In this document: positions 1-64,000 of the stretch, piece by piece
Layout: the number at the start of each line of letters is the position of its first letter
Position numbering within the stretch: position 1 is the stretch's first letter
Source of the DNA: Candidatus Hydrogenedens sp.
Lineage (GTDB): Bacteria > Hydrogenedentota > Hydrogenedentia > Hydrogenedentales > CAITNO01
DNA: 64,000 nucleotides
Assembly (NCBI GenBank): GCA_012522755.1
Contig: JAAYJV010000151.1
Coordinates: 1-64,000 of the forward strand
Direction of reading: 5' to 3'
Position numbers and translations under genes: made by a program
Notes under the pieces: generated by a model
The model's database searches: none
What the model was told of the DNA's origin: nothing
Seen by the model: only the letters and a program-made list of their open reading frames with translations

Positions 1-326
1 ATTACAGCAAAGGACTGTGAAGGTCAGAATAAAAGAAAATATTATTTTATGGATTTGATTATCCATAATGGTCTCCTCTATGTATACAGGGTAGACTTGG
101 TTATTGTGGAAAAGGTTGCGCAGAAAGCCTGAGAGGAAGAACTTTGAGACGAGGCATTGGCCAAGGGCAAGTGGACAGAGTGGATACAGCTCTGCACAGC
201 CGCAACCAAATGAAGCTTTTTGTTTAACTGCAATGGACTCGAAGGAATGACACTGACACGACGTTCCTTGGAACCACAGATGACCACTGATTAACGCTGA
301 TAAATTAAAGACCTTGGGTCGCGCAG

Positions 327-353
327 CCTGGGAACGCCAATTTCCACATTGGC
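327..353 (+). repeat. Solo GCCAAT-hairpin repeat
   Basis: A 27-nt motif beginning CCTGGGAACG and ending in the small hairpin GCCAAT-N6-ATTGGC. Identical copies form the ends of the 206-bp elements at 876-1081 and 30263-30468. The left flank (a 'taaattaaagacc' stretch leading to 'gcgcag') is shared with the copies at 12552 and 30263. Confidence 0.85.
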
Positions 354-875
354 AAACTACGCATGATGACTTCAACAAGCTATTGACTCAGCCACGACAT
401 ACAACCTTAGGCCGGAAAGTACTTGAGGTCAAAGAATTGCCCACAGGATTACACAACATACAATTCTGTTTCCCGGGAGAACAAAAAGGCGGAAAAACGG
501 GCATGACGGCGGGAGGTATGTCTTGGGGAAATCAGAGACTTGAAGAGATCAGTGGTCTCTGGGGAATCGGTCGGATCGGACGAATGTGGGAGGGGCGGAG
601 ACATGTCTTGGGATACAAAAGAGACTCCGGGGAAACATAAGCTTTTTCCTCTCCTTCTATTCGCGGTTAAATAAAAACAGTTCATTTCCTTGCGGCTGTG
701 CTGCGTTGTGCTACTACTCGGCATCTTCCATTATTTTCTCGAAGAAGTTTGTGTTCTTGACTCTGCAAGGCATGTACTGCCAAGATATTATGAACTTCTC
801 GATTCGGCAAGGTGTCTTCAGATAATCAAGAACAAGTAATGCCTTGGGAAATCCTGAAAGACCATGAGATTCACT

Positions 876-1081
876 CCTGGGAACGCCAATTTCCACATTG
901 GCTGACAGCGAGTCAAGATATTGACATTTTGTAAACAGTGATGCGGTAACAGGTCTTTCGTCAACCAAGAATAAAATCAAAGCCTTTGTAAATTCCGAGT
1001 CTTTGTTATCCCGTCAAATGCATACATGAGTCACGGTCTTTTCCCGGGTGTCCTGCCAATGTGGAAATTGGCGTTCCCAGG
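876..1081. mobile_element. 206-bp MITE-like element, copy 1
   Basis: Two 27-bp perfect inverted repeats (876-902 and 1055-1081) bracket about 150 bp without a gene. Each terminal repeat is itself a hairpin (GCCAAT/ATTGGC). The copy at 30263-30468 has exactly the same length and lies in the opposite orientation, with a clearly homologous interior. Homology continues outside the inverted repeats (about 735-1140 against 30205-30612), so the transposing unit, if there is one, may be larger. No target duplication is visible. Confidence 0.7.
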
Positions 1082-1302
1082 CTGCGCGACCCAAGGTCTT
1101 TAATTATCAGTGTTAATCAGTGTCCATCTATGGTTTTAAGGGACATCGTGTCAGTATCATCTCTTCGGTAAAGATGTATTTCGTCCGTGTGTTCCATGAC
1201 TTCGCGGTTAGAAAAAGAAAAGAATCATTTGCTTGCGGCTGTGCTGCGTTGTGCTTCCTGTTCTCTCTGCGGTAAAAACGAAAATACCGACAAATAATTG
1301 TG

Positions 1303-1329
1303 TTGAAAACTGTCATTATGGGGTATAAT
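1303..1329 (+). promoter_or_regulatory. Candidate sigma-70 promoter for the SUMF1 gene
   Basis: TTGAAA (1303-1308) and a perfect TATAAT (1324-1329) stand 41 bp before the start codon. The 15-bp spacing is shorter than the usual 17, so the -35 call is weaker than the -10 call. Confidence 0.4.
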
Positions 1330-1369
1330 AGGGAAAAGAGCACTGTTCTCCGTATATAAGGAATGGCCT

Positions 1370-3313
1370 ATGAACAGCAAGTGCATTTCCTCTGTGTTTG
1401 TGTTTTTGAGTCTCTTATGCGGGATATGGGCTACGCCAGGTCTGGCTCAATCCTTTCCGTCCATGATCACCATCCCTGACGGATATTTTAGAATGGGCAG
1501 ACCCTCCACTGATACGGGATACTCAGACGAGATACCCCGTCATTATGTCACATTGGATCGCTATCAGATCGGTAAATATCCGGTGACAAACGGAGAGTTT
1601 GTCACTGTATTGAACTGGGCCCATACCAATCATCTGCTCAAAAACGAAGACGGTACAGACTATACGGGAGGTACGATCTACGCTTATAATAAAGCTCTTG
1701 CTGCAACACAAAGTGATACAGAAGAGTCGCAGATCATCTTTGATAACAATCAATTCAGTGTCCGAAGCAGGGAAGGTCATGGCGGTCAGCTCTTCTCCAT
1801 GGCTGATCATCCTGTTATCCATGTGTCCTGGTATGGTGCCGTGTGCTACTGCAACTGGCTGAGTGCCATGAAGAATCTTGATCCCTGTTACAATATCTGG
1901 CAATGGAAGTATTTTGAACCGATGCCTAATGGTTACCGTCTGCCGACAGAAGCCGAATGGGAACGAGTTGCGGCCTGGGACAGTGAGGATAAGGAACACC
2001 GGCGCTATGGCATGAATAGTGACAGCATCGATTTCACCAATGCTAATTTTGTCATCGGTGAACTTCCAGCCAATCCTCTGGGTTTGAAGTCAAGGCCCTA
2101 TACCTCCCCTGTGGGCTGGTACAACGGCGTTAATCTGGCACGTTTGGACATGCCCGGTGTGCTGACCGTCAACGCCCGAAGCCCCGTGGGTGCCTATGAC
2201 ATGAGTGGCAATATATGGGAGTGGTGTTACGACTGGTATTCCGCAACATATTACACCAAGCTCTCCAAGGAAAACCCCACAGGCCCCGATTCAGGAGATT
2301 TCCGGGTTCTTCGTGGCGGCTCGTGGCTCAACTACGACGGGGAATGTCGCGCAGCGAGACGGGAGAAAATCCAACCTGAGATGTTCTTCTACAGCGTCGG
2401 GTTCAGGATTGCGCGGACTCCGGACGGATTCGCAGAAGGTGAAGAGCCTGAAGGCGAAGTGGAAGGCGAGGTCGAAGGCGAAATGGAAGGCGAAGTAGAG
2501 GGTGAAGTAGAGGGTGAAGTAGAGGGTGAAGTAGAGGGCGAAGTAGAGGGTGAAGTAGAGGGCGAAGTGGAAGGTGAAGTGGAGGGCGAAGTGGAAGGCG
2601 AAGTGGAAGGCGAAGTGGAAGGTGAAGTAGAGGGCGAGGTTGAAGGCGAAGTGGAAGGCGAAGCAGAAGGCGAAGTGGAAGGTGAAGTAGAGGGCGAAGT
2701 GGAAGGCGAAGTGGAAGGCGAAGTCGAAGGCGAAGTAGAAGGCGAAGTGGAAGGTGAAGTAGAAGGCGAAGTAGAGGGCGAAGTGGAAGGCGAAGCAGAA
2801 GGTGAAGTAGAAGGCGAAGTAGAGGGCGAAGTCGAAGGCGAAGCAGAAGGTGAAGTCGAGGGTGAAGTAGAGGGCGAAGTAGAGGGCGAAGTGGAAGGCG
2901 AAGTGGAGGGTGAAGTAGAGGGCGAGGTTGAAGGCGAAGTGGAAGGCGAAGTGGAAGGCGAAGCAGAAGGCGAAGTGGAGGGCGAAGTAGAGGGCGAAGT
3001 CGAAGGCGAAGCAGAAGGTGAAGTCGAAGGCGAAGTGCAAGGCGAAGTGGAAGGCGAAGTAGAGGGTGAAGTAGAGGGCGAAGTGGAGGGCGAAGACGCT
3101 GAAGGCGAAGCTGCTCCATTAAAACATCCCGCTGACATAAATGGGGATTGGAGAATTACCGCCAACGAAGCGATAGAATATCTTGAAAAATGGCAAGACG
3201 GCGATGTTGAAATGGCCATTGCTATTCGTGCTGTCTACATCATGAAACGTGGCGAAACCTATCATTACATACCGGGATCGGATTCGCCCTTGTGCTGGGA
3301 GCCCGATAACTGA
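1370..3313 (+). CDS. Exported SUMF1-domain protein with giant EGEV repeat and dockerin-like tail
   Basis: A 647-aa protein with a signal peptide of about 26 residues (hydrophobic core [12 protein letters not shown], then LAQS). Residues about 30-350 are a formylglycine-generating-enzyme/SUMF1 fold, shown by [22 protein letters not shown] and RVLRGGSW. True FGE has a CxxxxC pair just after GGS; here the segment is [15 protein letters not shown] with one Cys, so sulfatase activation is unlikely and a binding or structural role fits better. Residues about 355-580 repeat the tetrapeptide Glu-Gly-Glu-Val more than 50 times, with Ala, Met or Gln variants. The C-terminus has a calcium-loop-like [12 protein letters not shown], resembling a dockerin. 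AAGGA stands 7 nt before the ATG. Proteins with this architecture are common in Hydrogenedentes- and Lentisphaerota-type genomes. Function unknown. Confidence 0.85.
2431..3108 (+). repeat. 12-bp coding minisatellite (about 56 units)
   Basis: Tandem units of GAAGGCGAAGTG type, each coding for E-G-E-V. Substitutions are mostly at third positions (gaa/gag, ggc/ggt, gta/gtg/gtc), with occasional Val to Ala, Met or Gln. Because the unit is a multiple of three, copy-number change keeps the frame. It also leaves long open frames on the opposite strand, which are artefacts. Confidence 0.95.
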
Positions 3314-4592
3314 GGAGAGATTTTTTACCACAAAGGGCACGGATACAACGCCCCTTGGATGCACAGATGCACACTGATAAACACTGATGACCCGAGGGCG
3401 ACTTCCACGCCTGCGTCATCTCTGCGAAGGCTGGGATCTTGCGAATTTTCAAGTCCTCATGTCGCATTAAGATTCCTGCTTTCGCAGGAATGACGGAGGC
3501 GTGGGTATGTCTTGAGGCAAATAAGAGATTTGAAGGGTTAAGTGGTTTCTGGGGAGTCGGTCGGATCGGACGGATGTTGGAGGGGCTCGGCTGGGGTCAG
3601 GGCATTATCAGAAACCAGTGGACAGAATGGACCTTTGAAGACGATAGATCTTTTTTATGCCGCATCACTGGTGTCCAAATTAAGGGCACCATCGAATCCA
3701 CACAGTTGAATTCATTGGTATTTTGGGCAGGTTTTGTCTTTATTTTTCCGGTTCCCAGGATCAGGCTAACTGATCGTTGCATTTGTCTGTCCAAATTACG
3801 AAGGCCCATGTAAGACCGTTCTACAGCCACACAATGCTATAAAGACAAGCTTTTTCGGGTACTCAGCACATAGAAACAGGTGTCAACACATGGAACGAGC
3901 CTGTCCAAGAAAAGCTCATTTGGACAAGGATGAAGAATTTTTATAGTTTGCCTTTTCTTTTCTTCCCTTCGTGTTTCTTAGTGTGACTTCGTGGAAGAAA
4001 AAATAATTCAACACTTGCGCTTTCGCCTTGCTGCTTAAACTGTCCAAGGCTTTCAGTTCCACAATGACCTATCATAACAGATCAATTTTTCTTCCACGAA
4101 GTTATACGAAGTCACACTAAAGGAAAGACGATGCAAGTATAAAGGCATGAAGCCTGTGCAAGTCATTTGTTGAATTCATTGGTATTTTGGGCAGGTTTTG
4201 TCTTTATTTTTCCGGTTCCCAGGATCAGGCTAACTGATCGTTGCATTTGTCTGTCCAAGAAAAGCTAATTTGGACAAGGATGATGCCGCATTGTATTTTT
4301 CCGTGTGTTCAGTGAATGACCTGGTTTAAAAATGGGTGCAGGCGCACTTCGCTGTACATGACCCGTTCAAAAAACAAAAAGAAATACTATGTATCCGCCC
4401 CTTTCTGATACTATATAGCTTTCAGAAGCGAACAGTCTCTGTGAGTCCTGTACAGACCGTCATTCTTCTCTCTTATAAACTATGATCAGCCTCTGTGTCT
4501 CTGTTTTTTCGCTTCTCCAGACAAGGTTGTCTTGCTGTTTTCAGGAAGAGATCCTCACACGGCAACTGTCTTAATCATCAGGATCAAATATC
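3314..4592. other. Repeat-filled spacer between the SUMF1 gene and thiG
   Basis: No gene is supported. 3508-3600 resembles 523-600 (a 'ggtcggatcgga' stretch). 3666-4282 is the inverted-repeat element described separately. From about 4283 to 4592 I see no repeat. I also looked for a TPP riboswitch before thiG and did not find its conserved core. Confidence 0.6.
3666..4282 (+). mobile_element. 617-bp inverted-repeat element with 9-bp target duplication
   Basis: The left end CACTGGTGTCCAAATTA (3666-3682) and the inverted right end TAATTTGGACAAGGATG (4266-4282) match the ends of the 153-bp element at 12626-12778. ATGCCGCAT flanks both sides exactly (3657-3665 and 4283-4291). The interior contains a partial second copy of the 3' half (4169-4282), an extra right-end copy near 3901-3932, and an inverted pair around 3977-4005 and 4087-4122 (cttcgtggaag/cttccacgaag). 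It therefore looks internally rearranged or nested. No transposase frame is present. Confidence 0.7.
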
Positions 4593-5390
4593 ATGAATTC
4601 TTCTTTGGTTGACGATACACTGGTCATAGCCGGTCGTCGCTTCAATTCCCGACTCATGATCGGTACGGGAAAATTTCCTTCCGCTGCAGCATTGCGTGCA
4701 GCCATTGAATCCAGCGGTGCCGAGATCATCACCGTCGCTTTGCGGCGTGTGGACCTCGAGAGCGATGAACAGCAAAGCATTCTTTCGGCCATCGACCCTG
4801 AAAAGCAGCTGATTTTACCCAATACCAGCGGTGCTCAGACAGCTGAGGAAGTGCTCAAACTTGCGCGTCTTTCCCGTGCAGGAGGTCTGGAGCCGTGGAT
4901 CAAGCTTGAACTGACTCCGGAGCCCCGTTATCTGCTTCCGGATCCCATGGAAACGCTTCGTGCGGCGGAGCAGCTTGTGAAAGAAGGCTTTATCGTGCTG
5001 CCTTATATCCAGGCGGATCCCGTTCTGGCGAAGCGTCTGGAAGAGGTGGGCACGGCAACGGTCATGCCTCTGGGTGCGCCCATCGGCAGCAACCGGGGTC
5101 TGCAGACAAAGGAAATGCTGCGGATCATCATTGATCAGGCTACCGTTCCCGTTGTTGTGGATGCGGGGCTCGGTGCTCCCTCCCACGCGTCGGAAGCCAT
5201 GGAACTGGGAGCCGATGCCGTACTTGTCAATACGGCACTCTCCGATGCCCGCGATCATGGCGCCATGGCGAAAGCCTTTGCTCTGGCGACGGAAGCCGGT
5301 CGTCTCGCTTTTCTTGCGGGACTCGGTCCTCAACGCAGTACAGCCTCCGCCTCCTCCCCTCTCACCGGCTTTCTGTTCAATCAGGAATAA
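4593..5390 (+). CDS. thiG: Thiazole synthase ThiG
   Basis: A 265-aa cytoplasmic TIM-barrel enzyme that forms the thiazole phosphate of thiamine from 1-deoxyxylulose 5-phosphate, dehydroglycine and the ThiS thiocarboxylate. Family motifs are [11 protein letters not shown] near the start, [13 protein letters not shown], the Schiff-base lysine Lys104 in [18 protein letters not shown] and [16 protein letters not shown]. Full length. thiH follows after 9 bp. thiS and thiF are not in the window, so sulfur delivery must be encoded elsewhere. Confidence 0.97.
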
Positions 5391-5399
5391 AACAGTATC

Positions 5400-6542
5400 A
5401 TGACTTTTGAAACATTATTGAATCAATGGCCCGAAGAAAGGATAGAAGAAGTTCAGCGCTGCTGTACGGAAAGCCGTGTCGCCGCAGCTCTTGCCAATGA
5501 ACACCGCAGTCCCGACGATCTTCTGGCACTTCTTTCACCGGCTGCGGTGCCCTGGCTTGAAGCTCTGGCTGTGGAAGCCAATAAAGAAACGCGCCGTCAA
5601 TTCGGTCGTACCATCGGTCTTTATGCACCCATTTACCTGTCCAATGTCTGCGGTTCCAATTGCGTATATTGCAGTTTTTCCACGGTGAATGCGGGAAAAG
5701 AAGAGCGGACCACATTGGATGACCATCAGATAGAAAAAGAATGTCAGGCCCTGTCTGAACAGGGCTTTGACAATGTGCTCCTTCTGACAGGGGACGCTGT
5801 GCATGCGGCACCGCCGGAGTATATCGCCCGCGCTTGCCGTATAGCCCGGAAGTGGTTTTCCTCCGTGGCCGTGGAAGTTTATTCCATGACGGAAGAGGAA
5901 TACGGGCTCCTTTGCGATCACGGTCTGGACGGGGTCACGCTGTACCAGGAGAGCTTTCATCGCCCCACCTATATGGAGATGCACCGGAGCGGTCGAAAAC
6001 GGGATTATGCTTCCCGTCTGGAGGCCCTGAAACGGGCTGGCCGTGCGGGGGTCCGCCGTCTGGGTACCGGTATTCTTCTGGGCCTGTACAAATGGCGCAT
6101 TGATGCCTTCTGGCTGGGCCTTTACGGGCGCTGGCTGCAGCAGCAGTGCTGGCACAGTCTTGTGTCTGTTTCCTTTCCGCGATTGAGGCACACTCCCAGC
6201 TCCTTTGTGCCTCCCTATCCTGTTTCAGATGTGGATATGGTGCAGATGATGCTGGCACTGCGTCTTTTTCTTCCGGAAGCGCCTTTCTCTCTCAGTACCC
6301 GTGAAAATGCCTCTTTCAGGGACAGGCTCCTTCCTCTGGGCATCACTTCCATGAGTGCCGGTTCCAGTACCCGTCCCGGTGGCTATGCTTTCCCGGACAG
6401 TTCCAGTCTGGAACAGTTTCAAATAGAAGATTCGCGGAGTGCTGCGGAGATCAAAAGAGTCATCGAAAAAGCCGGTTATGATCCTGTTTGGAAAGATTAT
6501 GACCATGCTTTTGTGTCTGATCTCACTGAAGATCTTCACTGA
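5400..6542 (+). CDS. thiH: 2-iminoacetate synthase ThiH
   Basis: A 380-aa radical-SAM enzyme that cleaves tyrosine to 2-iminoacetate (dehydroglycine), the nitrogen donor for ThiG; its use implies the anaerobic-type route rather than glycine oxidase. The [4Fe-4S] cysteines are Cys84, Cys88 and Cys91 in NVCGSNCVYCSF. ThiH/BATS features follow (GTGILLGLYKWRID, SFPRLRHTP, STRENASFRDRLLPLG, SAGSSTRPGGY). Full length, immediately behind thiG, so very probably one transcript. Confidence 0.96.
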   Translation: MTFETLLNQWPEERIEEVQRCCTESRVAAALANEHRSPDDLLALLSPAAVPWLEALAVEANKETRRQFGRTIGLYAPIYLSNVCGSNCVYCSFSTVNAGKEERTTLDDHQIEKECQALSEQGFDNVLLLTGDAVHAAPPEYIARACRIARKWFSSVAVEVYSMTEEEYGLLCDHGLDGVTLYQESFHRPTYMEMHRSGRKRDYASRLEALKRAGRAGVRRLGTGILLGLYKWRIDAFWLGLYGRWLQQQCWHSLVSVSFPRLRHTPSSFVPPYPVSDVDMVQMMLALRLFLPEAPFSLSTRENASFRDRLLPLGITSMSAGSSTRPGGYAFPDSSSLEQFQIEDSRSAAEIKRVIEKAGYDPVWKDYDHAFVSDLTEDLH

Positions 6543-6610
6543 TTTGACTTTTCAACGGCTAAACTCATACGCTAACGGTAAACTGCTCAAATATCAGGGA
6601 GAAACCGGTC

Positions 6611-7381
6611 GTGCGATCACAGGAATTACGCCTCTCATATCAGGAAGCTATCCAGCTCATCCGTGTTGGCCATTACGAGGCGGCCCATCGTTTGCTCAAA
6701 GCCATTGATAACGAACGGCCCAATGTGAAGAATGTTCTTTATCCGCTGGCTGTCTGCTGCGAAGCTCTGGGCCTGGTGGATGAAGGGCTGGATTATTGCG
6801 ACACCCTGATCAAAGACTATGATCACGCAAAAGCCAAAAAGATCAAAGAACGGCTCTTCACAAGTCTGCCTGTTCCTGAGGCCGTTGAACTGCCGGCCAG
6901 GAAAGAAAAAGCCGAGCCTCCCTCTTCAGAGCCCGCTGAAGTGATAGATCCTGAAATTGCAACAGTTCCTGAAGAGACGGGTGATGATGAACAGAAAGAT
7001 TCTCCGCCCTTTTCTCAGATTGAGGAAGTCGAGAACCCTCTCATAAGCGACGATGACCCTGAAGAAAAAGAAAAGGAGCCTGCAACGGATTTCAGGGAAG
7101 ACTCAGAACTGGAGGAAATGGAACCTTCAGACGAAACAGAAACAGAAACAGAAACAGAAGCGGAGAAGGATACGGATACGGATACGGAAAGGGAAACGGA
7201 TACGGAAAGGGATGAAAAAGTCAAAGCTCCTTTCTGGCTCATTCTTGTTCTTGCTTTTCTGGCTGCAGCTGTTTCCGCCGGTCTGATTCATTATTTTATA
7301 CTTGGTACAGAACAGCCTCTTCTGTTTTTGAAAGAGTTGTATACAAAAATTGTGGAGACCCTTCACTCTTTGCACTCCTGA
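6611..7381 (+). CDS. TPR-like protein with acidic linker and C-terminal membrane anchor
   Basis: 256 aa from a GTG start; no upstream ATG fits the frame. Residues about 5-80 are helical and TPR-like (YQEAIQLIRVGHYEAAHRLLKAI, YPLAVCCEALGLVDEGLDYCDTLI). A long Glu/Pro/Asp-rich linker follows, ending in Thr-Glu and Thr-Asp dipeptide repeats encoded by 6-bp tandem repeats (about 7132-7215). One transmembrane helix lies near residues 206-232 (PFWLILVLAFLAAAVSAGLIHY), with a short tail after it. It was probably inserted with the TPR part in the cytoplasm. Function unknown. It sits 68 bp after thiH and 20 bp before the sigma factor gene, so it may be co-transcribed with either. Confidence 0.8.
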   Translation: MRSQELRLSYQEAIQLIRVGHYEAAHRLLKAIDNERPNVKNVLYPLAVCCEALGLVDEGLDYCDTLIKDYDHAKAKKIKERLFTSLPVPEAVELPARKEKAEPPSSEPAEVIDPEIATVPEETGDDEQKDSPPFSQIEEVENPLISDDDPEEKEKEPATDFREDSELEEMEPSDETETETETEAEKDTDTDTERETDTERDEKVKAPFWLILVLAFLAAAVSAGLIHYFILGTEQPLLFLKELYTKIVETLHSLHS

Positions 7382-7401
7382 GGGGTGCGTTATGTGACAC
7401 T

Positions 7402-8235
7402 ATGCTGGAACCCAACGATAAAAGCCTTAATCTCTATCTGATGGAAATCTCGAAGATACCGCTGCTGTCGGCTTCGGAGGAGATCCGTCTGGCGAAGCTT
7501 GCACAGAAAGGCGATCAATCCGCCCGACGGATATTGATTGTTTCCAATCTCCGGCTCGTGGTTTCCGTTGCGAAAAAATATCTCTATTTCGGGCTTCCTC
7601 TTCTGGACCTCATTGAAGAAGGCAATCTGGGTCTCATGCGTGCAGCCGACCGTTTTGATCCCAAACGTGGCTGCAAATTCTCCACCTATGCCACGTGGTG
7701 GATCCGTCAGGCCGTGACCCGGGCCTTATCCAATCAGGGCCGCACAATCCGTATTCCTGTGTATATCACCGACAATCTGGCGAAATACAAACGGATGGTC
7801 GATGATTTTTATAAAGTCCACGGCCGTCAGCCCAGCAGCGAGGATATGGCTGAAGTGATGGGCATGAAGCTCAAGGAAATAAAAAAGCTTGAGCTGTTTG
7901 AAGAGACGATTTCTCCCATGGAAAATATACAATCCCTGGACAGTGCCATAGGCCGAGAAGGGGGTATTTTCCAGGAACCTGTAGCTGACAACCCCACTCT
8001 GACTCAGTTTTTCCGCAATGAGGAGATGGACGCACTCATGAGACAGCTTACGGAACGGGAGTCGGCCATTATCCGTTATCGCTATGGCCTGTATGATGGC
8101 AAAGCCCATACCCTGGAAGAAACGGGAAAGCATTTCGCCTTGACCCGGGAGCGTATCCGCCAGATTGAACGGGAGGCCATGCGCCGAATGCGCAACTATA
8201 TGAGCAGGCACGGCGACGATTTTACCAAAGGCTGA
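7402..8235 (+). CDS. RNA polymerase sigma factor, sigma-70 group 2 type
   Basis: A 277-aa sigma-70 protein. Region 1.2/2.1 is LNLYLMEISKIPLLSASEEIRLA; region 2 has NLRLVVSVAKKY, DLIEEGNLGLMRAADRFDP and FSTYATWWIRQAVTRAL; region 3 is KLKEIKKLELF; region 4 has LTERESAIIRYRYGL and the helix-turn-helix LTRERIRQIEREAMRRMR. It lacks region 1.1 and the long non-conserved region of a primary sigma factor, so it is more likely an RpoS/SigB-like alternative than RpoD. No anti-sigma gene is adjacent. Confidence 0.9.
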   Translation: MLEPNDKSLNLYLMEISKIPLLSASEEIRLAKLAQKGDQSARRILIVSNLRLVVSVAKKYLYFGLPLLDLIEEGNLGLMRAADRFDPKRGCKFSTYATWWIRQAVTRALSNQGRTIRIPVYITDNLAKYKRMVDDFYKVHGRQPSSEDMAEVMGMKLKEIKKLELFEETISPMENIQSLDSAIGREGGIFQEPVADNPTLTQFFRNEEMDALMRQLTERESAIIRYRYGLYDGKAHTLEETGKHFALTRERIRQIEREAMRRMRNYMSRHGDDFTKG

Positions 8236-8391
8236 CAGCTCCTCAAGTCATCTTTCTGATGCCTCCCTCTTTTCGCAGCGACTCTCAATCAAGCTCTCCA
8301 TCCGGATGCACCGGTGAAATGAAAGAACATCCGCTTCTGTTTCATATGAACAAGACAGATGCTGTCACCGAGATGTGATCAGGAGAAAGAG

Positions 8392-9000
8392 ATGGCTCCG
8401 GATAAAGATATTCAAAGAGCGTTGGAGAAACTTGTTGAGCAGATACACAAGTGCAGGGTCTGCGCGGCCCATCTGCCTCTGGGGCCCCGGCCTGTGGTAC
8501 ATCTGCATTCTCAGGCGCGCATTCTCATTATCGGCCAGGCACCGGGTCGGCGTGTTCATGAAAGCGGCATCTCCTGGGATGATCCCAGTGGCGACCGCTT
8601 ACGCCAGTGGATGGGCATTGACCGCAGTGTCTTTTATGACGACCATAATATAGCGATCATGGCTTCCGGCTTCTGCTATCCTGGCAAACATGAACGAGGC
8701 GGCGACAAGCCGCCCCGTCCCGAATGCACGCCCCTGTGGCATCCTCAAATCCGGCCTTTGCTGCCTCATATTCAGCTGACCCTTCTTGTGGGTGCCTATG
8801 CGCAAAAAAACTATTTGCAGAAAGCAGCCAAATCAACATTGACCGAGACGGTTCGCCACTGGCGGGACTATCTCCCTGAATTTCTTCCTCTCCCCCATCC
8901 CTCACCCAGAAATGGCGCCTGGTTTCAGAGACATCCCTGGTTTGAAGAAGAAACAGTCCCTTTCCTTCGTGAGCGCATTCACGCTCTTCTGGAATTGTGA
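8392..9000 (+). CDS. Uracil-DNA glycosylase superfamily protein
   Basis: 202 aa. I chose the ATG at 8392 because AGGAG lies 6 nt before it; an in-frame ATG at 8359 has no such site. Glycosylase-fold motifs are ILIIGQAPGRRVHESGISW near the start and HPSPRNGAWFQRHPWF near the end. A CxxC (KCRVCAAH) and two further cysteines (GFCYPGK, RPECTPLW) match the layout of the iron-sulfur UDG group. It belongs to the subfamily usually annotated only as 'uracil-DNA glycosylase family', so the lesion it removes is uncertain. Confidence 0.85.
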   Translation: MAPDKDIQRALEKLVEQIHKCRVCAAHLPLGPRPVVHLHSQARILIIGQAPGRRVHESGISWDDPSGDRLRQWMGIDRSVFYDDHNIAIMASGFCYPGKHERGGDKPPRPECTPLWHPQIRPLLPHIQLTLLVGAYAQKNYLQKAAKSTLTETVRHWRDYLPEFLPLPHPSPRNGAWFQRHPWFEEETVPFLRERIHALLEL

Positions 9001-9018
9001 TGCAGGTGGTCAGAACAC

Positions 9019-10287
9019 TCAATCGTTTTCCACATAGGAAATCTGTGCCATTTCTTCTTCCGTGAAACGGCTGTTTGCGATGGGTCCGGGTGCCCAGCAC
9101 TGTTCCAGCGGAGGCGGCGCGATGTCTTCAACAGGGATGCAGAAAATTTCGTTACCCTCTTCATCACTGAGAATTTTTCCGCCCTTGTACACGACGGCTT
9201 GTCGTACGAGTTGATCACAGACATCGAGAAGTCCATCGAAAGTATAGGGCGTGTGACTGAATTTAACATCCCGTTTCAAGGCACTGGTGAATTTTTCCGG
9301 TACATTCTCAATTCCGAGGGTGGTGAACAAAATACCGGCTGCACTGGAGGGATTGCAGTCTGAATCATGTCCGCAGCGTGTTGCCACTTCAATAGTTTTA
9401 TCAGGATCGCCTTCTCCGTAGAGCAGTCCCATGACAATAAAGGATCCGTTGATCTTGGCATCAATATTGAACTTCAGCAGATCATCGTTACATGAGAATT
9501 TCCGGTAGTCCGGATTCAGGTGATATTTTTCATTGATTTTTTCCCAACTTGCAATCCAGTCATCAGGGAACTCACTGTGCCAGCGGATCACGTCCGTGAT
9601 GCATTCATAATACTGACTTCCCTCGGGAATGGCCTTCAATCCGGCCTGAATAATTTTCTCAACTGAGCTTTCGAAGAAAGCTTCGCTGTACATGGCTCCG
9701 ACAAAGAGCCCGCCATAAAGCCCATCTCCGTAGTTCATGAGCCGCCCGAAGGTTTCTCCCAGCTGAAGAACAATAGAAGGCATTCCCGGGGCAATGATAC
9801 CACTGTAGTCGGCTTCGATCTGATAGTCAATATCATCGGCATGACTGTTGAATTGCGGGTGACCTGAATCAGGCGGGGCGATGCCTTTACGCAGGTTCTC
9901 ACGACCGAATTTGTTGGCATGCCAGAGTTTGTAGCCGCTGTTGGCGAATTCGATACCGGCTTGCCGTGCTGTGGTATCAATCCCGTATTTTTCAAGAGTA
10001 TGCAGAAAAGTCATTTCCACATAGAGGTCATCTTCTTCAAACTGGTTGATGGTCTCCGGGGTCCATTTCGGATAGTCCTCTTCAGGTACGATAACCCCGT
10101 TAAATTTGAATTCAGTAGGCACACCCCAGCCGACTCCGGCCATCTGACCGATCCAGGCTGCGGCCATGCGGGACTTGTATTCCTTCGCATCCAGCAGTCT
10201 GTAACTGACATTCTGTGCATTGTCCGCAGCCGGCACAGCCTGGCTCAACATGAGGAGTGCAACGGCAAAAGTAAAGAATTTGGACAT
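9019..10287 (-). CDS. Exported ADP-ribosylglycohydrolase-fold protein
   Basis: 422 aa with a signal peptide (FFTFAVALLMLSQAVPAAD). The ADP-ribosylglycohydrolase signature is spread along the chain: WIGQMAGVGWGVPTEF, EDDLYVEMTFLHTL (the Asp-rich metal site), HADDIDYQIEADYSGIIAPG and GHDSDCNPSSAAGIL. AAGGAG precedes the ATG. Exported members of this fold are frequent near glycoside hydrolases in Planctomycetes-like genomes and probably act on sugars rather than on ADP-ribosylated proteins; that is inference. It is divergently transcribed from the GH127 gene across a 179-bp gap, which suggests shared regulation. Confidence 0.85.
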   Translation of the reverse strand: MSKFFTFAVALLMLSQAVPAADNAQNVSYRLLDAKEYKSRMAAAWIGQMAGVGWGVPTEFKFNGVIVPEEDYPKWTPETINQFEEDDLYVEMTFLHTLEKYGIDTTARQAGIEFANSGYKLWHANKFGRENLRKGIAPPDSGHPQFNSHADDIDYQIEADYSGIIAPGMPSIVLQLGETFGRLMNYGDGLYGGLFVGAMYSEAFFESSVEKIIQAGLKAIPEGSQYYECITDVIRWHSEFPDDWIASWEKINEKYHLNPDYRKFSCNDDLLKFNIDAKINGSFIVMGLLYGEGDPDKTIEVATRCGHDSDCNPSSAAGILFTTLGIENVPEKFTSALKRDVKFSHTPYTFDGLLDVCDQLVRQAVVYKGGKILSDEEGNEIFCIPVEDIAPPPLEQCWAPGPIANSRFTEEEMAQISYVEND

Positions 10288-10466
10288 GAATCTTTTTCTC
10301 CTTGATGAATCCTTCAGCCTTTATTGTTTGAATAGAGAAGGGCTAAACTTTACAATACAATTCGAAACCTGTGACCGCCTCTTAGTATAACAAATTCAAA
10401 GCGTTCAAAGGACTTGCGGACACTTGCCGGCCTGTCCTCCATCTACAACCCGTCAGGAGACCAGAA

Positions 10467-12386
10467 ATGAACACTGCCCTTCTCCTCTCCCTCGTCTTTC
10501 TTTTTCATCAGTCAGCACAAGAGCCGCTGGCCCCTCTCTCCCTGCAGCCGCTGCCCACAGGAACAGTTCTGGCCGAAGGATGGTTGGAACAACAGTTGCG
10601 CATTCAAAGTGATGGCCTTTCCGGGCATCTGGATAAATTCTGGCCGGACATTCAAGACAGTGGATGGATAGGCGGTGATGCGGAAGGCTGGGAGCGGGCT
10701 CCCTACTGGCTGGATGGACTTGTGCCTCTGGCCTGGACACTTTCCGATATCACCCTCCAGAAGACTGTTCATTATTGGATGGACTATATTCTGGAACATC
10801 AGCACGAAGACGGCTGGCTGGGTCCCCGGAAAAGTGCGGGTTATCAGGAACTGGACACCTGGCCCCAATTCGTGATTCTGAAAGCGCTGCGCCAGTATCA
10901 TGAAGTGACAGGTGACAGACGCGTTCTTCCGGCCATGCTCAAGAATGTGCGCTGCATAGACCGTGTTCTGGCTGAGAAGCCGCTCTTCGACTGGGGAAAA
11001 TACCGTTGGATGGATCTGGTTGTCACGCTCCATTGGCTCTATGAGCAAAGCGGTGATATGGACTTGCTCGCCATTGCAGAGCGGGCCGCTGAACAGGGTT
11101 TTTCCTGGCGCAAACATTTTGAAGACTTCCGCTTCCCCGATAAAATGAAAGCAGACAAGTGTATTTTCGATACCCATGTGGTGAACAACGCCATGGCCGT
11201 AAAAGCATCAGCCGTATGGTACAGACAATCTCAGGATCCCGGTGATCTGGCTGCTGTGCAAGGCTGTCTGGATACGCTGGATCTGTATCACGGCCAGGCA
11301 ACAGGTATTTTCACGGGAGACGAACACTATGCGGGAAAAAGCCCCTCCCAGGGCACGGAATTGTGCGCTGTAGTGGAGTATTTATTTTCTCTGGAAACCC
11401 TTCTTTCCCATCTGGGTCGCCCTGAAGACGGAGACCGCTTGGAGCGCATCGCTTACAATGCTCTGCCCGGCACCTTTTCTCCGGACATGTGGGCCCACCA
11501 ATATGTACAGCAGGCCAATCAGGTCGTCTGCAGAGTATCTGAAGACCGTGTCTACACAAACAACGGCCCGGATTCCAACCTCTTCGGACTTGAACCGAAT
11601 TATGGCTGCTGCACCTCGAACATGCATCAGGGTTGGCCCAAATTTGTGAGCCACCTCTGGATGATCACCCCCGCTGAAGGAGATCAAAAAGAAGGGCTGG
11701 CCGCTGTTGCCTATGGGCCTTGCAGTTTGAAAACCCGAGTCGGCGGGACAGCGGTACATATCCGGGTAGATACGGCCTACCCCGTTGACGATACCATCCG
11801 CATCGTACTGGAAGTGACAGGCGATTTTCCTTTGACCCTCCGTGTTCCCGCCTGGGCGGAAGGAGCCACTGTGCAAGTGGATATGGAAGCTCCTGAAGCA
11901 ATGGAAGCAGGAGGCTTTTTTGTACTGAAGCGTTCCTGGAAAGGCTCAGCAAATATCGTCTTGCAGTTTCCCATGAAAGCGGTGAGCGAAAGACGTTTCA
12001 ATAACAGCGCCACTATTTCCCGGGGTCCACTGGTCTACTCGCTGGCTATAGGAACGGAATGGCGTTATCTTCGAGGCGATGCTCCCCACAATGATTTTGA
12101 ACTCTACCCGACAACGCCCTGGAACTATGCTCTTCATGCGGATTTCATCGATACACTGCGCTTTGAAACGGGCTCGATCAAAGGGAATCCTTTTGATCCG
12201 GCCACTCCCGCTGTTCAGGCCTGGACAGAAGGGCGCCTTCTTCCCGGGTGGGAACTGGACAGGAACGCCGCAGCCCCGCCACCAGAGAGCCCGGTGGAGT
12301 CTTCAGAGGAAAGTACCCAATTGCGGCTTATTCCCTATGGGGCCGCAAAACTGCGTATCACCGAATTCCCCGTATTGAAGGAATAG
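10467..12386 (+). CDS. Exported GH127-family (DUF1680) glycoside hydrolase, beta-L-arabinofuranosidase-like
   Basis: 639 aa with an N-terminal signal peptide (TALLLSLVFLFHQSAQ). The alpha/alpha-barrel family is clear from WLDGLVPLAWTL, NNAMAVKASAVWYR and YGCCTSNMHQGWPKF. The GH127 active-site set is present: Glu298 and Cys300 (TELCAVVEY) and the Cys381-Cys382 pair (YGCCTS), which in characterised members form the Glu/Cys3 zinc site with a cysteine nucleophile. C-terminal beta domains follow. The substrate is probably a plant or bacterial arabinoside, but GH127 relatives vary. AGGAG lies 6-7 nt before the ATG. Confidence 0.88.
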   Translation: MNTALLLSLVFLFHQSAQEPLAPLSLQPLPTGTVLAEGWLEQQLRIQSDGLSGHLDKFWPDIQDSGWIGGDAEGWERAPYWLDGLVPLAWTLSDITLQKTVHYWMDYILEHQHEDGWLGPRKSAGYQELDTWPQFVILKALRQYHEVTGDRRVLPAMLKNVRCIDRVLAEKPLFDWGKYRWMDLVVTLHWLYEQSGDMDLLAIAERAAEQGFSWRKHFEDFRFPDKMKADKCIFDTHVVNNAMAVKASAVWYRQSQDPGDLAAVQGCLDTLDLYHGQATGIFTGDEHYAGKSPSQGTELCAVVEYLFSLETLLSHLGRPEDGDRLERIAYNALPGTFSPDMWAHQYVQQANQVVCRVSEDRVYTNNGPDSNLFGLEPNYGCCTSNMHQGWPKFVSHLWMITPAEGDQKEGLAAVAYGPCSLKTRVGGTAVHIRVDTAYPVDDTIRIVLEVTGDFPLTLRVPAWAEGATVQVDMEAPEAMEAGGFFVLKRSWKGSANIVLQFPMKAVSERRFNNSATISRGPLVYSLAIGTEWRYLRGDAPHNDFELYPTTPWNYALHADFIDTLRFETGSIKGNPFDPATPAVQAWTEGRLLPGWELDRNAAAPPPESPVESSEESTQLRLIPYGAAKLRITEFPVLKE

Positions 12387-12551
12387 TCACCACAGTGCTG
12401 CATAGCCGTAATCAATTGCTGCTTTTCTTTTAATCAGGTCGCACAGGGAAAAACACATCTTAACCGAAGAGATGACACTGATACGACATCCCTGGGAACC
12501 ACAGATGAACACTGATTAACACTGATAAATTAAAGACCTTGAATCGCGCAG

Positions 12552-12578
12552 CCTGGGAACGCCAATTTCCACATTGGC
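12552..12578 (+). repeat. Solo GCCAAT-hairpin repeat
   Basis: Identical over 27 nt to the copies at 327, 876 and 30263. The following bases (acgcatgatgacttca) also match those after the 327 copy. Confidence 0.85.
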
Positions 12579-12625
12579 AGACAACGCATGATGACTTCAT
12601 TTCCACAAAAGTTATCACCTGAAGA

Positions 12626-12778
12626 CATCCTTGTCCAAATTAGCTTTTCTTGGACAGGCCAATGCAACGATCAGTCAACCTGATCCCGGGAACCGGGAAA
12701 ATGAAGACAAAACCTGGCCAAAATACCAATGAATTTAACTGTGTTGATTCGATGGTGACCTTAATTTGGACACCAGTG
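12626..12778 (-). mobile_element. 153-bp MITE with 17-bp terminal repeats and perfect 9-bp target duplication
   Basis: The left end CATCCTTGTCCAAATTA (12626-12642) and right end TAATTTGGACACCAGTG (12762-12778) are inverted repeats matching at 13 of 17 positions, including an 11-bp perfect core. ACCTGAAGA occurs immediately outside both ends (12617-12625 and 12779-12787), as expected of a 9-bp target duplication. The interior is non-coding and matches parts of 3666-3795 and 4169-4282 in the opposite orientation. It must be mobilised in trans, since no transposase is present. Confidence 0.85.
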
Positions 12779-12870
12779 ACCTGAAGATAAATCTCTCTAC
12801 TTTTTTGTTGACAGCAGTTCTCATGCCGCATCACAACCCACGGTATTTTCAAGGACTGGTCCCGCTGTAT

Positions 12871-12897
12871 GCCAATGGGGACATTGGCGCTCCCACG
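12871..12897 (-). repeat. Variant GCCAAT-hairpin repeat
   Basis: GCCAATGGGGACATTGGC followed by 'gctcccacg'. It is the same variant as in the 137-bp tandem repeat at 46182 and 46319. Confidence 0.75.
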
Positions 12898-13108
12898 ATA
12901 CGACCTTCACCGCCGGAAAGTTTTCGAAAGCATGAATATGTTTGAAGGCGTTAAGGAAAATGGGCACGGCATGGCGTTCCCAGGAGTGACTCCCAAGGTT
13001 TTTCAGGATTGCCTGGGCGTTATCAGTTCGTGGTCAACACAATCGGCGATCACTGGCGGTTATACACAGCCGGAAAGCATTCACAACGGTTGATATTGCT
13101 CTGAAATA

Positions 13109-14221
13109 CTATTGTCTGTTTTTCAGGCCTTGAACCAACGCCAGGAGAAAATCACGGTTGTCAGCTGTCATATAACGCATTTCGCCGCCCATGCGGTTGA
13201 AGCTCTTGTTATAGCGCAGATAGTAGTCGGGATTGTCCATGGGCGGTTCACCCTGAGACCAGTCCCAATGGGATTCCTGGAGATCAACAATCACCATGTA
13301 ATGGTTATCGATGTGCTTGCCTTCCTGAATATGCAGGTTCTGGGACATGGACAGGCTCTTTTCAAAAATCATGGGCGACATGACAGCTGAACCTATACTC
13401 ATGTAGACGCCCCCATCGAGATTGTGAACCTGCTGTGCGAATGCGAGGAAATCACGCTGGGCGGAACGACCAATGGCTGCGCCGTGGTTCATGGGATGGG
13501 TATAAATGATGTCGTGGCCGATCATGGGATGGCTGGTGAAAGGAATACCCAGTCTGTAAGCTGCGGACTGAACGCCATATTTCTTGAAGGGATGACGAAC
13601 AGCCATGAACCCCGGTTTAAGATCAAAATGGCGTATACGATCCAGAAAGTCAGCGGCCGCAGCAGCCTGAACCGGATTATTTACGGCTTCCTGGCGGATC
13701 TCCTCGATCAGTGCTTCCTGACTGGGGATTTCAACACCGTCATCTTCCACAAAGGCGCCAACGGCTTCTCCATAACCCAGACCCTTCCAGGCTCCGGCGA
13801 CAATGGCGAGATTCAGATACATGCCCGTTTCCTGCCAGATGCCGAACTCGCCCCGGTCAACATTGGTACGCACATCTTCACTGCTGTGCCCTTGGAAGGC
13901 GAATTCCCAGTCATGAATGATACCGGCACCATTGGTTGCCAGATGGGTCACCCACCCTTCTTCCATGAGATGGATAAAGACGGGAGCCAGTCCATTTTTG
14001 ATGGCATGGGCCCCGAAGGTCAACATACGTGATTTGTTGTTCTTCCGAGCCTGAACAAGTCTTTCAACCAGCTCGTCCATAACCTTCAACCCCTGCGCCG
14101 AGAGAGGATGTGAAAGAGGCGCATCCACAGGGACATGATCCCGTTCTATGAACACCTTGTCTTCCCGCTCAGACAGATTTTTTATAAAGAGTTTGTCACG
14201 ATCAAATTGTGGGAATGGCAT
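13109..14221 (-). CDS. Deoxyhypusine-synthase-like protein
   Basis: 370 aa, cytoplasmic. The segment WVTHLATNGAGIIHDWEFAFQGHSSEDV resembles the NAD-binding region of bacterial deoxyhypusine-synthase-like and homospermidine-synthase-like proteins, and the Rossmann-type layout (LTFGAHAIKNGLAP, PMIGHDIIYTHPMNHG, GGVYMSIGSAVMSPMIFEKSL) fits that superfamily. I cannot locate the catalytic lysine motif of true deoxyhypusine synthase, and bacteria lack eIF5A, so the substrate is unknown. AGGAG precedes the ATG by 8 nt. It lies 163 bp downstream of alaS on the same strand. Confidence 0.55.
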   Translation of the reverse strand: MPFPQFDRDKLFIKNLSEREDKVFIERDHVPVDAPLSHPLSAQGLKVMDELVERLVQARKNNKSRMLTFGAHAIKNGLAPVFIHLMEEGWVTHLATNGAGIIHDWEFAFQGHSSEDVRTNVDRGEFGIWQETGMYLNLAIVAGAWKGLGYGEAVGAFVEDDGVEIPSQEALIEEIRQEAVNNPVQAAAAADFLDRIRHFDLKPGFMAVRHPFKKYGVQSAAYRLGIPFTSHPMIGHDIIYTHPMNHGAAIGRSAQRDFLAFAQQVHNLDGGVYMSIGSAVMSPMIFEKSLSMSQNLHIQEGKHIDNHYMVIVDLQESHWDWSQGEPPMDNPDYYLRYNKSFNRMGGEMRYMTADNRDFLLALVQGLKNRQ

Positions 14222-14383
14222 GCCTTACACTCCTGATGGTTGATTCTGAAAAGCGTTGGTCATGAAAACCAGAGAAAATTGTGATGAACGCAACGGATTG
14301 CACCGATTTGAAAAGTAAAGCTGTCGCGACTGTTGATGCATTGTCTTTCTGATTTTGTCATAGAGACCGGAAGAAGCGACTGC

Positions 14384-17014
14384 TCAGGAAAGCAGTTCAG
14401 CTACTATGGTCTCGGCTTCTTTCATGGCTTCGGGCAGCTTGGCAAGATCTTTACCTCCAGCCTGGGCCATGTCCGGCCTTCCGCCACCGCCGCCGCCCAC
14501 CAATGGAGCCAGTCGTGCAACGATATCACCGGCACTGATTTTTGAAGTCAGATCTTTGGTGACCCCGGCCGTGAGAGCCACCTTGCCGGAACCGCCGCCA
14601 CCGAGAACAATGATACCTGAGCCGAGTTTATCTTTGTACTGATCCAGAACAACACGAAGGCTTTTCGCATCCATATCCTGGAGCAGCAGAATAAGGGTTT
14701 TGACCCCCTGAATGTCTTTCACCTGACTCATGAAATCTTTGCCGCCACCCGTGGCTGCAGCCTGTTTCCATTTTTCCACTTCTTTCTGGAGACGTTTGTT
14801 GTCGTCCAACAGTGCCTGCAAACGCTGTTCAACCTCATCGGGTCGGGCACTGAGAGTATGAATCACAGACTGAAACTGTCGGTCCCTTTCCTGCAAGAGA
14901 TCAACACTCGGAGCTCCACAGACGGCTTCTATACGGCGCACACCGGCCGCAACGGCGGAATCACTGACAATCTTGCAGAATCCGATGTGGCCTGTATTGC
15001 TCACATGGCATCCGCCACACAGTTCAAGACTCACATCGCCCGTACGGACCACACGAACCACATCATCATATTTTTCGCCGAAAAGAGCCATGGCCCCTTC
15101 TTTGCGTGCCGCATCCAGATCTTTGAAAGCAACCAGCACGGGGAGGCTTGCCCGTATATTTTCGTTGATACTGCGTTCAATATCCTGCAATTTCTCCAGG
15201 CTGATGGATTCGAAATGGGTGAAGTCGAAACGCAGACGTTCAGAATCAACATAAGAGCCGGCCTGCTGCACATGGTCGCCCAGAGCTTGTCGTAAAGCCG
15301 CTTGAAGCAAGTGTGTCGCCGTGTGATGTCCTTCCGTGCGCCGCCGTTTTTCTTCATTGACCTGTGCCTCTACCGTGTCGCCCACTTTCAGAGAGCCAGA
15401 GACTGCTTTGACCTGGTGGAGCACGGAATGGCCCACCCTGGTGAGGGTTGTGGTCACTTCCAAAAGCACCTCTTCAGTTTTAAGAAAACCGGTGTCGCCG
15501 ACCTGACCACCCGATTCCGCGTAGAAAGGTGTCTTGTTGAGAAGCACCTCCCCACTCTCACCTTCGCTGAGTGCCTTGACGGCCTTTTCACCGGCGATAA
15601 TTGCCAGAACAGTGGCTTCACTGGTCAGGTTGTCATAGCCGACAAATTCCGTGGAACCGTGCTCACTCTCGAGCGTACGGTAAATGGAAGCGACAGTCTG
15701 TTGTCCACTGCCTGTCCAGGCGTGCCGCGCTTTATCGCGCTGATCACGCATGGCCGCTTCAAAGCCTTCTTTGTCGACAGTATAGCCCTGTTCTTCGGCC
15801 ACATCAGCGGCCAGGTCCAGCGGGAATCCGAAAGTATCATGAAGCTTGAAAAGTTCATCACCGGACACTTCCGTGGAACCGCTGCTTTTCATTTTGTCAA
15901 AGAGATTCTCCAGCAGATCCATCCCTCTGGCCAGGGCTCCCGCAAATCTCTCCTCTTCAGCCTGGATCGTTTTTTCAATACGTGTCCGGCCCTGGCTGAG
16001 TTCAGGGTATTGCTCCTGCATCATATCGATGACATGCATGGAGACCTTGTGGAGGAAGGCTTTTTCCAAGCCCAACTCCCTGCCGAAGCGCGCAGCTCTG
16101 CGGAGAAGCCGTCGGAAGACATAACCCCGGCCCTCATTGGAAGGCAGGATACCGTCGGCAAGCATGAAAGTAATGGCACGGGCATGATCAGCAATGACCC
16201 GACAGGGGACGGGCTTCTCTTCGTAACTGCAGGAACTGAGTGCGAGGGTGGCTTCGATGATGGGGAAAATACCGTCTGTATCGAAAACAGTTTCCTTGTC
16301 CTGCAAAATTGCCGCAATCCGTTCCAAACCCATGCCTGTGTCAATGCCTCTGTTTTTCAAAGGCGGGCGGCTGCCGTCGGCCTGTTGATCAAACTGAGGG
16401 AACACGAGATTCCAGAACTCCAGGAAGCGTTCATTGGGATCATTTTCCAGGGTGGCCGCCGGATCAATGTCAACGCCACGATCATAGAGCAGTTCGGAAC
16501 AGGGACCGCAGGCACCTGTATCACCGGCTGGTCCCCAGAAATTATCGGCCGCACCGAGACGTACAATGCGGGAGGGACAAATACCTATTTCTTTTTCCCA
16601 GATCTCCGCAGCTTCATCGTCTTCGTGAAATACGGAAATAATCACTTTCTCTTCAGGAAATTCAAGGACTTCCCGGGTATATTCCCAGGCCCAGGCAATG
16701 GCCTCCCGCTTGAAATAGTCGCCGAAAGAGAAGTTGCCCAGCATTTCAAAAAAAGTCAGATGTCTGGAGGTCTTCCCCACTTCGTCCAGATCATTGGCTT
16801 TACCGCCGGCACGCAGACATTTCTGCGAAGTTGTGGCGCGGCGATAGGGCACAGCCACTTCACCTGTATAAAAATGCTTGAACTGAACCATGCCTGCGCT
16901 GGTAAAAAGAAGGGTCGGATCATTGTTGGGAACAATCCGGTCACTTTTCTCTATAACATGGTTACGCTGATGGAAAAAGTCCAGATAACTTGCACGAATC
17001 TCATTGCTTTTCAT
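14384..17014 (-). CDS. alaS: Alanyl-tRNA synthetase
   Basis: 876 aa, full length for the family. The class II catalytic core begins YLDFFHQRNHVIEKSDRIVPNNDPTLLFTSAGMVQF. The editing domain has the metal site HHTATHLL plus CGGCHVSNTGHIG. The C-terminal DHHA1 domain ends in a Gly-rich APLVGGGGGGRPDMAQAGGKD. It charges tRNA-Ala and clears Ser/Gly errors. GGAG precedes the ATG. The antisense strand carries a very long open frame (about 810 codons), which is a shadow. Confidence 0.98.
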   Translation of the reverse strand: MKSNEIRASYLDFFHQRNHVIEKSDRIVPNNDPTLLFTSAGMVQFKHFYTGEVAVPYRRATTSQKCLRAGGKANDLDEVGKTSRHLTFFEMLGNFSFGDYFKREAIAWAWEYTREVLEFPEEKVIISVFHEDDEAAEIWEKEIGICPSRIVRLGAADNFWGPAGDTGACGPCSELLYDRGVDIDPAATLENDPNERFLEFWNLVFPQFDQQADGSRPPLKNRGIDTGMGLERIAAILQDKETVFDTDGIFPIIEATLALSSCSYEEKPVPCRVIADHARAITFMLADGILPSNEGRGYVFRRLLRRAARFGRELGLEKAFLHKVSMHVIDMMQEQYPELSQGRTRIEKTIQAEEERFAGALARGMDLLENLFDKMKSSGSTEVSGDELFKLHDTFGFPLDLAADVAEEQGYTVDKEGFEAAMRDQRDKARHAWTGSGQQTVASIYRTLESEHGSTEFVGYDNLTSEATVLAIIAGEKAVKALSEGESGEVLLNKTPFYAESGGQVGDTGFLKTEEVLLEVTTTLTRVGHSVLHQVKAVSGSLKVGDTVEAQVNEEKRRRTEGHHTATHLLQAALRQALGDHVQQAGSYVDSERLRFDFTHFESISLEKLQDIERSINENIRASLPVLVAFKDLDAARKEGAMALFGEKYDDVVRVVRTGDVSLELCGGCHVSNTGHIGFCKIVSDSAVAAGVRRIEAVCGAPSVDLLQERDRQFQSVIHTLSARPDEVEQRLQALLDDNKRLQKEVEKWKQAAATGGGKDFMSQVKDIQGVKTLILLLQDMDAKSLRVVLDQYKDKLGSGIIVLGGGGSGKVALTAGVTKDLTSKISAGDIVARLAPLVGGGGGGRPDMAQAGGKDLAKLPEAMKEAETIVAELLS

Positions 17015-17101
17015 AATGGTTCTCCGGGGAATCAGGGTGGGAATCCCTGTAATGGTAACAAAAGCAGCTGTCCCGGTGCATCCTGTCTACACAAAAGCAG
17101 G

Positions 17102-17749
17102 TCAATGGCCTGCAATATTTGTCAGTGCATAAGAAGGAAGCGAACCCAGACGGTTGTAGGGATAATAAATGCAGCGGACTTTACCGACGATATCATCCAG
17201 TACTCCCAGATAAGAAAGGCGTGTTTCCTCATCGTAATCGCCGGCAAAATGAGCATAACCCCGGCTGCTGTCTTCACTCATGTTTCTATTGTCGCCCAGG
17301 TAGAAAAAACAACCCGGGGGAATCAGAACGGGTTCATCAATATAGTATTGCATGGACTCTCTTACATAAGGCTCAGAGGCATATTTACCATTGATGAACA
17401 AGGCTCCATCAATGATGCTGAGAGAATCGCCTGGAAGACCGACAATACGTTTGACCAGAAATTCTTCATCCTTTTCAAGAACAATCACATCACCCCGTTT
17501 ATATTCCGGTTCATTGAGAGTCACAATCATATCACCGGGGAAAAGTGTGGGCTCCATGGACGCGGAAGGCACCATGAAAAAGCGCATGTTACGGCCCACA
17601 AAAAAAAAGAGAAGTATCGCGAGCACGATAAAAAGCACCCAGAGCCCGATCTGTTTGCTGTACAAAAGCTTTCTGATGAGGCTCTGTCCGGGCTGATCCT
17701 TGCCGGTAAAAGCGGGGTTTCCCGGATTTTGTGAGGGTTCAGGATTCAA
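17102..17749 (-). CDS. lepB: Signal peptidase I
   Basis: 215 aa. One transmembrane helix (about residues 36-52, LWVLFIVLAILLFFFVG) is followed by the periplasmic catalytic domain. The nucleophile is Ser64 in VPSASMEPTL and the general base Lys100 in LVKRIVGLPGD; box E is FYLGDNRNMSEDSRGY-like. It removes signal peptides from exported proteins, several of which are encoded in this window. Its start overlaps the end of the upstream PAS-GGDEF gene by 11 bp, suggesting translational coupling. Confidence 0.96.
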   Translation of the reverse strand: MNPEPSQNPGNPAFTGKDQPGQSLIRKLLYSKQIGLWVLFIVLAILLFFFVGRNMRFFMVPSASMEPTLFPGDMIVTLNEPEYKRGDVIVLEKDEEFLVKRIVGLPGDSLSIIDGALFINGKYASEPYVRESMQYYIDEPVLIPPGCFFYLGDNRNMSEDSSRGYAHFAGDYDEETRLSYLGVLDDIVGKVRCIYYPYNRLGSLPSYALTNIAGH

Positions 17750-18638
17750 TAAAAATTCCGTTTCCAGGACCGCTGCTTCGGGTCTGTATCATGGTGTCCA
17801 AAGCTTCGGACAAACTCTCAACACTGTCTTCGGCCGTTGCCATGAGCGCCGCACAGCAGAGGCCCGTAGTCACAGCGGTATTTCCCAGCATAATTTTGGA
17901 GTGTCCAGTAAGTACCAGGATCCGACCGGCAATTTTCTTCAATCCTTCAATGGAGTCAGCCGTGAAAATTCCCAGGAAGGAGCTCTCGTTCCAGCGTCCC
18001 ACCACATCGAAAGGGCGTACGCCGTAGGAAATGGTTTTTCCGACCATTCGGATAACATTATCGCGCGTCTCCGATCCATGAAGCTCAAGCACCTGTTCAA
18101 GATCAGTCATATGAAACTGAATAACACCAAAGATATACCCATGCTCACGGTAATCATTCAGATCTGTTTCCAGTTCTCTTGCCAGATAGCTGCGGTTCGG
18201 TAATTGGGTAACGGAACATTGCTGTCCGGCTTCCTGTGATTTTTTACTGCTCTTTTTATCTTGAATCCTGGGAGCATCTTCACTGAAGAGCTCTATGCCG
18301 CCTACAATGGAGTTGGCCTGATTCAGAAAGGGTGCTGTGCGCACGTAAACCGGAATCCGGTGACCTTCTTTATGGTGAAGGTAAACACGGGCCTGATTTG
18401 CCTTGCCATTGTTGATGCTGTCCGACATGGGACAGGGTCCCGTGCACAGTTTCACACCAGTTTCTGTAACATGAATCAAAATATTATCCGCACAGGATTT
18501 CCCGATCACCTCTTCCGCCGTATAGCCGGCAATACGTTCCGCCGCTTTGTTCCAGTACATGATCACCCGCTGTCTGTCAACAATATACACCCCGTCATTC
18601 ATTGCTTCATAAAAATCTTTTTGATCTTGTGTAAGCAT
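17739..18638 (-). CDS. PAS protein with degenerate GGDEF domain
   Basis: 299 aa, cytoplasmic. The PAS domain (about 8-115) has typical GVYIVDRQRVIMYWNKAAERIAGYTAEEVIG, then a TGPCPM stretch seen in PAS domains of this kind. After a Lys/Ser linker comes a GGDEF-fold domain (about 145-295; LPNRSYLARELE, FDVVGRW). The signature GG(D/E)EF is replaced: after Arg-Trp the residues are N-E-S-S-F. Diguanylate cyclase activity is therefore unlikely; a GTP- or partner-sensing role is inference. AAAGGG precedes the ATG by 8 nt. The stop overlaps lepB. Confidence 0.8.
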   Translation of the reverse strand: MLTQDQKDFYEAMNDGVYIVDRQRVIMYWNKAAERIAGYTAEEVIGKSCADNILIHVTETGVKLCTGPCPMSDSINNGKANQARVYLHHKEGHRIPVYVRTAPFLNQANSIVGGIELFSEDAPRIQDKKSSKKSQEAGQQCSVTQLPNRSYLARELETDLNDYREHGYIFGVIQFHMTDLEQVLELHGSETRDNVIRMVGKTISYGVRPFDVVGRWNESSFLGIFTADSIEGLKKIAGRILVLTGHSKIMLGNTAVTTGLCCAALMATAEDSVESLSEALDTMIQTRSSGPGNGIFIES

Positions 18639-18750
18639 CTGTGCCCTTTCGGTCTCTACTACTGCACGGCCAGTTGAACCATTTCGAGCCTCCTGACAGC
18701 CCGATGAAATCGTCAGCAGCCGTTATCTTGCTCATGATAGAAAGAACAAA

Positions 18751-19515
18751 TCAGTGATCCGCTTTCTGTCTGTCATTATACATTTTATTTGCGCGGAGAA
18801 GATCCGCTTCCGTATCAACACTGAAGCCCCGAAAACTGTGATCTCCCTCTGATACGATATCCACCTGAATATGATAGCCGTGTTCCAGCCAGCGAAGCTG
18901 TTCCAGAGACTCTGTCTTTTCCAGTCCTGTCGCTTTCAGAGCAGTCAGTTGCAGCAGTACCTCTTTCCTGTAGGCATACAGCCCTATATGTTCATAAACT
19001 GTCTGTCCCGTCTTTTCCCGCGGATAAGGGATGAGTGATCTTGAAAAATACAGGGCACGACCCTTCAGGTCTGTGACGGCTTTCACCACAGCCGGATCTG
19101 TCAATCCTTCTTCATCAACAATGGGCTTCATCAGGGTGGCAACCTGCGCCTGGGGATGATCCAGCAGAGGCTTCACCGTCTGATCGATCATGGCGGGATC
19201 AATGAAGGGCTGATCTCCCTGAATATTGACCACAATGTCCACCTCAAGTGTTTCGGCCGCCTCGGCTATCCGATCCGTGCCGCAGGTATGATCGCTGCGG
19301 GTCATCAGGGCCTTTCCGCCAAAATCGCTAACAACTTCTCTTATCCGCTCATCATCGGTGGCCACCCACAGATCATGCAGCAATGTGGCCTGGCGGCACT
19401 GTTCATAAACATGCCGGATCATGGGCTTACCGCAAATCAATGCCAGCGGCTTACCCGGAAGTCGGCTGGATCCGAAGCGTGCAGGGATTATGCCTGCAAC
19501 CAAGGGTTTTTGCAT
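18751..19515 (-). CDS. kdsB: 3-deoxy-manno-octulosonate cytidylyltransferase
   Basis: 254 aa. It activates KDO to CMP-KDO for lipopolysaccharide inner core, so it is direct evidence of a Gram-negative envelope. Motifs: IIPARFGSSRLPGKPL at the N-terminus, RSDHTCGTDRIAEA, NIQGDQPFIDP and HIGLYAYRKEVL. I place the start at the ATG at 19515, with GGAAGA 8 nt before it; an in-frame TTG at 19530 would add five residues. A 13-bp palindrome (GCATCA-c-TGATGC, 19574-19586) lies upstream. Confidence 0.96.
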   Translation of the reverse strand: MQKPLVAGIIPARFGSSRLPGKPLALICGKPMIRHVYEQCRQATLLHDLWVATDDERIREVVSDFGGKALMTRSDHTCGTDRIAEAAETLEVDIVVNIQGDQPFIDPAMIDQTVKPLLDHPQAQVATLMKPIVDEEGLTDPAVVKAVTDLKGRALYFSRSLIPYPREKTGQTVYEHIGLYAYRKEVLLQLTALKATGLEKTESLEQLRWLEHGYHIQVDIVSEGDHSFRGFSVDTEADLLRANKMYNDRQKADH

Positions 19516-19828
19516 GGTTGTTTCTTCCAATCCATGATCGTCAAGGCGATCCTGAAGTCTTTACTCTTGAATTGCATCACTGATGCGAGGATGCCTATAC
19601 TATCATGCAGAGCCTGTTGTATAAAAACAATCTGATATAAATCAAATCGATAACACCCGGCTGGTTCCTGTTTACAGTCCTGCTTTTTGCTTGCAAAGTG
19701 CACTGGAACAAAATATCAGGATCCGGACAAAGTTTGCGCCGCAATGTGGATATTTATTAGAGTCCGACTGCAGCGCTGCTTGCGTGCTTATGGGTCATCA
19801 TTAAAATCGCTGCAAAGGAGTCTCTGGA
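19516..19828. other. Divergent spacer between kdsB and pilT
   Basis: 313 bp without a gene. It contains the GCATCA-c-TGATGC palindrome at 19574-19586 and an AGCGCT palindrome near pilT. I see no convincing promoter hexamer pair and no RNA gene (in particular no SRP RNA core). Confidence 0.5.
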
Positions 19829-20908
19829 ATGCTTTTAGACTTTGAGGCGCTGCTTCGGCTAGCCGTGGAACACAATGCGTCTGATATTCATCTCAAAGTG
19901 GGCAGTTCGCCCATGCTCCGGGTGGATGGCCGTCTGGAGCGGGTTGCGGATTGTGACGCCCTGCGGGGCAGCGATATCTTCGCAATCATAGAACGGATTG
20001 CCAGCGAGGCTTTTCGAAAACGTTTTCAGGAGACCATGGAGCTGGATACTTCCTATATGCTCAAGGATGTGGCGCGTTTCCGTGTGAATGCCTGTATTGA
20101 TGATGGCAAACCCCGTGTGGTCATGCGTACAGTACCCTTGCACATCAAAAGTCTGGAAGAGCTCGGGCTGCCCCCCATTCTGACGCGCTTATGCACTCTC
20201 AGAAATGGACTGATTCTTTTTACCGGCCCCACAGGCAGCGGAAAATCCACCTCCCTGGCAGCCATGGTGGACCGAATCAATTCCACCAGAACCGATCATA
20301 TTGTAACCATTGAAGATCCTCTGGAATTTGTACATGTCAACAAGGCCGGCATTATCACCCAGCGTGAGGTGGGGATCGACACTCTTTCCTTCGCCAATGC
20401 ACTGCGCGCTGCGCTGCGACAGGATCCGGATGTCATTCTTGTCGGTGAAATGCGCGATGGAGAAACGGTTCAGACAGCCCTGTCAGCCGCTGAAACGGGA
20501 CACCTGGTCTTATCCACCTTGCACACCGTGGATGCCGTGGAGAGTCTGCATCGCATTCTGGAATTTTTTGAAGAACATCAGCAGATACAAATCCGCAACC
20601 AGCTGGCCAGTGTCTTGCGCTGCATATGCTCCCAACGGATCATGCCCCGTATCGATGGAATCGGACGGACTGTCGCCACGGAAGTCCTCATAGGAAACCG
20701 AACCGTCCGGGAATTCATCCAACAGCATCGGCCTTTTAAAGAAATCGTCAAGCTGATTGAAGACGGGGCCAGCCAGTATGGCATGCAAACCTTTGACCAG
20801 TCCATCTATTCTTTGTGGAAATCCAAGATCATCTCCAAAGATACGGCTTTGCAGTTTGCCACCAGCCCCAAAGACCTCCAACTGAGAATGCAGGGACTCT
20901 TTTCCTGA
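19829..20908 (+). CDS. pilT: Type IV pilus retraction ATPase PilT
   Basis: 359 aa, hexameric cytoplasmic motor. The N-terminal domain has NASDIHLKVGSSPMLRVDGRL. Walker A is GPTGSGKSTSLAAMVDRIN; the Asp box is VTIEDPLEFVH; Walker B is PDVILVGEMRDGETVQTAL; the His box is TGHLVLSTLHTVDAVESLHRI. All catalytic motifs are intact, so retraction (twitching or DNA uptake) is expected, although no other pilus gene is in the window. AAAGGAG precedes the ATG. Confidence 0.95.
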   Translation: MLLDFEALLRLAVEHNASDIHLKVGSSPMLRVDGRLERVADCDALRGSDIFAIIERIASEAFRKRFQETMELDTSYMLKDVARFRVNACIDDGKPRVVMRTVPLHIKSLEELGLPPILTRLCTLRNGLILFTGPTGSGKSTSLAAMVDRINSTRTDHIVTIEDPLEFVHVNKAGIITQREVGIDTLSFANALRAALRQDPDVILVGEMRDGETVQTALSAAETGHLVLSTLHTVDAVESLHRILEFFEEHQQIQIRNQLASVLRCICSQRIMPRIDGIGRTVATEVLIGNRTVREFIQQHRPFKEIVKLIEDGASQYGMQTFDQSIYSLWKSKIISKDTALQFATSPKDLQLRMQGLFS

Positions 20909-21215
20909 ATTGTCGCTTGAATTGATCCCTGAAAATCAAATCAGCGAGCAGAAAGGCCTGCACTCTGCAGTGGTCGGGCGCCAGTGCCTTTCACTGGCGA
21001 AAGTGTTGTGCAGAGATACAGAAGGGCCAGGAGTCAAGCTGGTTCACTGACCCTCCTTCCAGGCCCGCCCTCACACCGTTTTTTTACAATACGGCACCCC
21101 TCTGAACAAGGAAGCTTTCCAGCTCTTTTCAAGTCAAATAGCGTGATCATATGAAAAAAAAGGGAAGAGTATGTTATTCTACTCTTTTCCCCTCTTATTT
21201 CAAGAAAGGATTGTT
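20909..21215. other. Spacer between pilT and gatC with hairpins
   Basis: 307 bp without a gene. A perfect 8-bp hairpin CGCCAGTG-ccttt-CACTGGCG lies at 20979-20999, without a following T-run. A weaker GGGCC...GGCCC stem (about 21023-21065) precedes TTTTTTT at about 21079-21085 and could end pilT transcription. Confidence 0.45.
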
Positions 21216-21521
21216 ATGGATGGTTTGACAGAGCACGATATCGCCCGTTTGGCGAGCTCGGCGCAATTGTATCTTGATGACAACACCCGTGCACAGTTTA
21301 CCCGGGAAATCAACAAGATTCTTGAATATGTTCAGGTATTGGAAAAAGTGGATACCGAAGGAGTGGCACCGACAAGACATGCCACTGATCGCTTAAACGT
21401 TTTCCGTGAAGATATTCCCCAGACACCGTTGCCTGTTGAAGAAGTATTCAAGAATTCTCCTCTGGATGATGGTTCCTTCTTTCTGGTACCGCGGATTATT
21501 GACGGAGAGGAAAACTCATGA
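21216..21521 (+). CDS. gatC: Aspartyl/glutamyl-tRNA amidotransferase subunit C
   Basis: 101 aa. It stabilises the GatA-GatB interface in the amidotransferase that converts Glu-tRNA(Gln) to Gln-tRNA(Gln), and often Asp-tRNA(Asn). Family pattern: LTEHDIARLASSAQLYLDDNTRAQFTREINKILEYVQVLEKVDTEGVAPT. The start is the ATG at 21216 with GAAAGGA 5 nt upstream. Its stop codon overlaps the gatA start (ATGA). Confidence 0.94.
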   Translation: MDGLTEHDIARLASSAQLYLDDNTRAQFTREINKILEYVQVLEKVDTEGVAPTRHATDRLNVFREDIPQTPLPVEEVFKNSPLDDGSFFLVPRIIDGEENS

Positions 21522-22987
21522 GCGCTCTCTGGTATCAGAAAACGGCCAAAGAAATCCGCGATGCCGTTCATACAGGCGAAGCAACAGCCCTGGATATTGT
21601 CAATTCATTTATAGCCCATAGAGAGGCCACGGACGGGACAATCGGAGCCTTTACACAATGCTGGGATGATGAAGCCCGAGAAACGGCCCGTTCCATAGAT
21701 GAAAAACGTCAACAAGGTCAACCTCTGGGTCCTCTGGCCGGTGTTCCTGTAAGCTTGAAAGAATCCTTCTGCACACGTCTGGGAAAGACCACCGGCGCCT
21801 CGCGTATTCTCGAAAATTTCCAATGCCCTTATGATGGCACAGCTGTCACCCGTCTGGCTCAGGCCGATGCTGTTTTTCTCGGAAAAGTCAATATGGACGA
21901 ACTGGCCATGGGCTCTTCTACCGAAAGCAGCGTGCTGCAACGTACCGTCAACCCCTGGAATCATGACCGGGTGCCGGGCGGGTCAAGTGGTGGCTCTGCG
22001 GCATCCGTGGCCATGGGCTGCAGTGCCTTGTCTCTGGGCAGCGATACAGGCAGTTCAATCCGACAGCCTGCGAGTTTTTCCGGATGTGTCGGGGTAAAAC
22101 CCACCTATGGTCGCATTTCCCGTTTCGGGATCATCGGTCTGGCTCCCTCTCTGGATCATGCCGGCCCTCTCACGCGGACTGTGGAAGATGCCGCTTTGGC
22201 TCTCAATGTTCTTTGCGGCGAAGATCCGGCTGACAGTACAAGTTCCGATAAGCCTGTACCTGATTTTCTGCAGGGACTGTCACAGGATATCAAAGGCTTG
22301 AAAATAGGGGTAGCCGAAGAATATATGACCGATGAAGTGGACGAAGAAGTACGCGGAAAAATTACAGAGGCTCTGGACTGTCTCAGTAGTCTGGGTGCTG
22401 AACTGGTGAAGATCTCCTTGCCCGGCACGGCCTATGACGCTGCGGCATATACCGTTATCAGCACAGCGGAAATCAGTGCAACGCTGGCCCGTCTCGATGG
22501 GGTACGCTATGGCATGCGGGATCCTGAGGCCAGGACTGTGCAGGATATGTATGTCATGAGTAAAAGTGCTGGTTTCGGTCCCGAGGTGCAGCGTCGCATT
22601 TTACTGGGTACCCACTTTCTCTCCGGTAAAAACATACAGAACTGTTTTGTGAAAGCCCAGCAGGCCCGCAGCCTCATCATCCGCGAATTTGAAGAAGTCT
22701 TTACACAATGCGATGTCATTGCCGGACCAACCACGCCCAGTGTCGCATTCCCCTTCGGGAGTAAATCAGATAATCCCGTGGAGATGTATCGCTGCGACCG
22801 TTTTACGCTTGGAGCGAATCTGGCGACTCACCCCGCTCTCTCTGTACCCTGTGGAATGACAGAGGCCGGTCTCCCCGTGGGCCTGCAGTTGCAGGCCAGG
22901 CGTTATGACGAAGAAACACTGCTCCGTGTGGCTTTTCATTACGAGCAGAACCGAGGCTTTGACCTGGGTTTTCCACCCATTTCCTGA
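21518..22987 (+). CDS. gatA: Glutamyl-tRNA(Gln) amidotransferase subunit A
   Basis: 489 aa, the glutaminase subunit. The amidase-signature triad is intact: Lys81 (VSLKES), cis-Ser156 (PGGSSGGSA) and nucleophile Ser180 (GSDTGSSIRQP). The Gly usually before that serine is Ser here, a minor change. C-terminal tRNA-pathway features (GNLATHPALSVPCG-like) are present. It overlaps gatC by 4 bp and precedes gatB by 12 bp. Confidence 0.97.
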   Translation: MSALWYQKTAKEIRDAVHTGEATALDIVNSFIAHREATDGTIGAFTQCWDDEARETARSIDEKRQQGQPLGPLAGVPVSLKESFCTRLGKTTGASRILENFQCPYDGTAVTRLAQADAVFLGKVNMDELAMGSSTESSVLQRTVNPWNHDRVPGGSSGGSAASVAMGCSALSLGSDTGSSIRQPASFSGCVGVKPTYGRISRFGIIGLAPSLDHAGPLTRTVEDAALALNVLCGEDPADSTSSDKPVPDFLQGLSQDIKGLKIGVAEEYMTDEVDEEVRGKITEALDCLSSLGAELVKISLPGTAYDAAAYTVISTAEISATLARLDGVRYGMRDPEARTVQDMYVMSKSAGFGPEVQRRILLGTHFLSGKNIQNCFVKAQQARSLIIREFEEVFTQCDVIAGPTTPSVAFPFGSKSDNPVEMYRCDRFTLGANLATHPALSVPCGMTEAGLPVGLQLQARRYDEETLLRVAFHYEQNRGFDLGFPPIS

Positions 22988-22999
22988 GGAAAAACAAGT

Positions 23000-24430
23000 A
23001 TGCAATACGAAGCTGTCATCGGCATGGAAGTCCATGTTGAAATAAACTGCAAATCAAAAGTCTTTTGTGGTTGTCCCACAGTATTTGACGCTCCGCCAAA
23101 CAGCCAGACTTGTCCCCTTTGTCTGGGAATGCCCGGCGGATTGCCCGTTCTCAACCGATCCATGGTCGATAAATCCATGGCTGTAGGTTTGGCTCTCAAT
23201 TGTCGAATAGCCCGGGAAACACGGATGGACAGAAAAAACTATTTCTATCCGGATCTGGCCAAGAACTATCAGATCAGTCAGGACGACCAGCCTTTATGTT
23301 ACGACGGTTATCTCGATGTGGATGTTGATGGTGAGATGAAGCGCATCGGTATTACCCGGGCCCATATGGAAGAGGATACAGCCCGAAACAGCCATACCGT
23401 GGGTGGTGGCCAAAGCGGTGTTGATTTCAACCGTTCCGGAGTCGCCCTGTTGGAAATTGTCACAGAACCCGATATCCGCAGTGCTCAGGAAGCCTTTGCC
23501 TATCTGACGGCTCTTAAACAACTGCTTCAATATCTGGATGTGAGCGACTGCAATATGGAAGAGGGCTCTCTCCGTGCAGAGGCCAACATCAGTGTTCGCC
23601 CTGTGGGTTCAGACAAGTTCGGCACAAAGACAGAAGTGAAGAACGTCGCCTCTTTCTCGGGTGTTCAGAAAGCCATAGAATTTGAAATCGCCCGCCAGAT
23701 AAAAGTCCTGAACGATGGAGGCACGGTCTTACAGGAAACCAGGGGCTGGGATGCGGATAAAGGTGTCACCCTTTCGCAGCGACTCAAAGAATCGGCCCAG
23801 GAATACCGTTATTTTCCGGAACCGGACGTCCCCCCCATTGTGGTGGATGACGCCTGGATTGATGCCATTCAAAAGAGTCTTCCGGAACTCCCTACAGCAC
23901 GTAAAGAACGCTTTCAGAAGGAGTATGAGCTGAGTGCCTATGATGCCCATGTCATGACCCTCAGCCGTGCCATGGCCGATTATTATGAAGCCATTGTGAA
24001 GGCCGGTGCTGACCCGAAAAAAGCAGCCAACTGGCTCATGGTGGAACTGCTGGCTCTCCTGGCCGATGCCAAAGTTGAAATATCAGACAGTCCGGTCAGC
24101 CCTGAAAACCTCGCTGCATTGATCGGGCTCATCGATACCAATGTGATCAACGGAAAAATCGCCAAGGAAGTACTGGTAGAGATGTTCAAGACCGGTGCCG
24201 CCCCTGCAGCGATTGTTGAAGAAAAAGGACTGGGCCAGATCAGCGATACCAGTGCTCTTGAAGAGGCTGTCCAGGCTGTGATCGAAGCCAATCCGCAACA
24301 GGTGGCCGATTACCGTGCAGGCAAGGACAAAATCTTCGGTTATTTTGTCGGACAGGTCATGAAAGCCACCCGCGGCAAAGGAAATCCGCAGTTGGTCAAT
24401 GAAATTCTCCGACGTGAACTTGACTCTTGA
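23000..24430 (+). CDS. gatB: Glutamyl-tRNA(Gln) amidotransferase subunit B
   Basis: 476 aa. The kinase/transamidase cradle starts YEAVIGMEVHVEINCKSKVFC with zinc-type cysteines (FCGCP, CPLCLG), followed by FNRSGVALLEIVTEPD and ASFSGVQKAIEFEI. The C-terminal helical and YqeY-like tail (GKIAKEVLVEMF, ANPQQVADYRAGKDKIFGYFVGQVMKATRGKGNP) binds the tRNA elbow. It phosphorylates the tRNA-bound glutamate and amidates it with ammonia channelled from GatA. Confidence 0.97.
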   Translation: MQYEAVIGMEVHVEINCKSKVFCGCPTVFDAPPNSQTCPLCLGMPGGLPVLNRSMVDKSMAVGLALNCRIARETRMDRKNYFYPDLAKNYQISQDDQPLCYDGYLDVDVDGEMKRIGITRAHMEEDTARNSHTVGGGQSGVDFNRSGVALLEIVTEPDIRSAQEAFAYLTALKQLLQYLDVSDCNMEEGSLRAEANISVRPVGSDKFGTKTEVKNVASFSGVQKAIEFEIARQIKVLNDGGTVLQETRGWDADKGVTLSQRLKESAQEYRYFPEPDVPPIVVDDAWIDAIQKSLPELPTARKERFQKEYELSAYDAHVMTLSRAMADYYEAIVKAGADPKKAANWLMVELLALLADAKVEISDSPVSPENLAALIGLIDTNVINGKIAKEVLVEMFKTGAAPAAIVEEKGLGQISDTSALEEAVQAVIEANPQQVADYRAGKDKIFGYFVGQVMKATRGKGNPQLVNEILRRELDS

Positions 24431-24462
24431 CGCATCTGTCAATAGAATACATGATCATACCC

Positions 24463-24834
24463 ATGAAAAAATCAGAAGATAAACAACTGAAAATCAAAGT
24501 ACAGCAACTTGCCGAGGGACTTTTGTCCAAGAAAGCACTGGATATCAAGGCCCATCTCGTTTCCGGGGCAACTGTGATTGCTGATGCTTTTATTCTTTGT
24601 ACAGCCTCCAGCGCCATCCACCTGAAAGCGGTTGCAAATGGTGCCCGGGAATGGATGCGAGATGCCGGTTATGAAATCCTTCGTGTGGAAGGGGACCACC
24701 AGCATGGCTGGCTGATTCTGGACTATGGCGATGTCATTGTACATGTGTTCAGAGCGGAGGCGCGCGCCTTCTACGATCTGGACCGGCTGTGGGCGGATAC
24801 TCCGGAAATCCCCCTGGACCTGGAAAACAACTGA
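24463..24834 (+). CDS. rsfS: Ribosomal silencing factor RsfS
   Basis: 123 aa from the ATG at 24463; in-frame starts at 24427 (TTG, overlapping gatB) and 24451 (ATG) are possible, and no strong ribosome-binding site separates them. The core DUF143 fold is clear: DIKAHLVSGATVIADAFILCTASSAIHLKAVANGAREWM, then GDHQHGWLILDYGDVIVHVF and YDLDRLWADTPEI. RsfS binds L14 on the 50S subunit and blocks joining under starvation. It follows the gat genes and precedes the kinase by 17 bp, so the five genes probably form one operon. Confidence 0.94.
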   Translation: MKKSEDKQLKIKVQQLAEGLLSKKALDIKAHLVSGATVIADAFILCTASSAIHLKAVANGAREWMRDAGYEILRVEGDHQHGWLILDYGDVIVHVFRAEARAFYDLDRLWADTPEIPLDLENN

Positions 24835-24851
24835 TAAGGAGAGGCTGTCAT

Positions 24852-25691
24852 ATGGACCGTCATTTTACCCCGGACATTCAGCAGCTCTACCATTTCAAGC
24901 TGCAACGTATACTGGGTGAAGGCGGCACAGGCCGGGTATATCTGGGCGTCGACATCAGAAAAGGGACGCCTGTTGCGGTAAAACTCTTCCGGGAAAACTT
25001 CTTCCGCAATCGTCTTCATGTTCGCGATCTTGCCAAGAGTGTTACAAAATTCAAACGCTTCAAACACAGCAATGTTGTCCAGATTTATGATTTTTATGAC
25101 GGTGAGGAAGGCCGTTGCATGGTCATGGAATACGTGGACGGACCGAGTTTGAAATGGTATATTCTGAACCGTCCCTACAACCTGGCTGAGCGATTGAATG
25201 TGGCAATTCAGATTTGCAACGGCATGCAGTATCTTCATGACAAGGGATGCATCCACCACGATTTCAAACCGGCCAACGTGCTCTTCACCCGTACAGGTGT
25301 CGTCAAAATTGCTGACTTCTCCCTCTATGGCAGCAGTTTTCTTTTGGAGCTCATCGACAAGAATGTGGGCGAACAGATCACGCCCATGTTCGTCGCTCCG
25401 GAATTCATACGCAAAGAAAAGGTGACGGCCCAGAGTGATATCTATTCCATGGGCATTTCCTTTTATATGCTCTTTACCGGCAAGGTTCCCTATCCTGTGG
25501 ATAATATCCGCAAACTCTATCATTGCCATCTGGCTGTCATGCCCGATCATCCTTCACTTGTTTCGCCGGAATGCCCCAATGCCATTGGTGATATCATCAT
25601 GAAAATGCTTGCAAAACGGCCGGAAGCACGTTTTGCGGATTGTGATGAATTGGCTGTTGCTCTGGCGCAATCGCAGCGCAGCCGCATTTAA
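24852..25691 (+). CDS. Soluble Ser/Thr protein kinase (Hanks type)
   Basis: 279 aa, a bare kinase domain with no transmembrane or extracellular part. The Gly loop is LGEGGTGRVYLG, the ATP lysine Lys44 (VAVKLF), and the catalytic loop HHDFKPAN with Asp137. The metal-binding loop reads Asp155-Phe-Ser rather than DFG. The APE motif is VAPEF, then SDIYSMGISFYML. All key acidic and lysine residues remain, so activity is likely despite the DFS change. I placed the start at 24852 (AAGGAG upstream). The position after gat-rsfS hints at translation-linked signalling, which is inference. Confidence 0.9.
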   Translation: MDRHFTPDIQQLYHFKLQRILGEGGTGRVYLGVDIRKGTPVAVKLFRENFFRNRLHVRDLAKSVTKFKRFKHSNVVQIYDFYDGEEGRCMVMEYVDGPSLKWYILNRPYNLAERLNVAIQICNGMQYLHDKGCIHHDFKPANVLFTRTGVVKIADFSLYGSSFLLELIDKNVGEQITPMFVAPEFIRKEKVTAQSDIYSMGISFYMLFTGKVPYPVDNIRKLYHCHLAVMPDHPSLVSPECPNAIGDIIMKMLAKRPEARFADCDELAVALAQSQRSRI

Positions 25692-25848
25692 GTCCATTTT
25701 TTCACCTGTTTTCACAAGTTTGCGTCAAGTACCCTATTGCCTTTTCAGCGGCATTTGATTACAATGCAAAGGTACAGGACACAGACAGATGACTGCGGGT
25801 GCCTGTTCCGGTCTCGTATTTTTACTCACTGACTACAGAAAGGCTGTC

Positions 25849-26886
25849 ATGAAAAGAAAAGTTCGTATTGGAATCATAGGTTGCGGCGCCATCGCTCAGG
25901 AACTGCATGTTCCCGAATATCTTCAAAGCGGGGAAGCGGAAATCATTGCACTCAGTGATTCCAAACATTCCAAAGCCAAAGAACTGGCCAAACGCTATGA
26001 CCTCTCCGCCAAAACCTATGCAGATTATAAAGACATGCTCAAAAAAGAAGATCTTGATGCCGTGTCGGTTTGTCTGCCCAACTTTCTGCATTGTGCAGCC
26101 ACCTGCGACGCCCTCAAAGCGGGCTGCCATGTGCTGGTTGAAAAACCCATGGCCGCCAGCATGGCTGAAGCACGCAAAATGATTGCCACAGCGGATAAGC
26201 ATGGCAAACTTCTGGCTGTCAATCAGAGCCAGCGCCTTTATCCTGTCCATCAGAAAGCCAAAGAAGTGCTGGACAGCGGTATTCTCGGAAAGATACTCCA
26301 TGTAACAGCCATGTTCGGTCATGCCGGCCCTGAACACTGGAGTCCAACGGGCAAATGGTTTTTCAACAAAAAACAGGCTCGCTTCGGTGCCATGGCTGAT
26401 CTGGGCGTACATAAAGCTGATCTCATCCGCTTTCTCACTGGAAAAGAAGTGGCTGAAGTCAATGCTTTTTACGAGTGTCTTGAGAAAAAGCGCTCCTCTG
26501 TGGAAGATAACTTCGTATCCACACTGAAGTTCACTGATGGGACTATCGGCACGCTGGCCGCTTCCTGGACCGTGAAAGGAATGGATGCCAACTACACCAT
26601 CCTTCATTGCGCCAATGGTTCTCTGCGCATCTGTCTCATCCCCGGTCGTCCCCTCGTAGCCAATCTGATCAACCCTGAATGTGAAATTGTTTTTGACACG
26701 CCCGAAGCCCCTTCCAATGATGCTCTTGGCTGGGGACTGGATACAGGCGGACATTTCTGTCGTGCCATCAAAGGGCTGGAACCCCTCTTCTGCTCCGGTG
26801 TGGAAGGGATGAAATCGCTGGAAATTATTCTTGCCGCTGAAGAGGCCGCCAAAACGCGCCGGACAGTCAAACTGTCACGCAAGTGA
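25849..26886 (+). CDS. Gfo/Idh/MocA family NAD(P)-dependent oxidoreductase
   Basis: 345 aa. The N-terminal Rossmann fold has VRIGIIGCGAIAQELHVPEY. The family lysine lies in HVLVEKPMAASMAEA. The C-terminal substrate domain includes DLGVHKADLIRFLTG with the usual histidine. Substrates of the family are sugars or inositols, and the sequence does not tell which. The start is at the ATG at 25849, with AGAAAGG upstream. aroB follows almost directly (its first possible start overlaps the stop), so the two may be co-expressed. Confidence 0.9.
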   Translation: MKRKVRIGIIGCGAIAQELHVPEYLQSGEAEIIALSDSKHSKAKELAKRYDLSAKTYADYKDMLKKEDLDAVSVCLPNFLHCAATCDALKAGCHVLVEKPMAASMAEARKMIATADKHGKLLAVNQSQRLYPVHQKAKEVLDSGILGKILHVTAMFGHAGPEHWSPTGKWFFNKKQARFGAMADLGVHKADLIRFLTGKEVAEVNAFYECLEKKRSSVEDNFVSTLKFTDGTIGTLAASWTVKGMDANYTILHCANGSLRICLIPGRPLVANLINPECEIVFDTPEAPSNDALGWGLDTGGHFCRAIKGLEPLFCSGVEGMKSLEIILAAEEAAKTRRTVKLSRK

Positions 26887-26897
26887 AAGCGGAATCC

Positions 26898-27995
26898 ATG
26901 AATCAAACAGTAACAGTACCTTTGCGTGAACGCAGCTATCCCATTCATATAGGGCAGCAGTTGTTTCACCTGGTTCCCGAGGCACTGCAACAGGCTTCCA
27001 TCCGAGGCACCATCGGTGTCATTACAGATACGAATGTGGCTGAATTGTATCTCCCCCGGCTTTTAACCAGTCTTGAAGGTGCCGGGTTTACCTGTGTGAG
27101 CCATATATTGCCCGCCGGTGAAGAGAGCAAGCGACTCGCCCGGATAGAAGAGATCTGCGGCTGTTTTCTGGAAGGACGGCTGGACCGTGCCAGCGCCATC
27201 GTGGCTCTCGGTGGTGGCGTGGTGGGCGATATTGCGGGCTTTGCAGCCGCCTGTTTCATGCGCGGCATTCCTTTTATTCAGGTGCCCACCACCATTGTCG
27301 CTCAGGTGGACTCCAGCGTGGGCGGCAAAACAGCCGTGAACCATCCCGCCGGAAAAAACACCATCGGCTGTTTTCATCAGCCCCGCAGTGTGATCATCGA
27401 CATGACCGTATTGAACACATTGCCTCCCCGGGAATTAAGGGCCGGATGTGCCGAAATCATCAAGCATGGCGTGATTCTCGATGCCGATCTTTTTGCTTAT
27501 ATGGAAAGAGAGGCTGAGAAAATTCTTGCTTGTGATTTGAAAGCACTGGAATACCCTGTCGCCCGTTCATGCGAAATCAAAAGTGCAATTGTGGCGGAAG
27601 ATGAACAGGAACACGGGATCAGAGCTCTTCTCAATTTCGGCCATACCTTCGGTCATGCCATAGAAACAGTAAGCCGCTATGCTCTCTTTCTCCATGGCGA
27701 GGCTGTGGCTCTGGGCATGTGCGCCGCTGCGGAGCTGGGGTATCTCCTGGGTATAAGCGATGAAGCCTTCGCCAGGCGCCTCCGCAACTGCTGCACCGCT
27801 TACGGGCTGCCCGTAGTCTGGCCGGATCTGCCAGTTGCCGAGGCTCTCCAGGCCATGAAGAAAGACAAAAAAGCACGGGCTGGAACCTTGAAATTTATTG
27901 TACCCCGGGATTTCGGACAGGTGGATCAGCGCACGGATATCACCGAAGATATGGCCGGTCGTGCTCTGGAGGCATTGCTGCGCCCCAACAAATAA
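26898..27995 (+). CDS. aroB: 3-dehydroquinate synthase
   Basis: 365 aa. It converts DAHP to 3-dehydroquinate, the second shikimate step, feeding TrpE/TrpG in this window. Motifs: LGGGVVGDIAGFAA, PTTIVAQVDSSVGGKTAVN, the zinc ligand region ELRAGCAEIIKHGVI, and NFGHTFGHAIE with HGEAVALGM. The ATG at 26898 gives a family-like N-terminus (NQTVTVPLRERSYPIHIG); a GTG at 26883 overlapping the previous stop would add five residues. Confidence 0.97.
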   Translation: MNQTVTVPLRERSYPIHIGQQLFHLVPEALQQASIRGTIGVITDTNVAELYLPRLLTSLEGAGFTCVSHILPAGEESKRLARIEEICGCFLEGRLDRASAIVALGGGVVGDIAGFAAACFMRGIPFIQVPTTIVAQVDSSVGGKTAVNHPAGKNTIGCFHQPRSVIIDMTVLNTLPPRELRAGCAEIIKHGVILDADLFAYMEREAEKILACDLKALEYPVARSCEIKSAIVAEDEQEHGIRALLNFGHTFGHAIETVSRYALFLHGEAVALGMCAAAELGYLLGISDEAFARRLRNCCTAYGLPVVWPDLPVAEALQAMKKDKKARAGTLKFIVPRDFGQVDQRTDITEDMAGRALEALLRPNK

Positions 27996-28016
27996 ACCAG
28001 TCCAGGAAAGTGTAAT

Positions 28017-28841
28017 ATGTTATTTGGTGGAGAGACAGCTGAAAGTTATTATGAAGAAGGGTTGACTGCTTCCATTAAGGGAGATCATGAACAGGCACTG
28101 GACTATTTCAGAACAGCGTTGAAACTTGATCCCGCATTGGCCTCAGCCCATCATCAGATCGGGAAATGCATGATCCGACTGGGGCGTTTTGAGGAAGCCA
28201 AAGAGGCACTCATTCCGGCTCTGAAACTGCTCGGACACCGTCCCTCCATACTGGCCGATCTGGCACAGGCTAATTTTCTTCAGGGTGACACCTGGGTGGC
28301 CCGCACCATCTATTCTGAAATCCTGCAGTTGGACGGCAATGATACACGGGGCGTTCTCGGCCTGGCTTTATGCGCATTCGCCGACGAACAATGGGTCACG
28401 ACCATGAATCTCATACAGCATGCCATGACCTTGGGACGTCTGCATTTTGATGCCCACTTCCTGATTGCCCGTGCAGCTGATAAATCCGGTGCTGATGAAA
28501 CAGCCGCTTTTCACTATCGTCAGGCACTGGAACAGATGGATCACAGTCTGGATATCACGGAAGAACAGGTCTCGGGCTACTATCTGCGCGGGATGGTTCA
28601 TGCAGCCATGGGAAGCCTCAATGATGCGCTCAGGGATATGGAGCGGGCATTGCAATTCGCTGTGGCTGACAAATATTATTTCGCCTACAGCCATTGCTTT
28701 ACTCTGATCGATATTCTTGTTCAAAAAGGCTGGGTCTTGCAGGCTCTCAATCGTTATACCGAAGCAAAAGAAACGGGGACACAAATTCTGGCTCTGGACC
28801 CGGAAAACGAAACAGGCAAGATACTCGTCGCCCTCCCCTGA
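28017..28841 (+). CDS. Tetratricopeptide repeat protein
   Basis: 274 aa with about six to seven TPR units from residue 5 to the end (YYEEGLTASIKGDHEQALDYFRTALKLDP, AHHQIGKCMIRLGRFEEAKEALIPAL, GYYLRGMVHAAMGSLNDALRDMERALQF). There is no signal peptide or membrane helix, so it is a cytoplasmic scaffold of unknown partner. AGGAAAG precedes the ATG. A 21-bp gap separates it from the next gene of unknown function, so the two probably act together. Confidence 0.88.
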   Translation: MLFGGETAESYYEEGLTASIKGDHEQALDYFRTALKLDPALASAHHQIGKCMIRLGRFEEAKEALIPALKLLGHRPSILADLAQANFLQGDTWVARTIYSEILQLDGNDTRGVLGLALCAFADEQWVTTMNLIQHAMTLGRLHFDAHFLIARAADKSGADETAAFHYRQALEQMDHSLDITEEQVSGYYLRGMVHAAMGSLNDALRDMERALQFAVADKYYFAYSHCFTLIDILVQKGWVLQALNRYTEAKETGTQILALDPENETGKILVALP

Positions 28842-28862
28842 TCCACATGGAAAGGAGATTTC

Positions 28863-29453
28863 GTGAGTGCTGTAAATATTCAATTGGTTCGCGAATATTT
28901 TGAACTGAACCTTTTTTATATCTTACCGCATTGGGGAGTTGAAGCAGCCCAGACAAAAGATCAGGATACTGTCCCTTCCCTCCTTTTTGTTGAACAGGCC
29001 GAGGCTCCCACACTCCCGCCACCGGGCTTTTTATTGGGCTCAGGCGACATCAAAAATATTCATCGTGCAGCCGTGGAAGTACGGGCCTGGCATGGCGGAC
29101 GTCTTTATTCTTCAGCCATGGGTGCCGACTCCCTCTTTTCACGGGTTGCATCACAACAGACCCACCGTCTGGCAAGCAACATCTTCCATTCGGATTCCTA
29201 TAAAATTCTGCTCGTTGTTGCCGAACTGCCCTCCTCGGCCTCCGCTCGCATCCAATCACTGGAAACACTGCAATCTTTCGGGATCCATCATGTGATTGAA
29301 TTCCGCACGATCCTGGGAGATCTGCTCAAACAGATCTCCATTCATGGCAATTACGGCCCCTCAAAAACACTTCAAAGCTTGAAGCTGCTGAAGCGCTATA
29401 ATTTCATCCGCCCTCAGGATCTGGAGCAGTTGGAACTCCCCTTTGATTCCTGA
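28863..29453 (+). CDS. Conserved-looking protein of unknown function
   Basis: 196 aa from a GTG start with AAAGGAG upstream. I do not recognise the family. No signal peptide or membrane helix is seen. The middle (KILLVVAELPSSASARIQSLETLQSFGIHHVIEFRTILGDLLKQI) has alternating strand/helix character, compatible with a small alpha/beta nuclease- or receiver-like fold, but no catalytic motif can be defended. The C-terminus is a short helical Leu/Lys-rich segment (KTLQSLKLLKRYNF). It lies directly after the TPR gene. Confidence 0.65.
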   Translation: MSAVNIQLVREYFELNLFYILPHWGVEAAQTKDQDTVPSLLFVEQAEAPTLPPPGFLLGSGDIKNIHRAAVEVRAWHGGRLYSSAMGADSLFSRVASQQTHRLASNIFHSDSYKILLVVAELPSSASARIQSLETLQSFGIHHVIEFRTILGDLLKQISIHGNYGPSKTLQSLKLLKRYNFIRPQDLEQLELPFDS

Positions 29454-29503
29454 AAGAGACACAGTACTCCTGTGCAACAAATACGATGATAAGAAAAACG
29501 GGA

Positions 29504-29959
29504 TTAATGATAGGTGGGAATGTAGCCGTCCGATACGGTCATGAGTGCGTTTTGAGCCTCATTATTCCTTTTGGGACCGATCATGACGGATAAGGCATAA
29601 TCCAGATCATCAAGATCGGCCTGTCCTTCAGCATGTTGGAATCCTTCAAGAAGCACTTCTCTTTCGATAGGCTCGATAAGTCCCATCTGCTCCAACTTGA
29701 TAAGCGTTTCCAGAACGTCCGGATTGATTTTGAGAGACTCAAAATAGTTCAGGTGACGGCGCGACGGAAAAGCAGGATCATAAGACTGCTGATCCTTGAT
29801 TCTGCCGGATACGTATTCAAAAGCGATTTCAATATCGCTGCCGTTATAGCCCGCTTCCTCCAATTCCAGGCGAAGCCCGTCACCGAGAGATAACGAGCCA
29901 TTGGAAGCGGCCATACGCAACAATATCATATACACAAGATTTTGCACTGCGGTTTTCAT
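29504..29959 (-). CDS. DUF494 / Smg-like protein
   Basis: 151 aa. The layout matches the Smg/DUF494 family: an N-terminal helical part with LEEAGYNGSDIEIAFEYV (compare the 'LTDAGF..EDI..AL.WL' pattern) and a C-terminal LETLIKLEQMGLIEPIEREVLLEGFQHAEGQADLDDLDYALSVMIG. Smg of enterobacteria sits near dprA/topA, but its molecular role is poorly known. No such neighbours are here. GGAG lies 7 nt before the ATG. It is convergent with the preceding unknown gene. Confidence 0.75.
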   Translation of the reverse strand: MKTAVQNLVYMILLRMAASNGSLSLGDGLRLELEEAGYNGSDIEIAFEYVSGRIKDQQSYDPAFPSRRHLNYFESLKINPDVLETLIKLEQMGLIEPIEREVLLEGFQHAEGQADLDDLDYALSVMIGPKRNNEAQNALMTVSDGYIPTYH

Positions 29960-30262
29960 AGAATACTCCGGAAGGATGCCCCTGCTCTCAACGCCCTATT
30001 GTACGCTTATAAGGGACCGGGAATCAAAAAGAGGCTGCAGGAAATCTCTGGAATGACTGTACTTTGCAAAATTCTCTTCTTTTCTTCACCACAATGGGCA
30101 CAATGGGACACAATGGAACCACCGAGAAATGGGATGATTTTTTAACCAGGTCGTCACGAAGGGCACAGCACAGTAAAGCCGCAACCAAATGATCTTTTTT
30201 ACCACAGAGACTTTTAGAACCACTGATGGACATTGATAAATTAAAGACCTTGGGTCACGCAG

Positions 30263-30468
30263 CCTGGGAACGCCAATTTCCACATTGGCAGGAGACCAGG
30301 GAAAAGACCATGACTTATGTATGCATTTGACGGGAGAACAAAGACTCAGAGTTTACAAAGGCTTTTATTTTATTCTTGGTTAGCAAAAGACCTGTTACCG
30401 CAGCACTGTTTACAAAAAGTCAATGTCATAACACGCTGTCTGCCAATGTGGAAATTGGCGTTCCCAGG
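30263..30468. mobile_element. 206-bp MITE-like element, copy 2 (inverted)
   Basis: 27-bp perfect inverted repeats at 30263-30289 and 30442-30468, identical to those of the copy at 876-1081 and separated by the same distance. The interior is homologous to copy 1 read on the other strand, with scattered substitutions. No target duplication is visible, because homology runs on past both ends. Confidence 0.7.
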
Positions 30469-30766
30469 AGTGAATCTCAACGTCTTTCAGGGTTTCCCAA
30501 GGCATTATTTGTTCTTGATTATCTGAAGACACCTTGCCGAGTCGAGAAGCTCATACTATCTTGAAAGCACATGTCCTGCAGAGTCAACAACACAAACTTC
30601 TTAAAAAAAATAATGGAAATTGACAGGCAGTACCACGGAAAAACAACTGTGAGGCAAAAAAAATGCCTTTTGTCTTGAAAGGGCCATTTTGTCCATAGGC
30701 CTGTTTCAAAACCAAGAGCCCCCCTTGACAACTGATCATCTCAAAACATACCCCACAGGGCATACA

Positions 30767-30775
30767 TGCTATAAT
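30767..30775 (+). promoter_or_regulatory. Extended -10 promoter for sfsA
   Basis: TGC-TATAAT, a consensus extended -10, 41 bp before the sfsA start codon. No good -35 lies at the expected distance, which is acceptable for an extended -10 promoter. Confidence 0.5.
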
Positions 30776-30816
30776 CTTTTTCATTTGTTTCCTATTCCAA
30801 TACAGATATTATATCC

Positions 30817-31974
30817 ATGACTGCATATACGCTTCCCCATTTTGATACGCCTCTTATTCATGCACGCTTTATAGAACGGCCCAACCGTTTTCTCTTGCGC
30901 TGCGCCGATGATTCAGGCCGGGAATATCTGGCTTTTTTACCCAATCCGGGGCGCCTGACAGAACTGATGCTCCCCGATGTTCCCGTCTATCTGATCAAAC
31001 GGCCCCCTTCCGCTACGGAACGGGCCACAGACTATACAGCCATCGCTGTTGATCGTGATGGTTCTCCGGTCATGCTCCACACTCATCTCTGCAACGATAT
31101 GGCGGAAATCCTGCTGCGGAAAAAGAAAGTGCCGGGTCTGGAAAAAGCGGAGGTGATCCGCCGGGAAGTGAAGTATGGCCGGAGTCGCTTTGACTTTCTA
31201 TTGGAAGACAAAAAAGGCGAAATTTATCTGGAGGTGAAATCCTGTACTCTCTTCGGAAACGGCATCGCCATGTTTCCCGATGCGGTGACTGAGCGTGGAA
31301 CCCGTCACCTTCTGGAGCTGGCTCATCTTGCTGATGAAGGTGACTTCCGTTGCAGTGTCCTCTTTGTGGTGCAAACGGATACAGTGCGCTATTTCATGCC
31401 GGACTATCATACAGATCCTGTTTTTTCAGAGACGATGCTTAAAACCAGAGAGAGCCTCGACTATATTCCACTGCCTGTTTCCTGGAACAGAGACCTGTCT
31501 TTTCTTCCCGGTAAAGCTCCTTTGGAAATCCCCTGGGACTATGTCGAAAAAGAAAATCAGGACAGGGGCGCCTATCTGCTCGTTCTGGAATTGAAAAAAG
31601 ACTGTCGAATCACCATCGGCGCTCTGGGGGAAATCTCCTTTAAAGCAGGGTATTACCTCTATGCGGGCAGCGCTCTGGGAAAACTCTCGGCCCGTGTCGC
31701 CCGGCATAAAAGACCACTGAAGCGTTTTCACTGGCATATTGATTATCTGCGACAGAAAGCGAAAGTCGTGGATGCTTTTCCCATTCGTTCTTCAGAAGAT
31801 ATTGAATGCCTCCTGGCCCAAGACCTGCGCAAACTTTACGAGCAGCCCGTCCTTGCTTTCGGAAGTTCTGATTGCAGCTGTCCCACCCACCTGTTCCGGT
31901 CAGACCGCTATCCTGTTCATGAAACAGCCTTTCACGCTCTCGTACAACGCTGGCGAATGCGTCCGCCGAAGTAA
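30817..31974 (+). CDS. sfsA: SfsA nuclease-like protein fused to a C-terminal DUF123 (GIY-YIG-like) domain
   Basis: 385 aa, whereas SfsA alone is about 235. Residues 1-235 are SfsA: FIERPNRFLLRC, FLPNPGRLTELMLP, and the nuclease-type FDFLLEDKKGEIYLEVKS followed by PDAVTERGTRHLLEL. Residues about 255-375 are DUF123: GAYLLVLEL, GYYLYAGSALGKLSARVARHKR, KRFHWHIDYL and CSCPTHLF. DUF123 is a degenerate GIY-YIG endonuclease fold. Two nuclease-type modules in one chain suggest a nucleic-acid processing role. A perfect TATAAT lies upstream. Confidence 0.9.
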   Translation: MTAYTLPHFDTPLIHARFIERPNRFLLRCADDSGREYLAFLPNPGRLTELMLPDVPVYLIKRPPSATERATDYTAIAVDRDGSPVMLHTHLCNDMAEILLRKKKVPGLEKAEVIRREVKYGRSRFDFLLEDKKGEIYLEVKSCTLFGNGIAMFPDAVTERGTRHLLELAHLADEGDFRCSVLFVVQTDTVRYFMPDYHTDPVFSETMLKTRESLDYIPLPVSWNRDLSFLPGKAPLEIPWDYVEKENQDRGAYLLVLELKKDCRITIGALGEISFKAGYYLYAGSALGKLSARVARHKRPLKRFHWHIDYLRQKAKVVDAFPIRSSEDIECLLAQDLRKLYEQPVLAFGSSDCSCPTHLFRSDRYPVHETAFHALVQRWRMRPPK

Positions 31975-32046
31975 AATTCCGGCCTGTAGAATCCTTTTAT
32001 TTGTTCAGGTATAATCAGGCTTTGGATGCAGTTTCAGGGACTTTTC

Positions 32047-32931
32047 ATGACAGAACCAGCAGACAACAAAGAACTTCGACGCCCTCAGGTCATCGCTCAT
32101 CGCGGAGCGAGCGCCTACGCGCCTGAAAATACCAGAGCTGCTTTTCTGAAAGCCATTGAGATGGGCGCCGATTGGTTTGAACTGGATATACAGATGACCC
32201 GCGACGGTGCCATGGCTGTTTTTCACGACAGGGATGTGAGCCGTTTTGCCGTGAAGCATATTCCTGTTTATGAGTTGACCATGGGCGATATGCGCACTCT
32301 GGATGTGGGTTCCTGGTTCTCCGAAGAATATGCCGATGAACGGGTAATCACTCTGGAGGAAGCGCTTGAACTGGCCGCTGGTCGGATCGGCGTTTATATT
32401 GAATTGAAAAGCGCTGTTGACGAAACACCGCGCATCCCTGATATGTTGGAGATCATTTATAAATCACCGACGCTCACACGCTGGGACTGGCGTTATCTCA
32501 TGGATGCGGGCCACAGGATCAGTGCTGACAGTGTTGTGCAGGCGCAGCGGGCCATTCAACTGGTCCAGCAATACAGGGATCGCTGCAATGTAGTTGTCCA
32601 GGCCTTTTCTCCCATCATGGCGGCTGTTTTCAGATACGAAGCGCCGGATATTCCGTTTGAATTTTTAGGCATGGACTTGCCGGAACCTCCCCATATCTGG
32701 CGCGATTATGTTCTCTACGGCGAAAAGATCGGTATCAACGGTTTCAATGTATTTCACGGGTCTTTGACTGAAGAACGTTTCCACTATTTCCGGAGTCGTG
32801 ACAAAAACTGCGCCGTATGGGTCGTGGATGAGGCCGAGGATATCCGGCATTTTGCACGCCTGGGTGTGCAGGGTATCATTTCGAACAAACCGGATCTATG
32901 TATGGCTGAGCTGAAGGCTTTATCAGAATAA
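32047..32931 (+). CDS. Glycerophosphodiester phosphodiesterase
   Basis: 294 aa from the ATG at 32047, a cytoplasmic (UgpQ-like) form because no signal peptide is visible. Catalytic set: VIAHRGASAYAPENT, the metal residues in WFELDIQMTRDGAMAVFHD, YIELKS, and the closing GIISNKPD. It hydrolyses deacylated phospholipids to glycerol 3-phosphate and an alcohol. About 60 residues between the EIK-type strand and the C-terminal strands are an insert (TRWDWRYLMDAGHRISADSV). It is followed by the symporter gene after 66 bp. Confidence 0.92.
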   Translation: MTEPADNKELRRPQVIAHRGASAYAPENTRAAFLKAIEMGADWFELDIQMTRDGAMAVFHDRDVSRFAVKHIPVYELTMGDMRTLDVGSWFSEEYADERVITLEEALELAAGRIGVYIELKSAVDETPRIPDMLEIIYKSPTLTRWDWRYLMDAGHRISADSVVQAQRAIQLVQQYRDRCNVVVQAFSPIMAAVFRYEAPDIPFEFLGMDLPEPPHIWRDYVLYGEKIGINGFNVFHGSLTEERFHYFRSRDKNCAVWVVDEAEDIRHFARLGVQGIISNKPDLCMAELKALSE

Positions 32932-32997
32932 GCGAGGAGACGAAGTTCCTCTTCCGGAGAGAGGAGCCTCTGCTTTTCACAGAGAAAGGGCTTTATT

Positions 32998-34539
32998 GTG
33001 GAACCAGGCTTTGCAATGACAGACTGGCTCATCCTTTTTTCCTATATGGCACTGATGCTCCTCATAGGTGTTACAGTCTCCCGCAAACAGTCTGACAGCC
33101 AGTATTTTTTTCTCGGAGGCCGTTCCATGCCCGCCTGGGCTGTGGCCCTTTCCGTTGTCGCCACGGCCTTGAGTGCCGCCACATTCATAGGCGTTCCGCA
33201 AATGGCCTTTGATGGTGACTTCACCTATATCATCACCAATCTGGGCGCCATCGTCGCCGCTTTCATCATCGCATTTTACTTTGTCACGCCCCTGTACACA
33301 GCCGGCACCGTCACCATTTACGGTTATCTTGGAAAACGATATGGAGAAGGGGCTCGTACGGCCGCCGGTGCCATGTTCCTCCTCGGCCGTCTGCTTTCTT
33401 CCGGCGCACGTCTTTTTATGGCCGGCATCGGTTTTTCTTTGATGCTCTACGGAGAAATCAGCCGGCTGGAACTGATTTTCGCCATCCTCCTCCTTGGAAT
33501 CGTGGGAACTCTTTATACCGTATCCGGTGGTATCCGTGCTGTGATCTGGACCGATGTCATGCAGATTACCATCATGGTCATTGCCGCATTGGCGGCCACC
33601 TGGTATCTCTTCACCATGATTCCTCTCAGTGGCGGCGACATGATGAGAGAGCTCACCAACTCAGAGGGGATAAACAAACTGAAGGTCCTGGACTTTTCCA
33701 GGAACCTGTCCAATCCTTTCACCTTCTGGTCGGGGCTTTTCGCCATGACCATTGTCAGCCTCTCAACCCACGGCGTGGACCAGGACATGCTTCAACGGGT
33801 CATGACAGCCCGCTCCCCCTGGCATGGAGGATTCGCGATTATCGCCTCCATGCTTACAGCCATCCCCATTATTCTGTTATTTCTGCTTATCGGTGCGCTT
33901 CTCCATCTTTTCTATATGCGCCCTGATCTCATGGGCGCAGCCTTGCCGGCTGATGTGATTGAGGATTCCCGGCGACTTTTCCCGCAGTTTGTGCTGAACC
34001 ATTTGCCGACCGGTCTCAAAGGCCTGACCATGGCCGGACTGATTGCAGCGGCCATGAGTACCTTCGATTCAGCCATCAATGCCATGGCGAGCAGCCTCAT
34101 TGCGGATCTGTATGTTCCCCTGCGATCCCGGTGGCGAGGGAAACACAGCGAAGAGAAGGACGCCATGCCTGATCTCAGCAGCTCACGTTTTGCCGTAGGA
34201 CTCATGGGCTTTCTGCTCACACTCTTCGCCATTATCGCCATTTATCTGCAGGAGCAGGGCGGTGAGTCCCTCATCAATTTCGCTTTGGGTGTCATGGCTT
34301 TTGCACAGGCACCTTTACTCGGTGTTTTCTGCACAGCACTCTTCACCCGGAGAGGCAATGCCGCTTCTGTATACACGGCTTTTCTCTCCGGTATCGTGCT
34401 GGTCCTTCTGCTGCAGCCTTATATGCTTCCCCGCTGGTTCGGTTTCACTCTGGCGTGGACGTGGATCTGGGCCATTGTAAGCCCCATCTGTTTTCTCATC
34501 TGTCTTTGTGGCAAAACAAAAACGGAGGAATCCTCATGA
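32998..34539 (+). CDS. Sodium:solute symporter (SSS family)
   Basis: 513 aa, about 13 transmembrane helices (for example WLILFSYMALMLLIGVTV, FIIAFYFVTPLYTAG, GFLLTLFAIIAIYL). The family signature is shown by RSMPAWAVALSVVATALSAATFIGVPQMAF in the N-terminal half and LKGLTMAGLIAAAMSTFDSAINAMASSLIADLY. The transported solute cannot be read from sequence; a sugar, inositol or amino-acid-like substrate is possible. GTG start with AAAGGG 7 nt upstream. The stop overlaps the rarA start (ATGA). Confidence 0.92.
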   Translation: MEPGFAMTDWLILFSYMALMLLIGVTVSRKQSDSQYFFLGGRSMPAWAVALSVVATALSAATFIGVPQMAFDGDFTYIITNLGAIVAAFIIAFYFVTPLYTAGTVTIYGYLGKRYGEGARTAAGAMFLLGRLLSSGARLFMAGIGFSLMLYGEISRLELIFAILLLGIVGTLYTVSGGIRAVIWTDVMQITIMVIAALAATWYLFTMIPLSGGDMMRELTNSEGINKLKVLDFSRNLSNPFTFWSGLFAMTIVSLSTHGVDQDMLQRVMTARSPWHGGFAIIASMLTAIPIILLFLLIGALLHLFYMRPDLMGAALPADVIEDSRRLFPQFVLNHLPTGLKGLTMAGLIAAAMSTFDSAINAMASSLIADLYVPLRSRWRGKHSEEKDAMPDLSSSRFAVGLMGFLLTLFAIIAIYLQEQGGESLINFALGVMAFAQAPLLGVFCTALFTRRGNAASVYTAFLSGIVLVLLLQPYMLPRWFGFTLAWTWIWAIVSPICFLICLCGKTKTEESS

Positions 34540-35942
34540 ACGACTTTCTTTTTTCTGATAAACGGCGTACGCCTCCACCTGCTCAACGCAAAGAACCGCC
34601 TCTGGCCCGAAGGATTGCCCCCAGAAGTCTTGATGAGATCCGCGGTCAGGAACATATTCTCGGTCCGGGAAAACTCTTGCGCCGTGCCATCGATGCGGAT
34701 CGGCTCACCTCCGTGATCTTCTACGGCCCTCCGGGATGTGGCAAAACGGCACTGGCCCGTGTCATCGCCATGCGCACCAAGTCAGTCGTGGAACCGTTGA
34801 ATGCCGTTCTGGCTGGTATCGCTGATATCCGGAAAGTGGTCAAGTCCGCTCGGGATCGTTTTGAAAAATATCAACAGTCCACGATTCTCTTTCTGGATGA
34901 AATCCACCGCTTTACCAAAACCCAGCAGGACGGCCTCTTGCCCCATGTGGAAAACGGGCTCTTCACTCTCATCGGTGCCACAACGGAAAATCCTTATTTT
35001 TCCATTGTCTCTCCCCTCCTTTCCCGTTCCCAGATCTTTGAGTTCAAAGCACTGACTCAGGAAGACATCCGGGAACTGCTGCTCCATGCCATCGCTCATC
35101 CCAAGCGGGGGTTTTCGGACCTCGAAATTCAGTTGGACGATGATGCTCTGGAGTACATCACGCGCTTTGCGGAAGGCGACGGGCGGCGGGCTGTGAACGC
35201 TTTGGAGCTTGCCCTTTTAACGACGAAACCCGTGGGCAACACTATCACGGTGACCCTCGCTATTGCAGCGGAATCCATTCAGAAAAAAATGCTCCATTAC
35301 GATGGAAGCGGTGATTCTCATTATGATGCCGCCTCAGCCTTTATAAAAAGCATGCGGGGCAGCCATCCCGATGCGGCTTTGTATTGGATGGGGCGCATGA
35401 TCGAAGCAGGTGAACCGCCCCGCTTTATTGCACGACGTATCTGCATTGCCGCTGCAGAAGAAGTGGGCTGTGCCGATCCTCAGGCTTTGATACTGGCCAA
35501 TGCCGCTTTCCAGACAGCCGATCTTGTGGGATTCCCGGAGGCAAGAATTATTCTGGCCCAGGCGGCCGTATATGTGGCGGCTGCTCCCAAGAGCAATGCC
35601 GTATATCAGGCCGTGGACAAAGCATTGAAGCAGGTGCGAGAAGGCTCGACCATTGAAGTTCCCGCCCATCTGAAAGAGAGTTCATATAAAGGCGCGGAAA
35701 AACTGGAACGTGGGAAAGGCTATCTGTATGCCCATGATTATGAGGATGCTTATGTGCCTCAGGATTATGGCATTCCCCGCGGCGCCTTTTATGAGCCTCA
35801 TGAGCGGGGTCAGGAAAAAGAAATCAAGATGCGCCTGGAAGCCTTGGAGGCCCGGGATAAGGAACAGGCACAGAGTGAGGGGGAAAAATCGGGGGCGGAA
35901 GAGCATCCGGATGTTTCGGACTCAGAGACTCAGGAATCTTGA
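34536..35942 (+). CDS. rarA: Replication-associated recombination protein A (RarA/MgsA ATPase)
   Basis: 468 aa AAA+ clamp-loader-like ATPase acting at stalled forks. N-terminus [31 protein letters not shown]; Walker [16 protein letters not shown]; Walker [21 protein letters not shown]; sensor 1 [12 protein letters not shown]; Arg finger region [13 protein letters not shown]-like ([16 protein letters not shown]). The C-terminal oligomerisation domain has [30 protein letters not shown]. The last about 40 residues are Glu-rich. It overlaps the symporter gene by 4 bp and ends 13 bp inside the convergent regulator gene. Confidence 0.95.
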
Positions 35943-36460
35943 GCCGCGTCCGTCTCACGAAGGATCTTCTGGAGCAGCTCCGGATCGGAAGAAAGGGTTT
36001 TATTGAAAAGGTTGAGTCTGTTACTGGTTTCCACGGTGATCAGGTGTTCCATCTTGCAGGCTTCTTCATTGGCCAGATCGGCACTGATTCCTAGAACAGA
36101 TTCGAAGAAAAATCGAAGCACCTCAAAATTACGGGAGACCAATTCCGTCATCTGTTTGCCTTCAGCCGTCAGCAATAAGAAACGGTTGGGATCTTCAGTG
36201 ACCCATCCCCTTTTTTTAAGCTGAGCCAGAGCCATGGACGCGGCGCCACGGGACACTTCAAGCATTTCAGCAATATCCGTTGTACGCGCATAGCCCAGCT
36301 CCCCACGGAGAGATTCGATGGCCAACAAATAGTGGGCACGGGAATGAGAAAGGTTGCTGTAGGTATATTCGCGCCAACTGGCCCCTTCGGCACTCATATC
36401 ACGCGCTTTGAATTCCTCTTTTGCCTGAGACTTTTCCTTCAAAATATCCCGAATCTCCAT
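35930..36460 (-). CDS. DtxR/MntR-family metal-dependent regulator
   Basis: 176 aa from the ATG at 36460 (MEIRDILKEK). Winged helix: SRAHYLLAIESLRGELGYARTTDIAEMLEVSRGAASMALAQLKKRGWV. The metal and dimer region has the family E-x-x-C-x-x-E-H pattern in NEEACKMEHLIT. No C-terminal SH3 domain, so it is closer to MntR than to full DtxR. It should repress metal uptake or related genes when loaded with Mn2+ or Fe2+. A palindrome ATGTTC-ag-GAACAT stands about 60 bp upstream. Confidence 0.88.
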   Translation of the reverse strand: MEIRDILKEKSQAKEEFKARDMSAEGASWREYTYSNLSHSRAHYLLAIESLRGELGYARTTDIAEMLEVSRGAASMALAQLKKRGWVTEDPNRFLLLTAEGKQMTELVSRNFEVLRFFFESVLGISADLANEEACKMEHLITVETSNRLNLFNKTLSSDPELLQKILRETDAAQDS

Positions 36461-36902
36461 ATTTTTACCGTTACTGACAGTGCATTCAGCTGGCTGCGGC
36501 CTGTACAGACACAGCGTCATGTTCAGGAACATCAACGGCCATGTTAAGTATTCCTTACAAATATTCAGCAGTGCAAGCAATACACAACACTATTGAAAAG
36601 AATATCATATTCATTAACCGAAAGTGTACTTTTTATAAAAGGAGAGAATTGAAAATTCTTCAGAATCATCGGTGATTCACTTTGAGATGAAAAGATCAAG
36701 AATCCGCAGCCTTGGAATACACTGTTTCTTCTCACTGTTTTTCTTTCTTTTACTGCATTTTCAGGGCGTACTTTTTGATTATGAGTGCTGAACTTGGTAA
36801 AGTATAGGATCTCAGGATAAAACTCTGTCCTTTTCACCAAAAACCAATACTGCATGTATCAGTATCTCTTTATTCTGTAACTGTGTTGCAAAGGAGTGAT
36901 CT
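36461..36902. other. Divergent spacer between the DtxR-type gene and the FmdB gene
   Basis: 442 bp without a gene. It holds two short palindromes: ATGTTC-ag-GAACAT at 36519-36532 and GAATCA-tcgg-TGATTC at 36663-36678. AT-rich tracts at 36600-36650 could hold promoters, but I cannot name hexamers with confidence. Confidence 0.45.
36519..36532. promoter_or_regulatory. Candidate operator (palindrome) for the DtxR-type regulator
   Basis: Two 6-bp arms, ATGTTC and GAACAT, separated by 2 bp and placed 59 bp upstream of the regulator start. It does not resemble the classical iron or manganese boxes, so this is only a candidate for autoregulation. Confidence 0.25.
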
Positions 36903-37190
36903 GTGCCAACTTATTCTTATCAATGTAAACGCTGCGCTCAAGTGCAGGATGTATTTCACAGCATGTCCCAATCTCCGAAAATCAAGTGTGAAGCCTGCGG
37001 AGGGCCCTGTATCCGTCTTCTGGGCAGTGGCGCAGGAATTATTTTCAAAGGGACCGGCTTTTACGAAACAGATTATAAAAACAAAGGGAAGAAACCCTCA
37101 GCGGAACCAGCTGCAAAAGCAAGCTCGGAAAGCAAAGATACGGGAAGCAAAACACCTGCAAGCGCTTCAAGCGATAAAAAGGCTTCCTGA
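36903..37190 (+). CDS. FmdB-family zinc ribbon protein
   Basis: 95 aa from a GTG start with AAAGGAG upstream. The N-terminal zinc ribbon PTYSYQCKRC...IKCEACGG has Cys8, Cys11, Cys29 and Cys32; FKGTGFYETDYK is the usual end of the FmdB core. A Lys/Ser/Ala-rich disordered tail follows. FmdB is a putative regulator of amide-related genes in Methylophilus, but the family's role is generally unknown. It lies 47 bp before argD. Confidence 0.9.
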   Translation: MPTYSYQCKRCAQVQDVFHSMSQSPKIKCEACGGPCIRLLGSGAGIIFKGTGFYETDYKNKGKKPSAEPAAKASSESKDTGSKTPASASSDKKAS

Positions 37191-37237
37191 AGATTCTCTC
37201 TTCCCTTTTACACGCCTTTATCAGGAGTAGTACCAAC

Positions 37238-38431
37238 GTGAATACACAGGAAATCAAAGCTCTTAATGGTGAGCATATTTTAAATACCTACGGTGAACGG
37301 CGTCTTGCACTGGTGCGAGGCGAAGGCGCACGGGTATGGGATGCGGAAGGCCGTGAATATCTCGATTTTTTTGCAGGGATCGCTGTCTGTAATCTTGGCC
37401 ATTGTCATCCCAAAGTGACTGAGGCGATCTGTGCACAAGCCCGAAAGCTGGTCCATGTCTCCAACCTGTATTATATTGAACCGCAGGTTAAACTGGCACA
37501 GCTGCTTTCAAAACACTGCTTTGCAGACAAATGGTTTTTCTGTAATGGCGGCGCTGAAGCGAATGAGGCGGCAATAAAACTGGCCCGGCGCTACTGGACC
37601 CGGACGGGAACTCCCAAACCTGAGATCATTGTTGCGAAACAGTCTTTTCACGGCCGGACGCTTGGAGCGCTCACCGCAACAGGACAGCCCAAATACCACG
37701 AAGGCTTCAATCCTCTCCTGCCCGGCTTTCACTATGTTCCTTATGACAATCTGGAAGCGCTGGAAGCAGCCATCACTCCGGAAGTGGGTCTGGTCATGCT
37801 GGAACCCATTCAAGGGGAAGGCGGTGTCCGTTTACCTTCCAGAGGCTATCTCCCCGCCGTGCGCCAGCTCTGTACGGAGAAAAACATCCTCCTGTCTTTT
37901 GATGAGGTGCAAACCGGTCTGGGCCGGACAGGTACGCTCTTCGCTTATGAAGATGAAAATGTCATTCCCGATATGATCACCCTGGCCAAAGGTCTGGGCA
38001 ATGGTGTGCCCATCGGTGCTCTTGGATGCACCGACGCTATCGCCGACGGATTCGCTCCCGGTGCTCATGCCTGCACTTTCGGCGGCAACCCGCTGAGTGC
38101 CGCAGCGGCTCTGGCCACCATGGAAGCTCTTACCGAACCCGGTCTTATCGAAAAGGGAGCGGAAATGGGAGCCTATTTCACCAGAAGTCTTCTGGATCTC
38201 GCTCAGGAACGTCCTTGCATTCTTGAGGTACGCGGCCGGGGTCTCATGATCGGTGTGGAATTCGACCGTGAAGTGGCACCTCTCGTCGGAGCCATGCATG
38301 ACGCTGGCATTCTCTGCGGTCCGGCCGGTCCCCGCGTTCTCCGTTTTCTGCCGCCGCTGATCATAGATACAACAGCTGTGGATTGTGTGGTTGCAACGCT
38401 GGAAGCCAGTCTGGAGGCTTTGCAATGGTAA
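37238..38431 (+). CDS. argD: Acetylornithine aminotransferase
   Basis: 397 aa, PLP class III aminotransferase converting N-acetylglutamate semialdehyde to N-acetylornithine (often also succinyl-diaminopimelate). Motifs: YLDFFAGIAVCNLGHCHPKV, FFCNGGAEANEAAIKLAR, FHGRTLGALTATGQ, SFDEVQTGLGRTG and the PLP lysine in ITLAKGLGNGVPIGALG. GTG start with AGGAG upstream. The stop overlaps the argF start. Confidence 0.95.
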   Translation: MNTQEIKALNGEHILNTYGERRLALVRGEGARVWDAEGREYLDFFAGIAVCNLGHCHPKVTEAICAQARKLVHVSNLYYIEPQVKLAQLLSKHCFADKWFFCNGGAEANEAAIKLARRYWTRTGTPKPEIIVAKQSFHGRTLGALTATGQPKYHEGFNPLLPGFHYVPYDNLEALEAAITPEVGLVMLEPIQGEGGVRLPSRGYLPAVRQLCTEKNILLSFDEVQTGLGRTGTLFAYEDENVIPDMITLAKGLGNGVPIGALGCTDAIADGFAPGAHACTFGGNPLSAAAALATMEALTEPGLIEKGAEMGAYFTRSLLDLAQERPCILEVRGRGLMIGVEFDREVAPLVGAMHDAGILCGPAGPRVLRFLPPLIIDTTAVDCVVATLEASLEALQW

Positions 38432-39342
38432 CAGATTTTATTTCTCTTGCCGACTTCTCAGGCGAGGAGTTGCTGGCCTTTCTGGATCTGGCCGATGACC
38501 TGAAAGTACAAAAGCGCGACGGAATCCCCCACCCCCTTCTTGAAGGTAAAACCCTGGCCCTGATTTTTGAAAAACCCAGTCTGCGGACACGTCTCACTTT
38601 TCAGGTGGGCATGTATCAGTTGGGCGGTGCGACGCAGCTCATTGATACCCGCCTGGGCGAAAGAGAATCTGTGGCCGATGTGGCCAGGAATCTGGAGCGT
38701 TGGGTCGATGGAATCATGGCGCGCACCTTTGATCATGATCACGTGATTGAACTCGCGGAAGCGGCCTCCATTCCGGTTATCAATGCCCTGACAGATAAAT
38801 TGCATCCCTGTCAGATTCTCGCCGATGTGCAAACCCTCCGTGAACATAAAGGCCAGGATCTCTCTTCTTTGAAAGTGGCCTTTGTGGGAGATGGAAACAA
38901 CGTCTTCCATTCCTGGGCCAATTTCATATCCCGTGTGCCTCTCAACCTGACACTGGTCTGCCCGGCCGGCTATGAAGGCGCTCCGGAAATAGTGGAGCGG
39001 GCGAAAGCGGATACGAAGGCTGAGTTTCACATCACTCAGGATCCCGAGGAAGGCCTGAAAGATGCTGATGCCGTCTACACCGATGTCTGGGCGAGCATGG
39101 GCCAGGAAGAAGAAGCGGCGGAACGGGCAAAAGTCTTCGCTCCCTATCAGGTGAACCGCGCACTTCTGGCACTGGCGAAAAAAGACGCCATTTTCATGCA
39201 CTGTCTGCCCGCTCAACGGGGCTCGGAAGTCACGGCTGAAGTTATTGACGGTCCGGCCTCGGTTTGTTTTGATCAGGCCGAAAACAGGCTCCACGCACAA
39301 AAGGCCGTGCTGGCCACACTTCTCGGCAATGCAAGCCGCTGA
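38425..39342 (+). CDS. argF: Ornithine carbamoyltransferase
   Basis: 305 aa. It forms citrulline from ornithine and carbamoyl phosphate. The carbamoyl-phosphate site reads EKPSLRTRLTFQVG (SLRT instead of the commoner STRT, seen in many OTCases). Then NALTDKLHPCQILADVQTL, the ornithine region DADAVYTDVWASMGQEEE and the catalytic HCLPAQRGSEVTAEVIDGP. The ATG at 38425 lies inside the end of argD, so the two are translationally coupled. Confidence 0.95.
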   Translation: MVTDFISLADFSGEELLAFLDLADDLKVQKRDGIPHPLLEGKTLALIFEKPSLRTRLTFQVGMYQLGGATQLIDTRLGERESVADVARNLERWVDGIMARTFDHDHVIELAEAASIPVINALTDKLHPCQILADVQTLREHKGQDLSSLKVAFVGDGNNVFHSWANFISRVPLNLTLVCPAGYEGAPEIVERAKADTKAEFHITQDPEEGLKDADAVYTDVWASMGQEEEAAERAKVFAPYQVNRALLALAKKDAIFMHCLPAQRGSEVTAEVIDGPASVCFDQAENRLHAQKAVLATLLGNASR

Positions 39343-39389
39343 ACCAGGTATTTTCCCTCTCAACCCTTTGAAAGAAAGGATCCTTTCCA

Positions 39390-40604
39390 ATGAGTTCCAT
39401 TAAAAAAATTGTTTTGGCATATTCCGGTGGTCTCGACACTTCCATTATTTTGAAATGGTTGAAAGAAACCTATAAAGCCGAAGTCGTTGCCTATATAGGA
39501 GATGTGGGTCAGGGTGAAGAAACGGAACCGGCCCGTGTGAAAGCTCTGCAAACCGGCGCTTCTGAAGCCATCGTGAAAGACCTGCGAGAAGAGTTCGTAC
39601 GGGATTTCGTTTTTCCGACCATGCGCGCCAATGCCGTCTATGAAGGCGTATACCTTCTGGGCACCAGCATTGCCCGGCCCATTATAGCCAAGGCGCAAAT
39701 TGATGTCCTCCGTGAAACCGGTGCTGATGCCGTCGCTCACGGCGCTACAGGCAAAGGAAATGATCAGGTTCGTTTTGAACTGACCTGTCTGGCACTGGAA
39801 CCCAATGTGAAAATTATCGCTCCCTGGCGTGATCCCAACTGGACTCTGGACAGCCGCGAGAAAATGATCGCCTATGCCGAAAAGCACAATATCCCCATTC
39901 CCGTCAGCAAGGCGAAACCCTACTCTTCAGACCGAAACCTGCTTCACATCTCCTTTGAAGGGGGTGTACTCGAAGATCCCTGGAATGAGGCGCCTGAAGA
40001 CATGTTCCAGCTGAGCGTGTCACCGATGGCTGCGCCGGATACTCCCCGCTACGTTGAAATTGACTTTGAACAAGGCACGCCCGTGGCTGTAGATGGAAAG
40101 CGTCTGGGCCCTGTGGAGCTCCTCGAAACCCTCAATACACTCGGCGGCGCTCACGGTGTCGGCCGTGTTGACATGGTGGAGAACCGTTTTGTCGGCATGA
40201 AATCCAGAGGCGTTTATGAGACACCGGGCGGCACGATCCTCTATGCGGCCCATCGTGCTGTGGAAAGCCTGACCATGGATCGCGAAGTGATGCTGCAACG
40301 GGATCTCCTCTCCCCCAAAATCGCCCAGCTCATTTACAATGGCTTCTGGTATGCGCCCGAATTGGAAGCGCTCATGGCCTTTGTGGACAAGAGCCAGGAG
40401 AATGTCACCGGAACAGCGCGGGTACGTCTGTACAAAGGAAATTGCGATGTAGTCGGACGACGCGCTGAAAAAAGCCTTTATGATCCCCAAATCTGCACCT
40501 TTGAAGAAGATGACGGTGCCTATGACCAGACCGATGCCACAGGCTTTATCCGTCTCAATGCCCTGCGACTCCGTGCCCGTAAAAATGCCGGCCTTTTTGA
40601 TTGA
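39390..40604 (+). CDS. argG: Argininosuccinate synthase
   Basis: 404 aa. It joins citrulline and aspartate with ATP. The ATP loop is [19 protein letters not shown], followed by [34 protein letters not shown] and [24 protein letters not shown]. Full length. It lies 47 bp after argF, giving an argD-argF-argG order. argH is not in the window. Confidence 0.97.
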
Positions 40605-40694
40605 TTCCATGAAACTTTTTTTGCCCTGTGCCAGTCAAACATGAACAGATGTCACTTATTTAACCAGATTCAAACAACAACAGGAGAACGACTC

Positions 40695-41570
40695 ATGAAA
40701 AAACTGGTGACCCTTTGTCTTGCGGCAACCTTCCTCTTTGCCGTCGGTATTCAGGCTGAAGAAGCTTGCCTGGACAGTATGCTGGAACAGGTACTGCTGC
40801 TTCAGTTTGCCGAAAAAGCAGGAATTGACGACTATGATCTCATTGAAGTGCTGGAAGGTTACCGTGAATATCGCAGTCTGATGGATGCTTACACAAAACA
40901 GCGTGATACCAAAGCGACAGCGCTGAAAGCGGCTATTGCCAATGACGACAGCGACTCTGTCATCTCCGGACTGACCCGCGAAATCATGGCTCTGGATATC
41001 AGTATCATCCGTTTGAAACAGAGCACCATGGACGAAGCAGCCGACATCATGAGGCCTGCGGAAGTTGCCGAGCTTTATCTCATGGTCAGCGATTTTGATG
41101 CCGTCAAAGCGGATCTTGCCTCCAAACTGGCCGCTTCCCAGAATGTTGGCGTTGTATGCCCCACAGTCGCCGTATGCCCTGAAGCAGCTCCTTGTCCCGA
41201 ATCGGCTGCTGCGTCTGCTCCCGCAGCAAATACTCCCGAAGCCATTCTTGCCCTGGCCACAGACTTTCTGGACAAACTGATTGCCGGTGATCTTGATGCA
41301 GCCATGGAAGGTGTTTCTGAAAATTTCGAACACAATGAGTACAGCGACAAGGAAGAATTGAGCGACTTTCTGGAAATGGCCATTGACATGGGCTATCTGG
41401 AAGATGCCAGTGTAGACCTGGAAGATACGGAAGTGACCTTTGAAGATGGTTCCGCTATTGTCTATCCTCTGGATATCAGTGGAAACTTCGGAAGCGGCAC
41501 TCTGGAATTCGTTCTGAAACTTGAAGACGATCAGTGGATGCTCGTTGGCCTGGATGCCTTCGGTATCTGA
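40695..41570 (+). CDS. Exported protein with C-terminal NTF2-like domain
   Basis: 291 aa from the ATG at 40695 (AGGAGA 7 nt upstream). Signal peptide KKLVTLCLAATFLFAVGIQA. Residues about 25-150 are helical (DDYDLIEVLEGYREYRSLMDAY, ALDISIIRLKQSTMDEAADIM), then an Ala/Pro/Cys spacer (VVCPTVAVCPEAAPCPESAA). The last about 110 residues resemble an NTF2/SnoaL-type fold (AILALATDFLDKLIAGDLDAAMEGV ... GTLEFVLKLEDDQWMLVGLD). Function unknown. A strong intrinsic terminator follows 35 bp downstream. Confidence 0.8.
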   Translation: MKKLVTLCLAATFLFAVGIQAEEACLDSMLEQVLLLQFAEKAGIDDYDLIEVLEGYREYRSLMDAYTKQRDTKATALKAAIANDDSDSVISGLTREIMALDISIIRLKQSTMDEAADIMRPAEVAELYLMVSDFDAVKADLASKLAASQNVGVVCPTVAVCPEAAPCPESAAASAPAANTPEAILALATDFLDKLIAGDLDAAMEGVSENFEHNEYSDKEELSDFLEMAIDMGYLEDASVDLEDTEVTFEDGSAIVYPLDISGNFGSGTLEFVLKLEDDQWMLVGLDAFGI

Positions 41571-41604
41571 GCCTTTCATCTCCACTCCCGCTGAAAAATA
41601 AACT

Positions 41605-41640
41605 GAGACCGACAAGCCCCTGCTCTGTCGGTCTCTTTTT
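41605..41640 (+). terminator. Rho-independent terminator
   Basis: Perfect 9-bp stem GAGACCGAC/GTCGGTCTC with a 13-nt loop, followed directly by TTTTT. It ends transcription of the exported NTF2-like gene and perhaps of the arg cluster. Confidence 0.9.
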
Positions 41641-41876
41641 GTGAAGAGGTACGGCATGCCCCCGCTTCTGTTCCCTGTCCCTCCTGTATTTCCATGCCGT
41701 ACCAAAGGTGAAATCCTCACCGGAGTCATCCTGGATTCAATTTTCCACCCTCAGTATGACACATCATTGTTCCACATTCAGGAACAGAACAAAGATTTTT
41801 TAAGATATTCCAAAAAATTTTAGAGATTCACAGGTGAATTCTAAGAAACACAAGGGATTATTCTTTTTTTTTGCTC

Positions 41877-41895
41877 AAGACTGTGGTAAAGTCTT
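41877..41895. promoter_or_regulatory. Candidate operator before the WYL regulator
   Basis: AAGACT-N7-AGTCTT, 58 bp upstream of the start codon. It lies between TTGCTC (41871-41876) and TTAAGC (41894-41899), which are 17 bp apart and could be weak -35/-10 elements. Autoregulation is inference. Confidence 0.3.
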
Positions 41896-41952
41896 AAGCA
41901 GACAATTTATTCTGTTCCCACAGTTCTTCACCATTTGCAAGGAGATCCTTTC

Positions 41953-42954
41953 ATGCCGCCAAAATATGATCCCTATTCCAGTCCTTCAGATAAGACCCTG
42001 GGATTGTTGAGCATCTTTTTGTTTTCTCAGCGCGCCCATTCCTTGGGACATTTAGCCACTATTTTGCAATGCTCCAAACAAAGCATCTTGAGAATGATGG
42101 AGCATATCCAGAAAAGCCAATGGGTCACCATTGATTCCTGGATTAAAAACCGTGAGCGTTGGTATCGTGCCCGCGCCATCAAAAAACAGACCAATATCAT
42201 TCTTGATACGACAGCCATTGACAAGCTTCTCCTCTGCAAAGACATGGTCTGGCATTTACTTCCCGAAAGTTATCGTAAAGATATAACCGAAGCTCTCCAG
42301 CATGCGGCTGAACAAAACCTGACAGAAGAGGAAACTCTCTCCGATTCTTTTACACAGGTGAAGCCCAAAGGCTTTATCGACTATTCATCCCGTGAGACCT
42401 TCATCTCCGATCTTATCCGTGCCATCCGTGAAAACAGAGTCTGCAAAATTCTTTACCGTGCCCCCACCCGCAAGACGAACAAAGCCTATCTTGTGGCCGG
42501 TTATCAGATGATCGTTTTCCGGGAAGGCTTATATCTCCGTGGCTACCGTGCAGAAACGCTCAAGAAGAAGAAACCGGAAGATATTATTCTTCCTGTTCAT
42601 CGCATGTATGAGGTATCACTCACAGACACCCGCTTTGAACCGATCGAACCGGAGCAGTCCACAACAGAAATTGCCGGTACTTTCGGCCTCCATCACGGAG
42701 AAGCCTTCCGGGTAACCGTGCGGGTCGCTCCTTCTGCCGCCATGTATGTGGAAGAACGTATCTGGAGCAGCGACCAGAAAATCACCACCCATAAAGACGG
42801 GTCTTTGACTTTGGAATTCTCCACAACAAGCGAAGAAGAAACGCTGGCCTGGGTCTTGAGTTTCGGCGGAACCATGGAACTGATGGATCCGCCGACACTG
42901 CGCAAGAAAATTGCGGCAGCTGCACAGGTTATGGCCGATGCTCACAAAGGATGA
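41953..42954 (+). CDS. WYL-domain transcriptional regulator
   Basis: 333 aa from the ATG at 41953 with AAGGAG 8 nt upstream. N-terminal winged helix (KTLGLLSIFLFSQRAHSLGHLATILQCSKQSILRMMEHIQKSQ). The WYL core is in residues about 155-230 (FISDLIRAIRENRVCKILYRAPTRKTNKAYLVAGYQMIVFREGLYLRGYRAE). A C-terminal WCX-like part follows (FRVTVRVAPSAAMYVEERIW). Such regulators sense a nucleic-acid or nucleotide ligand and often govern defence or DNA-damage genes, but none is adjacent here. The hairpin array begins 76 bp downstream. Confidence 0.88.
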   Translation: MPPKYDPYSSPSDKTLGLLSIFLFSQRAHSLGHLATILQCSKQSILRMMEHIQKSQWVTIDSWIKNRERWYRARAIKKQTNIILDTTAIDKLLLCKDMVWHLLPESYRKDITEALQHAAEQNLTEEETLSDSFTQVKPKGFIDYSSRETFISDLIRAIRENRVCKILYRAPTRKTNKAYLVAGYQMIVFREGLYLRGYRAETLKKKKPEDIILPVHRMYEVSLTDTRFEPIEPEQSTTEIAGTFGLHHGEAFRVTVRVAPSAAMYVEERIWSSDQKITTHKDGSLTLEFSTTSEEETLAWVLSFGGTMELMDPPTLRKKIAAAAQVMADAHKG

Positions 42955-43030
42955 GGGCTGTATTACTGAGACAATGCAGAATGGCAGGGTGTGGCTTGGC
43001 GGTTCAGGAATTGACGTGTCAGGAAGGGCT

Positions 43031-43410
43031 GAGACAAAACACCCGTAGGGGCGAAAAATCTTTCGCCCGGTACCTCGAGACAAAACACCCGTAGGGGAGA
43101 AAAATCTTTCGCCCGGTACCTCGAGACAAAACACCTGTAGGGGAGAAAAATCATTCGCCCGGTACCTCGAGACAAAACACCCATAGGGGCGAAAAATCTT
43201 TCGCCCGGTACCTCGAGACAAAACACGCGTAGGGGCGAAAAATCTTTCGCCCGGTACCTCGGAGCACAGGCTGAGACAAAACACCCGTAGGGGCGAAAAA
43301 TCTTTCGCCCGGTACTTCGAGACAAAACACCCGTAGGGGCGAAAAGTCTTTCGCCCGGTACCTCGAGACAAAACACCCGTAGGGGCGAAAGATTTTTCGC
43401 CCGGCAGCAC
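43031..43410. repeat. 46-bp palindromic tandem repeat, array 1 (8 units)
   Basis: Units begin GAGACAAAACACCCGTAGGG at 43031, 43077, 43123, 43169, 43215, 43273, 43319 and 43365. The period is 46 bp, with one 12-bp insertion before the sixth unit. Each contains the hairpin GGGCGAAA-aatc-TTTCGCCC (8-bp stem). There are no unique spacers, so it is not CRISPR. Confidence 0.92.
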
Positions 43411-43785
43411 GGCGCACGGGATGGCGGGGTCGTTGTCGGAGAAATTCAGGACCTGTATGGGTCAGTATGTCTTAAACTATGACAATGGGGGTCAAGCTAT
43501 GAGTCGTCCCTGGGGTGTTCATCGGACGGATCAGACGGATCGCACGGATCTGGGAAGGCGAAGAATATGTCCTTGGGTTTTGACAGGGAGGTTAGGAGCA
43601 ATGAACCGAGTGAACAGAATGCACGTGTCAGGAAGGGCTGAGACCAAACACTCGTAGGGGCGCTGTATCAGTAGGCGCTGAAAATCGAAGTTTCGGGCGA
43701 AAGATTTTTCGCCCCTACCGACAGGTTTAAAGCCTTCTCTTATTCTGTCCAAATGGTTTCGGGCGAAAGATCTTTCGCCCGGCAC
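43405..43785. repeat. 381-bp duplicated segment, copy A
   Basis: Starts at 'cagcacggcg' and runs to the next hairpin. Copy B lies about 574 bp away at 43979-44359, with very few substitutions and a one-base indel. It includes two further GGGCGAAAGAT-type hairpins (about 43695-43720 and 43760-43781) and a 'cggacggatcagacggatc' stretch. Confidence 0.88.
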
Positions 43786-43788
43786 CTC

Positions 43789-43984
43789 GAGACAAAACAC
43801 CCTTAGGGGCCAAAAATCTTTCGCACGGCACCTCGAGACCAAACACCCGTAGGGGCGAAAAATCTTTCGCCCGGCACCTCGAGACAAAACACCCGTAGGG
43901 GCCAAAAATCTTTCGCCCGGTACCTCTGAGCACAGCCTGAGACAAAACACACGTAGGGGCGAAAAATCTTTCGCCCGGCAGCAC
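43789..43984. repeat. 46-bp palindromic tandem repeat, array 2 (4 units)
   Basis: Units begin at 43789, 43835, 43881 and 43939. The same 12-bp insertion seen in array 1 precedes the last unit, which shows that the two arrays share ancestry by duplication. Some hairpins are damaged (ggggcCAAAAAT). Confidence 0.9.
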
Positions 43985-44359
43985 GGCGCACGGGATGGCA
44001 GGGTCGTGGTCGGAGAAATTCAGGACCTGTATGGGTCAGTATGTCTTAAACTATGGCAATGGGGGTCAAGCTATGAGTCGTCCCTGGGGTGTTCATCGGA
44101 CGGATCAGACGGATCAGAAGGATCTGGGAAGGCGAAGAATATGTCCTTAGGTTTTGACAGGGAGGTTAGGAGCAATGAACCGAGTGAACAGAATGCACGT
44201 GTCAGGAAGGGCTGAGACCAAACGCGCGTAGGGGCGCTGTATCAGTAGGCGCTGAAAATCGAAGTTTCGGGCGAAAGATTTTTCGCCCCTACCAACAGGT
44301 TTAAAAGCCTTCTTTTATTCTGTCCAAATGGTTTCGGGCGAAAGATTTTTCGCCCCTAC
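43979..44359. repeat. 381-bp duplicated segment, copy B
   Basis: Near-identical to 43405-43785. It ends in a hairpin 128 bp before tRNA-Gln. Confidence 0.88.
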
Positions 44360-44487
44360 CGAAGAGGGCCGCAATGTCTCCTCTTTTTATCTAATCAAAA
44401 TTGCGTTTCGATATTGAACTCACGGATTGATTCCCCCGCTTACAATTTGACTCAGGTCCCCCAAAAAGACTAAAATATCCCAACTGT

Positions 44488-44563
44488 TGCCGGGTGGCCA
44501 AATTGGTAAGGCTCCTGACTCTGGATCAGGCAATTCTAGGTTCGAATCCTAGCCCGGCAACCA
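44488..44563 (+). tRNA. tRNA-Gln (anticodon CTG), CCA encoded
   Basis: 76 nt with a complete cloverleaf. Acceptor TGCCGGG/CCCGGCA, anticodon stem CCTGA/TCAGG with loop CTCTGGA giving anticodon CTG (codon CAG), T-arm CTAGG-TTCGAAT-CCTAG, discriminator A, encoded CCA. The first pair is U1-A72, the feature by which GatCAB recognises tRNA-Gln in transamidation organisms. Confidence 0.96.
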
Positions 44564-44599
44564 TTTTCTTCGCTTTTTATCCTTTCTTTTATCATTTGC

Positions 44600-44674
44600 G
44601 GCCCGTTCATCTAGGGGTTAGGATGCGAGATTCTCAGTCTCGTCACAGGGGTTCGAATCCCCTACGGGCTGCCA
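44600..44674 (+). tRNA. tRNA-Glu (anticodon CTC), CCA encoded
   Basis: 75 nt. Acceptor GGCCCGT/ACGGGCT (first pair G-U), anticodon stem CGAGA/TCTCG with loop TTCTCAG giving CTC (codon GAG), T-arm AGGGG-TTCGAAT-CCCCT, discriminator G, encoded CCA. It lies 36 bp after tRNA-Gln and is probably co-transcribed. Confidence 0.96.
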
Positions 44675-44846
44675 TTTTTCCCCCTTTGCTCCCCCACTCC
44701 TCTCTTTTGTCCCCATTTCCGGGGAAGCGTTATTTCTATCAGGTACTCCTTGCACTCATAAAAAAGGTGAGTGCACGAATGAACGCACACTCACCTGAAA
44801 ACAAGACTTTCAAGGGGTAGAATCACCCGCCTGAGAACAAAACCTT

Positions 44847-45542
44847 TTATGCTTCTTTTTCGAACCAGCGGTAGACAATTCCCGCCACAGCCGCACCGAT
44901 CAAAGGCGCCACCCAGAAGAGCCAGAGCTGTTTGACAGCCCAGCCACCGACAAAGAGAGCGGGGCCCGTGCTCCGGGCAGGGTTGACCGAGGTATTCGTT
45001 ACAGGGATGCTGATCAGATGGATCAGAGTCAGACCCAGACCGATGGCGATGGGTGCAAAACCTGCGGGAGCACGTTTATCCGTGGCACCCAGAATGATCA
45101 TCAGAAACATGAAGGTCATCACAATTTCCGTAACAAGCCCTGAAGTGAGGGAATAGCCCCCGGGAGAGTGTTCACCATAGCCGTTGGAAGCGAGACCGCC
45201 ACTGAGATCAAAACCGGCTTTGCCGCTGGCAATCAAATACAGAATTCCGGCACCGGCAATGGCACCCAGTACCTGAGCAATAATATAAGCGGGAAGCTCG
45301 GAAGCTTTGAAACGTCCCCCTGCAGCAAGACCGATTGAAACGGCCGGATTCAGATGACAACCCGAAATGTGACCAATGGCGAAAGCCATGGTCAGGACAG
45401 TCAAACCGAAAGCCAGCGACACGCCAAGAAGACCAATCCCCACTTCGGGAAAAGCAGCGGCCAGTACGGCGCTTCCACATCCGCCGAGTACAAGCCAGAA
45501 AGTGCCGATAAATTCAGCTGTAGAACGTTTTGCAAGTGACAT
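44847..45542 (-). CDS. aqpZ: Aquaporin Z-type water channel
   Basis: 231 aa from the ATG at 45542 (GGAAAGGA upstream); an in-frame start at 45596 would add a non-homologous leader. Six transmembrane helices and both pore loops: [14 protein letters not shown] and [19 protein letters not shown]. The histidine in [10 protein letters not shown] and the long fourth helix fit water-selective AqpZ rather than the glycerol facilitator. It moves water across the inner membrane during osmotic change. Confidence 0.93.
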
Positions 45543-46562
45543 AGTCAGATTTCCTTTCCGTGATGTCTTTGTCAGATTGCCATGAAGAGCGTTCATTCAC
45601 AATTGAACAGATTCTTCCAAGTGATTTTGTTGCGATCATCCTGCATACACGAGCATTGGAAATTTTGCATAGGGATTCCCGATATCCGCAGGACGCTTCC
45701 AAAGCGAAGTGTACCATAAAAAATGTGACCTGTGGGGTAAACAATGGTTTATCACCATCTTTGTGTTTTTGGGGGATCATACAGCACAATAGCGGCAATC
45801 AAATGATTTTTTAAAAACCACGGAAATCACGGAACACACGGAAAAGATACATCTTGACCTTAGAGATGACACTGACATGACGTTCCTTAGAACCACAGAT
45901 ACACACTGATAAACACTGATTTTCAAATCATAACAGCTGCGCCCTTCGCAGATCCGCCCGACCGACAGATTTTTCCCAAACACGACTAATCCCTCCAAGT
46001 CTCTTAAATCCCCTGATCCTTACCTCAGTCGTATTTCCCTAGCCCCTATCCCCTATCACCTATCACCTAATAGAACCCTGGCGTGACGTATGGACTTGGG
46101 TACATAAAGAAAGAGGTGGTCAGAAAAGAGATATCATGCCGCACCAAGTCAATATGTTCTTGGGATCGTCATACGCTATCAGCCAATGGGGACATTGGCG
46201 CTCCCACGTTATGCTCATCCTCTGCCGGAAAGTTTTCTCAGTAATGAATTTGTGGGAGGAAATAGAGATATCATGCCGCACCAAGTCAATATGTTCTCCG
46301 GGCCATCATACGCTATCAGCCAATGGGGACATTGGCGCTCCCACGTTATGCTCATCCTCTGCCGGAAAGTTTTCTCAGTAATGAATTTGTTTGAGGAAAT
46401 AGAGATATCATGCCGCAACCAAGTCAATATGTTCTCCGGGCCATCATACGCTGTCAGCCAATGTGGAAATTGGCGTTCCCAGGAGTGACTTTTTGTTCTT
46501 TTCCGCATCTGTGCTACACTTGATCAACTTGCAGATGGTATTACTCTGGAGGAGCCGCCCTT
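45543..46562. other. Spacer with fragments and a 137-bp tandem repeat
   Basis: No gene. 45543-45790 shows nothing I can name. 45815-45930 has the 'accacagatacacactgat' type repeat. 46020-46075 has 'cctatcccctatcacc' microrepeats. 46131-46490 is the 137-bp tandem repeat. Confidence 0.55.
46131..46490 (+). repeat. 137-bp tandem repeat (about 2.6 units) with GCCAAT hairpins
   Basis: Units start 'atatcatgccgca' at 46131, 46268 and 46405, exactly 137 bp apart. Each holds a GCCAAT/ATTGGC hairpin: the GGGGAC variant at 46182 and 46319, and the standard 27-nt form at 46457-46483 in the last, incomplete unit. Related single fragments occur at 12860-12960. Confidence 0.9.
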
Positions 46563-46790
46563 ATGAACCAGTGCCCACGATGCCGACACAGCCGAAACAT
46601 TAAAGGTCAACTTCGCTGCTTGGTCCGCCTACAGCAGATGTGTAGTGTCAGAGATAACAAACAAGTTTTACAAATGGTTCCAGGCCTGTGTGAGGTGCTT
46701 AATCCCGATGACAATTGTCCTGACTACTCAGCGAAGCTCAGCATCCGTTTGAAAACACTTTTTGGAAAAAAAGAAGAGGCCAAAGGATAA
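46563..46790 (+). CDS. Small cysteine-rich protein, zinc-ribbon-like
   Basis: 75 aa with a strong GGAGGAG site upstream. Six cysteines: CPRC at the N-terminus (Cys4, Cys7), then LRCLV, QMCSV, GLCEV and DNCPDY, compatible with one or two zinc sites. A Lys-rich C-terminus (KTLFGKKEEAKG) suits nucleic-acid or ribosome contact. I do not recognise the family. It stands alone between repeats and nrdJ, convergent with nrdJ. The ribosome-binding site and Cys spacing argue that it is real. Confidence 0.65.
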   Translation: MNQCPRCRHSRNIKGQLRCLVRLQQMCSVRDNKQVLQMVPGLCEVLNPDDNCPDYSAKLSIRLKTLFGKKEEAKG

Positions 46791-47020
46791 AGGGTCAGGG
46801 CGTTTATGGCAAGTCAGTGGACCAAGTGGACAGAGTGGACGTGTTAAGACTGCAGGTCTTTTTTTTTGCCGCCTGAATTTCTTCCCTGGTGTTCCTTGGT
46901 GTGTCTTCGTGGAAAAAACCTTCTTCTTTGTACTCTCCTATGCCCCATTGTGCCCAATGCGGTGAATACAAAAGCAGCGGAATCAAAAGACTCCGCTGCA
47001 CAAGGAAACAACAAAACTTA

Positions 47021-49078
47021 TCAGTCTTCACTTTCCCCATCAGCCGTAGCAATTGTGTCATCTTCCGCTTCGAAGTCCACTTCCTGCTGTTCGGGCAAAG
47101 GTACCAAAGCGGGCACGGTGCATTTGTCGCCATCACAGTACAAGTCCTGATCCTCATCGGTGTTCATGGCATGGAAGTCAGGTGTGCTGAGTTTGGACAC
47201 GGCATATTCATAGGCTTCCTTGGTCATGGCCTGGTAAGGCGCCTGTGCATAGTTGTGATCCACAAGGGGCAGGAAGGAAATGGACTTCAACCGGGTCTCG
47301 TACAACTCCAGAATATAGGGGATATCCAAGGCTTCTTCAGGTTTGAAAGTGATGGTTGCGCTGACCTGATTGTCGGCCCAGTAATATTGGATCTGAGCCA
47401 CATTTTCCACCTGTTCCCAAACGCTCACATCGTTTTTGCTGCGGAGGAAGAATTTTTCTTTCACAGGAAAATAGACGACGAGGGTATTGTCGCCGTAGAC
47501 GGATTCTTCAATGCGGAAGCCCGCCTTGCGCAGAGGCTCCACCAGGGCACTGGTCTTGTCGAGGCGAATGGTTCGCCAGTAATACTGGCTGTGAGGATAG
47601 TGTATACCGGGAGTCACTCCGGGCAACAGCGATACGGTTCCACTGGGCTTCACGCTGGTGCGTTTGATGCTTTCCGGGACACAGAGCCATTGCGAGTAAA
47701 TGCGATCCAGTTTGCAGATATACTTGTAGCCTTCGTCACACCAGCGCAAATGTTCACGTCGGCCATGGCGTGTAAAGCTTTCGACTATCCCTGACTGGGA
47801 CAGGCCTATACGCCGGTTGCGCAGCATGATGGCATTGGTCCGTTCATTGTGTGTGGGAATGAGCGTCACCGTTTTTGCATAGAGATAGGCAAACTTGAGA
47901 GTCCGCTCATATTCTTCCAGTGAATCATGGCGGGAGGGGAAGGTCTCGACGAGATTACAGATCTCATAGGATTCCAGGCTCTGTTCCGCACAGGGATTGG
48001 TACCCGACACTTTGGCGTCCGCATAGGTGGGCCCGTCTTTCAGGCGTCCATAGGCCCGGGCGTTTTCAAGCCAGAAGTAACCGGGCTCGCCATTGAAGGC
48101 CGTCTGCGTACCCGCTTTCATGTAGTCCATGCCTTCCCGGGCGATGACACTGTTGTTGGATGCCCAGCGCCAGGCCATGAGTTTTTCCTGATTCAACTTG
48201 GGATCTTTCAATTGCAGATACTCTTCATCATCAGGAGATCCCAGAGCGAGTTCAGCTGTGCGGCGCACGCCACCGGAGACGACACATTTGCCGATGACAT
48301 TCATGAGATCGGTGATATCTGTGGAGGAAATGGAATGTCCGTCCCGGGGCGACAGAATTTTATCGATGTTTTCCACGCATTCCCGGAGCGGATCGGGACC
48401 GGGCGCAATGCCTCCGAAGGTTTTAATGGGCGCTCCCTGGGGTCTGATCTTGCTGTAGTCGATCTCGGCTGGTCTTTTGCCCCGACCCACATAGGCGTTG
48501 AGAATGGTTCGGACAAGATCGGCCCATCCTTCTTTGGAATCGGCTACCACATGGATGTATTCGCCAATCTGAGGCGTGCGGATGGTAACCTTGCCGGCCC
48601 CTTTGGTGTCAAAGGCGACACCCGTCCCCAGCATGGACATATCCATGAGAAAGCAGAAAGGTTCGGCGAAATCCGTGTCGATTTCTTCGGTAGAGACAAA
48701 GGCACAATTGTTCAATGCCGCACTGCCTCTGAGAAAAACATATTCGGAACCCATCATCCAGAGGCCTCGACCGGGCGGCAGAAATTTGAAGTCCCACATG
48801 AGGCGGAACATTTCCTGGGCGGAGCGCTGTGCTTTTTCCGGTTTCCAGGGCAGTTTCAGGCTGTTACAGTGGTTCCACTGAATTGTGTAGCAGCCTTCCA
48901 CAACACGCTTCAAGGTTTCCCAGAACTCTTCTGTACGTCCGTTGGGATCATCGGGAACGACACGTGCATAGGTCCGCTTGTAGGTAATATAGCCCAAAGG
49001 CCCCCAATCCGGCTCCCGATCTTTGAATTGATCAAGAAAACGGGTATCCAGCGCAAACCGCTCTCTCACAGCAAACAT
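47021..49078 (-). CDS. nrdJ: Adenosylcobalamin-dependent ribonucleoside-triphosphate reductase (class II, monomeric type)
   Basis: 685 aa. It reduces ribonucleotides to deoxyribonucleotides with a B12-derived thiyl radical and needs no oxygen. Active-site motifs: NNCAFVSTEEI (N-terminal redox Cys), GGVRRTAELALGSPDDEEY, NPCAEQSLESYEICNLVETFP (thiyl Cys and radical Glu/Cys) and PSGTVSLLPGVTPGIHYPHSQYY. The C-terminal swinging pair is CDGDKC, followed by an acidic tail. AGGAG lies upstream. It is downstream of thyX on the same strand (102-bp gap). I saw no cobalamin riboswitch in that gap. Confidence 0.95.
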   Translation of the reverse strand: MFAVRERFALDTRFLDQFKDREPDWGPLGYITYKRTYARVVPDDPNGRTEEFWETLKRVVEGCYTIQWNHCNSLKLPWKPEKAQRSAQEMFRLMWDFKFLPPGRGLWMMGSEYVFLRGSAALNNCAFVSTEEIDTDFAEPFCFLMDMSMLGTGVAFDTKGAGKVTIRTPQIGEYIHVVADSKEGWADLVRTILNAYVGRGKRPAEIDYSKIRPQGAPIKTFGGIAPGPDPLRECVENIDKILSPRDGHSISSTDITDLMNVIGKCVVSGGVRRTAELALGSPDDEEYLQLKDPKLNQEKLMAWRWASNNSVIAREGMDYMKAGTQTAFNGEPGYFWLENARAYGRLKDGPTYADAKVSGTNPCAEQSLESYEICNLVETFPSRHDSLEEYERTLKFAYLYAKTVTLIPTHNERTNAIMLRNRRIGLSQSGIVESFTRHGRREHLRWCDEGYKYICKLDRIYSQWLCVPESIKRTSVKPSGTVSLLPGVTPGIHYPHSQYYWRTIRLDKTSALVEPLRKAGFRIEESVYGDNTLVVYFPVKEKFFLRSKNDVSVWEQVENVAQIQYYWADNQVSATITFKPEEALDIPYILELYETRLKSISFLPLVDHNYAQAPYQAMTKEAYEYAVSKLSTPDFHAMNTDEDQDLYCDGDKCTVPALVPLPEQQEVDFEAEDDTIATADGESED

Positions 49079-49180
49079 GGCGCAGCTCTCCTGAACTTTT
49101 GTATTTTACAAACCTGGATGCATTATCAGAAACAAAATTCAGCCCTGAATCTGATAGTGCTCTATATACTTTATGTATTC

Positions 49181-49963
49181 TTAAACTTTTCTGCTTCCGG
49201 TTCTCACCCAGGGCAGATCATCCACCATCTCCACCTCATAATCTGAAAAGAGATTGGGATAGCGTTTTTGAACAAGATAAAAAACCTCAGCAAAAAGCAG
49301 CCTGATCTCTTCTTCCGCATGAGGATCTGTACGCATTTCGATGACATGGCGCAGTGTCCGGAAATTACAGGACCAGCCGATGGTCGTCGCCAGGCCCAGA
49401 GGGGCGATTCGACGAAAAGCGGAGGTCAGCTTTTTCTTCACATCAAACTTTTTTTCCTCATCGATTTTGAAGATGTCAGCCAGCTCCAACTGAAGCTCTT
49501 CCAACTGTTCCAGGGTACGGACAAAAACCTCCATACCTTTTTCGTTCTCCCGAATATGAACGGGTACATAGGCGGAGAGCGTATCCAGTCGGACGAAGCG
49601 CAGGGATTCCTGTGAAATAGCCACGCCGGCACGATGACGAACAAGCTCATGGGTGACCACTCGGCTCACATCGGCAAAGATAAAGTTCACTACGGCATGT
49701 TCGAGCACACTGCCATGTCCCACGTCAACGATATTGGCCAGATAGGGCTTGTTCCCTTCCCGCACACGGGTAACATTGGGATTCAATCCGGGACTGAAAG
49801 AACGGTAGCAGAGGCGGCCCATGACTTCGCAGAGCTTTTCAGCGTCGCTGGGCGCATCGCTGGTCCACTCCGGGGCTCCCACATGGTTCAGATAGTCCTG
49901 TAAACCTTGAGAAACGATCTGTGTTTCTCCCACCAGAAACACTTTGGGGCTAACACAATTCAC
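49181..49963 (-). CDS. thyX: Flavin-dependent thymidylate synthase ThyX
   Basis: 260 aa. It methylates dUMP using methylene-tetrahydrofolate, FAD and NADPH. The ThyX motif is complete: ELVRHRAGVAISQESLRFVR. Other family regions are ANIVDVGHGSVLEHAVVNFIFADVSR and IEMRTDPHAEEEIRLL. It starts at a GTG with AAAGGAG 6 nt upstream. A hairpin in the leader lies just before that site. With nrdJ it forms a dNTP-supply pair. Confidence 0.96.
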   Translation of the reverse strand: MNCVSPKVFLVGETQIVSQGLQDYLNHVGAPEWTSDAPSDAEKLCEVMGRLCYRSFSPGLNPNVTRVREGNKPYLANIVDVGHGSVLEHAVVNFIFADVSRVVTHELVRHRAGVAISQESLRFVRLDTLSAYVPVHIRENEKGMEVFVRTLEQLEELQLELADIFKIDEEKKFDVKKKLTSAFRRIAPLGLATTIGWSCNFRTLRHVIEMRTDPHAEEEIRLLFAEVFYLVQKRYPNLFSDYEVEMVDDLPWVRTGSRKV

Positions 49964-50269
49964 ATGAAGCTCCTTTTGGGTAACAGGGCAAAACAGCTTT
50001 TTTCAGCCCTTTGCTACCATTCAGCCAATTTACGTGCAACCGCATGATTTTGGGGTCCTGAACCAAAACCACACAATATGTTGATTATAAATGAAGCTTC
50101 ACAGAATATCAAGCATGATTTTATGGTCCTTCAATCACAGCACTTATCATCTTGAAAGGGGATGGTTTTTGGCGCATGAGCGCGCATGCTGTTGCCGAAG
50201 CAATGAGAAATCAGTATTTTTCTTGTGAAGGACGATGTTTGTCCCTGGCTGTCTGAAAAGGCGGAGTTT
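49964..50269. other. Upstream spacer of thyX with leader hairpin
   Basis: 306 bp without a gene. On the thyX strand an imperfect hairpin (GGTAGCAAAGGGC with GCCCTGTTACC; plus-strand 49979-50018) stands just before the ribosome-binding site. Nothing else can be named. Confidence 0.4.
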
Positions 50270-50944
50270 TCAATCCTCTTTCTGGGGAAAGGGATAAGGC
50301 GGCGGGAGGGTTCCTTCGGGAACGGTTACAGCCATCAGTTTTTCCAGAGCATCGGGAGGCAAGGGCTTCGGCTTTCCGGCCAGATGACAGAGATAGAGCG
50401 TTTTGGCTGCATGTTCAAGCCGTTCCATGCGCATATAGGCTTCCTGCAGATCGGCTCCCAGAGTGATGGCGCCGTGTCGTTCCAGGAGCAGGGCATCATA
50501 ATCCTTTATGAGGGTGGCGATGACCTCAGCTCCTTCAAGGCTTCCCGGGGTGGCATAAGCCGCCACCGGCAAGGCAACCATATTCATCACCACTTCAGGG
50601 AGAATGGGAATGGTGGTGTCGATGCCCAGGATGGTGAGTACCGTGGCATAGGTGGGATGCGCATGAATGACGGCCTGTGTTTCGGGCCGTATCTCATAGG
50701 CCTTGAGATGGGTGAAGAATTCAGAAGTCACCTTCTTCTCCCCTGCTATCTTCCGGCCGGTACTATCGGCGATGACCAGGTCATCGGGACGCAGAAAACC
50801 TTTGGACATGCCGCTGGGTGTGCAGATAAAACGGTCTTCGCCGAAGCGTACACTGATATTGCCATCTGCGGCGGCGATCATGTCGCGCTGATAAAGGCGC
50901 CGTCCAATTTCGCAGATCCAGTTACGGAGGAGCGTTTCAGTCAT
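50270..50944 (-). CDS. Class II aldolase (L-fuculose-phosphate aldolase / AraD family)
   Basis: 224 aa from the ATG at 50944. Zinc-dependent aldolase or epimerase fold: DGNISVRFGEDRFICTPSGMSKG, the catalytic Glu region VTSEFFTHLKAYEIRPETQAVIHAHPTYAT (zinc histidines) and a third histidine in ERHGAITLG. Likely substrates are fuculose, rhamnulose, ribulose or methylthioribulose phosphates; sequence alone does not decide. Its start overlaps the end of the upstream membrane-protein gene by 8 bp. Confidence 0.88.
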   Translation of the reverse strand: MTETLLRNWICEIGRRLYQRDMIAAADGNISVRFGEDRFICTPSGMSKGFLRPDDLVIADSTGRKIAGEKKVTSEFFTHLKAYEIRPETQAVIHAHPTYATVLTILGIDTTIPILPEVVMNMVALPVAAYATPGSLEGAEVIATLIKDYDALLLERHGAITLGADLQEAYMRMERLEHAAKTLYLCHLAGKPKPLPPDALEKLMAVTVPEGTLPPPYPFPQKED

Positions 50945-51341
50945 GATAGTTGTCCTTTGCAATGCCTTCTTCCTCTGTGTCGGGCCCGTCTTCATTCATC
51001 AACACTGCCTGTTCCGTCTCAGCCTTTATGGCTCTCTTCTTTTCTTGCGGGCTCAAATACCAGACAATGAAGGTGGTGACCAGACAGATGCCCAGATGAA
51101 CCGATACGGCATAAAGATGAGAAAGAAAATCCGCAGCCCGAGGATGTATGATTCTTGTCCAGGACTTCCAGGCACGGACTTTGTTGGTCTGTTCCTGCAA
51201 AATATTGCCGTCCTCATCCTGAAGTGTATAAGTCTGTGACAGCAGTGGTACCCAGGAGGTAACGAAAAGGATCAGCAGTACACAGAGAAGAAAGCGCCAG
51301 GACAAGAGTATGGCCAGGCTGCGGTCAATCTTGGAACTCAT
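50937..51341 (-). CDS. Small membrane protein of unknown function
   Basis: 134 aa from the ATG at 51341 (AAGGGGA upstream). Two transmembrane helices (about 12-33, LSWRFLLCVLLILFVTSWVPLL, and about 80-100, HLYAVSVHLGICLVTTFIVWYL) flank a short extracytoplasmic loop containing YTLQDEDGNILQEQTNKVRAWKSW. The acidic cytoplasmic tail ends EEEGIAKDNYHD. No family recognised. It lies between ilvE (28 bp upstream) and the aldolase gene (8-bp overlap), so all three may be one transcript. Confidence 0.72.
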   Translation of the reverse strand: MSSKIDRSLAILLSWRFLLCVLLILFVTSWVPLLSQTYTLQDEDGNILQEQTNKVRAWKSWTRIIHPRAADFLSHLYAVSVHLGICLVTTFIVWYLSPQEKKRAIKAETEQAVLMNEDGPDTEEEGIAKDNYHD

Positions 51342-51369
51342 GACGTCCCCTTGTTTCATTTGCTTGAGT

Positions 51370-52299
51370 TTAATAAACAGGCCGACACCAGTGGCGGTAT
51401 TCGGGCACTTTTCCTTGAACCACTTCGAAATATAAATCCTGCAGCTTTTTGGTGATCTCACCGGTTTGGCCATTGCCAATGAGACGGCGATCAACGGAAC
51501 GTACAGGCGCGACCTGAGCACCGGTACCGCAGAAGAAGAGTTCATCGCTTGTATAGAGTTCGGTCCGTGCAATGGAGCGTTCCACCACTTCAAGACCGAA
51601 AACTTCCCGAGCCAGCTGCATGACGGTGTTTCGAGTAATGCCCACAAGAATATCCGCATTGACCGGAGTCGTAATCAGTTTTCCATCCTGTACCACGAAA
51701 AGGTTCATGGCACTTCCTTCGGCGACGGAACCGTCTTCCCGCAGAAAGATGGCTTCGTGAAAACCCGCTGATTTCGCTTCAGATGCGGCCAGAGAAGAAT
51801 TGATATAGCTCCCCGTGGATTTGAGACGGGTGGGGATGGCATTGTCCGACAAACGTCTCCAGGAGGAAACAGCCACATCCAGACCGCTTTCCGTATCACA
51901 ATAATCGCCCAGTTTGATGACATAGCAACAAAGGCTGGAATCAATCCCCAGAACAGTGGGTCCGAGAGATTCCTGGCTCTTATAAAGGATTGGCCGGATA
52001 TACACTCCTTCTTTAAATCCACTGCGCCGGACGAGTTGCACACAGATTTCTTCAATGGCGGCGCTGTCTTCAGGAATATCCATGCACAGCACTTTGGCAT
52101 TGCGTGTCAAACGTTCCACATGCTCAGGCAGCCTGAAAATCAAGACATTGTCCTCTTCCGCATTGTAATATCCGCGGATACCTTCAAACAGACCCGTTCC
52201 ATAGTTGAAGGCATGGGTCATGATGCTGATTTTAGCCTCTTCGACAGGTACATATTGACCATTAATATAGGCGATTGCGCCGGGATGCATAGCAGCCAT
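51370..52299 (-). CDS. ilvE: Branched-chain amino acid aminotransferase
   Basis: 309 aa, PLP fold type IV. MTHAFNYGTGLFEGIRGYYN at the N-terminus, the PLP lysine in RLKSTGSYINSSLAASEAKSAG, then EAIFLREDGSVAEGSAMNLFVV and the phosphate site TPVNADILVGITRNTV. It makes or degrades Val, Leu and Ile. The start is the ATG at 52299 with GGAG upstream; an in-frame start at 52362 would give a Cys-rich non-homologous leader. A 13-bp palindrome lies 48 bp upstream. Confidence 0.94.
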   Translation of the reverse strand: MAAMHPGAIAYINGQYVPVEEAKISIMTHAFNYGTGLFEGIRGYYNAEEDNVLIFRLPEHVERLTRNAKVLCMDIPEDSAAIEEICVQLVRRSGFKEGVYIRPILYKSQESLGPTVLGIDSSLCCYVIKLGDYCDTESGLDVAVSSWRRLSDNAIPTRLKSTGSYINSSLAASEAKSAGFHEAIFLREDGSVAEGSAMNLFVVQDGKLITTPVNADILVGITRNTVMQLAREVFGLEVVERSIARTELYTSDELFFCGTGAQVAPVRSVDRRLIGNGQTGEITKKLQDLYFEVVQGKVPEYRHWCRPVY

Positions 52300-52346
52300 A
52301 GGTAGTACTCCAGTGATCAGAACACATTTTTTGTAACAGGTTGGGA

Positions 52347-52359
52347 TGCACATTGTGCA
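52347..52359. promoter_or_regulatory. Candidate operator before ilvE
   Basis: TGCACA-t-TGTGCA, a perfect 6-1-6 palindrome in the menA-ilvE gap, 48 bp upstream of the ilvE start codon. No matching regulator is known to me in the window. Confidence 0.3.
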
Positions 52360-52442
52360 CATATTCAGTATGCTCTTTTAAGGACATGAATTCAAATTTC
52401 AAGTGAAGAGGGGAGCTTCTGTCTGATAAAAAAGAGTCCGTC

Positions 52443-53366
52443 TCAGCTGAAAACTCCCTGACAGGAAAGTATCCACAAGAGAGAGAAGATCAGACTGAAA
52501 GCCAGAAGCAGTTTTCCGGTATCGGCCAGACGGAGATTGAGCAACGGCCCCTCTTCTCTCCATACTTTCCGGATCAGGCGCTTTGCCGGCAAGCATAACA
52601 GGAGAATGGTCAAAGAAGGCCATATCTCCGGTTTCAGGTATACGAGCAGGAGAGGAATCACGATCAAAGCACTGTAGAGACAGAGGGCATATTCCCATTT
52701 GACAAAGGCCACGCCGAAGCGAACAGCCGGTGTTTTTTTTCCACTCTCTTTGTCCTGGGCATAATCACGGAGGTTGTTCACACTGAGAATGGCCATGGAC
52801 AGAAGGCCCGTGGAAAGACCGGCCAGGGCTGCGGGTCCTGAGAAGGATTGGGCCTGAACATAGTAGGTGCCGCCTGTTGCCACGGGCCCGAAAAAGACGA
52901 GAACAAACAAATCCGCAATGCCCAGATAGCCCAGAGGCCAGGGCCCGCCTGTATAGAGGATGGCGAAAAGAATCGACAGAAGACCGATAATGAGGATAGG
53001 CATGCCACCACGCCAGACAAGATAAGCACCCGGAAGGGCGGCCCCGAAAAAAACGATACCCGTGGCTAGGAACATCTGGCGGGGAGAGACCCAACCGGCT
53101 TGTGTTGCCCGGATCGGGCCGAGACGTTCCCCTTGATCAGCTCCTTTGAGACAATCATAATAATCATTGGCATAATTGGAACCGATCTGGATGAGCAATG
53201 CACCCAACAGAGCGGCCAGAGCGGCGGGAAAATGGAAGACGCCATCGGCCCAGGCCATGGCTGTTCCCAAGATAACCGGGGCGGCCGCAGCCGGCAGGGT
53301 TCGGGGGCGGGCCGCCAGAAACCAGATATTGCTTTGACGTCGGAGCTCTTGCAGGGTCACGGACAC
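52443..53366 (-). CDS. menA: 1,4-dihydroxy-2-naphthoate polyprenyltransferase
   Basis: 307 aa UbiA-superfamily membrane enzyme with about eight to nine helices. The Asp-rich prenyl-diphosphate site is NYANDYYDCLKGADQGERLGPIRATQAGWVSP, characteristic of MenA. The second Asp motif is NNLRDYAQDKESGKKTPAVRFG. It attaches the isoprenoid tail in menaquinone synthesis, so the organism respires with a naphthoquinone. GTG start with AAAGGA about 10 nt upstream. No other men gene is here. Confidence 0.92.
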   Translation of the reverse strand: MSVTLQELRRQSNIWFLAARPRTLPAAAAPVILGTAMAWADGVFHFPAALAALLGALLIQIGSNYANDYYDCLKGADQGERLGPIRATQAGWVSPRQMFLATGIVFFGAALPGAYLVWRGGMPILIIGLLSILFAILYTGGPWPLGYLGIADLFVLVFFGPVATGGTYYVQAQSFSGPAALAGLSTGLLSMAILSVNNLRDYAQDKESGKKTPAVRFGVAFVKWEYALCLYSALIVIPLLLVYLKPEIWPSLTILLLCLPAKRLIRKVWREEGPLLNLRLADTGKLLLAFSLIFSLLWILSCQGVFS

Positions 53367-53528
53367 GGGAACTTATTCCTTTGCAGCCGAATTTACAGAA
53401 AAGAGGGTTGTGATCAAATCGCAGTGAAGCACCCTTTTATGATACGATTATCTTGCATATAAAATAAACAGATTACCGTTTTTATTCGTCCCCTGTTATT
53501 TTACCAACCCCGGATTGAGGAGTGCACC

Positions 53529-54761
53529 ATGAAACTTCTGACATTGAAACTGATCGCTCTTGTTGTTTTTCTCGGAGGTGCCCTCAGCCTTGGCCTGGCC
53601 CTCAATCTGGATCAGGCCCAGCAAGTATTTGACCAGTGTCTGGCATACTGGCCTGCTACTGAAGGGGGCGTCCCTTATCTGGGTGTTCCCGGAATTGTCG
53701 TAAGTGCTCTGATTGCACTGATCGCTTTGTATGCCTTTTTCCCGCGTCTGCCATCGGGTAAAAAGAAATACATCACCCGCAGCAGCTCCGAGGGAACAGT
53801 CGTTCTGGAACTCCCGCCTTTGCGCAAGAGCTTGTTGAAAGTCATGCGTACCATGCCGGAAATCGCAAAAATAGACGTGGAACTCCGACCTGATCGCAGC
53901 CGTAAAACAGTCTGTGTCATTGCCAATGTCATCCTCAATAATCGTAAGGATTTTTCTGAGGAAATGAGCGCGACAACGGTTGCCCGTGTTCTGGCCGTCA
54001 CCTGTAAAGAAGTGCTGGGTCTGGAAGAAATCAGTTCCATTGTTGTCAATGTACAGGGCATACGCTTTGATGTGGATGAAACCTGTAAAAAGGTCAGAGC
54101 CCGGGCGGAAAGTCTTGAAACTCCAAAAGAAGAAAGCAGCTGTGAGGAAAGTTCCTCCTCCAAACCTCCGGCCCTTCCCGAAAAAACAGCTGACAGCGAA
54201 GAGACCACTGAAGACAAGGAGCCAGCAGAAGAGACCGCAGCCGATGAGAGCAGTGTGACGACTGAAGACACTGAAACAGCCGCGCGGGACAGTGAGGCAG
54301 CTGAGGCGGAAGCCACTCCCGAATCTGCAGAAGAGGCGCCGGAAGTACAGCAAGCCGTAGCGGAAGAAACTGAAGAGGTGGAAGAGGCACCCGAAGTACA
54401 GGAAGCCGCAGCGGAAGAAACTGAAGAGGTGGAAGAAGCACCCGAAGTACAGGAAGCCGCAGTGGAAGAAACTGAAGAGGTGGAAGAGGCACAGGAAGTG
54501 CAGGAAGCCGTAGCGGAAGAAACTGTTGTGACCGAAGAAGCAGAGGATGATGAAAGCAGTGACAATGCTCCGGCACCTTTGTCCTCTTTCAGCCTGCCGC
54601 CTTTGACAGCAAGAGAAGAAGAGACCCCTCTGGCTGTCGTGGAAACTGCAGATTCCACTGAAGAAGAAGAAGAAGAAGAAGAAGATCTTCCCGATGCACT
54701 TCCCGAAGCCGAAGAAACTTCGGAGACGGATAAGCCTCAGGAAAACAATCCCTATTTATAA
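53529..54761 (+). CDS. AmaP/Asp23-like membrane protein with acidic repeat tail
   Basis: 410 aa with GAGGAG before the ATG. Two transmembrane helices (about 5-27 and 52-72) enclose a short loop. Residues about 80-190 resemble the Asp23/Gls24 domain of AmaP-type proteins (GTVVLELPPLRKSLLKVMRTMPEIAKIDVELRP ... VLAVTCKEVLGLEEISSIVVNVQGIRF). The remaining about 220 residues are strongly acidic and low in complexity, with an 18-residue repeat (EETEEVEEAPEVQEAAAE). AmaP anchors Asp23 at the membrane in Firmicutes; a role in envelope stress here is inference. Confidence 0.7.
   Translation: MKLLTLKLIALVVFLGGALSLGLALNLDQAQQVFDQCLAYWPATEGGVPYLGVPGIVVSALIALIALYAFFPRLPSGKKKYITRSSSEGTVVLELPPLRKSLLKVMRTMPEIAKIDVELRPDRSRKTVCVIANVILNNRKDFSEEMSATTVARVLAVTCKEVLGLEEISSIVVNVQGIRFDVDETCKKVRARAESLETPKEESSCEESSSSKPPALPEKTADSEETTEDKEPAEETAADESSVTTEDTETAARDSEAAEAEATPESAEEAPEVQQAVAEETEEVEEAPEVQEAAAEETEEVEEAPEVQEAAVEETEEVEEAQEVQEAVAEETVVTEEAEDDESSDNAPAPLSSFSLPPLTAREEETPLAVVETADSTEEEEEEEEDLPDALPEAEETSETDKPQENNPYL
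54337..54525 (+). repeat. 54-bp coding tandem repeat (about 3.5 units)
   Basis: Each unit codes for an 18-residue acidic block of EETEEVEEAPEVQEAAAE type. Units differ by few bases, which points to recent expansion. Confidence 0.85.
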
Positions 54762-54815
54762 GAAATCTCGCGTTTTCAACAGTAAGCGAATCATATCCTC
54801 GTCAGAGAGGCTCCA

Positions 54816-55592
54816 ATGGATATAAAACGAATCATCCCCTGTCTGGATGTTGTAGAGGGACGGGTAGTCAAAGGCGTCCAGTTTCTCGGCCTTCGGGATG
54901 CGGGCGACCCTGTGGAAATAGCGCACCGCTATGATGAAGAAGGAGCGGATGAGCTTGTTTTTCTGGATATTCGCGCCACTACGGACAACCGTGCCATCCT
55001 GCTGGACGTGATCAAACGGACGGCGGAAGACTTGCATATTCCCCTTTGTGTTGGCGGCGGCATCCGTACCCTGGAAGATATGGAGCGCATTCTGGATGCA
55101 GGTGCCGGCAAGGTCTCCATCAACACACCGGCCATTGAACGTCCCGATTTCATCAACGAAGCCTCTGCGCGATTCGGTTCCGGCCGTCTCGTTGTGGCTA
55201 TTGATGCCATGGGCCGCAGTGCTGAGGAAGGGGGCGGCTACTTTGTGAAAAGCCATGGAGGCCGCGATGGCGGACGGAGCACTTCTCTGGATCCCGTCAG
55301 CTGGGCACAGGAGGTTGAATCCCGTGGTGCCGGCGAGATTTTATTGACGGCCATGGCACAGGATGGCGTCAAATCAGGATATGATATTCGCCTCACCAGG
55401 CAAGTGGCTGATGCGGTGAAGATCCCGGTCATCGCCAGTGGCGGTGCCGGTACGCTGGAACATTTACGGGCTGCACTTCAGGAAGGCGGCGCTGATGCGG
55501 CACTGGCCGCCTCTATTTTTCATTTTCGTGAATTTACTGTCCGCGAAGCCAAGGAATACCTGAAAGAAAAAGGGGTATCCGTCCGCTTGTAA
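54816..55592 (+). CDS. hisF: Imidazole glycerol phosphate synthase subunit HisF
   Basis: 258 aa (beta/alpha)8 barrel cyclase. The catalytic aspartates lie in [15 protein letters not shown] (Asp11 type) and VVAIDAMGR (Asp130 type). Phosphate sites are [13 protein letters not shown] and [11 protein letters not shown]. It works with HisH, which supplies ammonia and is not in the window. AGAGG precedes the ATG. It stands between the AmaP-like gene and trpE without other his genes. Confidence 0.96.
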
Positions 55593-55626
55593 TTTCCCGA
55601 GTTCAAACCAAAGAGGATCTTCTTTC

Positions 55627-55662
55627 ATGAAAGGGCTCGAACAACACATGCGCCGATGGTGA
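55627..55662 (+). CDS. Possible trp leader peptide
   Basis: An 11-codon frame, MKGLEQHMRRW, whose only Trp codon is the last before TGA; AGAGGA lies upstream. It ends 93 bp before trpE. Directly after it, GTCGGG (55693-55698) can pair with either CCCGGC at 55675-55680 or CCCGGC at 55709-55714. This alternative pairing is what an attenuator would need. A single Trp codon and no U-run make the call tentative. Confidence 0.35.
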   Translation: MKGLEQHMRRW

Positions 55663-55674
55663 TGCACAGCTCTC

Positions 55675-55714
55675 CCCGGCTCTTTTATTTCTGTCGGGAA
55701 GAAATCGGCCCGGC
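55675..55714 (+). promoter_or_regulatory. Candidate mutually exclusive hairpins upstream of trpE
   Basis: Stem 1 is CCCGGC (55675-55680) with GTCGGG (55693-55698), loop 12 nt. Stem 2 is the same GTCGGG with CCCGGC (55709-55714), loop 10 nt. GCCGAT at 55652-55657, overlapping the Trp codon, can also pair with ATCGGC at 55704-55709. Neither stem is followed by a T-run, so control would have to be rho-dependent or translational. Confidence 0.3.
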
Positions 55715-55755
55715 ATCCAGGTTGTTGTATTTCGTAACCTTGAGGAACCCTTTCC

Positions 55756-57243
55756 ATGTTAATCCCTTCTCTTGATGACTTCCGACGTCTGGCTCACGAC
55801 CAGGCCATTATCCCTGTGTACAAAGAAATTCTGGCTGATCTGGAAACTCCTGTTACAGCCTATTTGAAACTTTCGCGGCACAGCAACTGCTCTTTTCTTC
55901 TCGAAAGCGTGGAAAAGGCCGAGAATATAGGGCAATATTCCTTCATCGGTGCCAATCCTTCCACCATTTTCCGTTCCAAAGGAGAAGAAGGGGTGCTCAT
56001 CCATGAGGGAGTGGAACATCCCTTCACATCGGCCCGGCCTCTTGATGAACTCCGGCGCTATATGGATCAGTACAAGCCGGTATCCATTCCGGGGCTTCCG
56101 GCTTTTCATGGCGGCGCCGTGGGGTATATCTCCTATGATGAGGTGCGCCATTTTGAAAAACTCCCTGATGAGAATCCGGATACGCTGGGCTTGCCCGATC
56201 TTTATTTCGTCATTACCGATACAATTCTTATTTTTGATCATGTGAACAACAAGATCAAGATCGTGTCCAATGCCCATGTACAAGGCGATGCCGATGCGGT
56301 TTATAACGAAGCATCCCGCAAAATCTCTGAGATTGAAGAGCGTCTCCGCGGTCCTCTGGTTGTGTCTATGGAACGGCTGCACAGTGCGCCGGAAGAAGCC
56401 TGCATAGAATCCAACTTCAGCCGGGAAGACTTCTGCGAAGCTGTGGAGAAGGCACGCAACTACATCCGCCAGGGCGACATCTTTCAGGTCGTCCTCTCAC
56501 AACGCTTCAAACGTCAGGTGGGTGTGAGTCCCACCAACCTCTATCGTGCTCTGCGTTGCATCAACCCCTCCCCTTATATGCTGCTGCTCCAGTTTCCGGA
56601 GTTTGCTCTGGTCGGTTCCAGTCCGGAAGTGATGACTCAGGTCAAAGGCGACCGCGCAATGCTGCGCCCCATAGCGGGTACACGCCCTCGGGGCGCCACA
56701 GCGGAAGAAGATCTGATCCTGGAAGAGGAATTGCTCGCCGATGAAAAAGAAATTGCCGAGCACGTCATGCTTGTTGATCTGGGCCGAAACGATCTGGGAA
56801 AAATCAGCGAGCCCGGTACTGTGGATCCCGTTGCCAACAAATATATGGTTATAGAACGGTATTCCCATGTCATGCACATTGTAAGTGAGGTTGTGGGTAC
56901 ATTGAAGGAAGACTGTTCCGCCTTTGATGCATTGGCCGCAACCTTCCCCATGGGTACGGTGAGCGGTGCGCCCAAAATCCGGGCCATGGAAATTATTGAT
57001 GAGCTGGAACCGGAACGGCGGGGCCCCTATGCCGGCGGTTGTGGAAGCATCTCTTATTCCGGCGATATGGACACCTGCATTCTTATCCGCACCATGATCG
57101 TCAAAGACGGGTATGCCTATATACAGGCCGGTGCCGGCATTGTCCATGACAGCAAAGGGGAAACAGAATATGACGAGACAGTCAACAAAGCCAAAGCGCT
57201 GATGAAAGCAGTGGATTTCGCGGAAAAAGGCCTGGAACCATGA
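55756..57243 (+). CDS. trpE: Anthranilate synthase component I
   Basis: 495 aa. It turns chorismate and ammonia into anthranilate. The tryptophan-feedback site LLESVE is present near residue 50 (SFLLESVEKAENIGQYSFIG), which separates it from PabB. The chorismate-binding core includes GDIFQVVLSQRFKRQ, NPSPYMLLLQFPEFALVGSSPE, RPIAGTRPRGATAEED, EHVMLVDLGRNDLG and GTVSGAPKIRAMEIIDELEP. GAGGAA precedes the ATG. It overlaps trpG by 4 bp. Confidence 0.96.
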   Translation: MLIPSLDDFRRLAHDQAIIPVYKEILADLETPVTAYLKLSRHSNCSFLLESVEKAENIGQYSFIGANPSTIFRSKGEEGVLIHEGVEHPFTSARPLDELRRYMDQYKPVSIPGLPAFHGGAVGYISYDEVRHFEKLPDENPDTLGLPDLYFVITDTILIFDHVNNKIKIVSNAHVQGDADAVYNEASRKISEIEERLRGPLVVSMERLHSAPEEACIESNFSREDFCEAVEKARNYIRQGDIFQVVLSQRFKRQVGVSPTNLYRALRCINPSPYMLLLQFPEFALVGSSPEVMTQVKGDRAMLRPIAGTRPRGATAEEDLILEEELLADEKEIAEHVMLVDLGRNDLGKISEPGTVDPVANKYMVIERYSHVMHIVSEVVGTLKEDCSAFDALAATFPMGTVSGAPKIRAMEIIDELEPERRGPYAGGCGSISYSGDMDTCILIRTMIVKDGYAYIQAGAGIVHDSKGETEYDETVNKAKALMKAVDFAEKGLEP

Positions 57244-57827
57244 TTATCATCATCGACAACTACGATTCTTTCACCTACAATCTGCTTCAGCCTCTGGCCG
57301 ATGTGGAAAAGGATATCCGTGTTTTCCGGAATGACGCCCTGTCTGTGGCTGATCTCAGGGCTTTGAATCCGGAAAAGATAATCATTTCGTCGGGCCCCGG
57401 ATCCGTGGAAGGAGCAGGTATTTCCCTCTCTGTCGTTCAGGAACTTGCTGCAGAAATCCCTGTACTGGGTATTTCACTGGGCCATCATTGTATCGCCAGG
57501 GCTTTCGGATCAACGCTTCTCCCGGCTGATCCCATCATGCACGGCAAAAGATGTGAGATTTTCCACCAGAGCACTTCCCTGTTCCAGGAGCTGCCGTCGC
57601 CCTTCAGAGCCACCTGTTATCACTCACAAGTTGTTGACGCAATTACACTTCCACAAGATCTGGAGATTATTGCCCAGGCGGCCGATAGCACGATCATGGC
57701 TGTCGCACACCGACGTTTTCCACTTGTGGGTTTACAGTTTCATCCTGAAAGTATTGAGACTGAATGGGGCACCCTTCTTTTGCGTAATTTTATGACCAGC
57801 CGGCCGTCGGAACCTCTGGTATACTGA
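57240..57827 (+). CDS. trpG: Anthranilate synthase component II (TrpG/PabA type) with Cys-to-Ser at the nucleophile
   Basis: 195 aa class I glutamine amidotransferase. The fold and partner motifs are intact (IIDNYDSFTYNLLQ, ISSGPGSVEGAG, IMHGK, LQFHPESIETEWG with His168 and Glu170). The nucleophile elbow, normally GVCLGHQ, reads GISLGHHC: Ser79 (TCA) replaces the catalytic cysteine and His replaces Gln, with a cysteine four residues after the serine. Glutaminase activity is probably lost or altered; TrpE alone can use ammonia. Overlap with trpE shows they are co-expressed. Confidence 0.93.
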   Translation: MIIIIDNYDSFTYNLLQPLADVEKDIRVFRNDALSVADLRALNPEKIIISSGPGSVEGAGISLSVVQELAAEIPVLGISLGHHCIARAFGSTLLPADPIMHGKRCEIFHQSTSLFQELPSPFRATCYHSQVVDAITLPQDLEIIAQAADSTIMAVAHRRFPLVGLQFHPESIETEWGTLLLRNFMTSRPSEPLVY

Positions 57828-57945
57828 AAAGAGCCGGGGAGCCGATAAACAGCCGAATAAAATGAATGAAAGGCCCTCCCCTTCGTCTGGTTAGATGAAA
57901 GCAGAGGAAGAACCTTCTGCTACAATTTGAATGGAGGACATCATC

Positions 57946-60537
57946 ATGAGATCACGCACCCCCCGCCTTTTCATCATGGCTGTGGCTCTGATCTTTGTTT
58001 TTTCCGCCTATGGAGCCGATGATTTTGTTGTTCACGGCCGTGTCAGCTTTGACACAGGTGGTTTTCTGGTCAAAAACAGCAGCGAAGACGACTGGGCTCT
58101 GGCTGCTGTCAATACAATGATCATGCCCGGCGACACGGTCTGGGTAGATGAGGAAGGAACGGCTGAAATCGAATTTCCCGATTCCTCCTTCCTGCGTATG
58201 GTTGATGGCAGCAAGGCGGAAGTGACAAGTCTCCCGCCCAATGCCCTGCTTCGCGGCTGGCTGGGTTCCTTTTATGTGCATCGTCTTGCCCGCAGCCAGG
58301 GCGCCTTTACCATGATCACGCCAGCGGCAACGCTTGTGGTCGCTCCCGATTCCATGGTTCGCCTGGATATCGACCATGAAGGCAGCGTAGTCGTTTCCGT
58401 ACGCTGGGGCAGCGCAACCATCCACACGCAGGACAACAACCAGATCACGGCCACGGAATCCACCAGGGTCTGGATCGATCCCGGATTCCTGCCCTCAGAT
58501 CCTGTTCTCTTCGATCGCGCTGAAAGCGATAACTTCGACAACTGGAACAATGACCGTGCTCGCATGCTGGCTGAAGGATCACAGACCATTCCCAGAGAGA
58601 TCTATGCGGAAGCGACTCCCAGTGTGGGATCCTATGATCTTGCCCGCTATGGCGACTGGGTACAAGTGGACAATCAGACTTACTGGCGACCCACGGCCGT
58701 CGTTGATTATGTGCCCTACCGTTATGGATACTGGAACTATGTACCGGCCTGTGGTCACGTCTGGGTGGATGAATATCCCTTCGGTTACTTCACAAGCCAC
58801 TATGGCCGCTGGCGGCACACAGCCACCTATGGCTGGATCTGGTCCTACAACTCCATATGGAGCCCCGCCTGGGTTGCCTCGGTTCATGTTTCCGGCTACC
58901 ATCTCTGGGCACCCGTTGACTACTACCATCGCCCTGTGATTGTAACGGGCAGCACCTTCTTCTCCGTCGGAGGCGTATCCTTCTGCAGCTACGGAACCAG
59001 CTATGTTTCCTCCTCCTACCTCTATGGAGGCGCAGGTTATATCGGTGTGCCCAACACGACCATCATCAATGTTTTCACCTCGGCACCTGTACGCGATGTT
59101 CACGTGTGGAATCTGAGCCCCCATTCGCACAGACGCCCTTCAGTGCCCTGGAGCAGCGCCGTTTCCTCGCAAAGACGGGATTATAATCCCAGACGGTCCA
59201 TACGTGGAGTGCAAAGCGATTCCAACCGAAGCCTGCTCGCCTCAGAACGTATAGGGCGGCTGGAAAGAAGCATGGGACGCGACAGTTTCGCCCCACGGCG
59301 ACAACAGGGTGCGACAACAGCCTCAACACGAACAAACATTCAGAACCGGAACGCCAATGCACCGGCAAGAACAATTCGGATGAATCAGACCGAGCAGACT
59401 TACAGATCCCGGGACAATCAGCAGGCCGGTCGCGATAGCAGCAGCCGGACCCTGGTCCCTGAAAGCACCCGTCTGGGTCGTGCACCTCTGAGCAGCACTG
59501 ACCGACAGGGCGGCACGGAAACACGACCAGTCCGTGGCACCGCAGACCGGTCGGGAACGGGTGAATCCGGTACAGGACGAACACCACGGAGCGGCGGCGT
59601 ACGGGAAAATCCCGCCAATGTAGCCGTTCGCGATCTCGATTCCTCGGCACCGGCACCGCGTGGCAGCAGCCAGATTCAGCGTACACCGGCCAGAGATCGA
59701 CAACCGGCCGACAGTGGTTCGGCAAGAGGTCAGAGCCGTACAGCCCCGGATAATGCCGCACCAGCTACTCCACGCAGTGGCGGTGAAGGACGCACTCCCG
59801 CTACACGTCCGGCACCAACAACAACCAGGACTGCGCCCGCTACACGCCCGGCACCAACCACAACAAGAACTGCTCCGGCGCCGGCAACACGCCCGGCACC
59901 AACCACAACCAGAACAGCTCCGGCGCCGACAACACGCCCTGCGCCCACGACAACCAGAACAGCTCCGGCGCCGACAACACGCCCTGCGCCCACGACAACC
60001 AGAACAGCTCCGGCACCGGTAACACGCCCTGCGCCCACGACAACCAGGACAGCACCGGCTCCCGCAACACGCCCGGCTCCGACTGCAGCGCCCAGAGCTC
60101 AGGCTCCAGCACCGTCTGTGCGGTCCATGCCGACACCCAGTGCTCCGCGGATGGCCCCTTCTCCGGCTCCATCTGTGCGGTCCATGCCGACACCCAGTGC
60201 TCCGCGGATAGCCCCTTCTCCGACACCATCTGTGCGATCCATGCCGACACCCAGTGCTCCGCGGATGGCCCCTTCTCCGGCTCCATCCGGGCGCTCCATG
60301 TCGGTACCCAGTGTTCCGCGGATGGCTCCTTCTCCGGCACCGTCCGTGCGGTCCATGCCGGCACCGAGTGCTCCTCGGGGATTTTCGGCTCCTTCTGTGG
60401 GTTCCCGTTCAGCTCCAAGTGCTCCCCGGGGCTTTTCAACCCCCTCCGTCCGCTCCGCACCGAGTGCTCCGCGGGGATTTTCCGCTCCTTCGGTTCGATC
60501 GGCCCCTTCAGGCGGCATGAGCCGAGGCCGACGCTGA
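57946..60537 (+). CDS. Exported FecR / DUF6600 protein with Pro-rich repeat tail
   Basis: 863 aa from the ATG at 57946 (GGAGG upstream; an in-frame ATG at 57931 lacks a site). Signal peptide RLFIMAVALIFVFSAYGAD. Residues about 20-180 are FecR-like (GDTVWVDEEGTAEIEFPDSSFLRM, FTMITPAATLVVAPDSMVRLD). Residues about 220-330 have the Trp/Tyr-rich DUF6600 pattern (YGDWVQVDNQTYWRP, YRYGYWNYVPACGHVWVDEYPFGYFTSHYGRW). From about 370 on it is basic, disordered and repetitive: 15-residue RPAPTTTRTAPAP units, then 20-residue APSVRSMPTPSAPRMAPSP units. Probably an envelope or surface scaffold; function unknown. Confidence 0.85.
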   Translation: MRSRTPRLFIMAVALIFVFSAYGADDFVVHGRVSFDTGGFLVKNSSEDDWALAAVNTMIMPGDTVWVDEEGTAEIEFPDSSFLRMVDGSKAEVTSLPPNALLRGWLGSFYVHRLARSQGAFTMITPAATLVVAPDSMVRLDIDHEGSVVVSVRWGSATIHTQDNNQITATESTRVWIDPGFLPSDPVLFDRAESDNFDNWNNDRARMLAEGSQTIPREIYAEATPSVGSYDLARYGDWVQVDNQTYWRPTAVVDYVPYRYGYWNYVPACGHVWVDEYPFGYFTSHYGRWRHTATYGWIWSYNSIWSPAWVASVHVSGYHLWAPVDYYHRPVIVTGSTFFSVGGVSFCSYGTSYVSSSYLYGGAGYIGVPNTTIINVFTSAPVRDVHVWNLSPHSHRRPSVPWSSAVSSQRRDYNPRRSIRGVQSDSNRSLLASERIGRLERSMGRDSFAPRRQQGATTASTRTNIQNRNANAPARTIRMNQTEQTYRSRDNQQAGRDSSSRTLVPESTRLGRAPLSSTDRQGGTETRPVRGTADRSGTGESGTGRTPRSGGVRENPANVAVRDLDSSAPAPRGSSQIQRTPARDRQPADSGSARGQSRTAPDNAAPATPRSGGEGRTPATRPAPTTTRTAPATRPAPTTTRTAPAPATRPAPTTTRTAPAPTTRPAPTTTRTAPAPTTRPAPTTTRTAPAPVTRPAPTTTRTAPAPATRPAPTAAPRAQAPAPSVRSMPTPSAPRMAPSPAPSVRSMPTPSAPRIAPSPTPSVRSMPTPSAPRMAPSPAPSGRSMSVPSVPRMAPSPAPSVRSMPAPSAPRGFSAPSVGSRSAPSAPRGFSTPSVRSAPSAPRGFSAPSVRSAPSGGMSRGRR
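59800..60095 (+). repeat. 45-bp coding tandem repeat (about 6-7 units)
   Basis: Codes for RPAPTTTRTAPAP-type units in the tail of the FecR/DUF6600 protein. The first two copies are 6 bp shorter (missing 'ccggcg'-type codons), which shows unit-length variation. Confidence 0.88.
60106..60375 (+). repeat. 60-bp coding tandem repeat (about 4.5 units)
   Basis: Codes for APSVRSMPTPSAPRMAPSP-type units. It is followed by a related shorter SAPRGFSAPSVRS repeat to the end of the gene. Confidence 0.88.
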
Positions 60538-60591
60538 TCCTTCACAGGAAAGAAGCCTGTGAACCATCCACACTTCAGAGGAGAAAACAAA

Positions 60592-61497
60592 ATGCGCAAT
60601 TTCAAAACTTTACAATTCATACTCCCGGCCCTGCTTCTGACCATGTTGCTGTCTGGTTGTCCGAAAGAAATAGTTTCTGACTATGAACGCGGCTTTTTTA
60701 TCGGTTTTTTAAATGACGATGAATACTGGAAAGGCTTTGATGACAGCTTTGAGACACTACCGGACGGCCCCATATGGTATTCCGGCTCACTGATCCCGTG
60801 GTTTGACGATGACAGCTATGATGCCGGGTACTGGGATGGGGTCTGGTATGCCTATAACGACGGCTACTTCGTCTGCTACGACTATGGCTTCATCATAGGC
60901 TTCAGCGAAGGCTATGATGCTGCTTATCAGAGCAATTGGATCACTTTCCTTCTGAGCGACTATCATCCTGAATATCTGGATGGGAGTTTTGAAGATGGCT
61001 ATAACGACGGTTTTTCGGAAGGAAGTGTTTTCGGTGCCGATGACTACAAATACAAACGCTCTTTTGACTGGGAATATGCTCTGGCGGATTACAGAGACTG
61101 GGTTGATGTATATCTGGACGAAGTGGGCTTCGGCACGGGAGAGTGGGGTGATGTATATCTTTATGAATGGGGTACTGATCCCAATGAGTTTTACAAGTCC
61201 GCAAAGGGGATGAAAAAATCAGATCTGACCCGCCGCATTTCCCAGCCAGGTGCTGAAGGGCGCAGCATCCGTGCAAAGCGGAACATCCAAAAATCCAGTG
61301 TGAATGCTTCCAAGGTAACATCGAAAGAGTTTGAAGTTCCTGTAATCAGTTACCGTGAATTAAGCAACAATGTGAAAAACTCCATGGAACGACGGGCTTT
61401 TTATGATGACAGAAGACAGGGACAGACAAGCCGTCTCACCACCACTCGTGCAGAGCGAATTTTAAAATACCAGCGACTCATGCAGCCAGTCGAGTGA
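60592..61497 (+). CDS. Lipoprotein with Gly/aromatic repeat domain
   Basis: 301 aa from the ATG at 60592 (AGAGGAG upstream). Signal sequence with lipobox LLLTMLLSGC. The mature part repeats a Gly-Tyr/Phe-x-x-Gly-Phe/Tyr pattern (YERGFFIGFL, YDAGYWDGVWYAYNDGYF, YGFIIGFSEGYDAAY, FEDGYNDGFSEG) and is very acidic; the C-terminal about 90 residues are basic and helical. I know no family. It follows the FecR/DUF6600 gene after 54 bp and is probably its partner at the envelope. Confidence 0.8.
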   Translation: MRNFKTLQFILPALLLTMLLSGCPKEIVSDYERGFFIGFLNDDEYWKGFDDSFETLPDGPIWYSGSLIPWFDDDSYDAGYWDGVWYAYNDGYFVCYDYGFIIGFSEGYDAAYQSNWITFLLSDYHPEYLDGSFEDGYNDGFSEGSVFGADDYKYKRSFDWEYALADYRDWVDVYLDEVGFGTGEWGDVYLYEWGTDPNEFYKSAKGMKKSDLTRRISQPGAEGRSIRAKRNIQKSSVNASKVTSKEFEVPVISYRELSNNVKNSMERRAFYDDRRQGQTSRLTTTRAERILKYQRLMQPVE

Positions 61498-61723
61498 CAA
61501 TGAAACATTTTCTCTCCTCCATTGTATAGTTCCAAGCGTATCCGGCTGTAAACTGCGACTGTTTACAGCCGGATACACAAGCCTCTCAGAATCAGCCGAT
61601 CAGGACAGATGAGGCAACTTACAACTTAAGTTTGGCTTGGAATTTTCATCCCCAACTCCCTTCTCGATCAGGACTTCTCTGTCACCAGTTCCAACCGATT
61701 TCACTCAATTCAGGAGCAAGCCC
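61498..61723. other. Spacer with a strong perfect hairpin
   Basis: 226 bp. The main feature is the 16-bp inverted repeat at 61538-61576, listed separately. AGGAGC at about 61711 is the ribosome-binding site of the next gene. Confidence 0.5.
61538..61576 (+). terminator. Perfect 16-bp hairpin after the lipoprotein gene
   Basis: GTATCCGGCTGTAAAC and its exact complement GTTTACAGCCGGATAC with a 7-nt loop. It stands 40 bp after the lipoprotein stop. No T-run follows, so it may stabilise the mRNA end, act in rho-dependent termination or bind a regulator of the next gene. Confidence 0.5.
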
Positions 61724-63067
61724 ATGCCCCCACGTCGCCTCATTGTTTTAGATGTTCTCCGCGGTTTTTTCATTCTCTACGTGATCATCCTCCATGGCTT
61801 CACCGGCGTTGTTTACGGCAACCATGCCGAAGCCCTGGAGAAGCTCCCCCTCTGGCTGATTATCGTCTTTGCTCCCTTTCTGTTGCTTTCCACCTGGGCA
61901 CCTGTCTTTGTTGTCATCTCGGGCATTGCTCAGGCCTATGTGCTCAGTGGACTTGTATTCCAGAAAGATCCTTCCAAACCATTGTCTTTGCGCAATTTTT
62001 TCGGAGGTGCGCTGGTGACCAGCCTGTTTTTATATATGCTCTCTTTTATGAACATGGCCTTGTTCCATCATCCCATGGATTATGCGGGAAAATTCAGGTA
62101 TACCTTTGTCACAGGGGCATTGCATAACGGCGCCTGGCTCCCCTTTGATTTCCATCTGGTCTTCTACAATGACGCTCTTGGCATGATCGCCATCAACGGC
62201 TTGCTGGTCACGGTCATGCTGTATCTTTTGTGGAAATTGAACTGTCTTCAGCGTACAAGGCGTGCAGCGATGATCCTCGGCCTGACGACAGCCTTCATCT
62301 TTCTCCTCTCCCCTTTTCTGCACAGCAGGCTGGATCCTCTGTTCTTTACCGCCCTCGATGAGCGTCGTATCGGCCTGGCCCTCTTCCTGAAACTCTTTGT
62401 GGGAGTCGGTTTTTCCACCTTCCCCTATGCGGCCTATGGAATGATCGGAATGATTCTCGGACTCTTTCTGGCGAAACACAAGGAAGCCAAATGGCTCCGT
62501 CACACCGGCTATGATGTGGCCACAGCCATGATCGTGAGTGGCGTGGTTCTCACCATCATGACCGGTTTTGAGCCGAAAGATGTGATTCACCATCCCTACC
62601 CCTTTAACATGCAGCTCATTGTCCTGGGAACTATCCTCTTGACCTGTATCTGGCTCATCCTCCGTCTGGAATACTGTACAGAAGAACAGCGTGCCCGTCG
62701 TGCGAAAAGAACGCTCTGGCTGCGTCGTTTCGGTCTTCTCGCACTGACCATATTCTGCTGTGAGAGCGTTTTTTCCATGCTCTTGAGTATTGGTTACAGA
62801 AAACTTTTCGGCTATGGGGATTTCTTTCCGAAAAATCCACTGCACATCATTTTCTTTATCTCCCTCAATGTCCTTTTCTGGTCTGTCGTTCTCAAAAACT
62901 GGGAAAAGATTGATTTCAAGTACAGCATTGAATGGTGGATTTCGAGGATTGCGGGGATGGTTCGGGGACGCCCCTCTGTGCGTTTACAGGCCGATGCCAT
63001 TTTGTATCAACCCTGTGTTCCCATCAGAACAACTGTAACTCCCTGTGTGGCGAAAGCCGATATATAA
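61724..63067 (+). CDS. Multi-pass membrane protein, DUF1624 / acyltransferase-3-like
   Basis: 447 aa from the ATG at 61724 with AGGAGC upstream. About ten transmembrane helices. The N-terminus RRLIVLDVLRGFFILYVIILHGFTG has the Leu-Asp-x-Leu-Arg-Gly start shared by DUF1624 (heparan-glucosaminide acetyltransferase-like) and acyltransferase-3 proteins. PLWLIIVFAPFLLLSTWAPVFVVISGIAQAY follows. Such proteins transfer acyl groups across the membrane to sugars; the substrate here is unknown. The start is in a region with no other candidate site. Confidence 0.78.
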   Translation: MPPRRLIVLDVLRGFFILYVIILHGFTGVVYGNHAEALEKLPLWLIIVFAPFLLLSTWAPVFVVISGIAQAYVLSGLVFQKDPSKPLSLRNFFGGALVTSLFLYMLSFMNMALFHHPMDYAGKFRYTFVTGALHNGAWLPFDFHLVFYNDALGMIAINGLLVTVMLYLLWKLNCLQRTRRAAMILGLTTAFIFLLSPFLHSRLDPLFFTALDERRIGLALFLKLFVGVGFSTFPYAAYGMIGMILGLFLAKHKEAKWLRHTGYDVATAMIVSGVVLTIMTGFEPKDVIHHPYPFNMQLIVLGTILLTCIWLILRLEYCTEEQRARRAKRTLWLRRFGLLALTIFCCESVFSMLLSIGYRKLFGYGDFFPKNPLHIIFFISLNVLFWSVVLKNWEKIDFKYSIEWWISRIAGMVRGRPSVRLQADAILYQPCVPIRTTVTPCVAKADI

Positions 63068-63099
63068 AGCTTTTTCCGGCCTTCAGTCTGGGCGGGCAA

Positions 63100-64000
63100 C
63101 TACGGTCTGTAATAGGCCGGAGCACTGACACCCCATTGTTTCATCATATAGTTCCGGGCTTCGCCGCAAGCGTAGATGGATCCGGTAATCAACAGGGCTT
63201 TGTCTGATGAAGCTTCTTGTCGTCCCCGTTCCAGAGCCTCGGGCAGAGAGCGAATAATCAGACAATGCTCTGTGTCAGCACATACACTGAGTTCTTTCAG
63301 TGACAGGCTTCGTTCGCCGGAATAACTGCTCAGGATGAGCGGTCTGGCCAAAGGTTTGAGTAAAGACAGCATGGTTCGGGCATCTTTATCGGAAGAAACA
63401 GCAAAGACCACAACACAAGGATCGATGGCTTTGGTAAGCACTGTACATCCGGCGGGATTGTGTGCCACATCCATGAGCACAGGCGGATCTTCCAGAATAC
63501 GCTCCAACCGCCCGGGCCACAAGGCTTTTTCAAGACCTTTGCGAATACTTTGCTCAGTAATTTTTGAATACTCTTCACGAAGCAGGCCGGCCAATGTCAC
63601 GGCGATTCCTGCATTTTCAATCTGGTGCATACCTGCCAGGCCCAGAGAAATTCCTTCCAGCCGCAGTCCGAGGCCTTCATAGTGCAGCCAGGGCGTCCAG
63701 GGAGTCCCATCGGCTTTGGCGACGTATTCAATCCCTTCTCTGTAGAGCTTCACGCCTTTTTCTCTTGCCTCTTCTTCAATGACCGCCAGCGCAACGGGAT
63801 CCATTTTCCCGGTAACGACCGGCACCCCCTCTTTGAGGATTCCGGCCTTTTCAAAAGCGATCTCTGCAAGACTGTCGCCCAGAAAGCGCGTATGATCCAG
63901 GGCAATATTCGTGATGGCACAAAGACGGGGGTGAATCAGGTTCGTTGAATCAAAACGCCCACCCATACCGACCTCGATGAGAGCCGCATCCACTTTCTCC
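63100..64000 (-). CDS. folC: Folylpolyglutamate / dihydrofolate synthase, N-terminus cut by window end
   Basis: The last about 300 residues of a Mur-ligase-type enzyme; the frame runs off the window at 64000. Seen: KVDAALIEVGMGGRFDSTNLI, the carbamylated-lysine region FEKAGILKEGVPVVTGK, LAGMHQIENAGIAVTL and the C-terminal-domain junction VLMDVAHNPAGC. The missing N-terminus should hold the ATP P-loop. It adds glutamate to dihydropteroate and/or folates. The C-terminal domain is typical in length. Confidence 0.92.
   Translation of the reverse strand, partial: EKVDAALIEVGMGGRFDSTNLIHPRLCAITNIALDHTRFLGDSLAEIAFEKAGILKEGVPVVTGKMDPVALAVIEEEAREKGVKLYREGIEYVAKADGTPWTPWLHYEGLGLRLEGISLGLAGMHQIENAGIAVTLAGLLREEYSKITEQSIRKGLEKALWPGRLERILEDPPVLMDVAHNPAGCTVLTKAIDPCVVVFAVSSDKDARTMLSLLKPLARPLILSSYSGERSLSLKELSVCADTEHCLIIRSLPEALERGRQEASSDKALLITGSIYACGEARNYMMKQWGVSAPAYYRP

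Follow-up and report, generated by a model that had tools for sequence, protein, structure and literature searches.

A MITE family with 9-bp target duplications, compound variants and a probable IS4-type partner in Candidatus Hydrogenedentota

Bacterial MITEs derived from insertion sequences (IS) are short, non-coding elements with terminal inverted repeats and a target site duplication (TSD) of fixed length, which occur in many copies and are presumed to be mobilized in trans (PMC10969869). IS4-family elements produce duplications of approximately 10 bp and carry a YREK motif, and those of the subgroup IS4Sa have ends of the form CA------T with duplications of 8–10 bp (PMC2266710). Two further systems combine mobile ends with other DNA: the IS4-family mobile insertion cassettes of IS231 (MIC231), cited in PMC2266710, and the Tn3-family TIMEs and TIME-COMPs, in which two miniature elements move the intervening DNA as a composite unit (PMC4133298, PMC13367494). 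The family described here is a well-documented further example of the known bacterial kind, with a compound, cargo-carrying variant; it shares all the listed MITE properties and differs from the elements of PMC10969869 in that its 153-bp form appears to have arisen secondarily, by deletion from a 267-bp form, and in that compound copies hold gene debris. We found no paper joining the name of the host phylum with MITEs.

The window, i.e., the whole 64,000-nucleotide stretch that was analyzed, corresponds to positions 1–64000 of contig C123 of the host genome (G000), a Candidatus Hydrogenedentota assembly of 4.0 Mb in 199 contigs with 95% completeness. It contains a 153-bp element that is a MITE: it is small, non-coding and lacks a transposase, and it has terminal inverted repeats, a target duplication of fixed length and dispersed copies. 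The sequence-only reading had described such an element with a perfect 9-bp duplication, and both its coordinates and the duplicated ACCTGAAGA were confirmed exactly (Table 1). The inverted 17-bp ends were also recovered, but they are imperfect, CATCCTTGTCCAAATTA and CACTGGTGTCCAAATTA being identical at 13 of 17 positions, 11 of them contiguous (TGTCCAAATTA). As had been proposed, the element is short and without coding capacity, and no ORF of at least 90 aa lies within it. The window has a single instance of its paired-end pattern, which none of 100 shuffles reproduced. The insertion occupies a convergent intergenic gap between the ORFs at 10467–12386 (+) and 13109–14221 (−), and no promoter or terminator consensus sites were found around it. 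Short motifs in its vicinity (window positions 12480–12600 and 12841–12900), e.g., CCACAGATGAACACTGATTAACACTGAT and GCCAATTTCCACATTGGC, resemble further dispersed repeats.

Table 1. Coordinates of the MITE-related features in the window
Feature	Position	Strand	Details
Short-form MITE	12626..12778	+	153 bp; no ORF
Target duplication of the MITE, left copy	12617..12625	.	9 bp; ACCTGAAGA
Target duplication of the MITE, right copy	12779..12787	.	9 bp; ACCTGAAGA
Left terminal inverted repeat	12626..12642	+	CATCCTTGTCCAAATTA
Right terminal inverted repeat	12762..12778	-	CACTGGTGTCCAAATTA as read on the - strand
Internal repeat of the 153-bp element	12650..12659	+	TTGGACAGGC
Compound element of the same family	3666..4282	-	617 bp; flanked as a whole by a single TSD
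Target duplication of the compound element	3657..3665	.	ATGCCGCAT on +, ATGCGGCAT on -
Target duplication of the compound element, other copy	4283..4291	.	
Compound, right-hand unit (267-bp long form)	3666..3932	-	
Compound, linker (decayed GxxExxY/PDDEXK_3 gene remnant)	3933..4168	-	with flanking 'CACGAAGTCACACTAAG'-type repeats
Compound, left-hand unit (MITE 1-114)	4169..4282	-	right end lost

A search of the host genome with the 153-bp query returned 50 BLAST matches, and many more ends were found by pattern search. Seventeen matches span all or nearly all of the 153 bp at 89–100% identity, in addition to one old copy at 84%, and the family has at least 35 members in the host, with 35 outer left ends that each lie at a distinct site; a chance origin of the element is thereby excluded. 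Three forms can be distinguished: the short form of 153 bp, a long form of 267 bp, and compound elements in which one or two partial units are arranged around a linker. The long form consists of MITE positions 1–34, a 104-bp spacer and MITE positions 25–153, so that TTGGACAGGC, which occurs once in the short form, stands on either side of the spacer. The 267-bp form is also present in three other genomes: the sister species ADurb.Bin170 (G001), of the same genus as the host; RA.bin58 (G013), from another genus; and, in a more divergent version, MJ-time_bin-1056 (G062), from another family. Because it is the long form that occurs in other genomes, the most plausible reading of the 153-bp form is that of a shortened derivative, most likely the outcome of a deletion event between both copies of TTGGACAGGC. 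The element had been called intact; it is genuine, yet it would be a derivative and not the ancestral form. Among public genome contigs, the exact 27-base MITE pattern was found in Candidatus Hydrogenedentota only; viral contigs held no copies of this pattern, and plasmids gave no match to the MITE.

Every outer left flank in the host genome (35) was compared with every outer right flank (34). At 9 bp, 20 pairs of flanks matched exactly, of which 18 are non-redundant; a single match occurred at 7 bp and none at 8, 10, 11 or 12 bp, while shuffled flanks gave a mean of 0.06 matches and a maximum of 2; seven more 9-bp pairs carry one mismatch, and several left and right ends are still unpaired. 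Flanking duplications, on which the sequence-only reading had staked its claim of transposition, thus accompany many other copies, and the lack of one at the 84% identical copy C123:127957 is expected of a decayed copy. Ten exact pairs link different contigs, which shows that the host assembly is broken at MITE elements. Because the MITEs fragment the assembly at predictable points, their TSDs are usable for joining contigs; the junctions predicted from shared TSDs are C43–C59, C65–C109, C70–C32, C193–C76, C11–C116, C197–C132, C198–C130, C164–C55, C28–C71 and C77–C115. The gene order of the sister species backs two one-mismatch pairs across contigs, C96/C149 and C100/C69, and at C96/C149 this species has the empty site of the insertion, with a single copy of the target. 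For the copy at 12626, no empty site was found, the matching flank being absent from the 800 kb of the sister genome that was sampled.

The region 3666–4282 had been cited as related sequence indicating a family. The family is real, and the region is not a mere fragment but a compound element that moved as a single unit and has one TSD of its own (ATGCGGCAT on the element's strand). In its right-hand unit, MITE 1–34 corresponds to 3899–3932, the spacer to 3795–3898 and MITE 25–153 to 3666–3794. The linker matches the linkers of many other copies, and its part at 3933–4085 is 92% identical to the linker of an element on contig C26. The gene from which these linkers derive survives on contig C196 (L230, about 24009–25118), where a 1.1-kb element with MITE ends and a near-perfect TSD (AGAAGGTGT/AGAAGGTAT, one mismatch) contains an intact 125-aa GxxExxY gene (TIGR04256, PDDEXK_3) and no transposase. 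By comparison with it, the linkers are identified as deleted remnants of the GxxExxY gene and its flanking repeats, and the order of events was presumably capture of the cargo followed by its decay and amplification. MITE-mediated capture and amplification is thus documented for a gene family of unknown function. The C196 element, in which IS ends and a TSD enclose a passenger gene but no transposase, has the organization of a mobile insertion cassette; as in MIC231, the passenger replaces the transposase between IS4-type ends, whereas the IS4 subgroup and the cargo differ and trans-mobilization is here a prediction. In comparison with the TIMEs and TIME-COMPs, which the compound elements also resemble, the ends are IS4-type with a 9-bp TSD, in contrast to Tn3 ends and 5–6 bp, and unlike in TIME-COMPs the cargo is a chromosomal gene fragment. 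Inverted 'CTTCGTGTAACTTCGTGGAAGAA' repeats lie on both sides of the GxxExxY gene on C196, and repeats like them border gene pieces in many places of the genome; therefore the gene together with its repeats may be a mobile unit in its own right.

To find a candidate partner, all 68 genomes of the order were screened for transposases whose N-terminal domain is DUF4372. In three relatives (G013, G016 and G062), an autonomous-type element with the ends of the MITE was read in partial pieces. In G013 and G016, the DUF4372 gene is preceded by CACTCTTGTCCAAATTAGG, after which comes MVKTASLFSQLLEQIPR... (DUF4372); the gene is preceded by CACTCTTGTCCAAATTAAC in G062, a genome in which the MITE and the IS left end are both present. 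The 3′ part of the IS, on G013:C35, codes for the C-terminal DDE_Tnp_1 region, in which the YREK motif is present, and terminates in CACTGCTGTCCAAATTAGG; the motif, Y-2-R-3-E-6-K following the IS4 family definition of PMC2266710, reads YRERWQIELFFKALK and was located in L203/L263. The outer flank of this part, CCCTAAGCA, also borders the left end on C406, which gives a 9-bp duplication (one pair), and a related IS in G023, another relative, has six flank pairs of exactly 9 bp, with no pair of any other length. The DUF4372 and DDE_Tnp_1 parts lie on separate contigs and were read separately, the middle part with the second catalytic D missing; a full-length partner IS with MITE-like ends on one contig was not found. 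In NCBIfam, both protein parts have an IS4 family transposase model as their best match, with scores below the cut-off for the whole protein. The ends of the partner, CACTCTTGT and CACTGCTGT, fit CA------T, and its 9-bp TSD is inside the 8–10 bp stated for IS4Sa. On the grounds of ends, duplication length and motif, rather than a tree, the partner fits the IS4 family, closest to IS4Sa (PMC2266710), from which it differs in being known here from partial transposase sequences only.

Hybrid composites in which a single MITE end is combined with a single end of an IS-derived element were found in G013 (TSD TTCCCAGAA) and G062 (TSD TCCCGAAAA); their position within a single 9-bp duplication is a natural sign that one transposase recognizes both ends. 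Beyond the terminal repeat, similarity between the MITE interior and the IS right end is weak (42 against a shuffle maximum of 37, in G013). Mobilization in trans by a DDE transposase that produces 9-bp duplications, as initially suggested, gains support from this IS4-family IS with the same ends and TSD, and a likely transposase type can hence be named for an orphan MITE family of an uncultured phylum. The transposase had been described as unseen in the window; it can now be typed as a putative DUF4372/DDE IS4-family enzyme of relatives, and its absence extends to the whole host assembly. There, neither a DUF4372 match nor a match to the G013 transposase was found at 95% completeness, and the proposed genome-wide search for a full-length IS with the same ends recovered the ends of the family and, of the IS, relic right ends but no gene. 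The two relics, C37:11486 (score 68) and C170:52348 (score 50), exceed shuffle maxima of 41 and 36, respectively, with scores computed without the terminal repeat, and therefore the IS was probably once present in the host lineage. The partner may have been lost after a burst, be missing from the assembly or have arrived transiently.

Taken together, the observations very probably reflect a MITE with ends CAYYCTTGTCCAAATTAG and CACTGSTGTCCAAATTAAG that originated as a 267-bp form, captured a GxxExxY gene and is recognized in trans by an IS4-family, IS4Sa-like transposase. Judging from sequence comparison, an enzyme with DUF4372 and DDE_Tnp_1 domains would move the MITE by recognizing its ends and joining them to staggered target cuts, which would leave the 9-bp duplications. 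Deletion between the two TTGGACAGGC repeats would convert the 267-bp into the 153-bp form, and two neighboring MITE ends could move the DNA lying between them. In one lineage, a GxxExxY gene would have been picked up in this manner, its decayed remnants then being amplified as compound elements such as 3666–4282. We infer that the partner was either lost from the host lineage or reaches it by transfer.

An improbable but not negligible variant of this reading is a modular, trans-mobilized platform, in which MITE ends repeatedly move adjacent DNA and have captured GxxExxY and spread its pieces through the genome despite the lack of a matching transposase gene in the cell, and in which activity is driven by an incoming IS4-type IS from relatives or mobility is aided by the GxxExxY protein. 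It is less probable still that the MITE is moved by another transposase resident in the host, such as the IS1182-like DDE_Tnp_1 protein on C13 or the protein on C129, which alone in the host genome match PF01609; no MITE terminal repeat lies near either gene (best match, 4 mismatches in 17), and the IS with identical ends and a 9-bp TSD encodes a DUF4372/IS4 transposase. That the family is extinct, all copies being fossils untouched by recent transposase action, seems very unlikely: the host has no partner gene and some copies are old (84–90% identical), but compound copies from six different sites show no difference over 115 bp, three more deviate at one base, and four right halves share an identical stretch of 126 bp. 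Perfect TSDs flank several of these compound copies and right halves, and identical compound copies at different sites represent a recent burst. Least credible of all is another dispersed palindromic repeat resembling a MITE (REP/BIME, an integron attC-like cassette or an RNA-based retroelement), as the imperfect hairpin of the strand folds only mildly better than shuffles (z about −2) because of its terminal repeats, no Rfam family matches window positions 3000–14000, and the likeness of compound elements to cassette arrays is superficial. Both the TSDs and the empty site contradict this reading, REP and attC sites making no fixed 9-bp duplications.

IS66 was considered as a partner and rejected. 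On G023:C5, an IS66-like C-terminus is located 150 bp inward from a MITE-like end, but the ten other copies end in GGTTAC beside unrelated DNA, so IS66 has merely inserted into a MITE-like copy; the 43-aa IS66 fragment had no match in Pfam, NCBIfam or PHROGs. In G023, this IS66-like element is present in at least 11 copies and the assembly is broken at the same point in them, at the terminus GGTTAC (eleven contig ends, L105–L115). The same genome contains a 37-bp minimal element, CACTCCTGTCCAAAACAGCTTTTCCTGGACAGCAGTG (L083, G023:C91:482–518), in which two ends are fused almost without an interior. A second MITE family was observed in G013 and G016 (G013:C1:16541; L205 and L209 on G016:C147 and C160). 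The right ends of this second family and of the IS4-type IS are clearly homologous (scoring 92 against a shuffle maximum of 31 when the terminal repeat is left out), and L205 has the 9-bp TSD GAGAAAGGT. Finally, the ORF at 1370–3313 of the window, inspected by eye, has a formylglycine-enzyme-like N-terminal part followed by a long run of 10-letter protein repeats, i.e., a coding minisatellite.

Follow-up and report, generated by a model that had tools for sequence, protein, structure and literature searches.

The trpE locus and its leader

The stretch of DNA analysed here, referred to as the window, comprises 64,000 nucleotides of a contig from Candidatus Hydrogenedens sp. (GCA_012522755.1, JAAYJV010000151.1, positions 1 to 64,000), and carries a short ORF that ends in a tryptophan codon and lies between hisF and trpE. 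The identities of hisF, trpE and trpG were taken from NCBIfam models, each matched above its cut-off, and the closest named relatives found for trpE were from Candidatus Hydrogenedentota genomes, at 79% and 71% identity. The genes and translation signals of the locus are:

54816-55592, + strand: hisF, the gene upstream of the leader (ORF; TIGR00735 over cut-off)
55612-55617, + strand: AGAGGA, Shine-Dalgarno-like sequence of the leader, 9 nt before the leader ATG (read from the sequence)
55627-55662, + strand: leader ORF ATGAAAGGGCTCGAACAACACATGCGCCGATGGTGA, MKGLEQHMRRW-stop (read from the sequence; homologous ORF in 16/16 family members with upstream sequence)
55657-55659, + strand: conserved Trp codon, the last sense codon of the window leader (TGG at the homologous place in 16/16)
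55742-55746, + strand: GAGGA, Shine-Dalgarno sequence of trpE (read from the sequence)
55756-57243, + strand: trpE, the putatively controlled gene (TIGR00564 over cut-off)
57240-57827, + strand: trpG (ORF; TIGR00566 over cut-off)

The gap between hisF and trpE is 163 nt, of which the last 93 nt separate the leader stop codon from the trpE ATG (55756). The window leader has a single Trp codon, directly followed by the stop. By its ORF coordinates, trpG overlaps trpE by 4 nt, so that the two are probably co-translated.

The TrpG of the window (57240-57827, + strand) reads PVLGISLGHHC, whereas all 22 of the other genomes that gave a motif match read GVCLGHQ; a GVCLGHQ-type reading was confirmed for the TrpG of G013 and G006. 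The Ser of the window protein presumably sits at the position of the catalytic Cys. TrpG of the sister genome, G001, reads GISLGCHC, and a Ser at the Cys position is thus common to both genomes of the genus, as is a Cys five residues beyond it. Judged from these motifs, the window TrpG may use ammonia only, or may have a shifted nucleophile.

Conservation of the leader ORF

The family to which the window belongs is represented by 17 genomes from 7 genera, 16 of them with readable sequence upstream of trpE; the other, G015, was excluded from all upstream counts as its contig ends 27 nt before trpE. A short ORF with a Trp codon was found at the homologous place in all 16 genomes, spanning the 7 genera. 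These ORFs end 50-97 nt before trpE, and six of the 16 have at least two Trp codons. Examples are MKGLEQHVRWWRRSAFF in the sister genome G001, MFHHEQRVRRWCGPRI in G011, MFPIDQQVWRWRGAAANA in G007 and MIIQGLEQHAHWWRRWQRHVSYGQA in G004. The two g5 genomes retain just the RW part (GCRWRR and CRRWRR), ER takes the place of EQ in G003 and G008, and the start positions of the g3 leaders are uncertain.

A codon test was carried out on the 7-codon leader core of 12 sequences, leaving out G016, G006, G005 and G010, which are near copies or lack the E-Q-H core. Pair differences amounted to 72, 101 and 269 at codon positions 1, 2 and 3, the first six leader codons had a BLOSUM sum of 781 when read in frame and of 111 and 254 when read out of frame, and 19 of 2000 column permutations performed equally well. 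Change concentrated at third positions, together with an in-frame score far above the out-of-frame ones, is characteristic of translated ORFs. On this comparative evidence the leader is a genuine ORF and is conserved, including at the level of its peptide. The E-Q...W core pattern matched 13 times in the 17 genomes, 10 of these at trpE leaders and 3 elsewhere, and since a reversed control pattern gave 4 matches, no second copy of the leader is claimed.

The initial annotation of this DNA had described the MKGLEQHMRRW ORF with a ribosome-binding site 93 nt before trpE, a description borne out by AGAGGA at 55612-55617 and by the TIGR00564 match of TrpE. It had also regarded the combination of a Trp-ending leader with mutually exclusive stems before trpE as unlikely to be meaningless; of these, both leader and Trp codon are retained across 7 genera. 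The check that it proposed, conservation in relatives, had a divided outcome: the Trp codon is conserved (16/16, 7 genera), while for the stems that it named no family-wide conservation was seen.

Absence of a conserved terminator before trpE

The locus had been interpreted as a possible trp transcription attenuator, in which translation of the leader would determine whether an antiterminator or a terminator forms ahead of trpE. The presence of a Trp leader at this place is what such a system would have, and weak terminator-like hairpins with T-rich tails were indeed found in three of the 16 upstream regions (G000, G003 and G004). These three overlap the leader coding sequence, however, and the other 13 regions contain no intrinsic terminator, defined as a hairpin of -6 kcal/mol or lower beside a T-tract. 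By the scan rule used, T-tracts were absent altogether from G002, G011 and G006. An Rfam scan of the window, run at the gathering threshold, returned two tRNAs only, with no match to a leader, riboswitch or T-box. With no conserved intrinsic terminator, the attenuator interpretation is not supported and appears rather improbable. A detail of the earlier description also needs amendment: it had stated that no U-run follows the stems, but UCUUUUAUUUCU does follow CCCCGGC. The hairpin that precedes this run, over the Trp codon, is weak (-8.9 kcal/mol), and the genus's other genome yielded no counterpart of the CCCCGGC-UCUUUUAUUUCU hairpin.

Between 55300 and 55900 no promoter-like site was detected, and two terminator-like sites were found (0.6 expected), one within hisF and the other on the minus strand. 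Given that there is neither a conserved terminator nor a promoter-like site, the leader is probably transcribed together with hisF and acts on translation.

Upstream of trpC, no leader shared across the family was seen by eye. Isolated short ORFs with a Trp codon do occur there, such as KRWR in G016 and KRWH in G013, among others, and the upstream spacer of trpC in the same two genomes contains CGATGGC, the same sequence as around the leader Trp codon (by eye). Some 100-120 nt ahead of trpC, hexamers resembling TTGAAG-N17-TATGAT were noted by eye in G000 (contig C144) and G016, and suggest that trpC and the genes that follow it have their own promoter.

A predicted long-range helix at the trpE start

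The RNA elements considered in the window are:

55626-55638, + strand: P1 5' arm (masking arm), CAUG-AAAGGG plus UC at 55637-55638 (pair probabilities)
55745-55758, + strand: P1 3' arm, comprising GA of the trpE Shine-Dalgarno sequence, spacer CCCUUU, and CAUG with the trpE start codon (pairing, arm swaps, shuffles)
55640-55645, + strand: P2 5' arm, AACAAC, in the E-Q-H codons (probability 0.31-0.41 in the window, 0.99-1.0 in G001)
55721-55726, + strand: P2 3' arm, GUUGUU (fold)
55648-55657, + strand: P3 5' arm, AUGC-GCCGAU, reaching into the Trp codon (fold; compensatory changes relative to G001)
55704-55716, + strand: P3 3' arm, AUCGGC ... GCAU (fold)
55675-55698, + strand: CCCGGC/GUCGGG hairpin (window fold; no support from relatives seen)

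Folding of 55600-55760, which had been put forward as a check, reproduced the stems that had been named and gave a fold of ordinary stability (z -0.21; 92 of 200 shuffles were equally stable). As the window fold alone is unremarkable, it is the relatives that must decide. The conserved RNA feature among them is mainly a long-range helix, P1, in which the start region or first codons of the leader pair with the Shine-Dalgarno region of trpE. In the window it consists of AAAGGG/CCCUUU plus CAUG/CAUG, with pair probabilities of 0.94-0.95 for AAAGGG, 0.45-0.90 for CAUG and about 0.45 for UC.

In 14 of 16 genomes, pairing between the trpE ribosome-binding site and the 50 nt 5' of the Trp codon was predicted at a mean probability of 0.48-0.80 (shuffle means, 0.04-0.27), and in eight of the 16 no more than 10 of 200 shuffles were as good, the window being at 10/200. 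Natural controls were folded in much the same geometry, and a value of 0.45 was reached by 4 of 41 leaderless trpE genes from other families, by 2 of 16 of the family's own trpC genes and, for ATGs internal to trpE, by 42 of 330; the respective Mann-Whitney p values (1e-6, 8e-5 and 2e-8) are optimistic because the rows are related. Five other fold settings gave 11-13 of 16 family genomes versus 4-9 of 40-41 other-family trpE genes and 0-2 of 16 trpC genes, with p values, similarly optimistic for related rows, of 2e-4 to 5e-6 and 1e-3 to 3e-5. The window remained at 0.46-0.65 in all five settings, whereas G003, G005, G006, G008, G009 and G011 fell below 0.45 in some of them and G010 in all. When another stretch was folded, P1 was not predicted in G013, G016, G008 and G010, and G005 paired via a different segment. 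Overall, P1 is predicted in 11-14 of the 16 genomes, varying with the stretch folded.

Taken singly, the duplexes are often not significant: out of 500 shuffles, 50 or fewer equalled the real duplex in 11 of 16 genomes, and the numbers were much higher in G008 (409), G005 (364), G010 (292) and G009 (173). The arms of P1 vary between lineages yet match within each: the perfect 8-bp GAUGUUCC/GGAACAUC in g6 and g7, GGGAUGUUCC/GGAGCAUCCC in g2, AGGACUC/GAGUCCU in G004, and CAGGGACU/AGUUCCUG in G013. In G001 the register is different, and it is the Shine-Dalgarno region of the leader that pairs with the trpE spacer. When arms were swapped between genera in 15 sequences (G016, with a leader peptide identical to that of G013, was omitted), none of 2000 totals was as strong as the real one, and the real mean was -85.4 versus -53.5 kcal/mol for swapped arms. 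The arms of g2, g6 and g7 proved mutually interchangeable in this test, so that few independent changes are represented. Comparison among the genomes thus gives, at the level of sequence, an ORF, a Trp codon within it, conservation of its peptide and, in most genomes, a predicted masking helix.

A fortuitous ORF without any regulation would accord with the unremarkable fold of the window by itself, but not with conservation in 16/16 genomes over 7 genera, nor with the codon-position pattern, the natural controls and the arm swaps, and chance is a most improbable explanation.

Other stems in the leader RNA

Of the stems that had been named, GCCGAU (55652-55657) with AUCGGC (55704-55709) exists as part of P3, which lies over the Trp-codon region. 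Its counterpart in G001 is CGCUGG/CCAGCG, with two two-sided compensatory changes at leader positions 28 and 30 (C-G to U-A and A-U to G-C), and this supports the stem within the genus. Family-wide conservation of it was not seen; the common pairing is P1, which had not been on the earlier list. For the second named stem, CCCGGC (55675-55680) can pair with GUCGGG (55693-55698), and another CCCGGC is present at 55709-55714, but support from the relatives was not seen. Mutually exclusive stems had been proposed. GCCGAU/AUCGGC and CCCGGC/GUCGGG are nested in the minimum-energy fold, and exclusivity applies to the choice of CCCGGC partner for GUCGGG.

Helix P2, formed by the E-Q-H codons and a GUUG segment between the leader and trpE, occurs in g1, g4, g6 and g7, while in g2 the best P2 duplex disagrees with the g2 fold of another stretch. 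Its co-variation by arm swapping was weak (57 of 2000 swaps as strong, G016 omitted), and P2 was not retained as a family-wide co-varying helix.

Proposed control of trpE translation

The reading preferred here, and considered reasonably likely, is that the Trp-codon leader controls translation of trpE by masking its ribosome-binding site, rather than serving as a transcription attenuator, and that the cell probably tunes trpE translation to the supply of tryptophan in this way. We infer that the ORF is translated, that ribosomes stall on it, and that trpE is released by stalling. When charged tRNA-Trp is ample, the ribosome would complete the short ORF and depart, and the RNA would then close: P2 would form between the E-Q-H codons and the GUUG segment, and P1 between the start region or first codons of the leader and the Shine-Dalgarno sequence and spacer of trpE, so that closed P1 would mask the trpE start. 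When Trp-tRNA is scarce, a ribosome waiting on the Trp codon would cover the E-Q-H arm of P2 and abut P1, keeping the trpE site open. The direction of this switch is deduced from the need of a biosynthetic gene. Control would probably extend to trpG via the 4-nt overlap. In g2, g6, g7 and the window the masking arm contains the AUG of the leader itself, so that the starts of leader and trpE would open and close jointly.

The effect of a waiting ribosome was modelled by blocking a footprint from W-18 to W+12, upon which the cost of opening the trpE site decreased by at least 1 kcal/mol in 9 of 17 sequences (for example, from 7.0 to 3.3 kcal/mol in G014, 5.5 to 2.7 in G011 and 8.1 to 5.0 in G004). 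There was no such drop in the window (7.5 to 7.5), nor in G002, G003, G005 and G010. The position of the footprint edge mattered in the window, where the cost was 8.4 at W-21 and reached 3.6 only at W-24. Averaged over 16 sequences, with G016 omitted, opening cost 6.8 when free, 5.6 with the edge at W-18 and 5.0 with the edge at W-24. A block at the leader start opened the window site (3.6) and worsened matters in G008 and in G023, a genome of another family.

These values bear on a simpler scheme of translational coupling, in which translation of the leader opens the masked trpE site and raises output without any sensing of Trp. In the window, the trpE site is freed to a greater extent by a block at the start of the leader than by a ribosome at the Trp codon (3.6 versus 7.5 kcal/mol), and a re-initiation role of leader genes in raising expression has been proposed (PMC4833913). 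Coupling leaves unexplained the Trp codon present in 16/16 leaders, which is the main argument for sensing, as well as the extra Trp codons in 6/16, and it is regarded as unlikely. The helix might alternatively be governed by a protein or small ligand, in a TRAP-like or riboswitch-like manner, with the ORF being incidental. An RNA hairpin that masks the trpE Shine-Dalgarno sequence is known for TRAP (PMC11255114). The ORF is conserved at the codon level, however, and the window has no riboswitch match in Rfam at the gathering threshold, which makes this a very doubtful explanation.

The leader and hisI in other families

The order sample consisted of 68 genomes (the class sample being the same 68), of which 64 had trpE at threshold. 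Outside the family, 47 genomes had trpE, and 42 were read upstream of it; the others (G048, G049, G055, G061 and G067) had a trpE match without a start. In 41 of the 42, hisI precedes trpE. The hisI match ends within 50 nt of trpE in 33 of these 41 genomes, leaving little room for a leader, and further away in the other eight (maximum 512 nt, L131). Short ORFs with a Trp codon were noted in some hisI-trpE gaps of other families (L113, L116, L126, L127, L128 and L135). Within the family of the window, 15 of 17 genomes yielded a hisI, always on a different contig from trpE. Other families thus have hisI between hisF and trpE, and in the window's family the leader occupies the vacated place; descent of the leader from a hisI remnant is a conceivable origin.

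The only exception among the 42 genomes was G023, in which the order is hisF-leader-trpE and the leader is MRTQPLPSLRWRACIHV. Here the trpE site is predicted to pair with the sequence preceding the Trp codon at 0.79, with 6 of 200 shuffles as good. In the region from -215 to -161 relative to trpE (L017), CTTCCCTTC, which lies just before the Trp codon, appears by eye to be complementary to the trpE Shine-Dalgarno region GAAGGGAA in this one genome. A trpE tree grouped the 16 family sequences with a support of 0.986 and placed G023 apart, so the leader of G023, a single genome, may be independent.

A further reading takes up these observations, and combines an arrest peptide with joint masking. 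The peptide E-Q-[H/R/Q]-x-x-R-W-R would itself pause the ribosome in response to Trp or Trp-tRNA, one helix would mask the starts of both leader and trpE, which would open and close jointly, the element would stand at the hisI place of other families, and a second version would have arisen independently in another family. Taken as a whole, this appears to be a long shot.

Comparison with known systems

Among the matches listed in a search of mainly open-licence literature (titles and the starts of abstracts), there was no Trp-codon leader that masks the ribosome-binding site of trpE, and none of such a kind for the phylum Hydrogenedentota. If masking of the trpE site by a Trp-codon leader is the correct reading, an uncultured phylum has reached tRNA-Trp sensing without a terminator, at the place of its relatives' his-trp gene cluster, and with a leader of compact design (about 130 nt).

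It is textbook knowledge that leader peptides can attenuate trp operons at the level of transcription. The present leader resembles trpL of Escherichia coli and peTrpL of Sinorhizobium (see PMC7298713) in being a Trp-codon leader peptide before trpE. Those systems use an intrinsic terminator, however, and none is conserved in the family of the window. In the rtpA leader the terminating ribosome blocks the next start, and a masking helix is not known to be involved. This leader, which precedes the anti-TRAP gene of Bacillus subtilis, was described by Chen and Yanofsky (2003, 2004; cited by PMC11255114), and the likeness to it is that translation of the next gene is set by tRNA-dependent stalling of a ribosome in a Trp-codon leader. 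The rtpA leader differs in controlling an antagonist of TRAP, not trpE.

In translational attenuation of the ermC type, a stalled ribosome is thought to open the masked start of the next gene. As at trpE, a leader ORF overlaps RNA that masks the start of the gene after it (PMC5118997). The signal in erm systems is a drug on the ribosome, unlike the lack of charged tRNA proposed for trpE. Masking of a Shine-Dalgarno sequence by pairing with the leader, the mark of the ermC kind and of the LEU element, was predicted in 11-14 of the 16 family genomes, varying with the stretch folded, and not in all members. Closest among described cases is the LEU element, which precedes leuA in Actinobacteria (Seliverstov et al. 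2005, PMC1262725). There a run of Leu codons pairs with the Shine-Dalgarno box; its authors propose a pseudoknot and consider leader translation to be an unlikely mechanism. Both have a short upstream ORF with codons for the regulated amino acid. They differ in amino acid, target gene and phylum, and also in layout: in the trpE leader the masking arm is located at the beginning of the leader or immediately before the E-Q-H codons, with the Trp codon further 3', unlike the Leu codons of the LEU element, which themselves pair with the Shine-Dalgarno box.
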